Assembly (NCBI RefSeq): GCF_035581365.1
Contig: NZ_CP141590.1
Coordinates: forward strand, 682,001 to 746,000
Direction of reading: 5' to 3'
Origin: Tsuneonella sp. CC-YZS046
GTDB taxonomy: Bacteria; Pseudomonadota; Alphaproteobacteria; Sphingomonadales; Sphingomonadaceae
Length of the DNA: 64,000 bases
Part shown: in pieces, positions 1-64,000 of the stretch
Layout: each line of letters opens with the position of its first letter
Position numbering within the stretch: the stretch's first letter is position 1
Notes under the pieces: generated by a model
The model's input: only the letters and a program-made list of their open reading frames with translations
Databases searched by the model: none
Told to the model about the DNA's origin: nothing
Translations under genes and position numbers: made by a program

Positions 1-1
1 C

Positions 2-847
2 CCGCGCCTGATCTACGCCGCCAGCTCCGGTTATGGCCGGGATGGGCCATATAAATCCTATCCGGCGATGGACCTGACGATGCAGGCGATGTCCGGCGCC
101 ATGTTTGTGACGGGTTTTCCGGATCGTCCGCCGGTCAAATGCGGCCCGGCCATCGCGGATTTCTTCGCAGGCATCCATCTCTATGGAGCGATCACAACCG
201 CGCTTTACGAGCGGGAGCGCACCGGCGTGGCCCGCCGCGTGGAAGTGACGATGCAGGATTCGATCTATGCTTCGCTCAGCTCCAACCTGGGCCTTGCCTG
301 GGCCAAGGGCGACGAGGCGCAGTTCGCGCGCACTGCGAACCGCCATGGCGGGCTCGCGGAATGCCCCTATAATGTCTATCCTACCGCTGACGGGCATATC
401 GCGATGATCTGCGCCCGGGACGAACACTGGGTCCGCTTGTCCGAACTGATGGGCAAGGGGGAACTGGGTGCCGATCCGCGCTATTCCACCCTCAAGGAAC
501 GTGTGGCGCGGATGGACGAGGTCGATGAAATGGTCGGCGCGTGGAGTTCGCAGCTCCCTACGCAGGAAGTGTTCGAGCGGCTGATGGGGGCGCGTATCGC
601 CTGTGCGCCGGTAAGGACTCTGGCGGAGGTGATGGAAGACGAGAACATGTTCGCGCGCGGGTCCTTGCTGCATGTCGACCATCCTCAATATGGCCGGATC
701 GTGGTGCAGCAGACCCCGCTCCGGCTGGAAGGCGCGCCTTTGCGCAATCCCGAACCCAGCGAGGAACTCGGAGCTTCGACCGCCGAGATTCTGGGGCAAT
801 TGACTGGATTGGAAGAGGATCAGATCGCGAGAGCGGCTGGAAGGTAA
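2..847 (+). CDS. CaiB/BaiF class III CoA-transferase, 5' end missing
   Basis: Moves CoA between acyl donors and acceptors in the cytoplasm. The frame is open from base 2 and reads PRLIYAASSGYGRDGPY before the first internal ATG (base 68), which is a typical interior stretch of family III CoA-transferases, so the gene starts outside the window. The segment CGPAIADFFAG contains the Asp that carries the covalent intermediate in this family. About 281 residues are visible of a usual 380-430. It ends 93 bp before the flavin monooxygenase gene on the same strand and may be the upstream part of that operon, activating a carboxylic acid made there. The substrate cannot be told from sequence. Confidence 0.88.
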   Translation, partial: PRLIYAASSGYGRDGPYKSYPAMDLTMQAMSGAMFVTGFPDRPPVKCGPAIADFFAGIHLYGAITTALYERERTGVARRVEVTMQDSIYASLSSNLGLAWAKGDEAQFARTANRHGGLAECPYNVYPTADGHIAMICARDEHWVRLSELMGKGELGADPRYSTLKERVARMDEVDEMVGAWSSQLPTQEVFERLMGARIACAPVRTLAEVMEDENMFARGSLLHVDHPQYGRIVVQQTPLRLEGAPLRNPEPSEELGASTAEILGQLTGLEEDQIARAAGR

Positions 848-940
848 GTGACCGGGCGGTGTGGCTTGCTCAGTTTGAACATGAGCGGCAGGCCATATCG
901 CTCACGCCAGTTTTGGTTTTGAGACCGAGAGGACGAAGGA

Positions 941-2140
941 ATGGCGCAGAAGCGCATGAGATTTGGTGCATTCATCGCGCCGCATACCCCGACCGACGAG
1001 CACCCCTCGCTGGGCCTCGAAGAGGATATGGACCGGGTGGTGTGGATGGAGAAGCTGGGCTTCGATGAAGCCTGGATCGGCGAGCATCATTCCAGTGGCT
1101 GGGAAATCAACGGCAGCCCGGAAATATTCATTGCCGCGGTTTCGCAGCGCACCAGCCGGATCAAGCTCGGCACCGGCGTGGTTTCACTGCCCTATCACAA
1201 TCCCTTCACGGTGGCCGACCGTATCCGGCAGCTCGACCATATCACCAAGGGCCGCACCATTCTCGGCATGGGGCCCGGCTCGCTGCCGTCGGACGCCTAT
1301 ATGATGGGTATTCCCACGGCCGAGGCGCGGGACCGGATGGAGCAGGCGATCGAGCCGATCGTCCGGCTGCTGAACAATGAGATCGTGACCGCCAAGACCG
1401 ACTGGTTCAACTTGCAGGAAGCCAGGCTCCAGCTCGATCCCTATAATGACGACGGCGTTGAAATCGCCGCTGCCAGCCAGGTCTCGCCGACCGGGGCGCG
1501 TGCGGCGGGCAAGTTCGGCCTGTCGATGCTGTCGATCGGCGCGACTTCGGCTGGCGGGTTCAATGCGCTGGCGTCCAACTGGGCGATCGCCGAGGAAACC
1601 GCGGCGGAACATGGCAACCAGATGGATCGAAACGGCTGGCGCCTGGTCGGACCCGTTCATGTTGCCGAAACACGCGAGAAGGCCCGCGAGAACGTCCGCT
1701 ACGGGCTGGAACGGTGGATCGAATATATGTCGCAGGTTGCGGCTATTCCGCTCGCGCCACCCCCGGGCCAGGACCCGGTGGACTATATGATCGAAACCGG
1801 GTTCGGGGTGATCGGCACACCGGACGATTTCGTGGCGCAGATGAACCGGCTGTCGGAGCAATCGGGCGGGTTCGGCTGCTTCCTCAACCTGGACAATCAC
1901 TGGGCGGACTGGGAGCAGACCAAGCGCTCCTACGAGCTGATCGCCCGCTTCGCGATCCCGAAGATCAACAAGCTGAATGAATCCCGCATCCGTTCGGAAA
2001 CCTGGCTGCGGGAGAACAATGCCCATTTCAAGGGCGAGCTGACCGCTGCCGTGCGCTCCAAAATGGAAGAATATGCCAGGGAGAAGGGGATGGACAAGCT
2101 GTCCCCCGACCTGGTCGCGCACTTCAAGGCCAATAGCTGA
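941..2140 (+). CDS. luciferase-like (LLM class) flavin-dependent monooxygenase
   Basis: A 399-residue protein of the bacterial luciferase fold that would use reduced FMN from a separate reductase and O2 to oxidise a small organic substrate. The N-terminal RFGAFIAPHTP, the EAWIGEHHSSGWE segment and the IKLGTGVVSLPYHNPF strand are typical of alkanal and limonene/ketone type LLM oxygenases. The ATG at 941 is preceded by GAGAGGACGAAGGA. It lies 81 bp upstream of the aldehyde dehydrogenase gene and reads as the second gene of a run that continues through Baeyer-Villiger oxidation and alcohol oxidation. No dedicated flavin reductase is visible beside it. The family is clear, the substrate unknown. 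Confidence 0.85.
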   Translation: MAQKRMRFGAFIAPHTPTDEHPSLGLEEDMDRVVWMEKLGFDEAWIGEHHSSGWEINGSPEIFIAAVSQRTSRIKLGTGVVSLPYHNPFTVADRIRQLDHITKGRTILGMGPGSLPSDAYMMGIPTAEARDRMEQAIEPIVRLLNNEIVTAKTDWFNLQEARLQLDPYNDDGVEIAAASQVSPTGARAAGKFGLSMLSIGATSAGGFNALASNWAIAEETAAEHGNQMDRNGWRLVGPVHVAETREKARENVRYGLERWIEYMSQVAAIPLAPPPGQDPVDYMIETGFGVIGTPDDFVAQMNRLSEQSGGFGCFLNLDNHWADWEQTKRSYELIARFAIPKINKLNESRIRSETWLRENNAHFKGELTAAVRSKMEEYAREKGMDKLSPDLVAHFKANS

Positions 2141-2221
2141 AATACCTGCGGGCCGGGGGCATTCCCCGGTTCGCGCCTTTGCAACTGCAACATACCGGCA
2201 TCTGCCTGGGAGAGATATGAA

Positions 2222-3700
2222 ATGAACGCACCATTCGACTACGCTCATCCTTTCCTTACCGGCGACGTGAAAAAGCTCTTCATCGGAGGTGAGTGGGTAG
2301 ATGCAAGTTCGGGCGAGACTTTCGATTGCATCGACCCTTCACGCGGGTTGGCCGCGATCAAGGTGTCGCGCGGCGGTCCCGAAGACATAGACCGCGCGGT
2401 CGCTGCGGCACGGGCCGCATTCGAGGGCGAATGGTCGAAATGGACCCCGTTCGACCGGCAGGCGCTGATGTTGAAGGCGGCCGAGGCAATCGACCGGCGC
2501 TTCGAGGATCTCGCCCGGCTGGAAACGATCGACATGGGTGCCCCGCTGGCTCGCACCGGCCTGTTCCGGCGCTGGATTCAGCAGACCTTCCGCTATTACG
2601 CGTCGCAGGCCATGAACACGCGGGGGGACATCTTCAGCAATTCCGTGCCCGGCAATTTCATGGCCTATTCGCACAAGGCGCCCGTGGGCGTCGTGGGCGC
2701 GATCATCCCCTGGAACGGGCCGATGATCACCCAGTTGTGGAGCATCTGCCCGACTCTGGCGACCGGCTGCACGCTGGTGCTCAAGCCGGCGGAGGAAGCG
2801 CCCCTCTCCACGCTGATGATGGCCGAGATCCTGCATGAGGCGGGCGTGCCTGCGGGCGTCATCAATGTGGTGCCTGGCCCGGGGCCGACGGCGGGCGCGG
2901 CGCTGGCCGGCCACATGGACGTGAACAAGATCAACTTCACCGGCTCCACCGTCACCGGACGCAAGATCATCGAGGCATCCGCCTCGAACATGAAGCGCGT
3001 CGCGGTCGAACTGGGCGGCAAGTCTCCGGACATCGTGTTTGCGGACGCCGACCTCGACGCGGCGGCCACCGGCGCGGCCATGGCCTGCTTCACCAATACC
3101 GGGCAGGTCTGCTTCGCGGGCACCCGCCTGTTCGTGGAGCGCAGCATCTATGACGATTTCGTGGAGCGCGTGGCCGAGGTCGGGCGCAAGCTGAAAGTCG
3201 GCCCGGCGCTAAGCGAGGAAAGCCAGCTCGGCCCGCTGGCGTCTCAGGCGCAGCTCGATCGGGTAACGAGCTACTTCCAGGTGGCTCGGGAAGACGGCGC
3301 GCGCCTTGTCACGGGTGGCGAGCCACTCGACATCGGCGGCGGTTTCTTCGTCCCGCCCACGGTCTATGCCGGGGTGACGAACGACATGCGCATCGCGCGG
3401 GAGGAAATCTTCGGCCCGGTGCTGGCGGCGATCCCGTTCGATACCGAGGAAGAGGCGCTCGCGCTTGCCAATGACACCATCTACGGCCTCGGCGGTGGGG
3501 TGTGGAGCCGGGATGTCGGCCGCGTCCATCGCGTCGCGCACGCAATCCGCACCGGCATGGTCTGGACCAACTGCTATGGCGTCACCGACCCTGCCGTCAC
3601 ATTCATCGGTACCAGGCAGAGCGGTTATGGCGTGAAGGGCGGGCCTTATGCAGTGGACGAGTTCCTCGCAGCCAAGACCGTCTGGATGAATCTGGCCTGA
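2222..3700 (+). CDS. NAD(P)-dependent aldehyde dehydrogenase
   Basis: A 492-residue ALDH-superfamily enzyme that oxidises an aldehyde to the carboxylic acid. Visible are the oxyanion/cofactor region GAIIPWNGPM, the ELGGKSPDIVF motif with its catalytic Glu, and NTGQVCFAGTRLF with the catalytic Cys. The GFTGS-type nucleotide loop appears as INFTGSTVTG. The start at 2222 follows GGGAGAGATATGA. Ten bases separate it from the Baeyer-Villiger gene downstream, so they are probably cotranscribed. In this setting it could finish oxidation of the omega-hydroxy acid or aldehyde made after ring opening; this role is inferred. Confidence 0.9.
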   Translation: MNAPFDYAHPFLTGDVKKLFIGGEWVDASSGETFDCIDPSRGLAAIKVSRGGPEDIDRAVAAARAAFEGEWSKWTPFDRQALMLKAAEAIDRRFEDLARLETIDMGAPLARTGLFRRWIQQTFRYYASQAMNTRGDIFSNSVPGNFMAYSHKAPVGVVGAIIPWNGPMITQLWSICPTLATGCTLVLKPAEEAPLSTLMMAEILHEAGVPAGVINVVPGPGPTAGAALAGHMDVNKINFTGSTVTGRKIIEASASNMKRVAVELGGKSPDIVFADADLDAAATGAAMACFTNTGQVCFAGTRLFVERSIYDDFVERVAEVGRKLKVGPALSEESQLGPLASQAQLDRVTSYFQVAREDGARLVTGGEPLDIGGGFFVPPTVYAGVTNDMRIAREEIFGPVLAAIPFDTEEEALALANDTIYGLGGGVWSRDVGRVHRVAHAIRTGMVWTNCYGVTDPAVTFIGTRQSGYGVKGGPYAVDEFLAAKTVWMNLA

Positions 3701-3710
3701 GAGACCGAAC

Positions 3711-5360
3711 ATGAGCAACAATGACGAACGCACGTTTGATGTGATCATCATCGGCACCGGCTTTGCCGGCGTCTATGGATTGTACCGGATGCGGGAGGCG
3801 GGCTTCAACGTCCTGGCGGTGGAAGCCGGCGACGATGTCGGCGGCTGCTGGTATTGGAACCGCTATCCCGGCTTGCGCTGCGATGTCGACAGCCTGGAAT
3901 ATGCCTATGCATTTTCCGAGGAACTGCAGAAGGAATGGCGCTGGAGCGAGCGCTACGCCAAGCAGAACGAAATCCAGGGCTACATCAGCTTCGCCGCGGA
4001 TCGCCTCAACCTGCGCAAGGACATTCGCTTCAATACGCGCGTGAAGGCGGCCACTTTCGATAACGCCGCCAATCGCTGGACCCTCGAAACCGAAAATGGG
4101 GACAGGTTGCAGGCGCGCTATGTCGTGATGGCGACGGGCTGCCTGTCGGTTCCGAACAAGCCCAATATTCCGGGGATCGAGAATTTCGGCGGGCAGCTGA
4201 TCCATTCGGTGCAATGGCCGAAGGAAAAGCTGGACCTGTCGGACAAGAACGTCGCCGTGATCGGCACTGGCTCTACCGGCATCCAGATGATCCCGCTGCT
4301 GGCCCAGGAAGCGAAGCACCTCACCGTCGTGCAGCGCACGCCTGCGTTCTGCGTTCCAGCCCGCAACCAGGAATGGAACGATGCGCGGATAGAATACTGG
4401 CGCGAGAACTATCGTGAATTGCGGGACATGGCGCGCAATACCCGCGCCGGGGTTCTGCATGAATATGGCCTGCTGCCCGCCGCCGCCGTGCGTCCGGAAG
4501 ATCGCAAGGCCGACCTGGAGCGCCGCTGGCTGAAGGGCGGCCCGAACGTGCTCTATGGTTTCAGCGATCTGCTGCGGAATGAAGAGACTAATGAACTGGT
4601 CAGCGAATTTCTGCGCGGCAAGATCGCCGAGGCGGTGAAGGACCCGGAAACCGCAAGGAAGCTGATGCCCTATGAATATCCCGTGGGGGCCAAGCGGGTT
4701 TGCGTGGGCACCGATTATTACGAAACCTACAACCGAGACAATGTGTCGCTGATAGATTTGCGCAGCGAGAAGCTGCAGCAGATCGAGAAGGACGGCATTC
4801 GCACCGAGCAGGGCTTCTACCCGGTGGATGTGCTGATCCTCGCCACCGGATATGACGCGATGACCGGCGCCCTGCTGGCCATCGACATCCGGACGACCGC
4901 AGGCAAATCGCTGCGCGAGCAATGGTCCCATGGTCCGCAGACCTATCTGGGCCTCGGCATCGCCGGCTTCCCCAACATGTTCGTGGTGACCGGCCCGGGC
5001 AGCCCGTCCGTCTTCAGCAACATGGTCCTGTCCGTCGAGCACGATATGGACTGGATCGCGGAATGCCTCGATTATCTTCGGGAGCGTGGCTTCCCGGCCA
5101 TCGAGGCTGACGCCGAGGCTCAGGAAGCCTGGATGGATCATGTCGATCAGCTTGCCAGAGGCACCTTGGTGAACAAGGCGGCAAGTTGGTATCGTGGCGC
5201 CAATGTCGAAGGGAAGCCGCAGAAGTTCATGCCTTATCTGGGCGGCGTGAACACCTATCAGGCCAAGTGCCGCGATGTCGCGGATCAGGGCTATGAAGGC
5301 TTCCTGATCGGTGGGGAAGCGCAGGCCAGCCAGCCCAAGCGCGAGATGGCCGATGGCTGA
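3711..5360 (+). CDS. type I Baeyer-Villiger monooxygenase
   Basis: A 549-residue FAD- and NADPH-dependent enzyme that inserts oxygen next to a ketone, giving an ester or lactone. The sequence shows the first Rossmann motif GTGFAG at residues 15-20, the Baeyer-Villiger fingerprint FGGQLIHSVQWP at 159-170 (pattern FxGxxxHxxxWP) and the second Rossmann motif GTGSTG at 185-190. Length fits the cyclohexanone/steroid monooxygenase group. It sits between an aldehyde dehydrogenase and an HSL-type hydrolase whose start overlaps its stop by 8 bp, the classic monooxygenase then lactone-hydrolase order. A cyclic or terpenoid ketone substrate is likely but not provable here. Confidence 0.9.
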   Translation: MSNNDERTFDVIIIGTGFAGVYGLYRMREAGFNVLAVEAGDDVGGCWYWNRYPGLRCDVDSLEYAYAFSEELQKEWRWSERYAKQNEIQGYISFAADRLNLRKDIRFNTRVKAATFDNAANRWTLETENGDRLQARYVVMATGCLSVPNKPNIPGIENFGGQLIHSVQWPKEKLDLSDKNVAVIGTGSTGIQMIPLLAQEAKHLTVVQRTPAFCVPARNQEWNDARIEYWRENYRELRDMARNTRAGVLHEYGLLPAAAVRPEDRKADLERRWLKGGPNVLYGFSDLLRNEETNELVSEFLRGKIAEAVKDPETARKLMPYEYPVGAKRVCVGTDYYETYNRDNVSLIDLRSEKLQQIEKDGIRTEQGFYPVDVLILATGYDAMTGALLAIDIRTTAGKSLREQWSHGPQTYLGLGIAGFPNMFVVTGPGSPSVFSNMVLSVEHDMDWIAECLDYLRERGFPAIEADAEAQEAWMDHVDQLARGTLVNKAASWYRGANVEGKPQKFMPYLGGVNTYQAKCRDVADQGYEGFLIGGEAQASQPKREMADG

Positions 5361-6306
5361 CGGAGCGCTCGCCAAGGTCGCGCCCGATCTGCGCAGGTTC
5401 ATCGAGCTGCTGCCGGACCTGTCCGATATTGCGGGCCGCCTGGCAGAAATCCGTGGAGTGCTGGATGGCGAGCCGCCTTCGCTTGGCGATGATGGCGAAG
5501 CCGTCACCAGCGAGATATTCATTGACCGACCGGATGGAACGCAGCTGCGCTGCCTGTTCTGCCGGCCCAGCGCCGTTTCCTCGGACAGGCCTCTCCCGGT
5601 TCTGCTGCATGTCCATGGCGGCGGATATGTCGCGGGATCGGCCAACCGGGATCATGATATTGTCCGCAAGGCCGTGATCGCGCTGGGTTGCGCGGCGCTG
5701 ATCCCGGATTACCGGCTGGCGCCGGAGTATCCCTATCCGGAACCGCTGGATGACGTGCTGCTCTCCTACCGATGGTTGAGGGAGCAAGCCGCGGCCTTGG
5801 CGATCGATGCCGATCGCATCGCCTTGAGAGGGGTGAGCGCGGGCGGCGGCCTTGCCTATGCGGCCACGCTCAAGCTCAGGGAAGATCCGGCCAGCGCGCC
5901 CTGCTTCCTGCTGCTGGTGTTCCCGATGCTGGATGACCGCACGGAACCTCATCCTCATAATGGCGTCTATGTCTGGACTCACGATAACAACCAGTTCGGG
6001 TGGGACAGCTATCTCGCCAAGGTGGATCGGTCCGATCCGCCCCCGTTTGCGGTTCCTGGGCGGGTCGAGGATGTGTCCGGCCTGCCGCCCATCTTCATGA
6101 CGACCGGCGCGATCGACCTGTTCGCTGGCGAGAACCTGGATCTTGCACGCAGGCTGGTCGACGGGGGGATCGCGCTGGAGATGCACGTCTATCCCGGCGC
6201 ATATCACGGCTTCGCGCTGATCCCCTGCGAAGCGACCCAAGCTTACGAGCAAGCGGCCATGGCTGCGCTCACGCGCGCCTTTGCCGCCAAGATCGACGGA
6301 GAATGA
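5353..6306 (+). CDS. alpha/beta hydrolase, hormone-sensitive lipase family
   Basis: A 317-residue esterase. The HGGGYVAG oxyanion-hole motif and the GVSAGGG nucleophile elbow identify the HSL (family IV) group, and a C-terminal YHGF supplies the catalytic His. An upstream in-frame ATG at 5311 exists, but 5353 (MADGALAKV) gives the usual 8-bp overlap with the Baeyer-Villiger stop and a more natural N-terminus. Its position directly after that monooxygenase suggests it opens the lactone or ester product. Two bases separate it from the alcohol dehydrogenase gene. Confidence 0.86.
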   Translation: MADGALAKVAPDLRRFIELLPDLSDIAGRLAEIRGVLDGEPPSLGDDGEAVTSEIFIDRPDGTQLRCLFCRPSAVSSDRPLPVLLHVHGGGYVAGSANRDHDIVRKAVIALGCAALIPDYRLAPEYPYPEPLDDVLLSYRWLREQAAALAIDADRIALRGVSAGGGLAYAATLKLREDPASAPCFLLLVFPMLDDRTEPHPHNGVYVWTHDNNQFGWDSYLAKVDRSDPPPFAVPGRVEDVSGLPPIFMTTGAIDLFAGENLDLARRLVDGGIALEMHVYPGAYHGFALIPCEATQAYEQAAMAALTRAFAAKIDGE

Positions 6307-6307
6307 C

Positions 6308-7357
6308 ATGAAGGCGTGGATGGTTACAGAGGCGAAGGCGCCGCTGGAGAAGTTCGAACTCGAGACGCCGGAGCCGACTGGAACGGAAGTCGTCATCGAA
6401 ACCGCCTATTGCGGCGTCTGCCATTCCGATCTCCATTTCTGGAAGGGCGAATACAATATGGGCGGCGGCAAGGTGATGAAACTTGCCGATCGCGGGGTGC
6501 AACTGCCCCGGGCGCCGGGCCATGAGATCGCCGGCCGCGTGGTTGCCCTTGGCCCGGATGCCGAAGGGGTGAAGATCGGCGACATGCGCGTGGTCTACCC
6601 CTGGCTTGGCTGCGGGAATTGCTATTACTGCAACAACGGGCTGGACAATTGGTGCCGCACGCCGAAGGGCATCGGGGTGATCCGCAATGGCGGCTTCGCG
6701 AGCCATGTCGTGGTGCCGCATTCGCGCTACCTGGCCGATCCCGGGAATGTCGATCCTGCCCTGGCCGCGACCTATGCCTGTTCCGGCCTGACCATCTATT
6801 CCTCGCTCAAGAAGGTGATGCCGATCGATCCTGACAGCCCGATCCTGCTGATCGGCGCCGGGGGGCTGGGCCTCATGGCGGTCGAGATGCTGAAGGCGAT
6901 GGATCATCGCAATATCGTGACGGTCGATATCGATCCCGCCAAGCTGCAGGTGGCGAAGGAGAAGGGCGCCACCACCATTATCGACGGTTCGGCGGGCAAT
7001 CTGGCGGAAAAGGTCATCGAAGCGGTCGGCAAGGTTCCGGCGGCGATCGACATGGTGAACAACGATCATACGGCACGGGCCGCGCTCGACTGTCTCGACA
7101 AGGGCGGCAAGCTGGTGCTGGTCGGGGTGGCTGGCGGCGAGCTGACGCTCTCGCTGGCGACCATGATCTTCATGGGGTTGACCGTCTACGGCAATCTGGT
7201 CGGAACTCCGCAGGATCTGCACGATGTGCTGGAGCTTGCCAATTCCGGCAAGCTGGCGCCCACGCCCTTGCAATGCTGCCCGGCGGACGAGGCCAATCAG
7301 ACATTGATCGACCTCAAGGAAGGCAAGGTGACGGGCCGCGCCGTTCTTACCTGGTAG
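6308..7357 (+). CDS. zinc-dependent medium-chain alcohol dehydrogenase
   Basis: A 349-residue MDR enzyme that interconverts an alcohol and an aldehyde or ketone with NAD(P). It shows CGVCHSDLHFW (catalytic zinc Cys), PGHEIAGRV (zinc His and Glu), and a structural zinc site made from the cysteines of GCGNCYYCNNGLDNWC. The Rossmann motif is IGAGGLGLMA. The start was set at ATG 6308 (MKAWMVTEA) rather than 6281 because it follows GACGGAGAATGAC. It is the last gene of the run from the monooxygenases and may oxidise the parent alcohol or the hydroxy acid after lactone opening. It ends convergently with the LysR gene. Confidence 0.9.
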   Translation: MKAWMVTEAKAPLEKFELETPEPTGTEVVIETAYCGVCHSDLHFWKGEYNMGGGKVMKLADRGVQLPRAPGHEIAGRVVALGPDAEGVKIGDMRVVYPWLGCGNCYYCNNGLDNWCRTPKGIGVIRNGGFASHVVVPHSRYLADPGNVDPALAATYACSGLTIYSSLKKVMPIDPDSPILLIGAGGLGLMAVEMLKAMDHRNIVTVDIDPAKLQVAKEKGATTIIDGSAGNLAEKVIEAVGKVPAAIDMVNNDHTARAALDCLDKGGKLVLVGVAGGELTLSLATMIFMGLTVYGNLVGTPQDLHDVLELANSGKLAPTPLQCCPADEANQTLIDLKEGKVTGRAVLTW

Positions 7358-7387
7358 TCGGCCCAGAAACCGGCGGCAGGCCGGTCT

Positions 7388-8389
7388 TCAGGGAGAGATC
7401 GGCCTGTGAGCGGGGCGGGGTACCCGCCTGTCCCCTCCGAACAGGGAGCCAGGGCACACCTTGCGCGAGGGGGAGCCTTTCGAGCCGAGGCCCAATTCGT
7501 TTGCCACTTGCCGGATAGTGGCGGTCAAAACCTCTCGGGTGGCCTTTTGGGCGTCGGTCAGGTCCTTGCTCTGCAGATTGGCAAGCGAAAGGATGCCCCT
7601 GATTTCAGGCTCAATGATGCGGCGGGCCTGCACGAAACCATTGAGATGGTCCTGGATGATGCTGGAGCGGGGCAGGATGGTGTAGCATTCGCCTGACATC
7701 GCCAGGGAACGCAGCCCCATGTAGGATTCGCTTTCGAAGTTGACGGAAAGCGACTTGCCGAGATGGTCGGCATGTTCTTCCAGGATCTTTCTCCAGGCGG
7801 TCGACCGGCAGGGCAGGGCCAGCGGGAAATCGAAAACGTCGTAGAACGGTATGTCGACGTCGTCTTCTTCTTCGTCGAATTGTCCGAAAAGCCAATAATC
7901 CTCGATAAACAAAGGCGAAAGCGAAAGTCCGATGTCTTCGGGGATGTTGAAAAGGATGGCGAAATCGATCTTGCCGTTCTGCAGCCATTCGTAAACGGCG
8001 GGGCTGCTGGCATCGAGAATATAGAGGCTGACGTCCGGCAGGGCTTCGCGCATCGCCTTGTATAGCGGGGGCGCGAAGAGGGCCGGCATGGTGGAGGGCA
8101 TCCCTATGGAAACGGTGCCGGCCGGCTTGGCCTTGTTTCTCTTCAGCCCCAGAATTGCTTCGCTGTGGTAGCGCAGCAGGGTGATGGCCCGCTCATAGAG
8201 CAATTGGCCCTGATCGGTGAGAGTGATGCCCCTGTGGCTTCTCTCGAACAGCTTTACCCCGAGTTCCAGCTCCAGATTGGACAGGTGAACGCTCAATGCG
8301 GGCTGCGCGACATGCAGGCGTTCCGATGCCTTCATCAGGCTGCCTGCCTCGGCCATCGCAACGAAATACCGCAGGTGCTTGATGTCCAT
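7388..8389 (-). CDS. LysR-family transcriptional regulator
   Basis: A 333-residue regulator. The N-terminal winged helix-turn-helix is plain (MDIKHLRYFVAMAEAGS, then ERLHVAQPALSVHLSNLE), followed by a periplasmic-binding-like effector domain. The C-terminal 30 residues are basic and Pro-rich and look like a tail beyond the family fold. The ATG follows AAGGAAGC. It is transcribed away from the alpha/beta hydrolase and thiolase pair, the usual arrangement for a LysR protein that controls the divergent operon. The inducer is not predictable. Confidence 0.9.
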   Translation of the reverse strand: MDIKHLRYFVAMAEAGSLMKASERLHVAQPALSVHLSNLELELGVKLFERSHRGITLTDQGQLLYERAITLLRYHSEAILGLKRNKAKPAGTVSIGMPSTMPALFAPPLYKAMREALPDVSLYILDASSPAVYEWLQNGKIDFAILFNIPEDIGLSLSPLFIEDYWLFGQFDEEEDDVDIPFYDVFDFPLALPCRSTAWRKILEEHADHLGKSLSVNFESESYMGLRSLAMSGECYTILPRSSIIQDHLNGFVQARRIIEPEIRGILSLANLQSKDLTDAQKATREVLTATIRQVANELGLGSKGSPSRKVCPGSLFGGDRRVPRPAHRPISP

Positions 8390-8617
8390 CGTGCTTCCTT
8401 CTGGACGACTTCGGGGATTGGCGGGTTCTTCGGCACGCGCATCAGCGAGTCAAGTTTTTGGTCCCGTCGCGATCATGCGTTTGAGGGACGGGACCGCGTT
8501 TTTTGATGGGTTGCGCTGAGATAGGGTGCGATATTGGCGGCGCAGGGAAAGTCATTGGCGCTTGTAATCCTGTTTTTCCGAAACAATATCGGTTTGGTGC
8601 GGGAGCTTGAGAAAACC

Positions 8618-9562
8618 ATGAACTTGCCGGGGGACTCATCCATTGAAACGGCTGATGCCGGGCAGATTGCATACGCAAATCCCCGATCCCACTCGATTCT
8701 GAGTGATGGGCGCCGGCTGAACGTTCTCGAATGGGGAGATCCGGCCAGGCCTGCGGTCATGCTGATCCACGGATTGCGCGATCACGCGCGAAGCTGGGAC
8801 TGGATTGCGAATGAACTAGCCGCCGATTATCATGTGTTCGCGCCCGACCTGCGCGGCCATGGCGATAGCGATTGGGCAGGCGCCGGCTCCTACGGGATCG
8901 CGAACTATATCATCGATCTGGCCGATATCATGGACGCGCTGGGGCTGGAGCGGCTCGCCCTGGTGTGCCACTCGCTCGGCGGGGTTCTCGGCCTGCGCCT
9001 CGCGGCTGCTTTTCCGGAGCGGATCGGCGCCTTTTGCGGGATCGAATGCATCGAGCTTCCCATCGTGCGGGATGACCAGATCCACCCCACGCCTTTCCCC
9101 GTGAGGCTGAGGGGATGGATCGATGAGGAACGCAAGCGCCGGGCGAGACTGCCGCGCAGCTATTCCTCCCTTGCTGCGGCGACGGAGCGAATGCAGCAGG
9201 AACAACCGCTGCTGGACCATCAAACGATCATGCATCTCGCCCGGCACGCCATCGTCACCAATCCCGACGGCTCCGTCCGCTGGAAATTCGATCCGGCCGT
9301 TCGCCCCCGTGCCCCCGAGGATGCGAAAGGTCATGATCTGGACGACATCCTGGATGCCATCTCGTGCCCTGTGCTGCTGGCCTATGGGGACGCAAGCTGG
9401 ATTCCCATTCCCTCCGAGAAGCGTCTGGCGCGCTTGCGCGACCATCGTGTAGTAACCTTCGCCGGAGCCAGCCACTGGCTCCATCATCAATGCCGAGAGG
9501 ATTTCCTGCGCGAAACGCGCGAGTTTCTGAAATCCCGTTTTGAAAGCCCAGATCATGCGTGA
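8618..9562 (+). CDS. alpha/beta-fold hydrolase
   Basis: A 314-residue hydrolase with the oxyanion segment LIHGLRDHARSWDW, the nucleophile elbow CHSLGGVLG, and a late catalytic His in FAGASHWLHHQ. An in-frame extension back to 8534 exists, but ATG 8618 follows GGGAGCTTGAGAAAACC and gives a normal N-terminus. Its stop overlaps the thiolase start by 8 bp, so the two genes were translated together. The group includes esterases and C-C bond hydrolases; together with a thiolase it could release an acyl product for beta-oxidation. Specific chemistry unknown. Confidence 0.85.
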   Translation: MNLPGDSSIETADAGQIAYANPRSHSILSDGRRLNVLEWGDPARPAVMLIHGLRDHARSWDWIANELAADYHVFAPDLRGHGDSDWAGAGSYGIANYIIDLADIMDALGLERLALVCHSLGGVLGLRLAAAFPERIGAFCGIECIELPIVRDDQIHPTPFPVRLRGWIDEERKRRARLPRSYSSLAAATERMQQEQPLLDHQTIMHLARHAIVTNPDGSVRWKFDPAVRPRAPEDAKGHDLDDILDAISCPVLLAYGDASWIPIPSEKRLARLRDHRVVTFAGASHWLHHQCREDFLRETREFLKSRFESPDHA

Positions 9563-10759
9563 AGCCGCCATCGTATCCACCGCCCGCACCGCCATCGGCC
9601 GCGCCCAGCGCGGCGCCTTCAACGATACGGATGCTCCCCAGCTGACCGCCCATGTCGTCAATGCCGCGGTCGAGCGCGCAGGCATCGATCCCGCGCGTAT
9701 CGAGGATGTGGCGATGGGCGTGGCGGTGCAGTGGGGCACGCAGGGCAACAATCTGGGCCGCACCACCGTTTTCGCCGCGGGGCTTCCTCTCTCGGTGCCC
9801 GGCACGTCGCTTGACCGCAAATGCGCCTCGGGCCTGACCGCCATTGCCTTCGCCGCGCGCGGGATCATCGCCGGGGACATGGATGTGGCGGTCGCGGGCG
9901 GGGGGAATCGGTGTCCCTGACCCGCAACAATCATGCGCCGAATTTCCGTTCCCAGCCGCAGGTCGTTATCGACCATGTTCCCCATGCCTATATGGCGATG
10001 ATCGAAACCGCCGAAGTGGTCGCGGAACGCTATGGCATCAGCCGGGAAGCGCAGGACGAATATGCGCTGCAAAGCCATCAGCGCGCCGCCGCCGCTACGG
10101 GCGCGGGCAGGTTCGCGGACGAGATCGTGCCGATCACCGTCCGCAAGAACATCCTCGAAAAGGATGGCACCGTATCCGGCGCGGAGGAAGTGACGCTCGC
10201 GCAGGACGAGGGCATCCGCCCGGATACGACGCTCGAAGGCTTGGCCAAGCTCAAGCCGGTGTGGAAGGACGGCGCCCTCATCAAGGAGGGGCGTAATGTC
10301 ACCGCCGGGAATGCCAGCCAGCTTTCCGACGGCGCTTCCGCCCAGGTGCTGATGGATCGCGAGACGGCGGAGCGTGAAGGGTTGCCGATTCTCGGGATTT
10401 TCCGGGGTTTTCAGTCTGCCGGCTGCGCGCCCGAGGAAATGGGGATCGGGCCGGTCTTCGCCATCCCGAAGCTGCTGGACCGCGCCGGACTTTCCATCGA
10501 CGATATCGGCCTTTGGGAAATCAACGAGGCATTCGCCAGCCAGGTGATCTATTGCCGCGACAAGCTTGGCATCGACCCCGACAAATTCAATGTCAACGGC
10601 GGTGGCATCGCGCTGGGGCACCCCTTCGGCATGACCGGAAGCCGCATCACCGGACATGCCTTGATCGAAGCGAAGCGGCGCGGCGTGCGCTACGCCGTGG
10701 TGTCGATGTGCGTGGCGGGGGGCATGGGGTCCGCCGCTTTGCTGGAGATTCCGGGCTAG
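9555..10759 (+). pseudogene. thiolase (acetyl-CoA acyltransferase) with a -1 frameshift
   Basis: The thiolase is split across two frames. From ATG 9555 the first part contains the nucleophile Cys about residue 90 (DRKCASGL) and runs off-frame at a run of six G at 9900-9905. The second frame resumes with ESVSLTRNNHAP and contains GGIALGHPFG and CVAGGMG, the other active-site blocks. Families at this point read AGGVESVS, so one base (the T of a GTG) is missing next to the homopolymer. Either the gene is inactive or this is a sequencing error; everything else is intact and about 400 residues long. It would cleave 3-oxoacyl-CoA to acetyl-CoA. Confidence 0.85.
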
Positions 10760-10790
10760 AGCAGCGCTTCAATCCTGGCCTGCGCTGCTC
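10759..10790 (+). terminator. possible hairpin after thiolase
   Basis: GAGCAGCGC (10759-10767) pairs with GCGCTGCTC (10782-10790), 9 bp with a 14-base loop, starting at the thiolase stop codon. No T-run follows, so a factor-independent terminator is uncertain. Confidence 0.35.
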
Positions 10791-10814
10791 GCCATGGGGA
10801 CGGGTTCGCAGGTC

Positions 10815-10835
10815 ATTTGCGGATTTATCGCAAAT
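10815..10835. promoter_or_regulatory. inverted repeat ATTTGCG-N7-CGCAAAT
   Basis: A perfect 7-bp dyad with 7-base spacer in the intergenic stretch before the insertion element. It could be an operator for a gene whose spacing was broken by the element. The core resembles the ACGCAAA half-sites near 13861 and 17905, but the link is speculative. Confidence 0.3.
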
Positions 10836-10920
10836 CTTGCGATTCCTGTCGCGGACCGCGCATCCGCCGCTTTTCCTTTGCCCCAGACAGGCGAGGCGGT
10901 AAGCTCGGCTGCGATTTGCA

Positions 10921-10928
10921 AAAGAGTT
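10921..10928. repeat. left target-site duplication AAAGAGTT
   Basis: Eight bases directly outside the left inverted repeat, repeated exactly at 13776-13783. An 8-bp duplication is the usual size for the IS1595 family. Confidence 0.9.
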
Positions 10929-10951
10929 GGCGATTATAGCGTTTACAAACC
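10929..10951. repeat. left terminal inverted repeat
   Basis: Twenty-three bases beginning GGCGATTATAGCG that are the exact reverse complement of 13753-13775. It forms the transposase recognition end of the element. Confidence 0.92.
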
Positions 10952-10990
10952 CACACGATTCCGGTAGAGAAATGGGCAAGGAGCAATTCC

Positions 10991-11971
10991 ATGTCCGTTC
11001 TCTCTCATCCCCGCTTTCACGACGAAGCCGCCGCCTTCGAATATCTGGAAAGCATCGTCTGGGCCAATGGCGTCGTCTGCCCGCATTGCGGTGTAGTCGG
11101 CGGTCGGGTCTACAAGCTGGAAGGCGTTGTTCATAACACCCGTAAGGGCGAGCGCGCTGGCAATGTCCGCTACGGCCTCAAGAAGTGTGGCGAGTGCCGC
11201 AAGCAGTTCACCGTGAAGGTGGGCACTGTGTTCGAACATGCCCGCCTGCCCCTGCATATCATGCTCCAGGCCGTTCACCTTATCATGTCGAGCAAGAAGG
11301 GCATCAGCGCCCACCAGCTCCACCGCGTTCTGGAAATCAGCTACAAGGCGGCGTGGTTCCTCGCCCACCGTATTCGTGAAGCCATGCGCTCTGGCGATCT
11401 TGCCCCGTTCGGCGGCAACGGTACCATGGTCGAAGTCGATGAAACCTACATCGGCCACCAGAAGGGCAAGCCGGTCAAGAAGGGTGGCGGCCACAAGATG
11501 AAGGTGCTGGCGCTGGTGGATCGTGAGACCGGCAAGGTTCGTTCGTTCACCGACCCCAACCTGACCGCCAAGGACATTCACCCGATCCTGCGCGCCAACA
11601 TCGCCAAGGAAGCGCGCCTGATGACGGACGAAGCCCGGCTCTACTGGAATGTCGGCAAGGAGTTTGCCGAGCACAACCGCGTCCTGCATGCCGGTTTCGA
11701 GTATGTCCGCAAGGGCCAGCCCGAAATCCATACCAACACGGTCGAAGGCTACTTCTCAATCTTCAAGCGCGGCATGCGCGGCATCTACCAGCACTGTGGC
11801 GAGCAGCACCTGCATCGCTACCTTGCGGAGTTCGACTTCCGCTACAGCAACCGGGAAGCCCTTGGCTGCAACGACAGCGACCGCGCCACTGCGGCGCTGA
11901 CCGGGATTGTCGGCAAGCGGTTGACCTATACAGCAACTAACAGCGCAGAAGGTGTCCGCATCGAAGCTTGA
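10991..11971 (+). CDS. IS1595-family (ISXO2-like) DDE transposase
   Basis: A 326-residue transposase. An N-terminal zinc ribbon is formed by CPHCG and KKCGECRKQF, a region that resembles a helix-turn-helix follows (GISAHQLHRVLEISYKAAW), and the catalytic domain has EVDETYIG, a second acidic residue in MTDEARLYW and the final HTNTVEGYFSIFK region. All expected catalytic blocks are present and the reading frame is intact, so it is probably active. It starts 40 bp inside the left repeat, after AGAAATGGGCAAGGAGCA. Confidence 0.93.
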   Translation: MSVLSHPRFHDEAAAFEYLESIVWANGVVCPHCGVVGGRVYKLEGVVHNTRKGERAGNVRYGLKKCGECRKQFTVKVGTVFEHARLPLHIMLQAVHLIMSSKKGISAHQLHRVLEISYKAAWFLAHRIREAMRSGDLAPFGGNGTMVEVDETYIGHQKGKPVKKGGGHKMKVLALVDRETGKVRSFTDPNLTAKDIHPILRANIAKEARLMTDEARLYWNVGKEFAEHNRVLHAGFEYVRKGQPEIHTNTVEGYFSIFKRGMRGIYQHCGEQHLHRYLAEFDFRYSNREALGCNDSDRATAALTGIVGKRLTYTATNSAEGVRIEA

Positions 11972-12088
11972 GAAGAGGTATCGCAGCCGGTGGCGGACTA
12001 AATCGCGAAAACCACGGAAAACCGCCAAAAATTAGTCGATTCACAACGCTTTTTGGCCATGCTACCCTTCTGATAACCGGAGTGCTGC

Positions 12089-12943
12089 ATGACCACCGAA
12101 CGTGTCACGATTCAGGTAGAATCCAACATCGGAGAGGATGGACCTCTCACGGTGTTCGACACGCTCGACCAGTTCAAGGATGCGTTTGAGCTACTGACTG
12201 CTGCGATTTCGCAAGAGCCGGGAGGCGAGAAGATTCGCTGGCGGCTAGAACACCTATCCAAGAATTCTCCCGCCACCGTGACTGCTGTCGCATACACTGA
12301 TGACCCCGAAGTCGTAGCAGGCCCGCTAGTTCATCGCGGTAAGCAGCGATTCTCGCGCGATATGGCTGCGCTCCGGGAGGGGGGCTCAGTGTCGCCATGG
12401 CTTCGCCAGAAGTCCTCCGTCGCTAAGCAATTTCTGCGTCGCAACCTCAATGGGGTTGGGAAGACGGCAATTGTTCTTGAGGAAGACGCCCCCCAAACCA
12501 TCTTGGTTGAACGTTCGGCCAGGGCTAGTTTGAAGTCTCTTGAACGCGCCGAGGCCGCTGCTGAAACTGAAGATAAGAGCCATTCTGAATTTGGGGTGAT
12601 TGACGCCCATGTCGGCCGAACCGACACCTACCACGGCAAACCTGCGCTCTACATCAAGGATAGATTGAGCGGGTCGCTTGTTCCTTGCGTCTTGAGTGAC
12701 GACCTGGCCGCTAAGGTGGGGCCCGCGCATAGTTGGGCTGACGCTTGGACGAACAAGCGTATCCGCGTTAAGGGTCGAATATATTACGACCGGGATGGCC
12801 AAATTTCGCGGGTCAGTGCGGTAGACATGGAAGATGTGTCGCCGCGAGATGTAAATTTGAAAGAGCTACGCGAAATCGACCTGTTAAGCGGAAAATCCCC
12901 AGTCGAGCATCTCGATAAGTTGTGGGGGTATTCCGATGACTGA
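12089..12943 (+). CDS. passenger protein of unknown function, partner of PIN gene
   Basis: A 284-residue protein I do not recognise. It is hydrophilic, with no membrane segment. The C-terminal third alternates short strands (KRIRVKGRIYYDRDGQISRV) in a way that resembles an OB-like or small beta-barrel domain. Its last codons overlap the start of the PIN-domain gene by 8 bp (12936), so the two are translationally coupled, as in many antitoxin-toxin pairs. At 284 residues it is larger than a classic antitoxin. Base composition is lower in GC than the flanking catabolic genes. An antitoxin role is inference only. Confidence 0.75.
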   Translation: MTTERVTIQVESNIGEDGPLTVFDTLDQFKDAFELLTAAISQEPGGEKIRWRLEHLSKNSPATVTAVAYTDDPEVVAGPLVHRGKQRFSRDMAALREGGSVSPWLRQKSSVAKQFLRRNLNGVGKTAIVLEEDAPQTILVERSARASLKSLERAEAAAETEDKSHSEFGVIDAHVGRTDTYHGKPALYIKDRLSGSLVPCVLSDDLAAKVGPAHSWADAWTNKRIRVKGRIYYDRDGQISRVSAVDMEDVSPRDVNLKELREIDLLSGKSPVEHLDKLWGYSDD

Positions 12944-13436
12944 CCGCAAAAAGGTGTATTGGGACGCCTGCGCGTGGCTCGGTCTCTTGAACGGGGAAAC
13001 GGACAAGGCGCAAGAACTCGAAGTTGTTTGGGAGAAGGCCAAGCACGGTGAGATTGAGATCTGGACAAGCGCTTTCTGCATTGCCGAAGTCTACAAGGTA
13101 AAATGCGAGGGTGGAAAAACTGGCCTATCCCCGGAGAATGACGACAAAATCGACGACCTGTTTAATCAAGATTGGGTCTACATTGCACAAGTCGATTTGG
13201 TCATTGCTCGGCTCGCGAAGACACTGCTTCGGTCCCAATCCAAATTGAGCAAGCCAAGCGACGGCATCCATCTTGCGACTGCGATTCAGTGGAACGTCGA
13301 TCAACTCCACACTTGGGATTCTAGCGATCTGCTCGGTATTGTTTGCAACCGTGCAGACGGGCTTCCATTGGAAATCTGTAAGCCGTCCATGATTGACGGA
13401 GAAAACCTCTTCAACCGAGAAGGAGAGGGAAATTGA
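12936..13436 (+). CDS. PIN-domain ribonuclease-like passenger
   Basis: A 166-residue PIN-domain protein, the fold of VapC-type toxins and other metal-dependent RNases. The acidic active-site residues appear in order: Asp10 (YWDACAWL), Glu51 (IAEVYK), Asp109 (PSDGIHLATA) and Asp128/Asp131 (HTWDSSDLL). It overlaps the upstream unknown gene by 8 bp, and its stop overlaps the TTG start of the next small gene. It would cleave RNA in the cytoplasm if active. Its place inside an intact insertion element suggests an addiction or transposition-associated role, which is inferred. Confidence 0.82.
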   Translation: MTDRKKVYWDACAWLGLLNGETDKAQELEVVWEKAKHGEIEIWTSAFCIAEVYKVKCEGGKTGLSPENDDKIDDLFNQDWVYIAQVDLVIARLAKTLLRSQSKLSKPSDGIHLATAIQWNVDQLHTWDSSDLLGIVCNRADGLPLEICKPSMIDGENLFNREGEGN

Positions 13437-13567
13437 ACGACCGGAAACCCCAGCTCGACAAGTTCAAGGAAGCGGCGCGCGACCTGGAGTGCGACGACGA
13501 CGAGAAGCACTTTGACGAGCGGATGAAGAAGCTGGTGAAGCAGAAGCCGGTCAAAAAGCCGGAATGA
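13433..13567 (+). CDS. small charged passenger protein (44 residues)
   Basis: A short gene starting at TTG 13433, with GAGAAGGAGAGGG just upstream, overlapping the PIN stop by 4 bp and itself overlapped by the next ATG at 13564 (ATGA). The product is strongly charged (KFKEAARDLECDDDEKHF, then a Lys-rich end) and likely helical. The precise overlaps on both sides support it as a real gene in the passenger operon. Function unknown. Confidence 0.65.
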   Translation: MNDRKPQLDKFKEAARDLECDDDEKHFDERMKKLVKQKPVKKPE

Positions 13568-13761
13568 CTTGGCCTATGGCAAGTGGGCTTGTCGGCACAC
13601 TGCTATCTGCCGCCTTCCTGATCGCCGTCGCGGATGACCCACGATTTTTCAGATTTTCACGTCGCACATCCCGCACATTGGGCAATGTGGTTCTGGGTCT
13701 GATTGCCATGGCGGCTTTGGTTTTGGTCGTCGCCGCGGTCACAACGCTGCGTGGTTTGTAA
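13564..13761 (+). CDS. small membrane passenger protein (65 residues)
   Basis: Two hydrophobic stretches (residues about 5-23, SGLVGTLLSAAFLIAVA, and about 40-60, VVLGLIAMAALVLVVAAV) separated by a basic loop, so probably a two-helix inner-membrane protein. It begins in an ATGA overlap with the 44-residue gene. Its TAA stop (13759-13761) lies inside the right terminal inverted repeat, so the gene runs to the very end of the element. Function unknown. Confidence 0.65.
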   Translation: MTWPMASGLVGTLLSAAFLIAVADDPRFFRFSRRTSRTLGNVVLGLIAMAALVLVVAAVTTLRGL

Positions 13762-13775
13762 ACGCTATAATCGCC
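13753..13775. repeat. right terminal inverted repeat
   Basis: Exact reverse complement of 10929-10951. It also supplies the stop codon of the last passenger gene. Confidence 0.92.
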
Positions 13776-13783
13776 AAAGAGTT
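13776..13783. repeat. right target-site duplication AAAGAGTT
   Basis: Direct repeat of 10921-10928, marking the insertion target of the IS1595-family element. Confidence 0.9.
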
Positions 13784-13843
13784 CCAGCCGCGACCTTTGG
13801 GTGACATCCTTTCCTTGTATATCATTCACTAAAGGTTCAAAGG

Positions 13844-13867
13844 TTTTGCGTGAATGGCATACGCAAA
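13844..13867. promoter_or_regulatory. inverted repeat TTTGCGT-N9-ACGCAAA before reductase
   Basis: Arms at 13845-13851 and 13861-13867 in the 195-bp gap between the insertion element and the reductase gene. The right arm, extended to ATACGCAAA (13859-13867), recurs exactly at 17903-17911 between the hydroxylase and MerR genes. This fits a common operator for the two halves of the hydroxylase system, possibly bound by the MerR protein. Confidence 0.4.
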
Positions 13868-13978
13868 CCGTTCCGGCGTGATTCCGGTCTGCGTGATGGT
13901 ATTTGAGCGGAAAAAAGCCAGCGGATATCAGTATCTTGGATGGGTATCCGGTTGGAGTTGGTGAAGAGGACGTGAAGC

Positions 13979-15025
13979 TTGTTCAAGAACTTGTTCGCTA
14001 AGAAGCCTAATAAACGTGTGCGAATCTCCGGAACGGAGATCGATTTCGAAGTGGGCAAGAACCAGACAGTTCTGGAGGCCGCACTTGCGCAGGGCTTTGA
14101 GTTTCCTCACGATTGCACCGTCGGCACTTGCGGAAGCTGCCGCTCGAAACTGCTGTCCGGCAAGGTCGATGCGATCACCCCGTTCGGTTACACCTTGAGT
14201 CGCGAGGAACTGACCGCCGGCTATATCCTTTCATGCCAGGCGGTTCCGCAATCCGATATCGAGATCGCGGTCGATCTCGAGGCGGCTGCGTCTCATGCGG
14301 AAACGGTTTCCGGGCGCATCGTGGAAACGCGCGATCTGACTCACGACATCAAGCTGGTCAGCTGGGAAGTGGAACGTTCAGTATCGTACAAGGCAGGCCA
14401 GTACATGAATGTCCGGTGGCCCGGTGGCCCCGGCCCGCGTTCCTATTCTTTCAGCACCGAACCGGGGGAGGGAGGGCGCACCCGTCTGTCCACCTTCATC
14501 CGCAAGGTGCCCGGCGGCGCATTCACCGAAGCCCTGTTCAAGGGCGAACTGGACGATGCCGCTTTCGAGATCGAAGCGCCGCATGGCCATTTCTGGCTGC
14601 ATGACGGTGATGGCCCGATCCTGCTGGTCGGCGGGGGCAGCGGCCTGTCGCCCCTGATGAGCCTGCTTGAAGACGCCGTGTCCCGGTCTGTCCAGCGCGA
14701 TGCGATACTTCTCTTCGGTGGCCGTGAGGAACGCGATCTCTATTATCTCGATGAGATCGCGGAAATCGGCCGGCGCTGGAAGGGCAAATTCGAGTTCTGG
14801 CCCGTGCTTTCCCAAACCGAAGCGCCGGGCCGGAGGTTCGGCATGGTCACTGCGGAAATTCCCGCCGCCATCGCCGAGCTTGGGGGCGTTGATGGGCTGC
14901 AGGCCTATATGTGCGGGCCGCCCGTCATGATCGATGCGGGTGTCGCGGCTCTCACATCGCAGGGCGTGCCGATCGACGACATTCATTACGACAAGTTCAC
15001 TGATGCCAGCACGGGTGGAAACTGA
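13979..15025 (+). CDS. 2Fe-2S/FAD oxygenase reductase (XylA/CymAb-like)
   Basis: A 348-residue electron-transfer protein. A plant-type ferredoxin domain comes first, with cysteines 46, 51, 54 and 86 (CxxxxCxxC and a distant Cys). An FAD domain (GPRSYSFST) and an NAD domain (LLVGGGSGLSP, ending CGPPVMIDAG) follow. It passes electrons from NADH to an oxygenase. The start is a TTG with AGAGGA 8 bases upstream; no better start is in frame. Order and domain plan match XylA and CymAb, which serve membrane hydroxylases, and the hydroxylase lies 1.7 kb away on the other strand. It could also serve the Rieske dioxygenase, which has no ferredoxin nearby. Confidence 0.88.
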   Translation: MFKNLFAKKPNKRVRISGTEIDFEVGKNQTVLEAALAQGFEFPHDCTVGTCGSCRSKLLSGKVDAITPFGYTLSREELTAGYILSCQAVPQSDIEIAVDLEAAASHAETVSGRIVETRDLTHDIKLVSWEVERSVSYKAGQYMNVRWPGGPGPRSYSFSTEPGEGGRTRLSTFIRKVPGGAFTEALFKGELDDAAFEIEAPHGHFWLHDGDGPILLVGGGSGLSPLMSLLEDAVSRSVQRDAILLFGGREERDLYYLDEIAEIGRRWKGKFEFWPVLSQTEAPGRRFGMVTAEIPAAIAELGGVDGLQAYMCGPPVMIDAGVAALTSQGVPIDDIHYDKFTDASTGGN

Positions 15026-15049
15026 GACCCGTCCGGAGAGGAGAAATCG

Positions 15050-16489
15050 ATGATTACCAGCAGAGACAGTTTCTTTATCGGCAATGAGTGGGTGAAGCCG
15101 TCCACCAGCCGGACCTTCACGCTCGTCAACGCATCGACCGAGGAAGAAATCGGCACGGTGCCTGAAGCGGTCGAGGCGGACATCGACGCCGCGGTCGCGG
15201 CGGCGCGCGACGCTTTCGACAATTCCGGCTGGGCGACCGCGGAACCTGCTGAACGCGCGGCGGTGATGGAGCGCTTCATGGCTGCGGTCGCGGCGCGTGG
15301 TGCCGATCTCGCCGAAGCGGTGAGCGTTCAGAACGGCATGCCCATCGCCCTCAGCAGCCAGCTCGAAGGGCAGTTCGGTGTCGGCGTGATCCAGTATTAC
15401 GCGGAACTGGCGAAAACCATCGGCCAGCCCGATGTCCGCCCCTCCCAGATGGGCAAGGAAACGCTGGTGAGGCGCGCGCCGGTCGGCGTGGCCGCGGCGA
15501 TCGTTCCCTGGAACTTCCCGGTCACTCTTGCCCTCAACAAGATCGCGCCGGCCATGGCCGCCGGCTGCACCGTCGTTATCAAGCCGTCGCCCGGCACGGT
15601 TCTCGACAGCTATATCCTGGCGGAAGCCGCGCTGGAGGCGGGCGTGCCGGCGGGCGTGCTCAACTGGGTCACGGCCGAGCGTGAAGCGGGCGCCTATCTG
15701 GTCAACCATCCGGGTGTGGACAAGGTGGCGTTCACGGGTTCCACCGCGGCCGGCCGGAAGATCGCGGCCGCCTGTGGCGAACTGCTCCGCCCGGTGACGC
15801 TGGAACTTGGCGGCAAGTCCGCCGCGATCCTGCTCGAAGACGTGGATATCGGTTCCTTCCTCCAGGGCGTGCCGATGGCCTGCATGCTCAACAATGGGCA
15901 GACCTGCTATAACGGCACGCGCGTGCTGGCGCCGAAGAAGCGCTATGACGAGGTGGTGGGCGCGCTGGCCGATTTCGCGAAATCGCTGAACGTGGGCAAT
16001 GCGCTCGATCCGGAAACGCATGTCGGCCCGATGGCGTCCAGTGCGCATCGCGACCGGGTGCAATCCTATATCGAGATCGGCAAGGACGAAGCGCGCCTGG
16101 TGGCCGGGGGCGGCCGTCCGGCGGACCAGAACAGCGGTTTCTTCATCGAGCCGACCGTGTTCGCTGACGTCGACAATTCCGCCCGCATTGCCCAGGAAGA
16201 GATATTCGGGCCGGTCCTTTCCGTTATTCCCTATGATGGCGAGAGCGAGGCGGTTCGCATCGCCAATGACAGTGAATATGGCCTGGGCGGCTCGGTCTGG
16301 AGCGCGGACAGCGAACACGCCAAGTCGATTGCCGACAAGGTGGACAGCGGCACGGTCGGCGTGAACGGCTATATGCCGTCGCTCGGCGCGCCGTTCGGCG
16401 GGGTCAAGGCCAGCGGCATCGGCCGGGAATTCGGCCCGGAAGCCGTAGGCGCCTATCAGAAGCTGAAATCGATCTATGTGATGGGCTGA
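15050..16489 (+). CDS. aldehyde dehydrogenase (candidate aryl aldehyde step)
   Basis: A 479-residue ALDH-superfamily enzyme starting 24 bp after the reductase, preceded by GGAGAGGAG. Visible are VPWNFPVTL, the ELGGKSAAIL catalytic Glu block and NNGQTCYNGTRV with the catalytic Cys. In cym- and xyl-type pathways an ALDH next to the hydroxylase reductase converts the aryl aldehyde to the carboxylate, for example p-cumic aldehyde to p-cumate. That role is an inference from context; paralogs lie at 2222 and 53106. Confidence 0.9.
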   Translation: MITSRDSFFIGNEWVKPSTSRTFTLVNASTEEEIGTVPEAVEADIDAAVAAARDAFDNSGWATAEPAERAAVMERFMAAVAARGADLAEAVSVQNGMPIALSSQLEGQFGVGVIQYYAELAKTIGQPDVRPSQMGKETLVRRAPVGVAAAIVPWNFPVTLALNKIAPAMAAGCTVVIKPSPGTVLDSYILAEAALEAGVPAGVLNWVTAEREAGAYLVNHPGVDKVAFTGSTAAGRKIAAACGELLRPVTLELGGKSAAILLEDVDIGSFLQGVPMACMLNNGQTCYNGTRVLAPKKRYDEVVGALADFAKSLNVGNALDPETHVGPMASSAHRDRVQSYIEIGKDEARLVAGGGRPADQNSGFFIEPTVFADVDNSARIAQEEIFGPVLSVIPYDGESEAVRIANDSEYGLGGSVWSADSEHAKSIADKVDSGTVGVNGYMPSLGAPFGGVKASGIGREFGPEAVGAYQKLKSIYVMG

Positions 16490-16514
16490 TTTTCAGTTCC
16501 ATGGGTCGCAAGCA

Positions 16515-16550
16515 GGCGCGGTTGCCCGGTGGCAGCCGCGCCTTTGCTTT
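16515..16550 (+). terminator. rho-independent-like terminator after aldehyde dehydrogenase
   Basis: GGCGCGG (16515-16521) pairs with CCGCGCC (16536-16542) and is followed by TTTGCTTT. It would end the reductase-ALDH transcript. Confidence 0.55.
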
Positions 16551-16676
16551 GGAGGGCCGCGATCCTGTGTGAGAGGCCCTGTGTGAGACTGTGAGCGCTG
16601 GCAGGCTTCATGCCGAATAGCCAGCGCTATCGTCGGGCAGGGCAAGCGCCTGTAGCGGCGGCTGCGCTCGGGACAT

Positions 16677-16710
16677 AAAAAAAGCGCGGCCGGAATTGCC
16701 AGCCGCGCTT
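16677..16710 (-). terminator. rho-independent terminator of the hydroxylase gene
   Basis: On the reverse strand AAGCGCGGC and GCCGCGCTT (16702-16710 and 16682-16690) form a 9-bp stem with an 11-base loop followed by seven T. It lies 28 bp past the hydroxylase stop codon. Confidence 0.8.
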
Positions 16711-16737
16711 CATTTCATGCGATGAAAAGGTGCGAGT

Positions 16738-17859
16738 TCAGGCTGCGGCCGCAGACTGGCCCGATACATCATTATCGTTGTTCTGGAACCAGTCCGGCCA
16801 GCCGGCGCGGCGGTTCTGCTCCTTGGCCAGCGCCAATTCCTCGGGCGTCGCAAGTTCGTTGTCCCAGCGCTGCAAGGCCGGCTTGATCACCATATTGTGC
16901 CACACCGGCGGGATCAGGGCCGAGAAGAAGCACACGAACACGCTGGGCATCGGTATCCACTTCGTGTCCGGCTTCAGCTCGTGATAGGCGGCGAAGCTGT
17001 TGGTGTGATGATCGGCATGATTGGTGATCTCGAAGCCGAAGATGCGTGAAAGCGGCTTGAGGTGGTTCCAGACATGGCGGCGATTGATAGCGCCGTCATG
17101 CGTGCGGATCAGGCCATAATGCTGGAAGTAGTTGAAGCTCTCGATCCAGAAGCGGGCGCCGATCATGCCGGCAAAGGCCACGGCCACGGCCGTCCAGCCG
17201 CCGATCATGAAGATGATGGACTGGAAGATCACCTGGGCCAGGATCGCCTTCCACAGGCGATGACCGAGGCCCCAGCGTGCCTTGCCCATCTTTTCGAGAT
17301 TGTCCGCTTCGGTCAGCCAGGCTTCCTTCGTGCTGTGCACGACCGCCTTGGGCGTGAAGCTGTAGAGCGATTCCCCGCGCGGAGCTGTGTCGCCATCCTT
17401 GTCGGTCGCGACATGGATGTGATGGCCCACGACATGCGCGATTTCGCGGGTCGCATCGAGATAGCAGACCTGGCAGTACTGCCCCACGAAACGGCGGATC
17501 TTGCCGCGCTGATGGTAGAGTTCGTGCGTCGCCGGAACCAGCGGAACGACGCTGAGCCAGGCGAGCGAGAGAATGACGCCGACATATTGATGGGCCGGCG
17601 CTCCGGGATTGGTGACGACCCAGTAAGCGGCGGCAAGATAGAGCACGGGGCCGAGCAGCGAACTCATCCACACGGGAATATCCGCCAGGCTCTTGTTCCG
17701 GACCTTCCGGATAGCGAAGTCATTCGGCAAAACCGAATCGATCAGGCCGAGAATGGGAAGGCTCGCGATGCCGAGCCAGACCCAGGAGCCGCCCACCACA
17801 AAACTGGCGATAACGCCCAGTTGCAGCAGCGGGCCGAGATAATAACGTGCGTAGTCCAT
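16738..17859 (-). CDS. membrane di-iron hydroxylase (AlkB/XylM/CymAa-like)
   Basis: A 373-residue integral membrane monooxygenase that would hydroxylate a methyl group using electrons from the XylA-like reductase. The four His-rich blocks are in place: HELYH at 112-116, HVVGHH at 142-147, NYFQHYG at 243-249 and NHADHH at 280-285. Several hydrophobic segments fill the first 110 residues and about 205-235. The ATG at 17859 was chosen over 17871 because GGAGAGGAAT precedes it. It is divergent from a MerR regulator and ends in a strong terminator. Length fits CymAa/XylM (about 370) rather than AlkB (about 400). Substrate assignment to an alkyl-aromatic such as p-cymene is inferred from the whole cluster. 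Confidence 0.87.
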
Positions 17860-17902
17860 ATTCCTCTCCATCGCATTTCGCGATCAATTTCACGTTTTTT
17901 GT

Positions 17903-17911
17903 ATACGCAAA
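17903..17911. promoter_or_regulatory. ATACGCAAA motif in hydroxylase/MerR divergent region
   Basis: The nine bases match 13859-13867 upstream of the reductase. Here they sit in TTTTGTATACGCAAAA, itself a loose dyad. A shared regulator of hydroxylase and reductase is plausible. Confidence 0.35.
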
Positions 17912-17985
17912 ATTGTCATGTAACGCAATCCAAAATATCACTGCGGTAGAGACAAATCCATCTGGCATCCCTATGGGGCTGATCC

Positions 17986-18681
17986 ATGAAAATGCGCGAC
18001 CTGGAAACCAGGACGGGGGTCAACCGCGAAACCATACGGGTTTATTTTCGCAAAGGCCTCTTGCCTGAACCTGAACGCCCTGCCCGGAATGTCGCCGACT
18101 ATGGCGAGGATCACGTTCGCGCGATTCTCGCAGTTCGCAAACTGCACCGGCAGTCGGGCATGACGCTGGAGCAGATCAAGTCCCTGCTCGATGGAACGGG
18201 ATCGTCCAGCCCGCTTGGCGCTTCGGCCTTTCCGCATCTGGAAGAACTGGTGGCGCTGCGCGTCGGAGTGGAAAACCGCCAGATTTCCCTTGAGACGATG
18301 CTTGAGGAAAATCCCTACGCCCGGATCGACGCGGAGGCGCTGGCGCGCATTGGCGTGATCGACCTCACGCAAACTCCCGAAGGGTGCGTGATGAGCATTA
18401 CGGACGCTGGCCTGGTGACGATCTGGGGCCGCATGAGGGAGGCCGGATTCGACGAGAATAACGGCTTTCCGCCGGATATTCTGGGCTATTATATCGAGGC
18501 TGCGGAAATCGTCGCGGGCAACGAGGCCCGGCTGTTCCTGGAGCGGGTGGAGGGCCGTATCGACGAGGTCGAGGCGGCGAACATGCTCGAGTTCGCGCTA
18601 CCGACCATGCTCGATTTCTTCGGGCTGATCCGGCTCAAGGCATTCCTGAAAAACATCGGCCAACGCACCAGGGAGGGCTAA
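17986..18681 (+). CDS. MerR-family transcriptional regulator
   Basis: A 231-residue protein with an N-terminal MerR winged helix (MRDLETRTGVNRETIRVYFRKGLLPEP) and a dimerisation helix beginning around residue 70 (SGMTLEQIKSLLDG). The C-terminal half is longer than in metal sensors and lacks Cys clusters, so it probably senses an organic compound. It is transcribed away from the membrane hydroxylase over a 126-bp gap, suggesting control of that gene. Confidence 0.85.
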   Translation: MKMRDLETRTGVNRETIRVYFRKGLLPEPERPARNVADYGEDHVRAILAVRKLHRQSGMTLEQIKSLLDGTGSSSPLGASAFPHLEELVALRVGVENRQISLETMLEENPYARIDAEALARIGVIDLTQTPEGCVMSITDAGLVTIWGRMREAGFDENNGFPPDILGYYIEAAEIVAGNEARLFLERVEGRIDEVEAANMLEFALPTMLDFFGLIRLKAFLKNIGQRTREG

Positions 18682-18743
18682 GTCCCCTACCGAGCCTGAA
18701 CCTGGCGCAGGCCCCGTCTTGGGCCATCCTTCCTGGGACCATC

Positions 18744-18793
18744 CCTCGAGACGCCGCTTCGACTTCGCTTGTCGGCTCCTCAGGATGAGCGGG
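18744..18793. repeat. possible dispersed intergenic repeat
   Basis: The stretch beginning CCTCGAGACGCCGCTTCG and ending CTCCTCAGGATGAGCGG resembles short noncoding repeats scattered in sphingomonad genomes, recalled from general knowledge. Only one copy is in this window. It lies between the convergent MerR and TetR genes. Confidence 0.35.
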
Positions 18794-19450
18794 TCAATCT
18801 GATCCGGAAGAAAGCTGGCGCTCCAGCCGATCGGCCACCCATTCCTCGATGATCTCGTCCGCGACATTGTCGACATCGGCCCAGAAGCGGCGAATGGCGA
18901 GGCCGGATATGATCGCCGCGCCTCCCCGCACGTCCCGCGCAGCCTGCTTGGGCGTCCACCCGCCCTGGATAAGCCGTTCTTCCCACGCATCGTAAACCGG
19001 CTTGCGCAGCACCGCGACGCGGCTTCGCACGGAAGAGAAGAACGTCTCGTCCTTCACGGTTTCGATGGTGATCCCGATCGCCACCCAGAAGCGATCGCTG
19101 AAGAAAAAGGCCCGGAACTCCGCCAGCATGGCGCGCAGCAGCGCTTCGCGGCCGTTCTGCGAGGTGGAGAGATATTCGTTGCTGTCTTCCCGGGCGAGTT
19201 CCAGCGCCGTTTCGATGGCGGCGAGGACCACCGCATTCTTGTCAGGGAAATGATGCAGCAGCGCGCCCTGCGATACGCCCGCTGTTTCGGCGACGGAGCG
19301 AAGCCGCAAGGCGTTCAGGCCGCCCTTGGCCACGGTCTGATAGGCGGCGGCGGCCAGCCTGGTGCGCATGGCTTCGCTGCGTTCGGCTTGCGAACGGCGC
19401 TGCCGGTTAGCCTTGCTGGGCAGATCCTGTTCCGGTTTTGCTCGGGTCAT
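18794..19450 (-). CDS. TetR-family transcriptional regulator
   Basis: A 218-residue repressor with a clear N-terminal helix-turn-helix (ALRLRSVAETAGVSQGALLHHFPDK) and a helical ligand domain. A basic stretch precedes the DNA-binding domain. It is divergent from the TonB-dependent receptor over 378 bp, and a perfect 16-bp palindrome lies 67 bp before its start, the expected place for autoregulation. It may govern the receptor, its own gene, or the catabolic genes. Confidence 0.88.
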   Translation of the reverse strand: MTRAKPEQDLPSKANRQRRSQAERSEAMRTRLAAAAYQTVAKGGLNALRLRSVAETAGVSQGALLHHFPDKNAVVLAAIETALELAREDSNEYLSTSQNGREALLRAMLAEFRAFFFSDRFWVAIGITIETVKDETFFSSVRSRVAVLRKPVYDAWEERLIQGGWTPKQAARDVRGGAAIISGLAIRRFWADVDNVADEIIEEWVADRLERQLSSGSD

Positions 19451-19516
19451 TCGTTTCCATCTAGCCAGATATGCGCCGGAACCAGTTCGATTGCATGGAA
19501 TGTGGAACTAATCATG

Positions 19517-19532
19517 TGTCGCACTTGCGACA
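19517..19532. promoter_or_regulatory. 16-bp palindrome, candidate TetR operator
   Basis: TGTCGCACTTGCGACA: 7-bp arms TGTCGCA/TGCGACA with a 2-base centre. Its position 67 bp upstream of the TetR start codon fits autoregulation. Confidence 0.5.
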
Positions 19533-19751
19533 AGTCCTGCAAATGAAAAGGTTCAAGGGCCGGCACGGCGGTCCGGGCGGCCGCCTGCATGGGAGGCTGG
19601 GCACCCATGGCGGCGGATCGTGGAGGCCGGCCTGCCACGCAATTTGCGTCCGCATGTTGCAATCCTGCAACTGTCCTCTCAATACGATGATTATAAAGGG
19701 TAAAAATTCGTATTCCGAGGTTTTGCGGGGTTTGCGGCCTTCGCCCCGTGC

Positions 19752-19791
19752 TTGACAAATACTGCTCGTGCCGCATTGGTCCTACCAATGC
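19752..19791 (+). promoter_or_regulatory. receptor promoter with GntR-type operator
   Basis: TTGACA at 19752-19757 is a perfect -35; the -10 place is covered by GCATTGGTcctACCAATGC (19773-19791), 8-bp perfect arms around three bases. The TGGTnnnACCA core is typical of FadR-type GntR sites and recurs at 26522-26538 beside the GntR gene. Binding there would block transcription of the receptor gene. Confidence 0.55.
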
Positions 19792-19828
19792 AATCCCGAT
19801 CATGAGGATGCATATCAGGGAGAAGGTC

Positions 19829-22084
19829 ATGAGCTTTACCAGAACCTTTGTGCGGGGCCTGTTGTGCGCTTCCGTAGCTATTCCCGCCGCTGCGATGGCG
19901 CAGGCGGCCAGCAATTCAGCGCCGGACCCGGCGGCCGAAACATTCGGTGCCGGAGAAATCGTCGTCACCGCGCAGAGGCGGGCGGAGCGCTTGCAGGATA
20001 TTCCGGCAACCATCAGCGCGCTCGATGCCGATGCCCTGGCCAAGTCGGGCGTGCTCGACATCACCAATGTGGCCCCGCGCGTTCCCGGCTTCTATGCGGG
20101 CGGCTTCGGCGCCAGCCGGCCGCAGCTCTATATTCGCGGCATCGGCACCCGCCAGTTCGACCCGGGCAGCGAATCCTCGGTCGGCGTGTTCGTCGATGAA
20201 AGCTATCTCGGCCGCACCGGCGCGGTGCTGGGCGCGCTCAAGGATATTGAGCGCGTCGAAGTGCTGAAAGGGCCGCAGGGCACCTTGTATGGCCGCAACA
20301 CCATCGGCGGCGCGATCAACGTCCTCACCAAGGCGCCCACCGACGAGCTGTCGGCGGAGTTCGAGGGCACTTACGGCAATTACGATTATATCGACGTGTT
20401 CGGCGCTATATCCGGCCCGATCGCGGGGGATGTGTTGAAGGCGCGCGCGGCGCTCTGGCATTCCAAGCGGGATGGCTATGTCACGAACCTTACTACGGGC
20501 AATCGCCCGCAGGGCCTGGACAATTGGGGCGGCCGCCTGCGTTTCGAGATCAATCCGTCCGACAACGTCAAGATCGACCTGATCGGCGAGATCATGCGCG
20601 ACAAGGGGCGCTCGTTCCAGGGCGAGAGCATCGGCAATGTGCTCGATCCGACCAATACGCTGCTCGGCAACGCCAATGACGGCCAGCAGACCCTGAGCGA
20701 TAACCCCTACAAGCAGTATTACACCACCGACCCGGCCTTCGACCGGAATATCGATTCTTTCACCGGCAAGGTCGACATCGATCTGGGCGGGGCTTCCTTC
20801 GTTTCGGTGACGTCCTATCGCAAGATGAAATACACAGACGATCGCGATTTCGACAACACCAGCAACGATGTCATCCGCCAGATCACGGCGGAGCGGTCGA
20901 AGCAGTTCACCCAGGAATTCCGTCTCGTGTCCGATCCGAACGGATCGTTGTCGCTGGGCGGGCTGGTCGACTGGATCGTCGGCGTCTATTACTACCACGA
21001 CAAGAGCTTCCATTCCGACACCTTCGATTTCGGGCCGGACAGCATAGTCGGCGAAGGCGGGGTCGACGTTACCTTCGGCAATTACAAGACCACCAGCACC
21101 GCGGTGTTCGGGCAAGCGACCTTCCACATCACGCCTACCCTGGATCTGACCCTGGGCGGGCGCTACACCGAAGACAGGAAGCGCGCGCAGCTGGGCGGGA
21201 CGACTACCGACGCCCTGCCGCTGGTTCCGGCCAATTTCCTGGTCGACAATCCCAAGGTCAAGTTCACCAGCTTCGATCCGAAGATCACGCTTTCCTACCG
21301 GCCCAATCGCGACCTCAATCTCTACGCGACCTATAGCCAGGGCTTCAAATCGGGCGGCTATCAATACACCCCGCTCACCGCGACCCAGGCCGGCCTGATT
21401 TTCCAGCCGGAAGAGATCGACGCCTATGAAGTAGGCGTCAAATCCGTCTGGGGCGGCGGGTTGGCGCGCGTCAACGCCGCTGCATTCTACTACGATTACA
21501 AGAACCTGCAGGTTTCGACGGTTGTCCAGCTGCCGGACGGTTCGACGCCGAGCCTCATCACCAATGCCGGCACCAGCGAGATCAAGGGCGCGGAACTCGA
21601 AGTCAGCCTGGAGCCGGTCAAGGGCCTGACCTTCAACGCGGCCTATGCCTACACCGATGCGAAGTATGACAGGTATCTTGGCCCGCCGACTGCCGCCTTC
21701 CCCAGCGGCGCCGATTTTGGCGGCACCCGCATGGTGCGCGCTCCCAAGCATTCGCTCAATCTGAGCGGCGAGTATGTCCTGCCGATCGGGGATGAGAGCG
21801 ATGTCACCTTCCGGGCCGACTATTCCTACATCAGCAAGTTCTATCATGAGCCGGGCGAAGGCCAGCTTGCCTACGGGACGACCATCCCGCTGACCGTGGA
21901 GGACGGGTATGGCCTGCTGAATGCGCGGATCACCTACAACATGGGCGGCTTCTATGCTTCGGTGTGGGGGCGGAACATCACCGACAAGCTCTACCGCAGG
22001 ACGATCCTGGCCCTGCCGGGGCAGGTCATCAACCTGTATGGCGAGCCGCAAACCTATGGCATAACCATCGGCTACAAATATTGA
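19829..22084 (+). CDS. TonB-dependent outer-membrane receptor
   Basis: A 751-residue outer-membrane transporter. A signal peptide (residues 1 to about 25, ending PAAAMAQA) is followed by a TonB box (GEIVVTAQRR), a plug domain (LYIRGIGTRQFDPGSESSVG, VLKGPQGTLYGRNTIGGAIN) and a beta-barrel ending in an aromatic residue (GYKY). The start was placed at ATG 19829 after GGGAGAAGG, giving a normal signal peptide; upstream starts would bury it. Placement within a catabolic cluster suggests uptake of the growth substrate rather than iron, as is common in sphingomonads. The operator at 19773 links it to the GntR gene at 25781. Confidence 0.92.
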   Translation: MSFTRTFVRGLLCASVAIPAAAMAQAASNSAPDPAAETFGAGEIVVTAQRRAERLQDIPATISALDADALAKSGVLDITNVAPRVPGFYAGGFGASRPQLYIRGIGTRQFDPGSESSVGVFVDESYLGRTGAVLGALKDIERVEVLKGPQGTLYGRNTIGGAINVLTKAPTDELSAEFEGTYGNYDYIDVFGAISGPIAGDVLKARAALWHSKRDGYVTNLTTGNRPQGLDNWGGRLRFEINPSDNVKIDLIGEIMRDKGRSFQGESIGNVLDPTNTLLGNANDGQQTLSDNPYKQYYTTDPAFDRNIDSFTGKVDIDLGGASFVSVTSYRKMKYTDDRDFDNTSNDVIRQITAERSKQFTQEFRLVSDPNGSLSLGGLVDWIVGVYYYHDKSFHSDTFDFGPDSIVGEGGVDVTFGNYKTTSTAVFGQATFHITPTLDLTLGGRYTEDRKRAQLGGTTTDALPLVPANFLVDNPKVKFTSFDPKITLSYRPNRDLNLYATYSQGFKSGGYQYTPLTATQAGLIFQPEEIDAYEVGVKSVWGGGLARVNAAAFYYDYKNLQVSTVVQLPDGSTPSLITNAGTSEIKGAELEVSLEPVKGLTFNAAYAYTDAKYDRYLGPPTAAFPSGADFGGTRMVRAPKHSLNLSGEYVLPIGDESDVTFRADYSYISKFYHEPGEGQLAYGTTIPLTVEDGYGLLNARITYNMGGFYASVWGRNITDKLYRRTILALPGQVINLYGEPQTYGITIGYKY

Positions 22085-22091
22085 TCGATGC

Positions 22092-22127
22092 CCGGCCGGG
22101 CGGTTGCCGCCCGGCCGGAATTTTATT
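22092..22127 (+). terminator. strong rho-independent terminator after the receptor
   Basis: CCGGCCGGGCGG (22092-22103) and CCGCCCGGCCGG (22107-22118) form a perfect 12-bp stem with a three-base loop, followed by AATTTTATT. It separates the receptor from the enoyl-CoA hydratase gene. Confidence 0.85.
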
Positions 22128-22134
22128 CGGGAGC

Positions 22135-22941
22135 ATGGTCATCACATATCAGTTTCTACGCTTCGAGCAGCGCGGAGAGATCGGCATCGTCACTCTGGAC
22201 CGGCCGGATCGCCTCAATGCCCTGAATCCCGGCCTGATGGAGGAATTGGCGGCCTGCTTCACTGCGCTGCGCGGCCGGCATGATGTCAGGGTGGTATTGC
22301 TGCGCGGCGAGGGGCGCGCATTCTGCGCCGGGGCCGATCTGAATTCCGATGCCATGGTTCCCGATGGCCCCGGCCGGGCGCAGAAGCAGGTGCGGATTCA
22401 GAAGATCGCGTCCGGCATCGTGGCCGCGATGCGCGATTGCCCCCAGCCGATCATCGCCCTGCTGAAAGGGCCGGTCTGCGGCGGCGGCTTCTCGATCGCG
22501 CTGGCGGCCGATGTCCGCCTCGCGACGCCCGATACGCGGATGAACGTGGCCAATCTGAAGGTCGGCCTGGGCGGCCCGGATATGGGTTCGGGCTATATGC
22601 TGCCACGGCTGATCGGCTGGTCGGCGGCGGCCGCGCTGATGTTCACCGGCGATTTCATTCAGGCGGAGCGCGCCTGTCAACTCGGGCTGGTGGCGGAAAT
22701 TGCCGATCCGGACGAACTCGACCGGGTGGGCGAGGAATGGGCAGGGCGAATGCTGGCCGCATCGCCGATGGGCCTTCGGCTGACCAAGGAATCCCTCAAT
22801 CAATTGGTCGATTGCAATGGGTTGGCTGCGGCTCTCGCCATGGAGGATATTCAGCAGACCCTGCTGCTGGGCACTGCCGACCACAGGGAAGCGGTCTCGG
22901 CCTTTCTCGAAAAGCGCAAGCCGGATTATCGGGATGAGTGA
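22135..22941 (+). CDS. enoyl-CoA hydratase/isomerase family protein
   Basis: A 268-residue crotonase-fold protein acting on acyl-CoA thioesters in the cytoplasm. The oxyanion-hole segments GEGRAFCAGADL and KGPVCGGGFSIALAADVRLA are clear. The position of the usual first catalytic Glu near LPRLIGWSAAAALMFTG is not obvious, so hydratase versus isomerase or hydrolase activity is open. ATG 22135 has a weak ribosome site, with GGGAG only one base away. It overlaps the acyl-CoA synthetase start (22934), so the two are coupled. Confidence 0.86.
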   Translation: MVITYQFLRFEQRGEIGIVTLDRPDRLNALNPGLMEELAACFTALRGRHDVRVVLLRGEGRAFCAGADLNSDAMVPDGPGRAQKQVRIQKIASGIVAAMRDCPQPIIALLKGPVCGGGFSIALAADVRLATPDTRMNVANLKVGLGGPDMGSGYMLPRLIGWSAAAALMFTGDFIQAERACQLGLVAEIADPDELDRVGEEWAGRMLAASPMGLRLTKESLNQLVDCNGLAAALAMEDIQQTLLLGTADHREAVSAFLEKRKPDYRDE

Positions 22942-24580
22942 CATACCTCGCCGGGGCGCATTGGCAGGGGGCATGATGAATGTTCCCATGCTGCTGTCCG
23001 AACTGATCGATTACGCCGCCGACTATCACGGGCATGTCGAAGTGGTCGGCCGCAGGCTCGACGACAGTCTGCAGCGAGAGAACTGGAGCCTCATCCGGGC
23101 CAGGAGCGCGCGCATCGCGAACGCGCTCATCGCGCATGACTATGACGAGAATGCCCGGATTGCGTCTCTGGCCTGGAATACGCTCGATCACCTCGGGTTA
23201 TTCTACGGTGTGCTCGGCCTGGGTATCCCTCTGCACACGTTGAATCCCCGTCTGACCGCGGATGATCTCGCTTACATGGCGGAGAAAGTCGGCGACGATC
23301 TGTGCTTCCTCGATGCGGGAAATGTCGCGCTGGCGCTGGAACTTGCGCCGCTTGCCCCGGTCATCAAGCGGTGGGTGTTCTTCGGAGACACGCTGCCTGA
23401 CGGGGCCGAGGCGCTGCCGGGGATCGTCACAATCGGCGAATTTCTGGGAGATGCGGCGGCGGACATTCGCTGGCCCGGCTTCGAGGAAGATCGTGCCGCC
23501 ACGATCTGCTTCACCTCCGGCACGACCGGGCGGCCGAAGGGGGTGATCTATTCCCATCGTTCGATAACCCTTTCCGCGATGAACATGTCCATGGCGGACA
23601 TGTATGCTACCAGCATCGGCGGCGAAGCGGAGACGGTGCTGCCGATCGCGGCGATGTATCACGCCAATGCCTGGATGATGCCGTTCACGGCGCCCTTGAA
23701 TGGCCAGAAGCTGGTGCTGCCGGGGCGGCGGCTGGATGCGGCGGCGGTGCTCGATCTGATCCTTTCGGAAGAGGTCACTCTGGCCGGTGCGGTGCCGACG
23801 ATCTGGCTCGATGTCATCGGCGAGATGAACCGGCGCGGCATCGAACATACCAGCCTGCGCACCGCCCTTGTGGCGGGAACGCCGCTGCCGCCTGCCGTGG
23901 CGGACGCCTTGGCCGAAAAGGGCATTACCTCGCGACAGAGCTTTGGCATGACCGAAGTTCCGGGCGCGGCCCGTGGCGCTCCGCCGCGCGGCTCGGCGGC
24001 TCTCGATGCTTCGACTCAGCGGCAGCTCGCCGTGAGCAGGCAGGGGCGGGTGGCGTTCCAGGCGAAATTCCGGCTTGTCGATGAACAGGGCAATCCATTG
24101 CCGCATGACGGCAGTAGCCGGGGTTTGCTCCAGGTTCGCGGCGCTACCGTCTGCGGGCGCTACATGGATGAAGAAGGCCCCGTGCGGGAATGGCTGGATA
24201 CGGGCGACATCGGCGTGATCCATCCGGATGCGACGATCGAGATCGTGGATCGCGCAAAGGATGCGATCAAGTCCGGCGGGGAATGGATAAGCTCCCCTCA
24301 GCTCGAGGCGGCGGCTTCGAGCCATCCCGGCGTAAGGGAAGCGGCGGTGATCGCCATCCCGGACCCCCGGTGGCAGGAAAGGCCGCTGTTGATTTGCGTA
24401 GGCGAGCCGGATGCGCCCGATCGCCCCGGCGATGACGAGTTGCGCCGGCACATGCAAAGCCATGTCGCGAAGTGGTGGCTGCCGGAGCGGATCGAATGGG
24501 TGGACAGCCTGCCCAAGACGCCGACCGGAAAGCTCGACAAGGTCGCTCTGCGCCGCGAAATGAATCTGGAAAGACTGTGA
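22934..24580 (+). CDS. AMP-forming acyl-CoA synthetase
   Basis: A 548-residue member of the ANL superfamily that activates a carboxylic acid with ATP and CoA. It has TICFTSGTTGRPKGVIYSH (P-loop), FGMTE, the DTGDIGVIHPD motif and a C-terminal PKTPTGKLDK with the catalytic Lys. The start at 22934 overlaps the previous stop; 22973 (MMNVPMLL) is an alternative closer to family N-termini. It is followed by a kinase-like gene in a GTGA overlap. A paralog lies at 28545. The substrate may be a branched or cyclic acid. Confidence 0.88.
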   Translation: MSDIPRRGALAGGMMNVPMLLSELIDYAADYHGHVEVVGRRLDDSLQRENWSLIRARSARIANALIAHDYDENARIASLAWNTLDHLGLFYGVLGLGIPLHTLNPRLTADDLAYMAEKVGDDLCFLDAGNVALALELAPLAPVIKRWVFFGDTLPDGAEALPGIVTIGEFLGDAAADIRWPGFEEDRAATICFTSGTTGRPKGVIYSHRSITLSAMNMSMADMYATSIGGEAETVLPIAAMYHANAWMMPFTAPLNGQKLVLPGRRLDAAAVLDLILSEEVTLAGAVPTIWLDVIGEMNRRGIEHTSLRTALVAGTPLPPAVADALAEKGITSRQSFGMTEVPGAARGAPPRGSAALDASTQRQLAVSRQGRVAFQAKFRLVDEQGNPLPHDGSSRGLLQVRGATVCGRYMDEEGPVREWLDTGDIGVIHPDATIEIVDRAKDAIKSGGEWISSPQLEAAASSHPGVREAAVIAIPDPRWQERPLLICVGEPDAPDRPGDDELRRHMQSHVAKWWLPERIEWVDSLPKTPTGKLDKVALRREMNLERL

Positions 24581-25734
24581 CGCTCCCGCTCGAACCGCAA
24601 ATTCGCGAACTGTTCGCGAAGGAACAGGCCGAGGCCAGGCCTGCGGTTACGGCTGCCGATATTCCGGCGAATTACGAGTGCATCACGGATGAGTGGCTGA
24701 CCGGGATCGTTTGCCGCGATGTGCCGGGCGCGCAAGTGGTCGCGCATGAACTGGACGAGCCTGACGAAGGCACCAACAATCGGCGCCGTATCGAACTGGA
24801 GTATAACGCGGCCGGGCAGCAGGCGGGGTTGCCGGCGTCCGTATTTTGCAAGGCGACGAGCGGTCTGCGCAACCGGCTGATGTTGGCCCATTCCGGAGCC
24901 ATTCGCTGCGAAGTCGGCTTCTACAAGCATGTGCGGCCGCATGTGGATTTCGAAGTGCCCTTCGCGTTTCATGCCGATTACGACCCGCGGAGCTTCAACT
25001 CGATCATCGTGCTGGAAGATTTGCGCGGGAAGGGCAGGTTCCTGGACCTGGAGCGCGACGGATCGCCGGAATTGATGCGCGAGCAATTGTCGCTTCTGGC
25101 CAAACTGCACGGACGATGGGCAGGCGCGCCGGATCTTGCCGAACGTTTCGCCGCCCTGCCGACCTGGGAGGAGCGGTTTCGCGGGCTGATGATCGTCAAT
25201 CTCGAGCGGGCTTGCCGGGAAGGGCTGGAACATGCCCATGCCCGCGCGCTTGTCCCGCCGCGCCTGTGGGATAATCGCGACAGGATCTGGCCGGCAACGC
25301 TGGCCTCGCTTGAAACCCAGGCGAGGTTGCCGCGCGGCCTTGGCCATGGCGATGTTCATCTGCACAATTGGTATCGGCTTGAGGACGGCACGCTCGGGCT
25401 GGGCGATTGGGGGGTGGTCCATCGGGGACATTGGGGGCGGGATCTGGCCTATTGCCTTGTGGCCGGGCTTTCGGTGGATGAACGCCGCGCCTCTCAGGAT
25501 GAACTGCTTGCCCATTATCTCGCGGAGCTGAAGAGGCAGGGCGGCCAGGATATTTCGCTTGAAGATGCGAAGGCCATTTGCCGCCAGGCGATCATGACCG
25601 CGCTGGCCTTCTGGACCATGACGGTCGCTCCGGTTCCCGAAATGCCGGACATGCAGCCGCCCAAGACGGCCCTGGCGTTTACCGCAAGGCTTGCGGCAGC
25701 CGTAGATGACTGGGAGTCTCTGGACGCGTTTTGA
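24577..25734 (+). CDS. APH/EcKinase-fold phosphotransferase-like protein
   Basis: A 385-residue protein of the aminoglycoside-phosphotransferase/ecdysteroid-kinase-like fold. The catalytic loop LGHGDVHLHNW (HGDxxxxN) and the metal-binding LGDWGVVHRG are present, and an ATP-site Lys may be in ASVFCKATSG. It starts at GTG 24577 in a GTGA overlap with the acyl-CoA synthetase, so it very likely acts on the same compound class. Known APH-like enzymes beside acyl-CoA synthetases (LvaA, ACAD10/11 kinase domain) phosphorylate hydroxyacyl-CoAs. That role here is inference. Confidence 0.75.
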   Translation: MTLPLEPQIRELFAKEQAEARPAVTAADIPANYECITDEWLTGIVCRDVPGAQVVAHELDEPDEGTNNRRRIELEYNAAGQQAGLPASVFCKATSGLRNRLMLAHSGAIRCEVGFYKHVRPHVDFEVPFAFHADYDPRSFNSIIVLEDLRGKGRFLDLERDGSPELMREQLSLLAKLHGRWAGAPDLAERFAALPTWEERFRGLMIVNLERACREGLEHAHARALVPPRLWDNRDRIWPATLASLETQARLPRGLGHGDVHLHNWYRLEDGTLGLGDWGVVHRGHWGRDLAYCLVAGLSVDERRASQDELLAHYLAELKRQGGQDISLEDAKAICRQAIMTALAFWTMTVAPVPEMPDMQPPKTALAFTARLAAAVDDWESLDAF

Positions 25735-25780
25735 TGCCGACACTTGTTCGGCTCTGGCAGAGAAGGTAAGTCGAGTTTCC

Positions 25781-26518
25781 ATGAACTCCACTTCCCTCAA
25801 GAAACGCCCCGCCGCCCAGAAAGAGCGCGTTTTCGAGAAGGTTCGCGATGCGGTTCTTGCAGACATAAAAGCCGGGGAACTGGCGCCCGGCGACAGATTG
25901 CCGAGCGAGCGGGAGCTTTCGAGCAAATATTCGGCAAGCCGCTCCGCCGTTCGCGAAGGTTTGCGGGCACTGGAAACGTCGGGGGTGCTGCGCTTCGCCA
26001 AGGGAACGTCGGGCGGCGCTTTCGTCCGTGAACGAAGCGCGGATGGCATCGCCCGTTCCCTGCATGACATGATTATTCTCGGGCGAATGCCGCTGGCCGA
26101 CATCATGGTGGTTCGGCGCAGCTTGCTGCTGCTGGCGATCGACCTGGCGGTGGAACGCGCGACCGAAGAGGATTTCGCCCGGCTCGATGCGAATATCGAG
26201 GAAATGGCGGCAGCCATTGCGACCGGCGATCCTTCGGTGACGACCGAACCTGTCATGCGCTTCAATCGCCTTCTGGGAAAATCGTCCCATAATCCCGTTC
26301 TCGAGCTGGTGATCGATACGGTTTCCGCAATCATGGCCGAAGTGCTCAACAGGCTTGGCTTGCCGACCGTGATAGATCTCGTCTCTCCACGCCGCGTAAT
26401 TGTCGCGCATCTGCGGAACCGCGATGCCGATTCCGCCAAGGAGGCGTTTGCCAGCCATTTGTCGGTGACTACCCGCTATGTGCTGGAAAGGGCCGATCTC
26501 GAAGGACCGGCAATCTGA
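25781..26518 (+). CDS. GntR-family regulator, FadR-type
   Basis: A 245-residue regulator with an N-terminal winged helix (PGDRLPSERELSSKYSASRSAVREGLRALETSGVL) and an all-helical C-terminal FCD-like domain. ATG 25781 was chosen over the upstream in-frame ATG at 25706, which lies inside the kinase gene end. It follows the kinase gene by 46 bp. Palindromes with TGGTnnnACCA cores, as FadR-type proteins bind, lie 4 bp after its stop (26522-26538) and before the TonB receptor (19773-19791). The likely ligand is an acyl-CoA or acid from the pathway. Confidence 0.87.
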   Translation: MNSTSLKKRPAAQKERVFEKVRDAVLADIKAGELAPGDRLPSERELSSKYSASRSAVREGLRALETSGVLRFAKGTSGGAFVRERSADGIARSLHDMIILGRMPLADIMVVRRSLLLLAIDLAVERATEEDFARLDANIEEMAAAIATGDPSVTTEPVMRFNRLLGKSSHNPVLELVIDTVSAIMAEVLNRLGLPTVIDLVSPRRVIVAHLRNRDADSAKEAFASHLSVTTRYVLERADLEGPAI

Positions 26519-26521
26519 TTT

Positions 26522-26538
26522 GAATGGTTGGACCATTC
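26522..26538. promoter_or_regulatory. GntR-type palindrome before the CrtC-like gene
   Basis: GAATGGTtggACCATTC, perfect 7-bp arms with a 3-base centre, 47 bp upstream of the next start codon. It shares the TGGTnnnACCA core with 19773-19791. Confidence 0.55.
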
Positions 26539-26584
26539 GGCCGCTCCTGCTACAGGCCAGCCACCATTCCCCCAGGAGAGGCTC

Positions 26585-27502
26585 ATGAGCCATTTCGAAG
26601 AAAAGGATTATCTGCGTCATTCGCCCGATGAATCGGGCAAGATGCGGGATTCGCTGTTCTGGCAAACCATGTTCGGCGAGGAGCAGCTGGGCTTCCAGGC
26701 CTATCTGTATGTGACAGCCAAGGGGAAAGCCGGCTTCAACGTCATCCTCTGGGGCGAAGGCAAGCCCCTGGGCTTCGACCGCACGGAGGGCGAAATCCCG
26801 CAGGGCATGGATTTCGACGATTTTCAGCTGGGCAGCCTGTCCTTGCAGAACACGGGGCTGGGTGCGCCTGCGCGGCTCGCCTATGACGGGGAGCGGATGA
26901 AGTTCGACTTCACCTTCACCGGCAGCCATGCGCCCTTCAGCTATCATGCCAATCCGGATGGCCTGCCGCAGTGGATGGCGCGCAACAGGTTCGAGCAGGG
27001 CGGGCGGATCAAGGGTTGGATCGAGGCCAAGGGCAAGCGGCTGGAGTTCGACCAGCCCGGCCATCGCGATCACAGTTGGGGCAACCGCAACTGGGGAATG
27101 CCCCAGCACTGGAAATGGTTCTGCGCCTATACGCCCGATGGCTCGATTACCTTGAACGGCTGGATCTGGATCGCGCGGGGCGAGATGGGCTGCGCCGGCT
27201 TCGTGCATCGCGATGGGCGGACGATTCCGGTTGCGACCATTCGCCAGAGCGCCAGATACGATCCCGACATGAGCCAGCGCAGGCTGGATGCGGTGCTGGT
27301 CGATGCGGAAGGGAAGGAAACCGCACTGGTGCTGGAACGCTTCGGACTGATCAAATTGCCGACTGGCGACAAGATCGGCACGGTTATTCAGGAAGCGGCC
27401 TGCTCCGCAACAATCGATGGCGTGGCGGGGCTTGGCCAGTTCGAGACGCAATGGCATCAATCCTATCTGGATCATCTTATCGAGACAGGTTCGACTGGAT
27501 GA
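26585..27502 (+). CDS. CrtC/AttH lipocalin-like protein (DUF7064/7065 type)
   Basis: A 305-residue soluble protein rich in Trp and strand-forming residues, with GHRDHSWGNRNWG about residue 160 and a WIWIARGEMGCAGF strand. The HRDHSWG signature is seen in CrtC/AttH-like and DUF7064/7065 proteins common in catabolic clusters of sphingomonads and actinobacteria; family recall is approximate. No signal peptide is visible. The start follows CAGGAGAGGCTC. It overlaps the next kinase-like gene in an ATGA junction. It may be a hydratase or a binding protein for a hydrophobic intermediate; function is unproven. Confidence 0.6.
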   Translation: MSHFEEKDYLRHSPDESGKMRDSLFWQTMFGEEQLGFQAYLYVTAKGKAGFNVILWGEGKPLGFDRTEGEIPQGMDFDDFQLGSLSLQNTGLGAPARLAYDGERMKFDFTFTGSHAPFSYHANPDGLPQWMARNRFEQGGRIKGWIEAKGKRLEFDQPGHRDHSWGNRNWGMPQHWKWFCAYTPDGSITLNGWIWIARGEMGCAGFVHRDGRTIPVATIRQSARYDPDMSQRRLDAVLVDAEGKETALVLERFGLIKLPTGDKIGTVIQEAACSATIDGVAGLGQFETQWHQSYLDHLIETGSTG

Positions 27503-28515
27503 GCTGGCAATGGGATGACGAAACGCTTACCGGCCTGGCCCGCATTCTTGGCGAGCTTGGCCTGGCGGGTGACGGGAATTTGCGGCCGGTTCCCATTGGG
27601 GATGGCCACTCCAACCTGACATACCGGATCGAGGGGGCATCCAGTCCCCTGGTTCTACGCCGTCCGCCTCCGCCGCCATTTCCCCCCGGCTCCAATGACG
27701 TGAAGCGCGAAGCGCGGATTCTGTCGGCGCTTGCGGGCAGCGGAGTGCCGGTGCCGGAAGTGCATGTGGTGGTCGACGCTGGCGAATTGCTGGACGTTCC
27801 GTTTTACGTGATGAGCCTGGTGGACGGCGATGTCGTCACCACGCAAATGCCTCAGCGCTTCGCACGGCCCGAGCAGGCCCGAGCGATGGGATTCGAGCAG
27901 GTCGATGTCATTTCTCGCCTCCATTCCGTCGACTGGCGCGGAGTAGGCCTTGAAACGCTTGGGCGCCCTGAGGGATTCAACGCGCGCCATCTTGCGCGGC
28001 TTTCGTCTCTGGTCCGGGACGCGGAAGGCAGCCTCTTCCCCGAATTCGCGCCAATCCACGCTTGGCTTGAGGCCTATTGCCCGGTCGAGAGCGGCGCCGC
28101 GCTGATCCATAATGATTGCCGGATCGGCAATGTGATCTGGGCGCCGGGCGAAACTCCGCGTATCGCGGCGGTGCTGGATTGGGAATTGGCGACCATCGGC
28201 GATCCGCTGATGGATTTCGCCTATGTGGTGGCTTCGCTCCCCCGCGAAGGGCGGTCACGCACCCCGGTGCAGGATCTGGCGACGGCCTGCCTTGCCGAAG
28301 GCTTTCCGGATACTTCGGAACTGGCCGGCCGGTATCGCGAGGATACCGGAGCCGATCTCAGCAATCTTGGCTGGTTCCTGGCGATGGTGAACTGGAAGCT
28401 GGCCGCCCTTTATGCCTATTCGCGGCGCAAGGGCGACGATCCCTATTTCGACGATGACAGCCATGTCGCCCGCTTTCTGGCGGAAGCGGCTCATCATGCG
28501 GGGCTGCCGGCCTGA
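27499..28515 (+). CDS. APH-family phosphotransferase (ACAD10/LvaA-like)
   Basis: A 338-residue protein-kinase-like fold enzyme. The catalytic loop reads ALIHNDCRIGNVIW (HxDxxxxN) and the metal motif is AVLDWELATIGDPLMDFAY, the pattern of the ACAD10 N-terminal domain and LvaA (4-hydroxyvaleryl-CoA kinase). The Gly of the usual HGD is Asn here. It begins in an ATGA overlap with the CrtC-like gene. It probably phosphorylates a hydroxyacyl-CoA so that the hydroxyl can be eliminated, which would suit hydroxy acids from lactone opening. Substrate unknown. Confidence 0.78.
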   Translation: MSWQWDDETLTGLARILGELGLAGDGNLRPVPIGDGHSNLTYRIEGASSPLVLRRPPPPPFPPGSNDVKREARILSALAGSGVPVPEVHVVVDAGELLDVPFYVMSLVDGDVVTTQMPQRFARPEQARAMGFEQVDVISRLHSVDWRGVGLETLGRPEGFNARHLARLSSLVRDAEGSLFPEFAPIHAWLEAYCPVESGAALIHNDCRIGNVIWAPGETPRIAAVLDWELATIGDPLMDFAYVVASLPREGRSRTPVQDLATACLAEGFPDTSELAGRYREDTGADLSNLGWFLAMVNWKLAALYAYSRRKGDDPYFDDDSHVARFLAEAAHHAGLPA

Positions 28516-28544
28516 GGGTATAATCCCGGGCAAAACGCCGGGGG

Positions 28545-30164
28545 TCAGCTCGTTTCCAGATCGTTCAGCGCGTTGCCATGCCGGTCCCGGATCACCTTCT
28601 TGTCGATCTTGCCGGTGGCCGTCATCGGGACGGGTTCGAAGAAGATCCGATCCGGCATCCACCATTTGGCGATCCGGGCTTCGAGATAGGCGCGCACGCT
28701 GTCTTCGGAAAGCTCCACTCCGTCATGCGCCTCGATCAGCATGATCGGCCGTTCTTCCCACTTTGGATGATAGACGCCGGCGACCGCGGCCACCTTTACC
28801 CCCGGGCAGCCTGCCGCGGTGTTTTCCAGGTCGATCGAGCTGATCCATTCCCCGCCGGATTTGATCACGTCCTTCTTGCGGTCGGTGATCCGCATGAAGC
28901 CCAGTTCGTCGATGGTTGAAATATCGCCGGTATCGAACCAGCCATCGGCGTCGCAGGCGCTCTTGTCGGTCCGGTAATAGCGTTCCAGCACCCATGGGCC
29001 GCGAACCATCAGCGCCCCGGAAGCCTCGCCATCATGAGGCAGTTCGTTGCCTTCCTCATCGACGATCTTCATCTCGATGCCGAACATCATCCGGCCCTGA
29101 CGAGTCCAGATCTGTTCCAGCTCGGCGTCGCGCCCCCGCTCCGCAAGGGCAGGGGTGGAGGTGGCGACCACCCCCAATGGGCAGGTTTCGGTCATGCCCC
29201 AGATTTGCTGGACGGTGACGCCAAGCTTGTCGAAGGCGACCGCCATGTCGCGCGGAACGGCCGATCCGCCGATGATGACGCGCTGCAAGGTGCCCGGCGA
29301 ACCGCCGGTGCGCTCCAGATGATCCAGATACATGGTCCAGATCGTCGGCACCCCGCCGGAGAAGGTGACGCCTTCATCCTCGATCAGCTTCTGCAGGCTT
29401 GCGCCATCGAACTTGTCGCAGGGGAAGACGAATTTCACGCCATTGATCGGCCCGGCGAAGGGCAGGCCCCAGGCGGTTGCGTGGTAGAGCGACTGGCACG
29501 GCATCACCACGTCGAAAGCGGAAAAGCCTAACGCACCGCTGAGGCCGGCCGCGAAGCCGTGGAGAACTACCGAACGGTGGGTGTAGAGAACGCCCTTCGG
29601 GTCGCCGGTCGTTCCCGAAGTGTAGCACAGGAACGCGGCGGTGTTTTCATCGAATACCGGCCATTTGTAGCTTTCCGGTTGCCCGGCTATCAGATCCTCA
29701 TAGCCCTCGTAGCCGTCGAGCGTGCGCTCGCTGTCGGTCAGCAGTATCACCTTTTCGACAGTGCTGAGTTCGTCGCGGATACGCTCGTAGATCGGCACCA
29801 TGTTCCGGTCGAGCAGCAGGACCCGGCTGCCCGCATGGTTGATGGTGTAGATCAGATGGTCGTCCGGCAGGCGGGGATTGGCGGTATGGACCACAAGCCC
29901 CATGCCCGGCGCGGCATAGAACAGTTCGAAATGGCGGTGCGTATTCCACGAGAGGGTGCTGATCCGGTCGCCCGCCTTCAAGCCCAGGCCTGCGAGCATA
30001 TGCGCCGCTTGCGCCACGCGCCGCATGGTGCCGGCATAGTCGCTGCGCCAGATCGGCTCGTCCACATTCTTCGACACGATTTCCCGCGTGCCGTGCGCCG
30101 TCGCGGCAAAGCGGAGTATATCGATGATCGCCAGGGGGCGATCCTGCATCAGTCCCGGCAGCAT
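28545..30164 (-). CDS. AMP-forming acyl-CoA synthetase
   Basis: A 539-residue ANL-superfamily ligase. Motifs include [43 protein letters not shown] and the C-terminal [10 protein letters not shown] with the catalytic Lys. ATG 30164 was preferred to GTG 30170 because GGGAGAG lies 5-8 bases upstream. It is the last gene of the reverse ring-cleavage operon, 12 bp after the hydrolase, so it may activate the acid released by that hydrolase (isobutyrate if the substrate is p-cumate). Related to the synthetase at 22934. Confidence 0.88.
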
Positions 30165-30176
30165 TCCCACTCTCCC

Positions 30177-31013
30177 TTACAGCGCGATGCGCTTGAGGAA
30201 CGGGATGACCAGTTCCACGAAGCGCTCGCGCATTTCGATCTGCGTCCAGTGTCCGCAATTTCCGAAAACATGCAACTCGCTATTGGGAATGACTTCATTG
30301 AAACGGATCGAGCGTTCGACCGGGACGATCACGTCTTCGCGTCCATGAACGATCAGCGTCGGGTGCGGCATCGCACTCAGCTTGTCATCGCTGGTGGACA
30401 GCTCCGTCAGCCAGCGCTGGCGCGGCCCCGGAAACAGGCTGGAATATTTCTCATGCGCGCCCGGCCGGATGCTGGCCTCGTAGCGGGAGCGGACGATTTC
30501 CTCCTTCACCAGGCTGGGGTCGTGGGCGAATGTCCGCATCAGTTCGCGCATGTTGTCGATGCTCGGCTCATAGCCCCAGACTTCCTGCAGGCCTTGGGTC
30601 ATCTGGAATTCCGCGCGGCCGGCCGAGCCCATCAGCACGATCCCGCCGACACGGTCCGGGTGTCGTGTTGCAAGCGCCAGGGTCAACGCCCCGCCATAGG
30701 AATTGCCGATGAAATGGGCCTTGGCGATACCCAGGGCATCCATGAAGCCGATCAGGTGAGCGACCCAGCGATCCATCGAGAAACCGTCGATGTCATCGGG
30801 AAAATCGGTGTAGCCGAAGCCCAGGGTGTCCGGTGCGTAACAATGGAAATGCTGAGAGAAATCAGGGATAACGCCCCGCCAGTTCGCATAGGCTGTCACC
30901 CCCGGGCCGGAGCCGTGGATAAGGATCAGCGGGGTTCCGCTGCCTGCGGTGATATAGTTGGTGCCGATGCCATTCACATCGACGTTCTGGCCGATTTCGG
31001 GATTGTCGCTCAC
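30177..31013 (-). CDS. meta-cleavage product hydrolase (CmtE/BphD/DmpD-like)
   Basis: A 278-residue alpha/beta hydrolase that would split the ring-fission product into 2-hydroxypentadienoate and an acid. Visible are LILIHGSGPGVTAYANWR (oxyanion hole), GNSYGGALTLALA (Ser nucleophile) and a C-terminal FGNCGHWTQIE with the catalytic His, all characteristic of the meta-cleavage group. It starts with GTG at 31013 behind GGAGAGACC. It lies between the SDR and acyl-CoA synthetase genes. Released acid identity depends on the substrate. Confidence 0.9.
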   Translation of the reverse strand: MSDNPEIGQNVDVNGIGTNYITAGSGTPLILIHGSGPGVTAYANWRGVIPDFSQHFHCYAPDTLGFGYTDFPDDIDGFSMDRWVAHLIGFMDALGIAKAHFIGNSYGGALTLALATRHPDRVGGIVLMGSAGRAEFQMTQGLQEVWGYEPSIDNMRELMRTFAHDPSLVKEEIVRSRYEASIRPGAHEKYSSLFPGPRQRWLTELSTSDDKLSAMPHPTLIVHGREDVIVPVERSIRFNEVIPNSELHVFGNCGHWTQIEMRERFVELVIPFLKRIAL

Positions 31014-31046
31014 GGTCTCTCCAAATCTTTCTTGTTCGAAATCTAC

Positions 31047-31802
31047 TTACAACATCGTGGTGCCGCCGTTGACGCTGATGACCTGACCCGTGACGAAAGC
31101 GGCTTCGTCCCTGGCGAGATAGGCCACCATCGAGGCGACTTCCTCCATCTTCGCGCCCCGGCCCATTGGAATGATCGAATAGACTTTCTCGATCATTTCG
31201 GGGTTCACGGCGCGGATATCCTCTACCTGCGGTGTATCGACCACGCAGGGCGCCACGGTGTTGACGGTGATGCCGTCGCGCGCGAATTCGCGCGCCAGGC
31301 CCGTGGTCATCCCATGCATGCCGCCCTTGGCCGCATTATAGGCCGCATGATCGACGAGGCCATTGCGAACGCTGTCCGCCCCGAGATTGATGATGCGGCC
31401 CCATCCTGCGGCCTTCATGTGGGGAAGGGCATGCCAGCTGCACCAGATGGCTGTCCAGAGGTTGCGGTCGACCGTTTCCACCAGGGTTTCCGGCGTATGG
31501 TCGAGAAACGGCCGCAGAATACCGCCGCCCGCATTGTTCACCAGAATATCGATCCGCCCGAAGCGCTCCACAGTCTGCGCGATCAGCCTGCCTGCGACTT
31601 CCTCGCTTGCGAGATTGCCGCCGAAGGCGATGGCGTCGGCCGCGCCGATGTCATCAGCCGCGGCACGGGCGTTTTCTTCGTGCAGATCGGTCAGCACGAT
31701 CCGCGCGCCTTCATCGTGAAGCCGCTTGCCGATGGCCTTGCCGATGCCCCGTCCGGCGCCCGTCACGACCGCTATTTTTCCCCGCAACGCGCCCTCAGCC
31801 AT
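31047..31802 (-). CDS. short-chain dehydrogenase, candidate cis-dihydrodiol dehydrogenase
   Basis: A 251-residue SDR. The cofactor motif is TGAGRGIG (about residues 15-22), the NNAG is at about 90, and the catalytic Tyr-Lys is in AAYNAAKGG. The ATG at 31802 overlaps the extradiol dioxygenase stop by 8 bp; a longer in-frame form to 31907 would lie inside that gene. Between dioxygenase and hydrolase genes it most likely re-aromatises the cis-dihydrodiol from the Rieske dioxygenase to a catechol, as CmtB does. The usual catalytic Ser region reads INLGADSVRNG. Confidence 0.86.
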   Translation of the reverse strand: MAEGALRGKIAVVTGAGRGIGKAIGKRLHDEGARIVLTDLHEENARAAADDIGAADAIAFGGNLASEEVAGRLIAQTVERFGRIDILVNNAGGGILRPFLDHTPETLVETVDRNLWTAIWCSWHALPHMKAAGWGRIINLGADSVRNGLVDHAAYNAAKGGMHGMTTGLAREFARDGITVNTVAPCVVDTPQVEDIRAVNPEMIEKVYSIIPMGRGAKMEEVASMVAYLARDEAAFVTGQVISVNGGTTML

Positions 31803-32709
31803 GGTGTGCAAGGATCTTTCCGGTCTTGCCGAAGCGCGGGTCGGGCAGGCTGCCCCAGGTGTCGAGCACTTCCGGCTTGGGTTCGAGAATGCGAGGCTCA
31901 CGCCCACCCACTTCCTCGATCTCCTCCATGCCGAAACTGTATTCCACCGTCATCTGGTCGGGGTCGAGATAATAGATGAAGATGCTGGTCGAGGGCAGAT
32001 GCCGCCCCGGACCGAACACGATCGGGACATCGGCTTTCTTCATCCGGTTCATTGCCCGGCCGACATCGTCGATATCGGTGACCATGAAGTTGATATGATT
32101 GAGATTGTCCCTTTCGCCCTGCAGCAATGCGAAGGTGTGATGAAGCGAATTGGGCCATGCGCGAATGAAGGCGATGCGGCCGGGGACATGATCGGAGATG
32201 GCAAAGCCCAGATCCTCGATCCAGAATTTATGCGCCTTCGAGTAATCCGCGACATTCAGCACGACATGGCCCAGCCGGGCGATCCTGGCGACGGTCGGCT
32301 CGAAAGCGTCCGGCGCGATTTCCTGGCCCACATAGAAATCGACCAGCAGGTTCGTGTCCGGATTGACGAAGGTGAAGCCGGCTTCGACCTTGCGCGTGGC
32401 GCACTCGTCCGGCTGCGACCATTTCGGCGCATAGCCGAGCGTTTCGATATGCGTGAAGGCCTTGTCCAGTTCGGCGCGGCTTTCCAGTTCGAAGCCTACG
32501 GCCGCCAGGCCGGCTTCCGGCCCTTCGGTGAGGATCAGGTCGTAGGGCTTGTCGCTGCAGCGCAGCCAGACTTCGCCGTCAGGCCCGCTATCGCGCTTGA
32601 GGCCGACCAGATCTTCATAGAAGTGGATGGACGCCGCCAGATCCGTGACCTGAAGCCGGGCATAGCCCAGACGGGAATAGCGGATCGGGTGCTGGGTGGT
32701 CTGGGTCAT
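31795..32709 (-). CDS. extradiol ring-cleavage dioxygenase (VOC superfamily)
   Basis: A 304-residue type I extradiol dioxygenase built of two VOC modules. Candidate Fe(II) ligands are a His in LGHVVLNVAD, a His in NHINFMVTDIDD and a Glu in MTVEYSFG. The N-terminal module begins YARLQVTDLAASIHFYEDLVGL. ATG 32709 follows GGGGAATTTTCT and was preferred to GTG 32727. It should cleave the catechol made by the SDR; CmtC-like action on a dihydroxylated carboxyarene is the model. Confidence 0.88.
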   Translation of the reverse strand: MTQTTQHPIRYSRLGYARLQVTDLAASIHFYEDLVGLKRDSGPDGEVWLRCSDKPYDLILTEGPEAGLAAVGFELESRAELDKAFTHIETLGYAPKWSQPDECATRKVEAGFTFVNPDTNLLVDFYVGQEIAPDAFEPTVARIARLGHVVLNVADYSKAHKFWIEDLGFAISDHVPGRIAFIRAWPNSLHHTFALLQGERDNLNHINFMVTDIDDVGRAMNRMKKADVPIVFGPGRHLPSTSIFIYYLDPDQMTVEYSFGMEEIEEVGGREPRILEPKPEVLDTWGSLPDPRFGKTGKILAHHG

Positions 32710-32723
32710 AGAAAATTCCCCAT

Positions 32724-33239
32724 TCACAGAATGATGCTGATGCGCGCGTGTGGGCGCAGGGCTTCCATATCCAGAACGCAGGTTTTCTTCTGGATCTTCA
32801 GTTCGCCATCGCGTTCGACTATCTCGTAGAGATAATGGCCTACGAAGATGTCGTGGGTTATGTCCTTCGCGCGCGAAGCCATGAAACTTGCCTTGGCGCG
32901 GATGATGCCGTCATCCCTGTGCGCGATGACATTGCCGACCATGTGGCGGACCTTGGAGCGCGGCCATTCGCTGTGCGCCCCCTGGCTTTTTAGGCGAATG
33001 ACTCGCTCTTCCATGCGGTTGCGGTCATCGATCACATAGAACAGCGAGGTATCGGGGCTGGCGGTGTCGCCGTCCACATCGCTGGGCGGCACGTAATAAT
33101 GCGCGTCCTCGGTGTAGAGAGTGAGCCATTCGTCCAGCTTCCAGCTGTCCAGCAGGTCGGCTTCGCGGATAAGAAGGTTCTCGACCTGCAATCGCAGCAA
33201 GGTGGCCTCGTCGATCGTGCGTTCCATCGTCAGGCTCAT
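32724..33239 (-). CDS. aromatic-ring-hydroxylating dioxygenase beta subunit
   Basis: A 171-residue small subunit of the NTF2-like fold (family SnoaL/ring_hydroxyl_B). Typical segments are LDSWKLDEWLTLYTEDAHYYVP and RMEERVIRLKSQGAHSEWPRS. It supports the alpha3beta3 hexamer and has no redox centre. Its start overlaps the alpha-subunit stop (33236-33239) and its stop precedes the extradiol dioxygenase start by 14 bp. Confidence 0.9.
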   Translation of the reverse strand: MSLTMERTIDEATLLRLQVENLLIREADLLDSWKLDEWLTLYTEDAHYYVPPSDVDGDTASPDTSLFYVIDDRNRMEERVIRLKSQGAHSEWPRSKVRHMVGNVIAHRDDGIIRAKASFMASRAKDITHDIFVGHYLYEIVERDGELKIQKKTCVLDMEALRPHARISIIL

Positions 33240-34498
33240 CCTTCATACTCCGTCAAGCGGCGTTCCCACTCGATCCAGAAAGCGCGCATCTGCATTTCGT
33301 CGTCGTAGGATGGGGCGCCGTCGCGTGCCATGCCCTTGGAAATATCGTTGTAGAGGCCGGTATCTCCGACCGCGTAGCCGATCTGGCATTTCTCGATCGC
33401 CTCGACATCGTCAGGCGTGGCGAAGCCGCCGGGGCCGAGGAATTCGGTGAAATTGAACAGACGGTATTTGCGCAGCCATTCGCTTTCCTCCTTGGGAGCA
33501 AGCGCCCAGGCATTCACCTCCATGTAATTCGCCGCGGTGGGGAAGAAAGTGCGCACCGTAATCGCCATGATGTCGTTGATGACGAGATTGGGAAAAATCA
33601 CCATGTTCCGATTCTTGCGCGCAAGGCGTTCCGCGCGGGCCTCGCCCAGGCGCGCGACCAGTTCGCCGTAGATCCTGTCGATCTCCACCTTGCCTTCTTC
33701 GCCCCAGAGCGGAACCCAGCTTGCGATAGGGCGGCCCCATGGCGCGCCATATTCGATCACCGCATGGCCTTTCTTGAGATCGATGCCCGTGCCTTCCAGC
33801 GGGGTCGCGCCCAGCGCGCCATTGGCGTTCTTGAGATATTCGAGATAGGTCGAATGAGTGCAGGCGGCGTGATACCCGTCGAAGCTGTTTTCGGCGAGCA
33901 GCTTCCAGTTCCCGCGAATGGCATATTCCTGGGTGCCGCCCACCACCGTCATGCCCGAGGCGCTGTGCTGGGAGACAAGGTCGATATAATCGCCCGCGTC
34001 CGCCAGATAAGTGTCCAGATCCTCGCCATCCTGGGCGAAGCTGATGAAGAAGAAGTCGCCCCGACGCGCCAGGCGTGGGACATGGGTCATCTGCTTCTGC
34101 GGGTCCTGCTTGAACCCCTTGGCATAGCCGGAGGCGCCGGGCAGCGTCATCAGGTGGCCATCCGCGCCGAAGGTCCAGCCGTGATACATGCACATGAAGG
34201 CGGGCGATTTGCCGTGGCGCTCACGGCAAACCATCGCACCGCGATGCGGACATGAATTGAACAGCGCATGGAATTCGCCTGCCCGGTCACGTGTGAACAG
34301 GATGGGCCGGCGTGCGACCGTGCGGGTTACGAAATTGCCCGGTTCCGGCAGTTCGGAAGCATGGCCGAGATAGAGCCAGCAGCGATTGAAAATCGCCTGA
34401 TATTCCTTCTCGAAAATCGCCGGGTCCGTGAAAGCGCGACGAGGCACAAGAAATTGCGACTTGTCGACATCATTGATAATCCGCGTTTCGAAGCCCAT
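33236..34498 (-). CDS. Rieske aromatic-ring-hydroxylating dioxygenase alpha subunit
   Basis: A 420-residue catalytic subunit that adds both atoms of O2 to an aromatic ring. The Rieske 2Fe-2S ligands are Cys83, His85, Cys103 and His106 (CPHRG and CMYHGW). The mononuclear iron site is ENSFDGYHAACTH, with His210 and His215 and the bridging Asp207. ATG 34498 (MGFETRII) follows AGGATGTGTG and was preferred to the extended frame. It heads the reverse operon, divergent from the hydratase operon. No ferredoxin or reductase gene adjoins it, unlike the cmt operon. The substrate may be p-cumate or another substituted benzoate. Confidence 0.92.
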   Translation of the reverse strand: MGFETRIINDVDKSQFLVPRRAFTDPAIFEKEYQAIFNRCWLYLGHASELPEPGNFVTRTVARRPILFTRDRAGEFHALFNSCPHRGAMVCRERHGKSPAFMCMYHGWTFGADGHLMTLPGASGYAKGFKQDPQKQMTHVPRLARRGDFFFISFAQDGEDLDTYLADAGDYIDLVSQHSASGMTVVGGTQEYAIRGNWKLLAENSFDGYHAACTHSTYLEYLKNANGALGATPLEGTGIDLKKGHAVIEYGAPWGRPIASWVPLWGEEGKVEIDRIYGELVARLGEARAERLARKNRNMVIFPNLVINDIMAITVRTFFPTAANYMEVNAWALAPKEESEWLRKYRLFNFTEFLGPGGFATPDDVEAIEKCQIGYAVGDTGLYNDISKGMARDGAPSYDDEMQMRAFWIEWERRLTEYEG

Positions 34499-34565
34499 CA
34501 CACATCCTCTTGAACGATCATTATTGCCGGCAACGTTTGGTGCCCGACAAGATGGCCATTGAAAG

Positions 34566-34607
34566 ATACCGAGCGCTTGGTATGTAAAATGCACCGGCTG
34601 CTGTCAA
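34566..34607 (-). promoter_or_regulatory. promoter and operator of the ring-cleavage operon
   Basis: On the reverse strand TTGACA (34602-34607) lies 15-17 bases from a weak -10 (TACATA or CATACC). The -10 is covered by ATACCGAGCGCTTGGTAT (34566-34583), an 18-bp palindrome with one mismatched pair. It sits between the two divergent operons, so one repressor, perhaps TetR-type, could control both. Confidence 0.5.
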
Positions 34608-34688
34608 GTCAGATTCGTTGAGGCAGTCTGGACCCTTGTGGTCCTGGTTTGAAGCAAAAACGCCGTTTTCTGGCGGGAGAGAACGTTA

Positions 34689-35477
34689 ATGAGCGAAAAT
34701 TGGGAAATTGCCGCAATCAGGCTGCGCGAGGCATATCGCACCGGCCAGGTTGCGCCTCTCCGCGATCTGATCGAGCCGGCGGATGGCGAGGGCGCCTATG
34801 CGATCCAGGCCATCAATACGCGGCATTGGCAGGAAAGCGGCCGCAGGATCGTAGGCCGCAAGGTGGGCCTGACGGCAAAGGCCGTGCAGCAGCAACTGGG
34901 CGTCTCCCAGCCGGATTTCGGCATCCTGTTCGAGGATATGCGTGTCGCCAATGGCGGTGTCGCGGATGCCGGCAGATTTCTCCAGCCCAAGGCCGAGGCC
35001 GAAATCGCCCTGGTCCTCAAGGCTGACCTGCCGGAAGGAAGCGCGATCAGTCAGGATGACCTGGCCGCCTGCGTTGGCGAGGTGCGCGCCGCGATCGAAA
35101 TCGTCGATAGCCGTATCGCGGACTGGAAGATAAGTTTCGCCGATACGGTGTCGGACAACGGCTCGTCCGCCGCCTTCGTCCTGAGCGACGATGCCTTGGC
35201 GCTCGACGGCGCGGATCTCTACAGTTGCGGCATGGTGCTGGAACGGAACGGTGAGATCGCCTCGATCGGCGCGGGCGCCGCTTGCCTGGGCCATCCGCTT
35301 GCGGCGGCGACCTGGCTGGCCAATACTCTCCAGGGGCAGGGCGACCGCCTGCGCGTGGGCGACATCATTCTGACAGGAGCGCTTGGCCCCATGGTCGCGC
35401 TCCAGCCGGGCGACCATATTCGCGCGGTGGTGGGCGGCATCGGCGAAGTTTCCTTCTCATATGGCGAGCAGAAATGA
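34689..35477 (+). CDS. 2-hydroxypenta-2,4-dienoate (2-keto-4-pentenoate) hydratase
   Basis: A 262-residue enzyme of the fumarylacetoacetase-like fold that adds water to 2-hydroxypentadienoate, giving 4-hydroxy-2-oxovalerate. Landmarks are [36 protein letters not shown] and the [12 protein letters not shown] end. GGGAGAG lies 8 bases before the ATG. It is the first gene of the forward lower-pathway operon and overlaps the next gene by 4 bp (ATGA). Confidence 0.92.
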
Positions 35478-36415
35478 TCAAGACCAAGGTAGCAATCATC
35501 GGTTCCGGCAATATCGGCACCGACCTGATGATAAAGATCATGCGCTTGTCCAAGGTGCTCGAAATGGGCGCCTTCGTCGGCATCGACCCCGAATCGGACG
35601 GCTTGAAACGGGCCGAGCGGATGGGAGTGCCGATCACGGCCGAAGGGCTGGACGGCTTGCTGGCCATGCCGGAATTCGCGGACATACAGATCGTGTTCGA
35701 CGCCACCTCCGCCGGGGCGCACAAGCGCCATAGCGAGGCTTTGATCGCGGCCGGCAAGCGCGTGATCGATCTCACTCCGGCGGCTATCGGCCCCTATACG
35801 ATTCCCCCGGTCAATGGGGACGCGCATCTCGACGCGCCCAATGTCAACATGGTGACTTGCGGCGGGCAGGCGACGATTCCCATCGTCCATGCGATAGATC
35901 GGGTGGCGAAGGTCCGTTACGGGGAAATCGTCGCCTCGATCTCGTCGAAATCGGCCGGCCCCGGCACGCGCGCCAATATCGACGAATTTACCGAAACCAC
36001 CAGTCAGGCAATCGTGGAAGTGGGCGGAGCGGAGCGGGGCAAGGCGATCATCATCCTCAACCCTGCCGAACCGCCCTTAATCATGCGCGATACCGTCTAT
36101 TGCCTGTGCGATGACGGCGACCGCGATGCGATTGCTAGATCCGTCGAGGAGATGGTCGAGGAAGTTCGCAAATATGTGCCGGGCTATCGGCTCAAGCAGG
36201 CTGTGCAGTTCGAGCATATCGGTTCCAACAAGCCGCTGAGAATCCCCGAGATGGGCGGCGAATATACGGGCCTGAAAGTGACGGTGTTCCTCGAGGTGGA
36301 GGGCGCGGGCCATTACCTGCCGCCCTATGCCGGCAATCTCGACATCATGACCTCGGCCGCGCTGGCGACCGCCGAGCGGATCGCGCAGCGCATTCATGCA
36401 GGAGCCGCGGCATGA
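35474..36415 (+). CDS. acetaldehyde dehydrogenase (acylating)
   Basis: A 313-residue enzyme converting acetaldehyde, NAD and CoA to acetyl-CoA. It shows [15 protein letters not shown] (Rossmann) and [11 protein letters not shown] with the catalytic Cys, both hallmarks of the MhpF/DmpF/BphJ group. ATG 35474 overlaps the hydratase stop. It forms a channelling complex with the downstream aldolase in this family. Length is normal. Confidence 0.93.
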
Positions 36416-37443
36416 CCGACCCCAAAGGCAAGCTCTATATCCAGGACGTCACTCTGCGCGATGGAATGCACGCCATCCGCCATCAATATGGGCTGGACCA
36501 TGTCCGGGCGATTGCCCGGGCGCTCGACCGGGCCGGAGTGGATGCGATCGAAGTGGCGCATGGCGACGGTCTGTCCGGCGGCAGCTTCAACTATGGCTTC
36601 GGGGCGCATACCGATTGGGACTGGATTGCCGCCGTTGCCGAGGTTCTGGAAAAGTCCGTTCTGACCACTTTGCTGATCCCGGGGATCGGCACAATCCACG
36701 ATCTCAAGCGGGCCTACGATCTCGGCGTGCGTTCGGTGCGGGTGGCGACCCATTGCACGGAGGCGGATGTCTCCAGGCAGCATATCGAATATGCCCGGGG
36801 GCTGGGCATGGATGTGTCGGGCTTCCTGATGATGAGCCACATGACTGCGCCGGATGCGCTGGCCCAGCAGGCGCTGCTGATGGAAAGGTATGGCGCCCAC
36901 TGCGTTTATGTGACCGATAGCGGCGGCGCCATGACGATGGATCAGTATGGTGCGCGGGTGCGGGCCTATGACCGGGTTCTCAAGCCCGAGACGCAGCGCG
37001 GCGTTCATGCCCACCACAATCTGTCGCTGGGCGTCGCCAATTCCATCGTTGCCGTCCAGAACGGAGCGATCCGGGTGGACGCCAGCCTTGCGGGCATGGG
37101 TGCGGGCGCCGGCAATGCGCCGCTGGAGGTGTTCATTGCCGCCGCCGATGTGCATGGCTGGGATCACGGCTGCGACCTGTTCGCCTTGATGGACGCAGCG
37201 GAAGAACTGGTCCGTCCGTTGCAGGACCGCCCGGTTCAGGTCGATCGCGAAACGCTGACTCTGGGTTATGCGGGCGTCTATTCCAGCTTCCTGCGCCATG
37301 CCGAGAAGGCCAGCGCGGAACATGGCATCGACACGCGCGAGATCCTCGTGGAGCTGGGACGCCGCCGCATGGTCGGCGGGCAGGAGGACATGATCGTCGA
37401 CGTGGCGCTGGATCTCGTGAAGAGCCGTTCGGAAAATGGCTGA
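36412..37443 (+). CDS. 4-hydroxy-2-oxovalerate aldolase
   Basis: A 343-residue HMGL-like TIM barrel (DmpG/BphI/MhpE group) that splits 4-hydroxy-2-oxovalerate into pyruvate and acetaldehyde. The N-terminal [16 protein letters not shown] holds the metal-binding Asp and catalytic Arg, and [14 protein letters not shown] carries the metal-binding His pair. It overlaps the dehydrogenase gene in ATGA, as expected for partner enzymes, and overlaps the next gene by 8 bp. Confidence 0.93.
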
Positions 37444-38095
37444 GCCGACAGCGGAGCAGCAGGCCATTGTCCAGCAGGCGGCCCGTGGATTGGGCCGGGC
37501 AGGGTTGGTCCATGCCTTTGGCCATGTCAGCCTGCGGCTGGATGCGGGCAGTTTTCTGGTGTGTGCCGCGCGCCCGCTGGAACTTGTCGGAGACTTGCCG
37601 GGGACTGTCTGCCCGGTGGACGGGCAACTGCCGGAAGGCGTGCTGGGCGAAGTTCGCATTCATCAGCGGATCTATGCGCGCCGGGCGGAGATCGGCGCGG
37701 TTTGCCGGATCATGCCGCCCGCGCTGATGGCGCTATCGACCCAGGGCGTCGTTCCACGCCCGCGCCACGGCATTGGCGCCTATTTCGACCGATTGCCGCT
37801 ATGGCCCGATCCGCGCCTGCTGCGCGACGATGCGGCGGCGGATGCATTGGTGGAAATGCTGGGCGATGCGCCGGCTATCGTGATGCGCGGCAACGGCGCG
37901 GTTGTCGCCGCCGAGACGATGCCGAAGGCCACGACGCTGGCCTGGTTCCTGGAAGATGCCGCGCGCGTCGAGCGGGATGTGCGGGCGATGGGCTTCGCGC
38001 CCGAAAGCGGCCTGCTCGATGCCGGGGAGACTGCCGCGCGGCAGGTCTGGGCCGGTCAGGTCGCGGAACGCATGTGGGATTGGCTGACGCGCTAG
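37436..38095 (+). CDS. class II aldolase/adducin-like protein, candidate decarboxylase
   Basis: A 219-residue class II aldolase-fold protein. In cumate-type pathways this family supplies the decarboxylase of the carboxylated ring-fission product (CmtD), and the operon position fits. [10 protein letters not shown] keeps the conserved Glu. The HxH zinc pair, expected where VCRIMPP stands, and the third His, where MRGNGAVV stands, are not seen by eye. So either it uses other ligands or it has lost metal. ATG 37436 overlaps the aldolase stop. Confidence 0.7.
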
Positions 38096-38134
38096 AAAGC
38101 AGGCATAAGCCTGCCGGGGAGTGAAAGGTCCCGT

Positions 38135-39349
38135 ATGCGCGAATCGCCGGATGTTTCCCTACCCGACCTTTGGGCGGCCAATGCCTGGCGGCCGATCTTT
38201 GCGAAACTGCGCGCGGAAAACCCTGTCAGCCATTGTCCGCGAAGCGCTTATGGCCCTTACTGGTCGATCGTGCGCCACAATGACGTGATCGACATAGAAA
38301 ATGATCCGGAGCGCTTCTCCTCGGCGTCTGAAAATGGCGGCATCGTGATTTCAGACACCCGGGCGGAGGGTGTGCAACTGGGCATGTTCATAGCCATGGA
38401 CGGCCCGGAACATGCGCGAAAAAGAAAGGTTGTTTCCCCCGCGTTCACTCCATCCGGCGTGAAAGGCATGGCGGGATCGCTGCGGCAACGCACTGGCGAG
38501 CTGCTCGACAGGCTTCCCGTAGGGCAGCGGCTGGATTGGGTTCGCAGCGTCTCGATTCCATTGACGACGGCGATGATCGCGACCTTGTTCGACTTCCCAT
38601 GGGAGGAACGGGACAAACTTTCGCTATGGTCGGACTGGGTCGCGAGGTTCGAAATCAGTGACGACACCCAACTGAACCTGGAGCGCGAGCGGCAGATGCT
38701 GGCGATGGCTGCCCGCTTCGGCGAGCTTTATCGGGTGCGGGGCGCCGCATCTGCGGGGGACGACCTGCTTTCCATAATGGCGCATTCGGACGCCTTTGGA
38801 GTGCTGGATCGCAAGGCATTCATGGGAGCCATCGCCCTGCTGCTGGTGGGCGGCAACGACACGACCCGCCATTCCATGTCCGGCCTGATCGAGCAGATCG
38901 ACCTGTTCCCCGAGGCGTGGGCGCGGGTCAAGGCCGACCCGGCCAGACTGGTTTCCGGCGCCGCGACCGAGACGATCCGCCTGCAGACTCCCCTTTCGCA
39001 TATGCGCCGCACTGCTACGCGCGATGTCGAACTGCACGGCAAGTCGATCCGCAAGGGCGACAAGGTGGTGCTGTGGTATAATTCCGGCAATCGCGACGAA
39101 GCGGTGTTTCCCGATGCGGATCGCTGGGACCCGGCGCGGGAGAACTCCCGTCGGCACCTGTCGTTCGGCCATGGCGTCCATCGCTGCCTGGGCGCGCGTC
39201 TGGCGGAATTGCAGGTCGCCAGGCTGGTCGAGGAAATGGCCAGGCGGAACATGGAAGTGAGGATCGTGGGCGAGCCGGAACGGCTGCCGTCCTGCTTCAT
39301 CAACGGGTTTGAGCGAATGCCGGTGGAGATCGCTCGCAAGCTCGATTGA
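38135..39349 (+). CDS. cytochrome P450, CYP153-like
   Basis: A 404-residue bacterial P450. The heme loop is SFGHGVHRCLGARLAE with Cys about residue 351; the I-helix has GGNDTTRHSMSG and the K-helix ETIRLQTP. Segments GPYWSIVRHNDV, MFIAMDGPEHARKRKVVSP and TTAMIATLFDFPWEERDKL closely follow the CYP153 terminal alkane/terpenoid hydroxylases. It starts 39 bp after the decarboxylase-like gene. A close paralog follows at 39467. It would hydroxylate an unactivated C-H bond. Confidence 0.9.
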   Translation: MRESPDVSLPDLWAANAWRPIFAKLRAENPVSHCPRSAYGPYWSIVRHNDVIDIENDPERFSSASENGGIVISDTRAEGVQLGMFIAMDGPEHARKRKVVSPAFTPSGVKGMAGSLRQRTGELLDRLPVGQRLDWVRSVSIPLTTAMIATLFDFPWEERDKLSLWSDWVARFEISDDTQLNLERERQMLAMAARFGELYRVRGAASAGDDLLSIMAHSDAFGVLDRKAFMGAIALLLVGGNDTTRHSMSGLIEQIDLFPEAWARVKADPARLVSGAATETIRLQTPLSHMRRTATRDVELHGKSIRKGDKVVLWYNSGNRDEAVFPDADRWDPARENSRRHLSFGHGVHRCLGARLAELQVARLVEEMARRNMEVRIVGEPERLPSCFINGFERMPVEIARKLD

Positions 39350-39466
39350 CCCGCTGTGAGCGGGCGTGCTCGATGAAAATACGTATCATATAAACGCAAA
39401 ATCTGGTATCTCGATTGGGATAAGCACAAGAAGGCTTATTCAATAATCGGGATAGAGGATTGAAAA

Positions 39467-40708
39467 ATGACCACAATCGATCTTGATCGAGAGGCTCTTG
39501 AGTCGCTCGACGTATCGCGCGCGGAACTGTGGCAGGCCAATGCATGGCGGCCGCTTTTCACGCGGCTCAGGGCGGAAGATCCGGTAAGCTATTGCCCTGA
39601 AAGTTTCTTCGGCCCGTATTGGTCGATCACCCGTTATGACGACATCGTCGCCGTGGAGTCGGACCCGGCGACATTCTCCTCGTCCTGGGAACATGGTGGC
39701 ATTGTCATTTTCGACATGCAGGACACGGGCGTCCAGCTTCGCATGTTCATTGCCATGGATGATCCGGAACATGCCGAGAAGCGCAAGGCGGTCGCCCCGG
39801 CCGTCACCCCTTCCGAGATCGCCAAGCTTACCGGCGCGTTGCGCCAGCGGACCGAGGATATTCTCGATGGATTGCCGGTCGGGGAGCCGTTCGACTGGGT
39901 CCATAATGTCTCGATCCCGCTGACGACCGCGATGATCGCCACCCTGTTCGATTTCCCATGGGAAGAGCGCGACAAGCTGCCGGAATGGTCGGACTGGGCG
40001 GCCAAGATCGACATTGGCCCCGATCCCGTGCTGAATGCGGAGCGGGAGCGCCATGTGTTCGAAATGGCGGCGCGCTTCAGGGAAATCTACGAGGAGCGCC
40101 GGGCCGCTCCGCCCAAGGCGGACCTGCTTTCCATGATGGCGCATTCCGATTCCTATGGCGATATGGACGAGCAGCGCTTCATCGGCGCGATCGCGCTGCT
40201 GCTGGTGGGCGGCAACGACACCACCCGCAATTCGATGTCCGGCCTGATCGATCAGATCAACAAGTTCCCCGATGCCTGGGCGCAAGTGAAATCCGATCCC
40301 GCCAGGCTGGCGTCGGGCGCGGCGACCGAGACGATCCGCCTGCAGACGCCGATCGCGCATATGCGCCGCACTGCGACTCGCGACGTTGAATTTCAGGGGA
40401 AGCAGGTCAGCAAGGGCGACAAGCTCGTGCTGTGGTATAATTCCGGCAATCGCGACGAAGCCGTGTTTCCCGATGCGGATCGCTGGAACCCGGCGCGGGA
40501 AAATTCCCGGCGGCATCTGTCGTTCGGCTACGGCATCCATCGCTGCCTGGGCGCGCGCCTAGCGGAATTGCAGGTCGCGACGCTGGTCGAGGAAATGGCC
40601 AGGCGGGACATGGAGGTGAAAATCGTGGGCGAGCCGGAACGGCTGCCGTCCTGCTTCACCAATGGCTTCGAGCATCTCCCGGTCACGGTGAGCCGCGGCG
40701 ATGGCTGA
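39467..40708 (+). CDS. cytochrome P450, CYP153-like (second copy)
   Basis: A 413-residue P450 strongly similar to the gene before it over the whole length. The heme loop is SFGYGIHRCLGARLAE with Cys about residue 360, and GGNDTTRNSMSG is the I-helix. ATG 39467 follows AGAGGATTG. Its stop overlaps a rubredoxin gene by 8 bp, which suggests that rubredoxin is its electron donor or is at least made with it. The 117-bp gap before it may hold its own promoter. Confidence 0.9.
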   Translation: MTTIDLDREALESLDVSRAELWQANAWRPLFTRLRAEDPVSYCPESFFGPYWSITRYDDIVAVESDPATFSSSWEHGGIVIFDMQDTGVQLRMFIAMDDPEHAEKRKAVAPAVTPSEIAKLTGALRQRTEDILDGLPVGEPFDWVHNVSIPLTTAMIATLFDFPWEERDKLPEWSDWAAKIDIGPDPVLNAERERHVFEMAARFREIYEERRAAPPKADLLSMMAHSDSYGDMDEQRFIGAIALLLVGGNDTTRNSMSGLIDQINKFPDAWAQVKSDPARLASGAATETIRLQTPIAHMRRTATRDVEFQGKQVSKGDKLVLWYNSGNRDEAVFPDADRWNPARENSRRHLSFGYGIHRCLGARLAELQVATLVEEMARRDMEVKIVGEPERLPSCFTNGFEHLPVTVSRGDG

Positions 40709-40880
40709 ACCGTTCCGCCGCTACAAATGCCTCAATTGCGGCTATGTCTATGACGAGGCGGAAGGCTGGCCCGAAGATGGCATTCCGGCGGGCACGCGCT
40801 GGGAAGACGTATCCGAGGACTGGATCTGCCCCGAATGCGGCTCCGAGAAGCGCGATTTCGACATGATCGACTGGGAATGA
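40701..40880 (+). CDS. rubredoxin
   Basis: A 59-residue iron protein with Cys10, Cys13, Cys43 and Cys46 in CLNCGYVYDEAEGWPEDG and WICPECGSEKRDF, the AlkG-type rubredoxin pattern. It starts inside the last codons of the second P450. Rubredoxins normally serve AlkB-type alkane hydroxylases; CYP153 enzymes normally use a 2Fe-2S ferredoxin, so this pairing is unusual. It may pass electrons to the P450s or to the membrane hydroxylase at 16738. Confidence 0.92.
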   Translation: MAEPFRRYKCLNCGYVYDEAEGWPEDGIPAGTRWEDVSEDWICPECGSEKRDFDMIDWE

Positions 40881-40885
40881 GGGAA

Positions 40886-40908
40886 GGGCTGGCTACGCGG
40901 GCCGGCCC
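40886..40908. terminator. hairpin between convergent genes
   Basis: GGGCTGGC (40886-40893) and GCCGGCCC (40901-40908) form an 8-bp stem with one G-T pair in the 40-bp gap between the rubredoxin and acyl-CoA dehydrogenase genes. A T-run is lacking on both strands. Confidence 0.35.
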
Positions 40909-40920
40909 CTCCTCATCCTA

Positions 40921-42063
40921 TCAGAGCGAACGGCCAATCAGTTCCTTCATGATTTCGGACGTGCCGCCATAAATCCGGCGTATGCGCGCATCGCGCCAGA
41001 CGCGGGCGATGGGATATTCGTTCATATAGCCCGCGCCGCCATGCAATTGCAGGGCCGCGTCGCAGGCTTCCCATTGCATCTCGGTGTGCCAGTATTTGGC
41101 GCAGGCCGCTTCCTCGATGGACAGTTCGCCCCTGATGTGGCGGGCAATCGCCCAGTCGAGATGCGACCAGCCCACCTGGAGCTTCGCCTTGAGATCGGCC
41201 AGGGTGAAGCGGGTGTTCTGGAAATCGAACACCTTCTTGCCGAATGCGTTGCGGTCCTTGGTGAAGCCGATGGCTTCGTCATAGGCGCGCTGGGCGGCCG
41301 CCTGCGAGCTGAGGGCGATGGACAGCCGTTCCTGCGCCAGTTCGCTGACCAGATAGATGAAGCCGCGATTGACTTCGCCGATCACATTGCTGGCGGGCAC
41401 ACGCACATCGTTGAAGAACAGCTCCGACGTGTCGGCCATCCATTGGCCCACCTTGTCCAGATTGCGCCCGCGCGCGAAGCCTTCGCGATCCGCCTCGATC
41501 AGGATCAGCGACGTGCCCTTGGCCCCCAGTTCCGGCTCCGTCTTGCAGACGGTGAGGACGATGTCGGCGTTCTGGCCGTTGGTGATGTAGGTCTTGGAAC
41601 CGTTGATGATGTAATCGTCGCCATCGCGGCGGGCGGTGGTGCGCACGCCCTGCAGATCGGAACCGGCGCCCGGTTCGGTCATGGCGATGGCGGTGATCGC
41701 CTCGCCCGTCACCATCTTCGGCAGCCAGCGCTGCTTTAGCTCCTCGCTGGCATAATGCAGCAGATAGGGCTGGGTGACGTCGTTATGCAGGGTGAAGGAA
41801 TCCGCCAGCGAGGCATAGGTCAGCTCTTCATTGACGATGGCGTTGAACGTGAAGTCCAGGCCCAGGCCGCCATATTCTTCCGGCATGTTGGGGCAGAGCA
41901 GGCCCGCCTCGCCGGCCTTCAGCCAGAATTCGCGGGGGAGCTGGCCGGCTTCCTCATATTCTTCGATATGCGGGGTCAGTTCGCGCGCGGCGAACTGGCG
42001 CACAGTCTCGCGGAAGGCGCGATGGTCTTCATTATACAGGCTGGAATCGTCACGCTGCAGCAT
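40921..42063 (-). CDS. acyl-CoA dehydrogenase
   Basis: A 380-residue flavoprotein that makes a 2,3-double bond in acyl-CoA and passes electrons to ETF. ITAIAMTEPGAGSDLQG and TYITNGQNADI are the flavin-binding blocks; YGGTSEIMKELIGRSL carries the catalytic Glu at the C-terminus. It is transcribed toward the rubredoxin gene. An isobutyryl-CoA or other short acyl-CoA substrate would fit the cluster but is not shown. Confidence 0.9.
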   Translation of the reverse strand: MLQRDDSSLYNEDHRAFRETVRQFAARELTPHIEEYEEAGQLPREFWLKAGEAGLLCPNMPEEYGGLGLDFTFNAIVNEELTYASLADSFTLHNDVTQPYLLHYASEELKQRWLPKMVTGEAITAIAMTEPGAGSDLQGVRTTARRDGDDYIINGSKTYITNGQNADIVLTVCKTEPELGAKGTSLILIEADREGFARGRNLDKVGQWMADTSELFFNDVRVPASNVIGEVNRGFIYLVSELAQERLSIALSSQAAAQRAYDEAIGFTKDRNAFGKKVFDFQNTRFTLADLKAKLQVGWSHLDWAIARHIRGELSIEEAACAKYWHTEMQWEACDAALQLHGGAGYMNEYPIARVWRDARIRRIYGGTSEIMKELIGRSL

Positions 42064-42334
42064 AGTCCGTCAGGCTCCCTTATGCAGGCGCTTATGGCAA
42101 GGTGAGGTGGGGCAAACAACAAAAAACGTAAGCAGGTTTACCAAAGCCAATTTCTATTCGGCTTCGTCCGTGGCGTGGGAACGTCACCCTGCCGCAGCCA
42201 GCCAAAAAACCCGTGCGGAGTCGGCTTGGCAGGCCCTGTCCCTGGCGATAGGGTTGCAATGATGACAGCGGGTCCCGAAGGCTCTATGCGCCGGGTCGAG
42301 ATTGTCGTTTGTGTGTACTGGAAATGGGGACCTG

Positions 42335-43042
42335 ATGAAGAAGCTCTATCCCAACGCCGCCGCCGCCCTCGATGGGGTTCTTCGCGACGGTATTCTTATC
42401 GCTGCGGGCGGTTTCGGCCTGTGCGGCATTCCCGAAAGGCTGCTCGACGCCATTCGCGACAGCGGCGTGAAGGATCTCACCTTCGCCAGCAACAATGCCG
42501 GTATCGACAATGAAGGCATCGGCAAGCTGCTGCGCACGAAGCAGGTGAAGAAGATGATCTCTTCCTATGTCGGCGAGAACAAGGAATTCGAGCGTCAGTA
42601 TCTTGCCGGCGAACTGGAGGTGGAATTCTGCCCCCAGGGCACGCTGGCTGAGCGCATGCGCGCCGGTGGCGCGGGCATCCCCGGCTTCTTCACCAAGACC
42701 GGCGTCGGCACGCAGGTGGCCGAAGGCAAGGAAGTGAAGAATTTCTATGGCCAGGATTACATTCTGGAACGCGGCATTTTTGCTGACCTGTCGATCGTGA
42801 AGGCCTGGAAGGCCGACGAAACCGGCAACCTCGTGTTCCGCAAGACGGCCCGCAATTTCAACGTGCCCGCTGCCACCTGCGGCAAGGTCTGCGTGGTGGA
42901 AGTGGAGGAGATCGTCCCGACCGGATCGCTCGACCCGGACAGCATCCACCTGCCAGGCGTCTATGTCCAGCGCGTGATCCTGGGCGCGCCCTATGACAAG
43001 AAGATTGAATTTCGTACCGTCCGTGAAAGGGAGGCCGCCTGA
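42335..43042 (+). CDS. 3-oxoacid CoA-transferase subunit A
   Basis: A 235-residue alpha subunit of a succinyl-CoA:3-oxoacid CoA-transferase. [16 protein letters not shown] and [13 protein letters not shown] are family blocks. ATG 42335 follows GGGGACC and was preferred to an upstream in-frame start at 42302. It overlaps the beta-subunit start by one base. The pair activates acetoacetate or another 3-oxoacid with succinyl-CoA. Neighbouring genes suggest use in 3-oxoacid catabolism. Confidence 0.92.
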
Positions 43043-43701
43043 TGAGCACGCAAGAAACCATCGCCAAGGGCTGGACCCGCGACCAGATGGCCGCTCGCGC
43101 CGCCAAGGAATTGCAGGACGGCTTCTACGTCAATCTCGGCATCGGCATTCCCACCCTGGTGGCGAATCATATTCCGGCCGGGATCACGGTTACGCTCCAG
43201 TCCGAGAACGGGATGCTCGGCATCGGGCCGTTCCCCTATGACGATGAAGTCGATCCCGACCTCATCAACGCCGGCAAGCAGACCATCAGCGAGCTGCCGC
43301 AGTCGGCCTATTTCGACAGCGCCGCCAGCTTCGCGATGATCCGCGGCGGCCATATCGACCTGACCGTGCTGGGCGCCATGGAAGTGGCCGAGAACGGCGA
43401 CATCGCCAACTGGATGATCCCGGGCAAGATGATCAAGGGCATGGGCGGCGCGATGGATCTTGTTGCCGGCGTGAAGAAGATCATCGTGGTGATGGAGCAC
43501 ACCAGCAAGAACGGCGATCCCAAGTTCATCCCGGCCTGCACCCTGCCGCTCACCGGCAAGAACGTGGTCGACATGATCGTGACCGACCTGTGCGTGTTCC
43601 AGCGCCCCGACCACGACAGCCCGTTTAAGCTGATCGAGCTGGCCCCCGGCGTTACCGCCGAGGAAGTGGCCGCGAAGACCACGGCCCATTACGTCAGCTG
43701 A
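43042..43701 (+). CDS. 3-oxoacid CoA-transferase subunit B
   Basis: A 219-residue beta subunit. The catalytic Glu lies in [30 protein letters not shown] and [19 protein letters not shown] are further family blocks. It is directly coupled to subunit A, and the glutathione peroxidase gene begins 10 bp after it. Confidence 0.92.
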
Positions 43702-43711
43702 GGAGAAGGCA

Positions 43712-44257
43712 ATGGCCGAGCTTGCGGATATTCCGCTCAAGCGGATCGATGGCAGTGAGGACAGGCTGGCCAATCATGCCGGCAAGGTCCTGCTGGTGGT
43801 CAATGTCGCGTCGAAATGCGGCCTGACGCCCCAATATGAAGGGCTGGAAAAGCTGTATCGGCAATATCGCGATCGCGGTTTCGAGGTGCTGGGCTTCCCC
43901 GCCAATGATTTCGGGGCGCAGGAGCCGGGCACCCATGAGGAGATCGCGGAGTTCTGCTCGGTCAATTACAGCGTGTCCTTCCCCCTGTTCGCCAAGGCGG
44001 ATGTGACCGGGCCGGACAAGCAACCGCTTTATGCCGCGCTTACCTCCGCCGCGCCGGAAAAGAAGGGCGAGGCGGAGAGCTTCCGCGAGAAGCTGCGCGG
44101 ATATGGCATGACCCCGACCGAAGACCCTGAAGTGCTGTGGAATTTCGAGAAATTCATCATCGGCCGGGACGGCAGGGTTGCGGCCCGCTTCGCTCCCGCC
44201 ACGACCCCGGACGATCCGGAACTGGTCGGCGCGCTGGAAGCCGAACTGGCGAAATAA
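43712..44257 (+). CDS. glutathione peroxidase family protein
   Basis: A 181-residue thioredoxin-fold peroxidase reducing hydroperoxides. It has the Cys nucleophile in VASKCGLTPQYEGLEKLY, the Gln/Asn block FPANDFGAQEPG and WNFEKFIIGRDG near the end. The start follows GAGGAGAAGGCA. Such proteins usually use thioredoxin or glutathione. It may protect against peroxide from the oxygenases, but the link is only proximity. Confidence 0.9.
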   Translation: MAELADIPLKRIDGSEDRLANHAGKVLLVVNVASKCGLTPQYEGLEKLYRQYRDRGFEVLGFPANDFGAQEPGTHEEIAEFCSVNYSVSFPLFAKADVTGPDKQPLYAALTSAAPEKKGEAESFREKLRGYGMTPTEDPEVLWNFEKFIIGRDGRVAARFAPATTPDDPELVGALEAELAK

Positions 44258-44289
44258 GCGCCTCAGGCGTTTCTCTTTCGCACAAGAAC

Positions 44290-44327
44290 AAGGGGCGGGT
44301 CCGCGATGGCCCCACCCCTTTTCATTT
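44290..44327 (+). terminator. rho-independent-like terminator after glutathione peroxidase
   Basis: AAGGGGCGGG (44290-44299) and CCCACCCCTT (44311-44320) pair over 10 bp with one mismatch, followed by TTCATTTC. Confidence 0.7.
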
Positions 44328-44343
44328 CGGGCTTCAAGAGAAT

Positions 44344-44371
44344 GGCGGGAAGCGTTTGAACGCCTCCCGCC
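44344..44371 (-). terminator. hairpin after the isocitrate lyase operon
   Basis: GGCGGGA-A-GCGT and ACGC-C-TCCCGCC pair with one internal mismatch and a four-base loop, 27 bp after the 50-residue gene stop on the reverse strand. The T-tract is poor, so termination strength is uncertain. Confidence 0.4.
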
Positions 44372-44397
44372 CTTTCAATGCCTTGCGTTGCCGGTCC

Positions 44398-44550
44398 TCA
44401 GCCTACCCGCCCGAGGCGGTGGTAGAGGTTGGCGTATTTCGACGCTTCCGGATCGTCCTGCACCTCGCGCACATAGTAAGCGATGGCGTTGCGGATAAGC
44501 CGGAAGTCTTCGCTCGAAAAAACTGCGCGGGAACGTTGCGGTTCTGACAT
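44398..44550 (-). CDS. small protein encoded after isocitrate lyase (50 residues)
   Basis: A short gene with AAGGAG 8 bases before its ATG, 30 bp downstream of isocitrate lyase on the same strand. The product begins MSEPQRSRAVFSSEDFRL and has a helix with IRNAIAYYVREVQDDPEA. Charged, with no membrane segment. Good ribosome site, codon use like its neighbours and closeness to aceA support it as real. I know no function; regulation of the lyase is a guess. Confidence 0.68.
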   Translation of the reverse strand: MSEPQRSRAVFSSEDFRLIRNAIAYYVREVQDDPEASKYANLYHRLGRVG

Positions 44551-44580
44551 TGCTCTTGCTCCTTGAGCCGATTCGCTGCC

Positions 44581-46173
44581 TCAGGCGGCGAACTGGTTCA
44601 TCGTGTTGTCCTTGCCGGCGGCCTTGAGAGCGGCTTCGCCAGCAAAGTATTCCTTGTGGTCGTCGCCGATATCGGAACCGGACATGTTCTGGTGCTTCAC
44701 GCACGCGATGCCCTGGCGAATCTCCTTGCGCTGCACGCCGGCAACATAACCGAGCATGCCCTGTTCGCCGAAATATTCCTTGGCGAGGTTGTCGGTCGAC
44801 AGCGCCGCAGTGTGATAGGTCGGCAGGGTGATCAGGTGGTGGAAGATGCCGGCGCGGGCCGCAGCGTCCTTCTGGAAGGTGCGGATTCTGTCGTCGGCGG
44901 CGGCCGAAAGCTCGGATTCGTCGTATTCGGCGCTCATCAGCTTGGCGCGGTCATAGGCCGACACGTCCTTGCCTTCCTTCTCCCAGGCATCGAACACCTG
45001 CTGGCGGAAGTTGAGCGTCCAGTTGAACGACGGCGAGTTGTTGTAGGCCAGCTTGGCATTCGGGATGACTTCGCGAATGCGGTCGACCATGCCCGCGATC
45101 TGTTCGATATGCGGCTTCTCGGTTTCGATCCACAGCAGGTCCGCGCCGTTCTGCAGCGAGGTGATGCAGTCCAGCACGCAGCGGTCTTCGCCGGTGCCCG
45201 GGCGGAACTGGAAGAGGTTGGAAGGCAGGCGCTTGGGACGCAGCAGCTTGCCGCCGCGGTTGATGAGGACATCGCCCGGGTTGCCGGCGCCTTCGACTTC
45301 CTCGCAATCGAGGAAGCTGTTGTACTGGTCGCCGATGTCGCCCGGCTCGCGGGTGAAGGCGATCTGCTTGGTCAGGCCAGCGCCGAGCGAGTCGGTGCGG
45401 GCGACGATGATGCCGTCCTCGACGCCCATTTCCATGAAGGCGTAACGCAGCGCGCGGATCTTCGCGAGGAAGTCCTCATGCGGAACGGTGACCTTGCCGT
45501 CCTGGTGGCCGCACTGCTTTTCGTCGGAAACCTGGTTTTCGATCTGCAGGGCGCAGGCGCCGGCTTCGATCATCTTCTTGGCGAGCAGGTAGGTCGCTTC
45601 GGCATTGCCGAAACCGGCGTCGATGTCCGCGATGATCGGAACGACATGGGTTTCGTAATTGTCGATCTGATGCTGGACCTGCTTAGCCTTGACTTCGTCG
45701 CCAGCTTCACGGGCTGCGTCGAGTTCGCGGAACAGGAGGCCAAGCTCGCGGGCGTCAGCCTGCTTGAGGAAGGTGTAGATTTCCTCGATCAGCGCGGGAA
45801 CGGTGGTCTTCTCGTGCATCGACTGGTCGGGCAGGGGGCCGAAATCGCTGCGCAGCGCGGCGACCATCCAGCCGGACAGATAGATGTAGCGGCGCTTGGT
45901 GGTGCCGAAATGCTTCTTGATCGAGATCAGCTTCTGCTGGGCGACGAAGCCGTGCCAGCAGCCGAGCGACTGGGTGTAGTTCGCCGGGTCCGCATCATAG
46001 GCGGCCATGTCTTCCCGCATGATCTTCGCGGTGTAGCGCGCGATGTCCACGCCGGTCTTGAAGCGGTTCTGCAAGCGCATCCGGGTGATGGATTCTGCGT
46101 CGATGCCGCTCCAGGGAGCGCCCTGGGCGGAGATGCTGGAAGCAAGCTGTTCGATTTCAGCCTGATAGGTCAT
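44581..46173 (-). CDS. aceA: isocitrate lyase
   Basis: A 530-residue glyoxylate-shunt enzyme splitting isocitrate into succinate and glyoxylate. The active-site loop reads DEKQCGHQDGKV (KKCGH in enterics) and IADIDAGFGNAEATY holds metal-binding acidic residues. At 530 residues it is the longer form. ATG 46173 gives MTYQAEIEQLAS; longer frames run into the promoter. It is divergent from the ScfR-like regulator. It allows growth on acetyl-CoA from the aromatic pathways. Confidence 0.94.
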   Translation of the reverse strand: MTYQAEIEQLASSISAQGAPWSGIDAESITRMRLQNRFKTGVDIARYTAKIMREDMAAYDADPANYTQSLGCWHGFVAQQKLISIKKHFGTTKRRYIYLSGWMVAALRSDFGPLPDQSMHEKTTVPALIEEIYTFLKQADARELGLLFRELDAAREAGDEVKAKQVQHQIDNYETHVVPIIADIDAGFGNAEATYLLAKKMIEAGACALQIENQVSDEKQCGHQDGKVTVPHEDFLAKIRALRYAFMEMGVEDGIIVARTDSLGAGLTKQIAFTREPGDIGDQYNSFLDCEEVEGAGNPGDVLINRGGKLLRPKRLPSNLFQFRPGTGEDRCVLDCITSLQNGADLLWIETEKPHIEQIAGMVDRIREVIPNAKLAYNNSPSFNWTLNFRQQVFDAWEKEGKDVSAYDRAKLMSAEYDESELSAAADDRIRTFQKDAAARAGIFHHLITLPTYHTAALSTDNLAKEYFGEQGMLGYVAGVQRKEIRQGIACVKHQNMSGSDIGDDHKEYFAGEAALKAAGKDNTMNQFAA

Positions 46174-46262
46174 TGATCGATTCCCATGATTGGATTGGCG
46201 ATGGGGCGCCTTTGGCCGGGTTTTTTGCACTGCGAAAGCAGGCGCGGTGTCGATATGTAAAA

Positions 46263-46293
46263 CTTTACAAAAATATTCTGTAATATTGTAAAG
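46263..46293. promoter_or_regulatory. inverted repeat CTTTACAA...TTGTAAAG, regulator site
   Basis: Perfect 8-bp arms (46263-46270 and 46286-46293) around AT-rich DNA, midway between aceA and the regulator gene. It is the likely operator for the regulator at 46326 and probably covers promoters in both directions. Confidence 0.55.
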
Positions 46294-46325
46294 AGTGTCA
46301 CCGCTGTTACGGATTCGGAAAAACC

Positions 46326-47729
46326 ATGGCCCGCAATGCAATCTATATGGGACCGCGCCTCAAGCGCCTGCGCCGGGACCTGGCGCTGACCCAGTCCAAC
46401 ATGGCCGCCGATCTGGAAATCTCGCCGTCCTATGTCGCGCTGATGGAGCGCAACCAGCGGCCGATCACGGCGGAACTGCTGCTCAAGCTCGCCAAGACCT
46501 ATCGCATCGACATCGCTGCGCTGGCCGACGATGGCGGGGAAGAGCTGGCAGGGCGGCTGCAGGCGGTGCTGCGCGAGCCGATCTTCGCGGATATCGACCT
46601 GCCCGCGCTGGATGTCGCCGACATCGCCACCAGCTATCCCGGCTTCGCCGAAGCGCTGCTGCGGCTTCATACCGCCTATGGGGAAGAGCAGCTGGCGCTG
46701 GCGCAGAACCGCGAGCTGACCAGCGGGCCGGGCGATGCCGCTGCCATGTCCGACCCAGTGGCGGAGGCGCGCAATTTCCTGGCGGCCCGGCGCAATTGCT
46801 TCCCGGCCCTGGATGAGAATGCGCAGGCCGTCGCGGAAGAGGCATCGGGGCTGGATGCGCTGGCGGCCCGGCTCAAGGAGAAGCACGGCTTGCGGGTGCG
46901 TTTCGTCGATCCGGAAATCATGCTCGGCTCGCTGCGCTGGCACGACAGCCACCGGGAACAGGTGTTCGTCAGCCGCCTGCTGGATCATGCGGCGCGCAAG
47001 TTCCAGCTGGCCTTGCAGCTCGCCCTGCTGGAAGCGCGCGGGGTGGTGGACCGGCAATTGGCGGAAGGCCGCTTCGGCAGCGACAATGCTCGCCGCCTCA
47101 CGCGCAGGGCGCTGCTGAACTACTGGGCGGCCGCCTTGCTGATGCCCTATCGCCCTTTCGCCAAGGCGGCCCGGCAATATCGCCACGACATAGAATCGCT
47201 GTCGCGTGAGTTCGGCGCGAGCTTCGAGCAGGTGGCTCACCGGCTGACCACCCTGCAAAAGCCGGGCGAGGAAGGCGTGCCGTTCTTCTTCCTGCGGATC
47301 GACCGCGCGGGCAATGTGTCCAAGCGGCTCGATGGGGCGGGGTTTCCCTTCGCCCGCCATGGCGGAGCCTGCCCGCTGTGGAATGTCCACACCGCCTGCG
47401 AAACGCCGGGCCGGATCGTGACGCAATGGCTGGAATTGCCGGACGGCCAGCGCTTCTTTTCCGTTGCCCGGACCGTCTCCGCGGGCGGGGGCGCTTACAA
47501 TGCCCCGGTCGCGCGGCGCACGGTCGCTCTGGCCTGCGCGGCGGAACATGCTCCGCTGCTGGTCTATGCGGACGGGCGGCAGGAAGACGAACCGACCCCG
47601 ATCGGTGTGGCGTGCCATCTGTGCCATCGCCCGCGCTGCATCGCGCGCGCCGCGCCGCCGATCGGGCGGGAGATGCGGCCGGACGATTTCCGCGACACGG
47701 GCTTGCCCTTCGCCTTCGCCGGCGATTAG
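46326..47729 (+). CDS. XRE-family short-chain-fatty-acid-type regulator (ScfR/RamB-like)
   Basis: A 467-residue regulator with an N-terminal XRE helix-turn-helix (RLKRLRRDLALTQSNMAADLEISPSY, residues about 12-37), a middle segment related to IrrE/ImmA peptidases and a C-terminal DUF2083-like part with CHLCHRPRC near residue 430. The HExxH metal motif is not apparent, so it is probably a sensor without peptidase activity. RamB and relatives control isocitrate lyase and acetate genes, which matches its divergent position beside aceA. Ligand probably an acyl-CoA. Confidence 0.87.
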   Translation: MARNAIYMGPRLKRLRRDLALTQSNMAADLEISPSYVALMERNQRPITAELLLKLAKTYRIDIAALADDGGEELAGRLQAVLREPIFADIDLPALDVADIATSYPGFAEALLRLHTAYGEEQLALAQNRELTSGPGDAAAMSDPVAEARNFLAARRNCFPALDENAQAVAEEASGLDALAARLKEKHGLRVRFVDPEIMLGSLRWHDSHREQVFVSRLLDHAARKFQLALQLALLEARGVVDRQLAEGRFGSDNARRLTRRALLNYWAAALLMPYRPFAKAARQYRHDIESLSREFGASFEQVAHRLTTLQKPGEEGVPFFFLRIDRAGNVSKRLDGAGFPFARHGGACPLWNVHTACETPGRIVTQWLELPDGQRFFSVARTVSAGGGAYNAPVARRTVALACAAEHAPLLVYADGRQEDEPTPIGVACHLCHRPRCIARAAPPIGREMRPDDFRDTGLPFAFAGD

Positions 47730-47733
47730 GCGG

Positions 47734-50214
47734 TCAGACCACGAAATTCACCAGCCGCTTGGGCACGAAGATCACGCGCCGCTCGGTCTTGCCCTCGAGA
47801 TAGGGTGCGACCTTGTCCTCCGCGCGGGCCGTGGCGACCACGTCGGCTTCCCCGGCGTCGGCGGCGATGTCGATGGTGCCGCGCAGCTTGCCGTTCACCT
47901 GGATCGAATAGGTGATCTCGTCCTTCACCAAGAAGGCCGGATCCGGCTCGGGCCAGCTTTCGAAGAAGATGCTGCGCGCGCCGCCGAAGGCATTGCGCCA
48001 CAGCAATTCGGCCATATGCGGCGCGAACGAGCCCAGCACCTTGGCGAATTCGGCCATGACATAGCGCATGACCGGCAGTTCCCCTGCCTCCGCCTCGTTC
48101 ACCAGCGGGCGCAGCTCGCCTATGAAGCCGTGCAGGCGCGCCACGGCGTTGTGGAAGCCACGCCGTTCCTCGATGTCGGCGGCCACTTCCAGCGCCAGCC
48201 TGGCCAGCTCGCCCATCGCCTTGCGCTCGCGGCCCGTGACGATCTCCGGCAGAGTGGGCGGGGTATCGCCCGCCAGCTTGCCGCACAGGTCCCAGATCTG
48301 GGCGAGGAAACGCTGTTTGCCTTCGATCCCGGAGTCGTTCCAGTCGATATCGCGGCGCAGCGGGGTGTCCGCCAGGATGTAGAGCCGCAGCGCATCGGCG
48401 CCGTATCTGTCGATGGTCTCGGTCGGCACCACGACATTGCCCTTGGACTTCGACATCTTGGAGCCGCCCAGGCGGACCATGCCGTTGTCCAGGAAATTGC
48501 GGACCGGCTCCGGTTCCGGCGTGCGGCCGATGTCGTGCAGGAAGCGGCTGATGAAGCGGAAATAGATCAGGTGCTGCGAGGCATGCTCCAGCCCGCCGAC
48601 ATAATAGTCGATCGGCATCCACTCATCCGCATGTTCCTTGGTCCACGGCGCATTGGCATTTTTCGCGTCGAGGAAGCGCCAAGCGTACCAGGACGAACAC
48701 ATGAAAGTGTCCATCGTGTCGGTTTCACGCCGGGCCGGCTCGCCTGTGCCGGGCCAGGTGGTTTCGACGAAGCCGGGCGCGCTGGCCATCGCCGCGCCGG
48801 AGCCCTTGCTGAAATCCGGGTTGCTGGGGAGCAGGACGGGCAGTTCCGGCGCCTTGGCCCAGCCATGCTCCTCCGAATGGATCATCGGGATCGGTGCCCC
48901 CCAGAAGCGCTGGCGGGAGATCAGCCAGTCGCGCAGGCGGAAGTTGACCTTGCGGCGGCCAAGGCCCTGTTCCGCCACGTAGTCTATGATCTTCTGCTTC
49001 GCTTCCTCGCTGCGCAGGCCGGTGAAGGGGCCGGAATCATGCATGAAGCCGGGGTCGGTATAGGCTTCGGGCAGTTCAGCCGGTTCCACGCCAGCCTTGG
49101 GCAGGATCACCTGCTTGATCGGCAGGCCTTCCGACACCGCGAAGGAGAAGTCGCGCGCGTCATGCGCGGGCACGTTCATGATCGCCCCGGAACCATAGCC
49201 ACCCAGCACATATTCGCTGACATAGATCGGCACGATCTCGCCGGTCAGCGGATTGCGGCAGGACCGGCCCAGCGCGACGCCGGTGCGCTCCGCGCTTTCG
49301 CGTTCCACCTCGCCACGCCCGCTCGCCCATTCGGCATAGTTCGCCACGGCGTCCTTCTGTTCCGGGCTGGCCAGTTCCAGCGCCAGCGGATGCTCCGGCG
49401 CCAGCGTGACCGAGGTCACGCCGAACAGCGTATCGGCGCGGGTGGTGTAGACGGTGATGGCGGCATCGCCGCCTTCCACCGGGAAGTCGATCTCCACGCC
49501 CTCGCTGCGGCCGATCCAGCCCTTCTGGACGGCGATCGCCTCGTCCGACCAGTGGCCGCGCAAGCTTTCCAGCCCATCCCACAGCGCCTGGGCGTATTTG
49601 GTGATGCGGATATACCATTGCGGCAGCAGGCGGCGCTCGATCACCGCGCCGGAGCGCCAGCCGCGCCCGTCGATCACCTGCTCGTTCGCCAGCACGGTTT
49701 CGTCGACCGGGTCCCAGTTCACCCAGCCTTCGGCGCGATAGACCAGATCGTGATCGTAAAGCTCCTGGAACAGCCACTGGGTCCATTTGTAATATTCCGG
49801 CGAGGCGGAATTGATCTCATGGGTGAGATCGAAGGAGAAGCCGACCCGGTTGAGCTGCTCGTCCTTCATTTTGCGGATGTTCTCCGCGGTCCACAGCGCG
49901 GGGTCGACATTGTTCTGGATCGCGGCGTTTTCGGCGGGCAGGCCGAATGCGTCCCAGCCCAGCGGATGCAGCACATTATAGCCGCGCAGGCGCGAAAGCC
50001 GCGCGATCACGTCGGAGATCGTATAGACCCGGACATGGCCCATATGCGCATTGCCGGACGGGTAGGGGAACATGCCCAGCACATAGCGGCGCTTGGGATT
50101 TCCGCTGTCGAGATCGCAGCGATCGACATTCTCCGCGGCCCAGTGGGACCGCGCCGTTTCCTCGATCTCCGCGAATGCGGACCTGTAGGGCTGCGACAAC
50201 ACGCTGTCTGACAT
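47734..50214 (-). CDS. leuS: leucyl-tRNA synthetase
   Basis: An 826-residue class I aminoacyl-tRNA synthetase charging tRNA-Leu. The HIGH-type motif is PSGNAHMGHVRVYT, the KMSKS loop is GGSKMSKSKGNVV, and the editing domain has VYTTRADTLFGVT. Either ATG 50223 or 50214 could start it; 50214 has a weak GGA nearby. It ends convergently only 4 bp from the regulator gene. Core gene marking the end of the catabolic region. Confidence 0.97.
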   Translation of the reverse strand: MSDSVLSQPYRSAFAEIEETARSHWAAENVDRCDLDSGNPKRRYVLGMFPYPSGNAHMGHVRVYTISDVIARLSRLRGYNVLHPLGWDAFGLPAENAAIQNNVDPALWTAENIRKMKDEQLNRVGFSFDLTHEINSASPEYYKWTQWLFQELYDHDLVYRAEGWVNWDPVDETVLANEQVIDGRGWRSGAVIERRLLPQWYIRITKYAQALWDGLESLRGHWSDEAIAVQKGWIGRSEGVEIDFPVEGGDAAITVYTTRADTLFGVTSVTLAPEHPLALELASPEQKDAVANYAEWASGRGEVERESAERTGVALGRSCRNPLTGEIVPIYVSEYVLGGYGSGAIMNVPAHDARDFSFAVSEGLPIKQVILPKAGVEPAELPEAYTDPGFMHDSGPFTGLRSEEAKQKIIDYVAEQGLGRRKVNFRLRDWLISRQRFWGAPIPMIHSEEHGWAKAPELPVLLPSNPDFSKGSGAAMASAPGFVETTWPGTGEPARRETDTMDTFMCSSWYAWRFLDAKNANAPWTKEHADEWMPIDYYVGGLEHASQHLIYFRFISRFLHDIGRTPEPEPVRNFLDNGMVRLGGSKMSKSKGNVVVPTETIDRYGADALRLYILADTPLRRDIDWNDSGIEGKQRFLAQIWDLCGKLAGDTPPTLPEIVTGRERKAMGELARLALEVAADIEERRGFHNAVARLHGFIGELRPLVNEAEAGELPVMRYVMAEFAKVLGSFAPHMAELLWRNAFGGARSIFFESWPEPDPAFLVKDEITYSIQVNGKLRGTIDIAADAGEADVVATARAEDKVAPYLEGKTERRVIFVPKRLVNFVV

Positions 50215-50413
50215 CAATTCCATCCGGCTAAGACAAGGCAGTGCCCTCTATGCGGATCGTCCCGACAGGGCAACCGGGCTTTGCACCGCGCCGCGATTGC
50301 ATAGGCGGCGTGGCTGTGCGAAGGGTGCGGAAATCGGTATTTCGAAAGACGTCCCAATCGCCGAGGGCAGTTCGGGCTATTTCGCAAGCGGGCAATGGGA
50401 CCGGCCGGAAGCC

Positions 50414-51856
50414 ATGACTGACGACCTCGCTCTCCTCCTGGCGCGGATGCAATTTGCATTCACCGTCAGCTTCCACTTCATCTTTCCCGCCTTCTCCATA
50501 GGCCTCGCCAGCTATCTCGCCGTGCTGGAGGGATTGTGGCTCAAGACCGGCAAGGCGCTTTACCTGGACCTGTTCCGCTATTGGCTGAAGATCTTCGCGA
50601 TCGCCTTCGCCATGGGCGTCGTCTCCGGCATCGTGATGTCCTATCAGTTCGGCACCAACTGGTCGGTGTTTTCCGACAAGGCCGGGGGCGTGATCGGCCC
50701 GCTGATGGCCTATGAGGTGCTGACCGCCTTCTTTCTGGAAGCCGGATTCCTCGGCGTCATGCTGTTCGGGATGAACAAGGTGGGCAGGGGGCTGCATTTC
50801 GCGGCCACGCTGATGGTCGCCGTGGGCACCTTCATTTCCGCTTTCTGGATTCTGTCGGTGAACAGCTGGATGCAGACGCCGACGGGTTACGAGATCGGGC
50901 CGCAGGGGCAATTCCTCCCCGGCGAAAGCTGGCTGGCCATCATCTTCAATCCGAGCTTTCCCTACCGCCTCGTTCATACGGTGATCGCCGCCTATCTGAC
51001 CACCGCGCTGGCGGTGGGCGCGGTGGGAGCCTGGCATCTGCTGCGGGATCGCGCCAATGCGCATGGGCGCAAGATGTTTTCGATGGCGATGTGGATGGCG
51101 GCGCTGGTCGCCCCGGTGCAGATCTTCGCGGGCGACCTGCACGGCCTCAATACGCTGGAGCACCAGCCGGCCAAGGTGATGGCGATGGAAGGGCACTTCC
51201 AAAGCCATCCCGAGGGCGCGCCTTTCTACATCGTCGGCCTTCCCGATCAGGATGCTCAGGAAATCAGGTTTCCCGTAGCTATTCCAAAGGCTTCGTCCCT
51301 GATCCTCAAGCACGATCCGAATGCCCCGCTGGCTGGGCTGGATACGGTGCCGCGCGCGAACCAGCCCCCCGTCGCCATTGTGTTCTGGGCCTTCCGGATC
51401 ATGGTCGGACTGGGCCTGGCGATGTTCGCGCTCGGTTTGTGGAGCCTGCTCGCGCGCTGGCGCGGCAAGCTCTACGACTGGCCCTTGCTGCATCGCGCCG
51501 CGATCGTGATGGGCCCGTCCGGCTTCGTTGCCGTGATCGCAGGCTGGGTGGTGACGGAAGTGGGCCGCCAGCCCTGGACGGTCTATGGATTGCTGCGGAC
51601 ATCGGAAAGCGCCAGCCCGCTGAATGCGCCTGCGGTGGGGGCATCCCTGCTGGCCTTCATCGCGGTTTACACAATCGTGTTCGGCGTGGGCATCTGGTAT
51701 ATTCTGCGCCTGATGCGCGAAGGGCCGCATTCCGATGAGCGAGCGCTGGACGCGGCGGAGCCTCCTATCCGCAGCGCGGGCATCACTCCCGGCCTTCCGC
51801 CTGGAATGATGGGTGGCGGCATGCCGGAAGTTTCCGGGCGGGAGCGCGAATCATGA
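50414..51856 (+). CDS. cydA: cytochrome bd (CIO-type) ubiquinol oxidase subunit I
   Basis: A 480-residue membrane subunit that oxidises ubiquinol and carries the hemes. The N-terminal MQFAFTVSFHFIFPAFSIG contains the heme b595 His, and GRQPWTVYG is the quinol-site block. The quinol loop is short, as in cyanide-insensitive oxidases (CioA). About nine membrane helices are evident. ATG 50414 sits behind GGCCGGAAGCC; the longer frame to 50297 has no membrane start. It overlaps subunit II by 4 bp. It is divergent from leuS. Confidence 0.95.
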   Translation: MTDDLALLLARMQFAFTVSFHFIFPAFSIGLASYLAVLEGLWLKTGKALYLDLFRYWLKIFAIAFAMGVVSGIVMSYQFGTNWSVFSDKAGGVIGPLMAYEVLTAFFLEAGFLGVMLFGMNKVGRGLHFAATLMVAVGTFISAFWILSVNSWMQTPTGYEIGPQGQFLPGESWLAIIFNPSFPYRLVHTVIAAYLTTALAVGAVGAWHLLRDRANAHGRKMFSMAMWMAALVAPVQIFAGDLHGLNTLEHQPAKVMAMEGHFQSHPEGAPFYIVGLPDQDAQEIRFPVAIPKASSLILKHDPNAPLAGLDTVPRANQPPVAIVFWAFRIMVGLGLAMFALGLWSLLARWRGKLYDWPLLHRAAIVMGPSGFVAVIAGWVVTEVGRQPWTVYGLLRTSESASPLNAPAVGASLLAFIAVYTIVFGVGIWYILRLMREGPHSDERALDAAEPPIRSAGITPGLPPGMMGGGMPEVSGRERES

Positions 51857-52851
51857 GCCTGGATCTGACCATGGTATGGGCCGTCGTCATCGCCTTCGCC
51901 GTATTCATGTATGTCGTGATGGATGGCTTCGACCTCGGCATCGGCATTCTGTTTCCGTCCTTTGCGGTGGGGGAAGAGCGCGATCAGGCCATGAATTCCA
52001 TCGCCCCGGTGTGGGACGGCAACGAGACCTGGCTGGTGCTCGGCGGCGGCGGCTTGTTCGCGGCATTCCCGCTTGCCTATGCAGTGATATTGCCGGCCAC
52101 CTATCCTCTGGTCATCGCGATGCTGCTGGGCCTGATATTCCGGGGGGTGGCCTTCGAGTTCCGCTGGCGCGATCCCGGGCATCGCAAATGGTGGGACGCG
52201 GCATTCTCGGGCGGCTCGCTGCTGGCTGCGCTGACGCAGGGCATGATACTGGGCGCGATCCTGCAGGGCATCGAGGTCCGGGATCGCGCCTATGCCGGAA
52301 GCTGGTTCGACTGGCTGACGCCTTACACACTGCTCACGGGGCTGGGCGTGACGGCGGGCTATGCGCTGCTCGGCGCGCTGTGGCTGGCGATCAAGGTCGA
52401 GGGAACGGCCGAGGACCACGCCTATCGCCTGGCGAAGCGGGCGGCCGCCGCGACCATGGTGCTGCTGCTGGCGGTCAGCGCGGCGACGCCGTTCCTCGCG
52501 GTGCAATATCGTGATCGCTGGTTCGACTGGCCGGAAATCGCATTTGCCAGCCAGGTGCCGCTGCTGTGCGCCATACTCTTTGCGATATTGTTCCATGCGC
52601 TGGCCAGGCGGCGCGCGGGGCGGGGCTTCCTCGCGGCGCTGGGGATATTCCTGCTGGGCATGATCGGCCTCGGAATATCTATGTGGCCCTATGCCGTGCC
52701 CGAAGCCCTCACCATCTGGGATGCGGCTGCTCCGGAGAGGAGCCAGATATTCATGCTGGTCGGCGTGGCGATCATCATGCCGGTGATCCTGGGCTACACC
52801 GGATGGGCCTATTGGGTGTTTCGCGGCAAGGTGAGCGAGGGGTATCATTGA
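51853..52851 (+). CDS. cydB: cytochrome bd (CIO-type) ubiquinol oxidase subunit II
   Basis: A 332-residue membrane protein with MYVVMDGFDLGIGILFP, WDGNETWLVLGGGGLFAAFP and RGVAFEFRWR, signature blocks of CydB. It partners subunit I in the low-proton-yield oxidase used at low oxygen or when other oxidases are blocked. It begins in an ATGA overlap with cydA and is followed 3 bp later by the DUF2474 gene. Confidence 0.95.
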   Translation: MSLDLTMVWAVVIAFAVFMYVVMDGFDLGIGILFPSFAVGEERDQAMNSIAPVWDGNETWLVLGGGGLFAAFPLAYAVILPATYPLVIAMLLGLIFRGVAFEFRWRDPGHRKWWDAAFSGGSLLAALTQGMILGAILQGIEVRDRAYAGSWFDWLTPYTLLTGLGVTAGYALLGALWLAIKVEGTAEDHAYRLAKRAAAATMVLLLAVSAATPFLAVQYRDRWFDWPEIAFASQVPLLCAILFAILFHALARRRAGRGFLAALGIFLLGMIGLGISMWPYAVPEALTIWDAAAPERSQIFMLVGVAIIMPVILGYTGWAYWVFRGKVSEGYH

Positions 52852-52854
52852 TTC

Positions 52855-52998
52855 ATGCGCTTTGAGCCCCGCCTCGACCTGCCGGAAAAGCCTGCCTCTC
52901 TGGCAAGGCGCCTTGGCTGGCTGGGGCTATACTGGGTGGCGGGGGTCGTAGTATTGGGATCGGTAGCGTGGCTGATCCGGCTTGCCCTGCACGGCTGA
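52855..52998 (+). CDS. DUF2474-type small subunit of cytochrome bd
   Basis: A 47-residue single-helix membrane protein: basic N-terminal part (SLARRLGWLGLYWVAG) then a hydrophobic helix ending WLIRLALHG. It lies 3 bp after cydB, the place and size of DUF2474 proteins, which are analogous to CydX and likely stabilise the oxidase. Confidence 0.85.
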   Translation: MRFEPRLDLPEKPASLARRLGWLGLYWVAGVVVLGSVAWLIRLALHG

Positions 52999-53059
52999 AC
53001 GGGTGCGGGACAGGATGGCTCTCCTCCCGGAAAGGCGGTATTGAAGCATCATCGTACGG

Positions 53060-53079
53060 CGCATCCTGATCCGGATGCG
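53060..53079. promoter_or_regulatory. inverted repeat CGCATCC-N6-GGATGCG
   Basis: Perfect 7-bp arms 26 bp before the next start codon. It could be an operator or an mRNA hairpin of the aldehyde dehydrogenase gene. Confidence 0.3.
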
Positions 53080-53105
53080 GCATCAACAGACGAGAGGACC
53101 CCGAG

Positions 53106-54590
53106 ATGAACGACATGACGCCCGGGCATATTGCCCATCCGGACCGCTTCTACATTGGCGGCGAATGGGTCGAGCCCAGCGGCAGCACCAAATTCGACGT
53201 GATAACGCCTTCGACGGAGGAGCTGTTCGTCTCGGTCGCGGAAGCGCAGACCGCCGATGTGGACAAGGCGGTCGCCGCGGCCCGTCATGCGTTCGACAAG
53301 GGGCCGTGGCCGCGCATGAGCCATGCCGAGCGGGCATCCTATATCGCCAGGTTCGCCGATCACATTCAGGACGGCGCGCCGGGCATGGCGCGCGCCTGGG
53401 CCAGCGAAATGGGCATCGTCGCGCCTTTCGCCGAATTGATGATGGGCAGCGTCGCCGACACCTACCGCTTCTATGCCGGCCTTGCCGACACCTTCGAATG
53501 GGAGGAGCGCCATCCGGCCAAAAGTGCGGAAGTGGCGCTGCTGGTGCGCGAGCCGGTGGGCGTGGTGGGCGCGATCATCCCCTGGAACGGCCCGCCGATC
53601 CTGATCGCATGGAAGATCGCCCCGGCGTTGCTGGCCGGATGCACCGTGGTGCTCAAGGCATCGCCCGAAGCGCCGAGCGCGGCCTATGCCGTGGCCGAGA
53701 TCGCGGAGAAGATCGGGCTGCCGCCGGGCGTGCTGAACGTCATCACGGCGGACCGGGAAGTATCGGAAGCGCTGGTGCGGCATCCGGGCGTGGACAAGAT
53801 CACCTTCACCGGCTCCAGCGCCGCGGGCAAGCGGGTCGCCTCGATCTGCGGGGAGCGGATCGCGCGTTGCACCCTGGAACTCGGCGGAAAGTCGGCGGCG
53901 GTCGTGCTCGAGGACATCGACGCGGCAACCGTGGCCCAGGCGATGGCCCAGAACGCCTCCTTCATGACCGGGCAGGTCTGCGCCGCGCTTACCCGCCTGG
54001 TCGTGCCGCGCAGCCGCTATGATGAGCTGGCCGACGCGCTTTCGGCGGCGTTCCGCGATATTCGCGTGGGCGATCCGCTGCAGCAGGGCACGCAGATGGG
54101 GCCGCTCGCCATGTCGCGCCAGCGCGACCGGGTGGAGCATTATCTCCAGGTCGGCCGCGCGGAAGGCGCGCAGGTGATCGTGGGCGGCGGGCGCCCGGCC
54201 GAAATGGAGCGCGGCTATTTCATCGAGCCGACGGTCTTCACCAATGTCGATCCGCGCGCCACGATCGCGCAGGAGGAAATCTTCGGCCCGGTCGTCAGCA
54301 TGATCGCCGCCGACAGCGAGGAACACGCCATCGACATCGCCAACGATACGGTGTTCGGCCTGTCCGGCTCGGTCTTCACCAACGATCCGGAGCGGGCCTA
54401 TCGAGTCGCCCGGCAGATGCGCGCGGGCACGGTCGGCCATAACGGCGCGACCGGGGACTTCTTCTCCATCGCCTTCGGCGGCTTCAAGCAGTCCGGCATC
54501 GGGCGCGAAGGCGGCGTGGAAGGGCTGAAGCCGTTCCTCGAGGCCAAGACCATCCTGCTGCATGGCGCGCCCGCTCACCTCAAGGGGTGA
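53106..54590 (+). CDS. aldehyde dehydrogenase
   Basis: A 494-residue ALDH-superfamily enzyme with GAIIPWNGPPIL, LELGGKSAAVVL and the catalytic Cys in MTGQVCAALTRLVV. The start follows GAGAGGACCCCGAG. It is alone between the oxidase operon and a reverse hydrolase gene. It resembles the copy at 2222 but substrate and pathway are not evident. Confidence 0.92.
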   Translation: MNDMTPGHIAHPDRFYIGGEWVEPSGSTKFDVITPSTEELFVSVAEAQTADVDKAVAAARHAFDKGPWPRMSHAERASYIARFADHIQDGAPGMARAWASEMGIVAPFAELMMGSVADTYRFYAGLADTFEWEERHPAKSAEVALLVREPVGVVGAIIPWNGPPILIAWKIAPALLAGCTVVLKASPEAPSAAYAVAEIAEKIGLPPGVLNVITADREVSEALVRHPGVDKITFTGSSAAGKRVASICGERIARCTLELGGKSAAVVLEDIDAATVAQAMAQNASFMTGQVCAALTRLVVPRSRYDELADALSAAFRDIRVGDPLQQGTQMGPLAMSRQRDRVEHYLQVGRAEGAQVIVGGGRPAEMERGYFIEPTVFTNVDPRATIAQEEIFGPVVSMIAADSEEHAIDIANDTVFGLSGSVFTNDPERAYRVARQMRAGTVGHNGATGDFFSIAFGGFKQSGIGREGGVEGLKPFLEAKTILLHGAPAHLKG

Positions 54591-54605
54591 GGGCGCCGCG
54601 CGTTC

Positions 54606-55547
54606 TCAGGCTTGCCGGAGGAACAGGCGCACTCCGGCAAGCGCCTTGGCGAGGTCCTTCGTCACCGAGGGAAGGGCGGCGCGCATGATCGCGAAATTAT
54701 GCACCACGCCCTCTGCCTCCAGCAGCAGGGTGGGGACACCCGCTTCCGCCAGCCGGGCGGCATAGGCCCGCCCCTGATCGCGCAGCGGATCAAGCGATGC
54801 GGTGTGGATCACGGCAGGGGGCAGGCCGGCGGCCGCACCCTTGATCGGCGATGCGCGCCAGCTCTCCGCATCGGGGGCGTAAAGGCCGTTGAACCACACG
54901 ATCTCGCGGGTTTCGAGGAAATAGCCCTTCGCAAACTCCCTCAGCGAACGATAGCTGCCGCTGCCCAGATCGACCGTGGGATAGATCAGCCATTGGCAGA
55001 TCACCGGGGCATCGGCGGCTTCGTCCCGCAGCGCCATGGCCGTGACGGCCGCCAGCGCGCCGCCCGCGCTGTCCCCTGCAAAAACGAGGCCGGAGACAGT
55101 GAACCCCAGCTCCGCGGGGCTGGAAGCGATCCAGCGCGCCGCCGCTTCGCAATCGTCCGGCCCGGCTGGCCAGGGATGCTCCGGCGCGAGCCGGTAATCC
55201 ACCGCGATCACGGGCAGATCCAGCTCCTTGGCGATATGGCTGCACAGCGAGGCATGGCTGTCGAGATCGCCGATCACGAAGCCGCCGCCGTGGAAATAGA
55301 GCAGGGCGGATGAGGATTCCCGGCTTTCGCGCGAATCGTATAGCCGCAGGGGCAACGGATCGCCGCCGGGGCCGGGAATGGTCCAGTCCCGGCGCACCGG
55401 CAGCTGCACTTCGGGAAGATCGAGCCGCGCGGCGCGGCGCATCATGTCCCGCGCCCCTTCCGGCCCCACCTCCGTCACCGAAGGGGCGGCAAGCTCCCTG
55501 ATCTTCTGGAGCAGGAACTGGACGTCGGGGCGGATGAAATGGCTCAT
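54606..55547 (-). CDS. alpha/beta hydrolase, hormone-sensitive lipase family
   Basis: A 313-residue HSL-type esterase with LYFHGGGFVIGDLDSH (oxyanion hole), VFAGDSAGGALAAVTA (Ser nucleophile) and VVHNFAIMR near the catalytic His. Similar in type to the hydrolase at 5353. Convergent with the aldehyde dehydrogenase, 15 bp apart. Substrate unknown; short-chain esters are typical. Confidence 0.88.
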   Translation of the reverse strand: MSHFIRPDVQFLLQKIRELAAPSVTEVGPEGARDMMRRAARLDLPEVQLPVRRDWTIPGPGGDPLPLRLYDSRESRESSSALLYFHGGGFVIGDLDSHASLCSHIAKELDLPVIAVDYRLAPEHPWPAGPDDCEAAARWIASSPAELGFTVSGLVFAGDSAGGALAAVTAMALRDEAADAPVICQWLIYPTVDLGSGSYRSLREFAKGYFLETREIVWFNGLYAPDAESWRASPIKGAAAGLPPAVIHTASLDPLRDQGRAYAARLAEAGVPTLLLEAEGVVHNFAIMRAALPSVTKDLAKALAGVRLFLRQA

Positions 55548-55651
55548 GGAAACTCCCGGCTATGCTGCGATGCAATATAGCCGGGAGGAAAGCGCAGGCA
55601 ACCGGCTGTCTGCGCTATTTACGTGCCTGTCCGCGCGGCTTGCGTGCCGTT

Positions 55652-57622
55652 CTATGCCTGCTCCACGCTCGCGCGAGGCCGGTTGGCGAGCAGATCGTCC
55701 ACCACCGATGGATCGGCGAGGGTGGAGGTGTCGCCCAGATTGCCGGTATCGTTTTCCGCGATCTTGCGCAGGATGCGGCGCATGATCTTGCCCGACCGGG
55801 TCTTGGGCAGGGCCGGGGCGAACTGGATCACATCGGGCGTGGCGATCGGGCCGATCTCGTGGCGAACCCATTGCACCAGCTCCTTGCGCAGCTCGTCGGT
55901 GGGCTCCACGCCTTCCATCGGCGTGACATAGGCATAGATGCCCTGGCCCTTCACATCGTGCGGCATCCCGACCACGGCGGCTTCCGCCACATTGTCATGG
56001 GCGACCAGCGCGCTCTCGATCTCGGCCGTGCCCATGCGGTGGCCGGAAACGTTGATTACGTCGTCGATGCGCCCGGTTATCCAGTAATAGCCGTCCTCGT
56101 CCCGGCGGCAGCCGTCGCCAGTGAAGTAATAGCCCTTGAAGGTGCTGAAATAGGTCTGAAAGAAGCGCTCGTCGTCGCCATAGACGGTGCGCATCTGGCC
56201 GGGCCAGCTGTCGGTGATGACCAGCGCGCCTTCGCCCGGGCCTTCGATCAGTTTCCCGTCATTATCCACCAGCGCGGGCTTCACGCCGAATATCGGCTTG
56301 GTCGCGCTGCCGGGCTTCAGGTCGATGGCGCCGGGCAGGGGCGTAATCATGTGGCCGCCGGTTTCGGTCTGCCACCAGGTATCCACGATCGGGCAGCGCC
56401 CTTCGCCGACCACATTGTAATACCATTCCCAGGCTTCGGGATTGATCGGCTCGCCCACGGTGCCCAGCAATTTCAGGCTCTTGCGGCTGGATTTTCTCAC
56501 CCAATCGTCGCCTTCGCGCATCAGCGCGCGCAGGGCCGTGGGCGCAGTGTAGAATATCTCGACATCGTATTTGTCGATCACCTGCCAGAAGCGGGAATGA
56601 TCGGGGAAATTGGGCACGCCCTCGAACATCAGGCTGGTGCCGCCATTGGCCAGCGGCCCGTAGACCACATAGCTGTGGCCCGTCACCCAGCCGATGTCCG
56701 CCGCGCACCAGTAGATCTGATTGCTCCCGTCTGCATGGGGGCGGTAATCGAAGGTGTATTCATGGGTCATGCTGGTCCACACCGCATAGCCGCCGGTGGT
56801 GTGGAGCACACCCTTCGGCTTGCCGGTAGAGCCGGAGGTGTAGAGGATGAACAGCGGGTCTTCGGCGTTCATTTCCTCGGCAGGGCATTCGCCGGGCTGC
56901 CCGGCAATGGCGTCATGCCACCAGATGTCGCGCCCTTCCTTCATCGGCACGCCGGCGCCGGTATGGCTGACCACGATCACCCGGCTGACCGAGGCGTGAT
57001 GGGCCAGCGCCTCGTCGACATTGGCCTTCAGCGGAACCTTGCGGCCCCCGCGCAGGCCTTCATCGGACGTTATCACGATGTCGCTGGCGCAATCCTCGAT
57101 CCGCCCGCCCAGCGCTTCCGGCGAGAAGCCGGCGAAGACGATGGAATGGATCGCGCCGATCCGGGCGCAGGCCAGCATGGCCACCGCGGCTTCGGGGATC
57201 ATCGGCAGGTAGATCGTCACGCGATCGCCCTTCTTCACCCCATTGGCCTTGAGGGCATTGGCGAAGCGGCAGGTTTCTTCGTGCAATTCGCGATAGGTCA
57301 GCGTGCGGCCGGGGCTTTTCGGATCGTCCGGTTCCCAGATGATCGCCACCGTATCGCCCTTGGCGGCCAGATGGCGATCGAGGCAGTTGGCGGAGAGGTT
57401 CAATGTTCCGTCATGGAACCAGCGAATGCCGAACCCTTCCTGATCGAAGCAGGTGTCCTTGACCTGGGTGAAGGGCTTGATCCAGTCGATCCGCCTGGCT
57501 TCTTCCGCCCAGAAGCCTTCCGGATCGTTCACCGAGCGCTCGTATTTTTCGGCATAGGCTCGCGCATCTATCAGCGCGTTGCTGGCCCATTCGGCTGGCA
57601 CCGGGTGTATAGCTTCAGACAT
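55652..57622 (-). CDS. acsA: acetyl-CoA synthetase
   Basis: A 656-residue AMP-forming ligase making acetyl-CoA from acetate. The P-loop [20 protein letters not shown], the TWWQTETGG acyl-pocket block with its Trp, and the C-terminal [10 protein letters not shown] with the catalytic (and acetylatable) Lys are diagnostic. ATG 57622 follows GGAGAGCAAGGA. Complements the glyoxylate shunt encoded 10 kb upstream. The gap at 55548-55651 holds nothing recognisable. Confidence 0.95.
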
Positions 57623-57651
57623 TCCTTGCTCTCCGAAATTACAAATTGCGC

Positions 57652-58200
57652 TCAAAGGGCGCCGAAACGGCTTTGGAAGCCTGCCGTATCGCCTTTGGCC
57701 AGAAACCGGGCCTGTTCAACCCAATTATCCCGCCTGATGCGGCCCTGGAAACTGCCAAGCTGGGCATCGATGCGGTCTATATCCGCATCCGTCCAGTTCG
57801 CGATCTGATCAAAGCTGTTAACCCCCAGCGAACAAAGCAGCGTATTCAGCTTGGGGCCCACACCCTTGAGCCGGGTGAGATCGTCGGCGGCCTTATCCGT
57901 CGCCTGCGCGCTCGCCGAATCGGCGTGCTGGTGTTCCGCCGCGAGCACGGCGGCCGCCACCGCTTCGCCTGCCCCCGCCAGTCCTTCTGGCGTGGCGGGA
58001 GGAATCTCGACTGCCTGCGCCGCCGGCGGCGCATCTATCAGGGCCTGATTGCGCCGCGCCGGTTCCTCGCTTTCCTTTTCCGTCGAAGCGATCACCACGC
58101 GGGTCTTGCGATTGGCCGCGAAGACGAACCACGCCACGACGATCCCGATAATCAGCGCGACGAGGATCAGCACCCAATATTGAGCCAGCAGTTCGTTCAT
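57652..58200 (-). CDS. membrane-anchored helix-hairpin-helix protein
   Basis: A 182-residue protein with an N-terminal membrane helix ([23 protein letters not shown]), a low-complexity linker rich in Ala, Glu and Pro, and a C-terminal helix-hairpin-helix domain ([30 protein letters not shown]). That domain resembles those of DNA-binding and ribosomal-like proteins. Its start overlaps the upstream 38-residue gene in an ATGA junction. The role is unknown; similar proteins are annotated as hypothetical. Confidence 0.72.
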
Positions 58201-58313
58201 TCACCGTTCTCCCGCAATTGGTCGCCCGCGCGGCCCCATATCGCCCAGCCGATCGCCAGGCCAATGCCATAAGCGAATAGCAGCAATAACATCAGTTCCA
58301 GCCAGATCGGCAT
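58197..58313 (-). CDS. 38-residue membrane peptide
   Basis: A very short gene: MPIWLELMLLLLFAYGIGLA is a hydrophobic helix, followed by GWAIWGRAGDQ and a charged end. AGGAAACC precedes its ATG and it overlaps the helix-hairpin-helix gene by 4 bp, which supports translation. It lies 9 bp after the OmpA-domain gene. Function unknown. Confidence 0.62.
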   Translation of the reverse strand: MPIWLELMLLLLFAYGIGLAIGWAIWGRAGDQLRENGE

Positions 58314-58322
58314 CGAGGTTTC

Positions 58323-59063
58323 CTAATAGGGGCCTGGAGTATCCACAGGGGTGGGCTTGACCGGCATCGTCGCGATCACCGAAAATTCGATCCGGCGGTT
58401 GGCGGGGTCGGAAGGGTCCAGCCCGTTTATCGGCTCCGCCGATCCCACCCCGTTCGCCCTCAGGCCGTCGGCAGGTATGCCGCGCGCGATCAGGACCTGG
58501 CGGACGGCATCGGCCCGTTCCTGTGAAAGTATCAGGTTCCCGGCGACGTTGCCCGAGGAATCCGTATGGCCGACGATGGCGATGATGCTTCCCAGGCAGG
58601 GCCGCAGCGCTTCGGCGACTTCCCCCACCAGGCCGAGGCTGGCTGGATCTATATCCGCGCTCGATTCCTCGAAACGGATGGTGCGGGCGCGCAACAGGGC
58701 ATCCACATCCTGTTCGCAATGGAGCGGCTTGGGCGGCTCTTCCCCAACCGTCTTGATGGACGATCCCCCCGCCCAGCGGATTGCGCCCACGCCCGGAATG
58801 GAGGCGACCGCACGCGCCACCGCGAGGCGCGTCTCATTGCTCAGCTTTTCTCCGCCGCGCAGAACCGGATGCCGGGTGGGCCACCCTTGATTCGTGTGGA
58901 AATCCGGCACGACGCCTCTGCCGCCGGCCTTCGCTATCGCATGTCGCGCCTGCGCGGAAAGCCGGGTAGCCAGCATCTTGCCGCTGTAATGCGCCGCGCC
59001 AAGCGCGAGCAGCGCGGACAATACCGCGCCGGCAACCGGAAACAGAATTCGGCCATGCTGCAT
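58323..59063 (-). CDS. OmpA-like peptidoglycan-associated protein
   Basis: A 246-residue protein with an N-terminal hydrophobic segment (ILFPVAGAVLSALLALGAAH) that anchors or exports it and a C-terminal OmpA domain, including IIAIVGHTDSSGNVAGNLILSQERA and GVGSAEPINGLDPSDPANRRIEFSV. It would contact peptidoglycan. The ribosome site AAAGGAAGGTC is strong. Part of a reverse-strand group with the VWA lipoprotein upstream and two membrane proteins downstream. Confidence 0.85.
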   Translation of the reverse strand: MQHGRILFPVAGAVLSALLALGAAHYSGKMLATRLSAQARHAIAKAGGRGVVPDFHTNQGWPTRHPVLRGGEKLSNETRLAVARAVASIPGVGAIRWAGGSSIKTVGEEPPKPLHCEQDVDALLRARTIRFEESSADIDPASLGLVGEVAEALRPCLGSIIAIVGHTDSSGNVAGNLILSQERADAVRQVLIARGIPADGLRANGVGSAEPINGLDPSDPANRRIEFSVIATMPVKPTPVDTPGPY

Positions 59064-59110
59064 GACCTTCCTTTAATCGGCAGAATTGCCGGGGGGAAGG
59101 GCTTGCCGCG

Positions 59111-60802
59111 CTATTGCTTGTCCAACCCGTCCGCCACCGAAGCGAGGCGCAGGAATTCCTGCCGCCAGAAATCGGTCTGCTTCCCGGCCAGGGCAACGAT
59201 TTGCGGAAAACCGAAATCGCCCAGCAAGGGATCGCCCCTCAGCTTCTGGCCATAGGCGGCAACGGCGGCGGCAAAGGCGAAATCGCCCTTCGGAAGGGCC
59301 GCTGTCTGCAGCGCGGCGGCTGGAACGGTTCGTTCGATCAGCTTCGATGTGGCGCCGTCCGGCATCTTGTAGCGCAGCCTGACGTGGGCAAGCTCGGACA
59401 GTTTGGACGTGGCCGCTTTCGCCGGCGTATCCTCATAACGGCGGGGGGCGATCCAGCCTTTCGCATCGACCGGAACGATTTCATAGATCGCGGTGACCTG
59501 ATGCCCCGCGCCGATGTCGCCCGCATCGATCTTGTCGTTGTCGAAATCCTCTTCCCGCAGGGCACGGTTCTCATAGCCCAGCAGGCGATACTGGCTGACC
59601 TGCGCGGGGTTGAACTCGACCTGGATCTTCACGTCCTTGGCGATGGTGAAGAGGGTGGACTGCATCTCGTCCGAAAGGACCTTCTCGGCTTCGAGCGCGC
59701 TGTCGATATAGGCGTAATTGCCGTTTCCGTGATTGGCGACCTGCTCCATCATCGCTTCGTTGTAATTGCCGGTGCCGAAGCCGAGCGTGGTCAGGGTGAT
59801 GCCGCTGTCGCGCTCTTTCTCGATTATCTCGATCAGGGCCTTGTTGTCGGTAAGCCCGACGTTGAAATCCCCGTCGGTGGCCAGGATCACGCGGTTGACC
59901 CCGCCCTCGATCCGGTTGTCGCGCGCGACCTGATAGGCGAGCTTTAGCCCGGCCCCGCCGGCGGTGGAGCCGCCTGCCTCGAGGCGATTCAAGGCGTCGC
60001 GGATCTTCCTCGTGTCATTGGTCGGCTCGAGCACCAGCCCGGCCGCCCCGGCATAGACCACCACGGACACGCGGTCCTTCTGGGAAAGTTCGCCGGCCAG
60101 CTTGGACAGCGCGGTCTTGACCAGCGGCAGCTTGTCGGCGCTGTTCATGGAACCGGAAACATCGAGCAGGAAGACGAGGTTGGCGGGCGGCCGGTCCTTG
60201 CGCGGCAGATCGTATCCGCGCAGGCCGATCCGCAGCAGGCGCGTGTTTTCGTTCCAGGGGGTGCGGGCGACATCGGTGGCGACGGTGAAGGGGACTGCCC
60301 GCGTTTCCGGCGTGGCATAGTCGTAGCGGAAATAATTGATCATTTCCTCGGTCCGCACCGCATCCCGGGGCGGACGTATGCCTTGCGTCAGGAAACGGCG
60401 GGTATTGGCGTATGCCCCGGTATCCACGTCCACGGAGAAGGTGGAAACCGGCTCTGCCGAAACCAGCTTGACCGGCGAGACTTCCTCACCGTCGTAGCGC
60501 TCGCGCCCCGGATCGGTCGGCACGACCACCGGGGGGACGTAATAGCCCGGCGCGGCGCGAACCATCTCCGCCCTGGGCGACAGGACGGCGGGAGATGGCG
60601 GGGGAGGGGGCGGCGGCGGCGGTGGAGGCGGTGTGGTGGGTGTGCCCCCCTCCTGCGCGGCAGCCTGGGACGCATCATTCGCGGCTTTCGTTTCACCCTG
60701 CGCGCCCTGCGCGGTGACGATGATGTCCTTGTCCCGCTGGGCGGCGCAGCCCGCGACGAGAATGAGGGCACAGCCGGCAAAAAGGGGTGCGGCAAGACGC
60801 AT
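59111..60802 (-). CDS. von Willebrand factor A-domain lipoprotein
   Basis: A 563-residue protein with a lipoprotein signal ending in LVAGC (Cys19), a segment DKDIIVTAQG at about 24-33 that resembles a TonB box, a run of about 14 prolines near residue 60-75 and a VWA domain with the MIDAS motif DVSGSMNS near 215. The YfbK-type N-terminal and C-terminal parts flank the VWA core. It likely sits in the envelope and binds a partner through Mg. The poly-Pro linker could span the periplasm. Function of the family is poorly known. Confidence 0.85.
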   Translation of the reverse strand: MRLAAPLFAGCALILVAGCAAQRDKDIIVTAQGAQGETKAANDASQAAAQEGGTPTTPPPPPPPPPPPPSPAVLSPRAEMVRAAPGYYVPPVVVPTDPGRERYDGEEVSPVKLVSAEPVSTFSVDVDTGAYANTRRFLTQGIRPPRDAVRTEEMINYFRYDYATPETRAVPFTVATDVARTPWNENTRLLRIGLRGYDLPRKDRPPANLVFLLDVSGSMNSADKLPLVKTALSKLAGELSQKDRVSVVVYAGAAGLVLEPTNDTRKIRDALNRLEAGGSTAGGAGLKLAYQVARDNRIEGGVNRVILATDGDFNVGLTDNKALIEIIEKERDSGITLTTLGFGTGNYNEAMMEQVANHGNGNYAYIDSALEAEKVLSDEMQSTLFTIAKDVKIQVEFNPAQVSQYRLLGYENRALREEDFDNDKIDAGDIGAGHQVTAIYEIVPVDAKGWIAPRRYEDTPAKAATSKLSELAHVRLRYKMPDGATSKLIERTVPAAALQTAALPKGDFAFAAAVAAYGQKLRGDPLLGDFGFPQIVALAGKQTDFWRQEFLRLASVADGLDKQ

Positions 60803-60895
60803 GACGGGACCTCTCCTCCAGGTTCGATCGCTGCGGCGGAAGCTCGTGCCGGGCGGGTGAATGACGACTGAACGCCCTTGGCCGACGACGAATCG

Positions 60896-62383
60896 TTAGC
60901 CCCCGTGCGGCGCGATCTTGCGGCGGAACAGCAAGCGGTCTTCCGGGCCGAAACCGCGCCGCCAGATTACGAAGCCGTAGGTGAGCAGGATGGCGGGAAT
61001 GCCGAACAGCAATTCCATCCATTCCGGCAGCAGGGTGGCGATATAGCCGACGGCCACCGCCGGTGCGGCGGCCCAGATCAGCGCCCAGCGCCAGTTGTTG
61101 ACCGGCTCGCGCAGGATGCGCTTGAGCAGCCATGCCTTGGCGATCGAGGCTGCCCCCAGGGCGACCATCAGCGCCGCCGCGGCGCCTGCCGCCATGAATA
61201 ATTCATTGAAGCCGAGGCGCCGGATCAGGATGATGAAGCCCACGGTCAGGGCTGCCTGCAGCGCGATCGTCAGGATCGAGAGATACAGGTTGCGCATGCG
61301 CGCCACATAGACCAGCGCGGCCTCGGAAACGACGGCGGTGGCCGCCGCCACTTCCGCCGCGAGCAGGAACGCCAGCGCGCCGGTGCCGCCCACGAAGTTC
61401 GGCCCGACCAGGCCCATCACCCCTTCGCCGGGAATGCCGAGCGCAAGGGCGATGCCCGCCTGCGCGGCCGTGATCCAGAACCCGACCTGGCAGACCTGCC
61501 CGGCAATCGCCGCGAAGTTCTTTTCCTTCAGATTGCGGGTGATGACCGGGCCGAGGATCGGCTCGAAGCTGGTCTTGAGCTTCTGCGGCAGGCTGGCGAC
61601 CTGCTGGGCCACATAATAGATCCCCACCGTGCTGGGATGGGTGAACAGGCCCAGTATCGCGATGTCCAGGCGCCTCGTGCCCCATTCGATCGCATCGGCG
61701 GTGGCCAGGGGCAGGCTCTGGCCCACCAGCCGCGCCATCTGGCCGGGATGCGGGCGCCATGCTTCCGGCTTTCCATAGGTGCGCAGCAGCGGGATGAAGG
61801 CGACGATGGCCGCGGCGAACACCGAGGCGAGATAGGCGATGGACAGGCCGCTGCTGCGGTCGACGAAATACATGGCCCCGGCCATGATCGAGATCGTCCA
61901 TGGCTCGACGATCGCCCGCGCCCTGACCGTGGTGGCGATGTCGTAGCGATAGGCTTGCGCCGCCAGCGCCACTTCCGTGAGCGCGAGGGGAATGATCGCG
62001 AACGGCAGCAGGCGGTCGATTTCGGTATAGTGTCCGCTCGGGAACATCGGCACCGGGAAGGCATAGAGCGCGAGCGCGCCCGCGCTGGAGAACAGCAGCG
62101 CCAGCAGCATCCCGTCCGCCACGATGTTGGCGGGCTTGCGCACCTCGTCCTGCGAAAGCCACTGGGCGAGGCCGCGCTTCATGCCCAGTGCGCAGAGCTG
62201 CCCGATCAGTTCGATGACCACCAGGGCCGAGGCGAAGCGGCCCAGCGATTCCGCGCCGAACATGCGGCCGGCAATGAACAGGAAAGGCAGCCGGGCCGCG
62301 AGGCGAAGGAGGAAACCGAAGAAATTGGTCCGCCCGCCCTTCGCCAGGGCGGCAATATCGCTTTGCGATTTGTCGTCCGTCAC
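60896..62383 (-). CDS. polysaccharide/lipid flippase-like membrane protein
   Basis: A 495-residue protein with about 12-14 membrane helices of the Wzx/MATE-like polysaccharide exporter type (LLRLAARLPFLFIAGRMFGAESLG at the start, with paired Gly-rich helices). It would move a lipid-linked saccharide across the inner membrane. GTG 62383 overlaps gpsA by 4 bp. No glycosyltransferases adjoin it in the window, so its substrate is unknown. Confidence 0.82.
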   Translation of the reverse strand: MTDDKSQSDIAALAKGGRTNFFGFLLRLAARLPFLFIAGRMFGAESLGRFASALVVIELIGQLCALGMKRGLAQWLSQDEVRKPANIVADGMLLALLFSSAGALALYAFPVPMFPSGHYTEIDRLLPFAIIPLALTEVALAAQAYRYDIATTVRARAIVEPWTISIMAGAMYFVDRSSGLSIAYLASVFAAAIVAFIPLLRTYGKPEAWRPHPGQMARLVGQSLPLATADAIEWGTRRLDIAILGLFTHPSTVGIYYVAQQVASLPQKLKTSFEPILGPVITRNLKEKNFAAIAGQVCQVGFWITAAQAGIALALGIPGEGVMGLVGPNFVGGTGALAFLLAAEVAAATAVVSEAALVYVARMRNLYLSILTIALQAALTVGFIILIRRLGFNELFMAAGAAAALMVALGAASIAKAWLLKRILREPVNNWRWALIWAAAPAVAVGYIATLLPEWMELLFGIPAILLTYGFVIWRRGFGPEDRLLFRRKIAPHGG

Positions 62384-63396
62384 GCAGGCGCGCCTTGTTC
62401 GGCCTTCAGCGGCCGGGCCAGCATGTCGCTGACCACCGCGGCGGCGGTCGCGCCTTCAAGCAGGCGGTTGACCGCCGCGACGATCGGCATGGCCACCCCA
62501 TGATATTCGGCCAGTTCGACCAGCACCGGCGCGGTATGCGCCCCTTCCGCCACGGTCGAGCGGTTGGCCATCAGCTCCTGCGCCGAACGGCCCTCGCCCA
62601 ATGCCTTGCCCAGCGAGAAATTGCGGCTGGAGGTGGAGGAGCAGGTCAGCACCAGATCGCCCAGGCCGCACAGCCCGGCCAGCGTATCGCGCCTTGCCCC
62701 CAGCGCTTCGCCGAAGCGCAGCATCTCCGCATAGCCGCGGGCGATCAGCGCGGCCCGGGCGTTCTGTCCCAGCTGCAAGCCGTCGACCACGCCGCAGGCG
62801 ATGGCCAGCACATTCTTGACCGCGCCGCCGATCTCCGCCCCGATCACGTCGTCCGAGTAATAGGGGCGAAAGCTGGATCTGGCGATCCTGTCGGCCAGGC
62901 GCGCCCATTGCGCTTCGCCCCCGCCGCAGGCCAGCGTCACGGCGGTGGGCAAGCCGGCGGCGACCTCATGCGCGAATGTCGGGCCGGACAGCACGGCGAT
63001 CTCGCTCGCGGGCGCCGCGTCGCGCGCGACATCGCTCATGAGGCGGCGGCTGCCCGCCTCGATCCCCTTGGAGCAAAGCACGATGTCGCGCGGCACGGCG
63101 GGTATCCGCCCCAGGATGGAGGCCATGTGCTGCGCAGGCGTGACGACCAGCGCGATGTCGCATTGCGCCAGATCGCCAAGATCGCCGGTCGCGCGGATCG
63201 AGGGCGCAAGCTCCGCCGATGGCAGGTAAAGCCCGTTGCGGCGCTGGGTGTTGATTTCGTCCACCAGTTCAGGCTCGCGCGCCCAGAGCAGCACCGCGCT
63301 TCCGTCCGAGGCAAGCATCTGGGCAAGGGCTGTGCCCCATGCCCCGGCGCCGATTACCCCCAGTTTCGGGCCCAGCTTCGGATTATCGCCGCTCAT
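62380..63396 (-). CDS. gpsA: glycerol-3-phosphate dehydrogenase [NAD(P)+]
   Basis: A 338-residue enzyme reducing dihydroxyacetone phosphate to sn-glycerol-3-phosphate for phospholipids. VIGAGAWGTALAQMLA is the Rossmann motif; GAVKNVLAIACGVVDGLQLGQNARAALIARG contains the catalytic Lys and signature. It overlaps the tsaD stop by 4 bp (ATGA), a common gene pairing. Confidence 0.95.
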   Translation of the reverse strand: MSGDNPKLGPKLGVIGAGAWGTALAQMLASDGSAVLLWAREPELVDEINTQRRNGLYLPSAELAPSIRATGDLGDLAQCDIALVVTPAQHMASILGRIPAVPRDIVLCSKGIEAGSRRLMSDVARDAAPASEIAVLSGPTFAHEVAAGLPTAVTLACGGGEAQWARLADRIARSSFRPYYSDDVIGAEIGGAVKNVLAIACGVVDGLQLGQNARAALIARGYAEMLRFGEALGARRDTLAGLCGLGDLVLTCSSTSSRNFSLGKALGEGRSAQELMANRSTVAEGAHTAPVLVELAEYHGVAMPIVAAVNRLLEGATAAAVVSDMLARPLKAEQGAPA

Positions 63397-64000
63397 GCCT
63401 TCACTCCCGCGCCCCGCACCGGCTCCGCCTCGGGATCGAGCGGCCAGCGGGGCCTCGCCGCGAAATCCAGGGGATCGGATTGCCCCTTGCGAAAGCGTTC
63501 CAGCCCCGCCCAGGCGATCATGGCCGCATTATCCGTGCAAAGCGTCAGCGGCGGCGCGACGAAGCGCAGGCCGCGCTCGGCGGCGATCCCTTCCAGCAAT
63601 GTTCTCACTTCCCTGTTGGCGGCGACCCCGCCCGCAACCACGAGAGCGGTGACATCGCCCATTATCCCGAACGACACGGCAAGCCTGTCGGCAATGCAAT
63701 CCATCGCCGCCCGCTGGAAGCTGGCTGCGATGTCGGCATCCCGATATTGCCCGCTTTCCTTCGCGCGCGACACCGCGCTCTTCAATCCGGCGAAGGAGAA
63801 ATGCGGCTCCGCGCTGCCATGCAGGGGGCGGGGCAGCGGCACGGCCCGGGGGTCGCCCTGCGCCGCCAGCCGCTCCACCGCGGGTCCGCCGGGATAGCCC
63901 AGGCCCAGGATCTTGGCCGTCTTGTCGAAGGCTTCGCCCAGCGCATCGTCGATGGTCGTCGCGATCCTGCGATACCGGCCCACATCGTCCACCCGCAGGA
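63393..64000 (-). CDS. tsaD: tRNA threonylcarbamoyladenosine transferase, N-terminus beyond window
   Basis: About 202 C-terminal residues of TsaD, which transfers the threonylcarbamoyl group to A37 of ANN-reading tRNAs. TIDDALGEAFDKTAKILGLGYPGGP and VVAGGVAANREVRTLL, plus the NAAMIAWAGLERF end, are diagnostic. The frame stays open at the right edge, so the gene continues outside the window; the GTG at 63992 is internal. Confidence 0.95.
   Translation of the reverse strand, partial: LRVDDVGRYRRIATTIDDALGEAFDKTAKILGLGYPGGPAVERLAAQGDPRAVPLPRPLHGSAEPHFSFAGLKSAVSRAKESGQYRDADIAASFQRAAMDCIADRLAVSFGIMGDVTALVVAGGVAANREVRTLLEGIAAERGLRFVAPPLTLCTDNAAMIAWAGLERFRKGQSDPLDFAARPRWPLDPEAEPVRGAGVKA

Follow-up and report, generated by a model that had tools for sequence, protein, structure and literature searches.

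What kind of unit is the element at positions 10929-13775 of the window (the whole 64,000-nucleotide stretch of Tsuneonella sp. CC-YZS046 analysed here), and do the four genes that follow its transposase belong together? The sequence-only reading had proposed an intact, mobile IS1595-family unit rather than a remnant, carrying a four-gene cargo that looked like a functional module. The first proposal is borne out below, while the second has to be divided: two of the genes form a conserved pair, one is part of the element itself and one is private to it. The features discussed are as follows.

10921-10928, no strand: left target-site duplication, AAAGAGTT (from the sequence)
10929-10951, plus strand: left terminal inverted repeat of 23 bp, GGCGATTATAGCGTTTACAAACC (perfect match with the right end)
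10991-11971, plus strand: IS1595-family transposase (Tnp), 326 aa (Pfam, NCBIfam, motif positions)
12089-12943, plus strand: P284, gene 1 of cargo slot A (open reading frame; predicted C-terminal OB fold)
12936-13436, plus strand: PIN-domain nuclease (VapC-like), gene 2 of cargo slot A (Pfam PIN, alignment, VapC 7by2)
13433-13567, plus strand: CP, the constant small charged protein, 44 aa, TTG start (relatives, dN/dS, model)
13564-13761, plus strand: TM65, a 65-aa membrane peptide, cargo slot B (hydropathy)
13753-13775, minus strand: right terminal inverted repeat of 23 bp (perfect match with the left end)
13776-13783, no strand: right target-site duplication, AAAGAGTT (from the sequence)

The element is complete at 2847 bp and its transposase is intact. 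The inverted repeats are perfect over 23 bp, the tool's figure of 25 bp arising because TT/AA in the flanks pair too. The ends start with GG and the duplication measures 8 bp, both as in the IS1595 family. The transposase matches DDE_Tnp_IS1595 (PF12762, 6.6e-32) and NF033547 (8e-55), in each case over the curated cut-off, and combines DDE-type motifs (VDET, MTDE, NTVEGYFSIFK) with an N-terminal zinc ribbon (Zn_ribbon_IS1595, PF12760, 9.3e-12; motifs CPHC and CGEC) of the sort present in all IS1595 groups but IS1016 (PMC8101967). On every feature testable here the element belongs to the IS1595 family. Along the four cargo genes, successive open reading frames overlap by 8, 4 and 4 nt; the overlaps noted earlier are real, and they begin at the first cargo gene rather than at the PIN gene. 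The cargo is indeed poorer in GC, at 0.545 against 0.60 for the transposase and 0.63 for the window. In the upstream neighbourhood, a thiolase-like gene (window 9540-10759) seems split over two frames (ORFs 9540-9920 and 9821-10759), possibly by a frameshift or a sequencing error.

The source genome (3.35 Mb, one contig) speaks to mobility. A second copy, at C1:2973876-2976722, is 100% identical over all 2847 bp, and the element is therefore not due to chance. This copy has no target duplication, and its insertion cuts an NnrU-like gene at codon 179; because the other half of that gene gave no match anywhere in the genome, a deletion or rearrangement probably occurred beside the copy. Two identical copies, one of them with a perfect duplication, indicate by comparison that the element has moved recently. 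A third, diverged element, which has ends and a target-site duplication (AAACCTTA) of its own, is situated at about C1:2215442; it has CP and otherwise unrelated cargo, and it was here that CP was first noticed.

About 80 related elements from Alphaproteobacteria were compared. Searching 150 genomes of the family for the transposase led to 39 fetched loci. An automatic end search set the limits of 33 elements there, 1.8-3.9 kb long, and in 25 of these the duplication matches at 8/8 positions; ORF listing of the transposase-found elements examined revealed extra genes that are very unlike from one element to the next. An alignment scan for CP across 84,980 species genomes returned 160 relatives, of which the best 80 were kept, from Sphingomonadales, Rhodobacterales and a few Rhizobiales and Caulobacterales. 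Among these best 80 of 160, a same-strand IS1595 transposase lies upstream of CP in 65 loci, a contig edge cuts most of the remaining 15, and in 43 of the 47 elements that could be delimited the matching ends are flanked by an exact 8-bp duplication. Together with the two identical copies in the source genome, these duplications show that ends of this kind are in use, as the sequence-only reading had supposed. An empty insertion site was sought in 25 relatives and none was found; the intergenic sequence is unconserved.

Loci found through CP cannot alone prove that CP is constant, and the unbiased test is the transposase-found set: class A members from L048 on were found through CP, which leaves nine unbiased elements. 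CP is present in 9/9 intact clade-A elements found through the transposase, the lone exception, L034, having only a partial transposase. Differences among CP genes fall on the three codon positions as 513/300/1319, with a dN/dS of about 0.13 (165 pairs, 54 sequences), a pattern by which CP is a real protein under purifying selection. That CP is a mere DNA anchor and no gene is disfavoured by the concentration of differences at third positions. The model predicts two short helices around an acidic turn, followed by a basic tail. On a quick tree of 79 transposases with 25 open forks, the class of small ORF changes three times, the minimum possible, against a shuffled mean of 19.2, establishing at this level of comparison that CP and the transposase are inherited together. 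Because CP tracks the transposase tree and is shared by many unrelated cargoes, the comparisons assign it to the element and not to the cargo. IS1595 members have been described with a single transposase gene (PMC8101967).

Sister IS1595 subgroups (L015-L047) seem each to have a small charged ORF of their own. That of class B reads MPKKxK..AGELSP; that of class C lies on the opposite strand (EDEVLKRMLxTPPKPHK); and that of class D directly follows the transposase (LDMPFxEALERF) and is sometimes fused to the N-terminus of a cargo protein. In 6/9 loci from other families the class C ORF has an IS1595 transposase no more than 1.5 kb away. A search of the class sample with the class-D peptide, run without a positive control, gave 0 matches. 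Since sister subgroups have small ORFs of their own and the class C ORF sits near the transposase in other families too, an arrangement with a constant small ORF may be general across subgroups.

Around this constant part, the cargo changes. Elements L121 (Henriciella barbarensis) and L126 (H. marina) occupy the same site, with target-site duplication AATATTTC and flanks that are 91-92% identical; pairwise DNA comparison gives 92% identity for the transposase and 92.6% for the CP core, and no similarity for slots A and B, slot A holding P284-PIN in the former and a DUF3800-cluster protein in the latter. The same pattern of like frame and unlike cargo recurs in Sphingobium (L057/L060/L069) and in Erythrobacteraceae (L075/L082/L088/L093, sharing a site with duplication TAGAGAAA). 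Such comparisons establish a common frame used as a mobile unit and the replacement of slots while the frame is kept. The similarity blocks are bounded by the transposase stop codon, the CP core and the inner margin of the right end, limits that fit recombination inside the transposase and CP genes. Over the 79 transposases, cargo labels require 25 changes on the tree and P284-PIN alone requires nine, so that cargo and transposase trees, whose agreement had been proposed as a check, do not agree. TM65 has no relative among the fetched loci beyond this element's own copies. Slot B often holds a small membrane-type ORF (15/37 clade-A elements with a slot B over 250 bp, by simple hydropathy), and these proteins are mutually unlike in sequence.

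The best explanation, and one that we consider probable, is that this is an autonomous IS1595-family transposon in which a fixed frame holds two slots of exchangeable cargo, slot A being occupied here by P284-PIN. Its layout would run from the left end and transposase through slot A to a CP core of about 100 bp, and then through slot B to the right end. Slots would be replaced by homologous recombination between resident and incoming elements, with about 1 kb of transposase and about 100 bp of CP as the arms of homology. CP itself would be an accessory of the element, a partner or regulator of transposition, rather than an antitoxin for one cargo. The four genes as a single module can thus be set aside, as cargoes unrelated to one another share CP, and TM65 is confined to this element; what stands of that proposal is P284-PIN.

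In P284 an alpha/beta region at the N-terminus is followed by a C-terminal OB fold, predicted at residues ~163-254. It has no family match in Pfam, NCBIfam, PADLOC or PHROGs, and its sequence met only helical chance matches among solved structures. The AlphaFold (AF2) model, built on 10 sequences, has a pLDDT of 79. Its OB-fold likenesses include SSB, PriB, RPA and the anticodon-binding domains of AsnRS and AspRS, a match (Z about 8) that in a predicted model reflects a shared common fold and says nothing on ligand or function; for the N-terminal part the structure comparison, made with the whole protein, lists no known fold. The PIN protein matches Pfam PIN (PF01850, 2.3e-6, over cut-off), residues D10, E51, D109 and D128 are invariant in 10 relatives, and its sole significant solved relative by sequence is VapC 7by2.

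The two genes travel together. Among 385 genomes of the class searched with P284, six besides the source genome gave a match, with PIN adjoining in 6/6. PIN by itself, used as the query against viral contigs, gave 14 loci, with a P284-like gene directly upstream in 14/14. On the Methylobacterium plasmid pMOC1, transposase, P284, VapC and CP lie in that order between element ends with an 8/8 duplication, the PIN gene there being named VapC toxin by NCBI. As to occurrence outside such elements, which the sequence-only reading had named as telling against it, P284-PIN does occur there: four chromosomal pairs (L138-L141) have no IS1595 transposase and no recognisable ends. Among the pairs in contigs classified as viral (L160-L173), 10/14 have no IS1595 transposase in the fetched stretch. 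By these associations P284 and PIN are a genuine two-gene unit, present in other IS1595 elements, chromosomes and viral contigs, and since the pair is also found outside IS1595 elements, it is a wider system that they have picked up.

The pair is most likely of a toxin-antitoxin or abortive-infection-like kind. PIN would cut RNA, perhaps tRNA, the target of many VapC proteins; OB-fold P284, made first from the overlapping gene, would restrain or direct it. Cargo of this type could benefit the host by defence, or the element by addiction. Type II VapBC systems likewise have a PIN protein with four invariant acidic residues and an overlapping gene directly upstream (by 8 nt in the window), and VapC 7by2 is the nearest solved sequence to this PIN. 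Unlike theirs, the partner here is 246-313 aa long, is predicted to contain an OB fold and has no match among the antitoxin families of Pfam, NCBIfam or PADLOC. CP as the antitoxin of PIN is disfavoured, as CP accompanies unrelated cargo and stand-alone P284-PIN pairs give no CP match.

Other readings of the locus have to be weighed against the slotted transposon. The plainest would make it an ordinary passenger-carrying IS1595 element in which CP and cargo are mere riders, taken up by chance on one or a few occasions, with no mechanism of exchange. Such elements are documented, as the sequence-only reading had stated for some IS1595 subgroups; examples are MTnSag1 and the lincomycin-resistance element tISCpe8 (PMC5704250), and insertion sequences with passengers even have a name, tIS (PMC7986276). 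However, frames that are nearly identical yet hold unrelated cargo at a shared site with a shared duplication, far more cargo changes than frame changes on the transposase tree, and purifying selection on CP despite unrelated neighbours make chance capture improbable. We take it as unlikely, though less so, that CP is functionally part of the cargo, serving whatever occupies slot A as a general antitoxin, as a chaperone or as a translation-coupled regulator. CP does overlap the stop codon of forward cargo genes (in the window and in L069), stays beside cargo where the transposase is missing (L098, Fic-like; L117; and L124, P284-PIN), and has a counterpart in another subgroup whose small sequence is fused to the cargo N-terminus (L040, L041, L046, L047). 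Against this, a good deal of the cargo in slot A is encoded on the opposite strand (for example in L012 and L089), the stand-alone pairs at L138-L141 show no CP match, and CP tracks the transposase rather than the cargo.

Two further proposals concern what the pair does and how far the arrangement reaches. P284-PIN may be a defence effector pair in which P284 serves as a sensor or as an RNA- or ssDNA-binding guide and not as an antitoxin; P284 is big for an antitoxin, and its predicted OB fold resembles those of SSB, PriB, RPA and the AsnRS and AspRS anticodon-binding domains. The pair nevertheless lacks a PADLOC match, its gene order and overlap are as in type II toxin-antitoxin operons, and NCBI's name for the pMOC1 gene points the same way; we find a guide role for P284 rather doubtful. 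A broader claim falls somewhat short of an even chance in our judgement, namely that a minimal-transposon platform for cargo exchange, composed of a constant transposase and a dedicated small protein, swaps toxin and defence cassettes and that P284-PIN is a new defence or toxin-antitoxin system spread by it. On such a platform, sister subgroups would use different small proteins, and the small gene would serve partly as a homology anchor.

What else the slots hold bears on the slotted transposon as well. Pfam matches among 106 cargo ORFs include DUF3800 (9) and SocA/Panacea (4), along with PemK, ParE, PIN, NYN, HNH, GIY-YIG, Schlafen AlbA_2, Bro-N, IrrE peptidase and methylases; many cargo ORFs have no family match. 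With the same processing, PADLOC lists 144 families for the 106 cargo ORFs and six for 88 flanking host ORFs, which match housekeeping Pfam families; near-duplicate models inflate these counts (36/144 listings come from two L018 genes), and the contrast is to be read as a difference in kind, not a rate. As judged from such matches, toxin-antitoxin and defence-type families are abundant in the cargo. P284, PIN, CP and TM65 themselves have no PADLOC match, a result that weakens the notion of a catalogued system and not that of work in defence.

The IS1595 element L018 carries both PD-Lambda-5 genes (E 3e-178 and 2e-116), which are absent from the window element. L037, an IS1595 element of 3.9 kb, encodes an N6 methylase-type protein of 807 aa together with a small protein resembling a ParE/RelE-type toxin. 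For L090 we do not claim a pAgo, since the match of its 526-aa ORF to a 1121-residue model is confined to residues 28-451 of the model.

The nearest described elements, tISCpe8 and MTnSag1, share an IS1595 DDE transposase, inverted ends of ~25 bp, an 8-bp duplication and extra genes inside (PMC5704250). Theirs is a resistance gene, and they are mobilizable, whereas here there is a constant second small gene around which mostly toxin- or defence-like cargo is exchanged. Tn7-like transposons are also mobile with variable cargo that includes many defence systems (PMC8649781); the elements here are much smaller (1.8-3.9 kb), with one DDE transposase, IS1595 ends and 1-3 cargo genes. A constant second gene, in-place exchange and a toxin/defence bias in IS1595 were not found in the literature searched, where the combination of exchangeable slots and a constant small gene seems not to have been described, the founding 2009 family paper lying outside that search. 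If the platform is real, tiny transposons easily dismissed as insertion sequences would be a path of fast turnover for the toxin-antitoxin and defence genes of Alphaproteobacteria, and their constant ends, transposase and CP would give a handle for discovery, anything between transposase and CP being a candidate system. Cargo exchange is open to direct test in the Henriciella pair and similar cases, and P284-PIN is a concrete uncharacterised candidate.

A further cargo of related IS1595 elements is a tRNA cassette. It lies on the minus strand of L007 (3630-4266; C1:2216629-2217265 of the source genome), L011/L118, L077 and, in part, L052. The cassette comprises a Leu-type tRNA, a winged-helix-like ORF of ~150 aa and a tRNA-Thr(CGU)-like gene that is poorly paired and 100% identical in three elements. 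The Leu-type tRNA has an anticodon loop, CTTTAAA, that is invariant in four, with covariation in the stem; its predicted anticodon, UUA, would read the UAA stop codon, and the cassette is possibly a mobile ochre suppressor.
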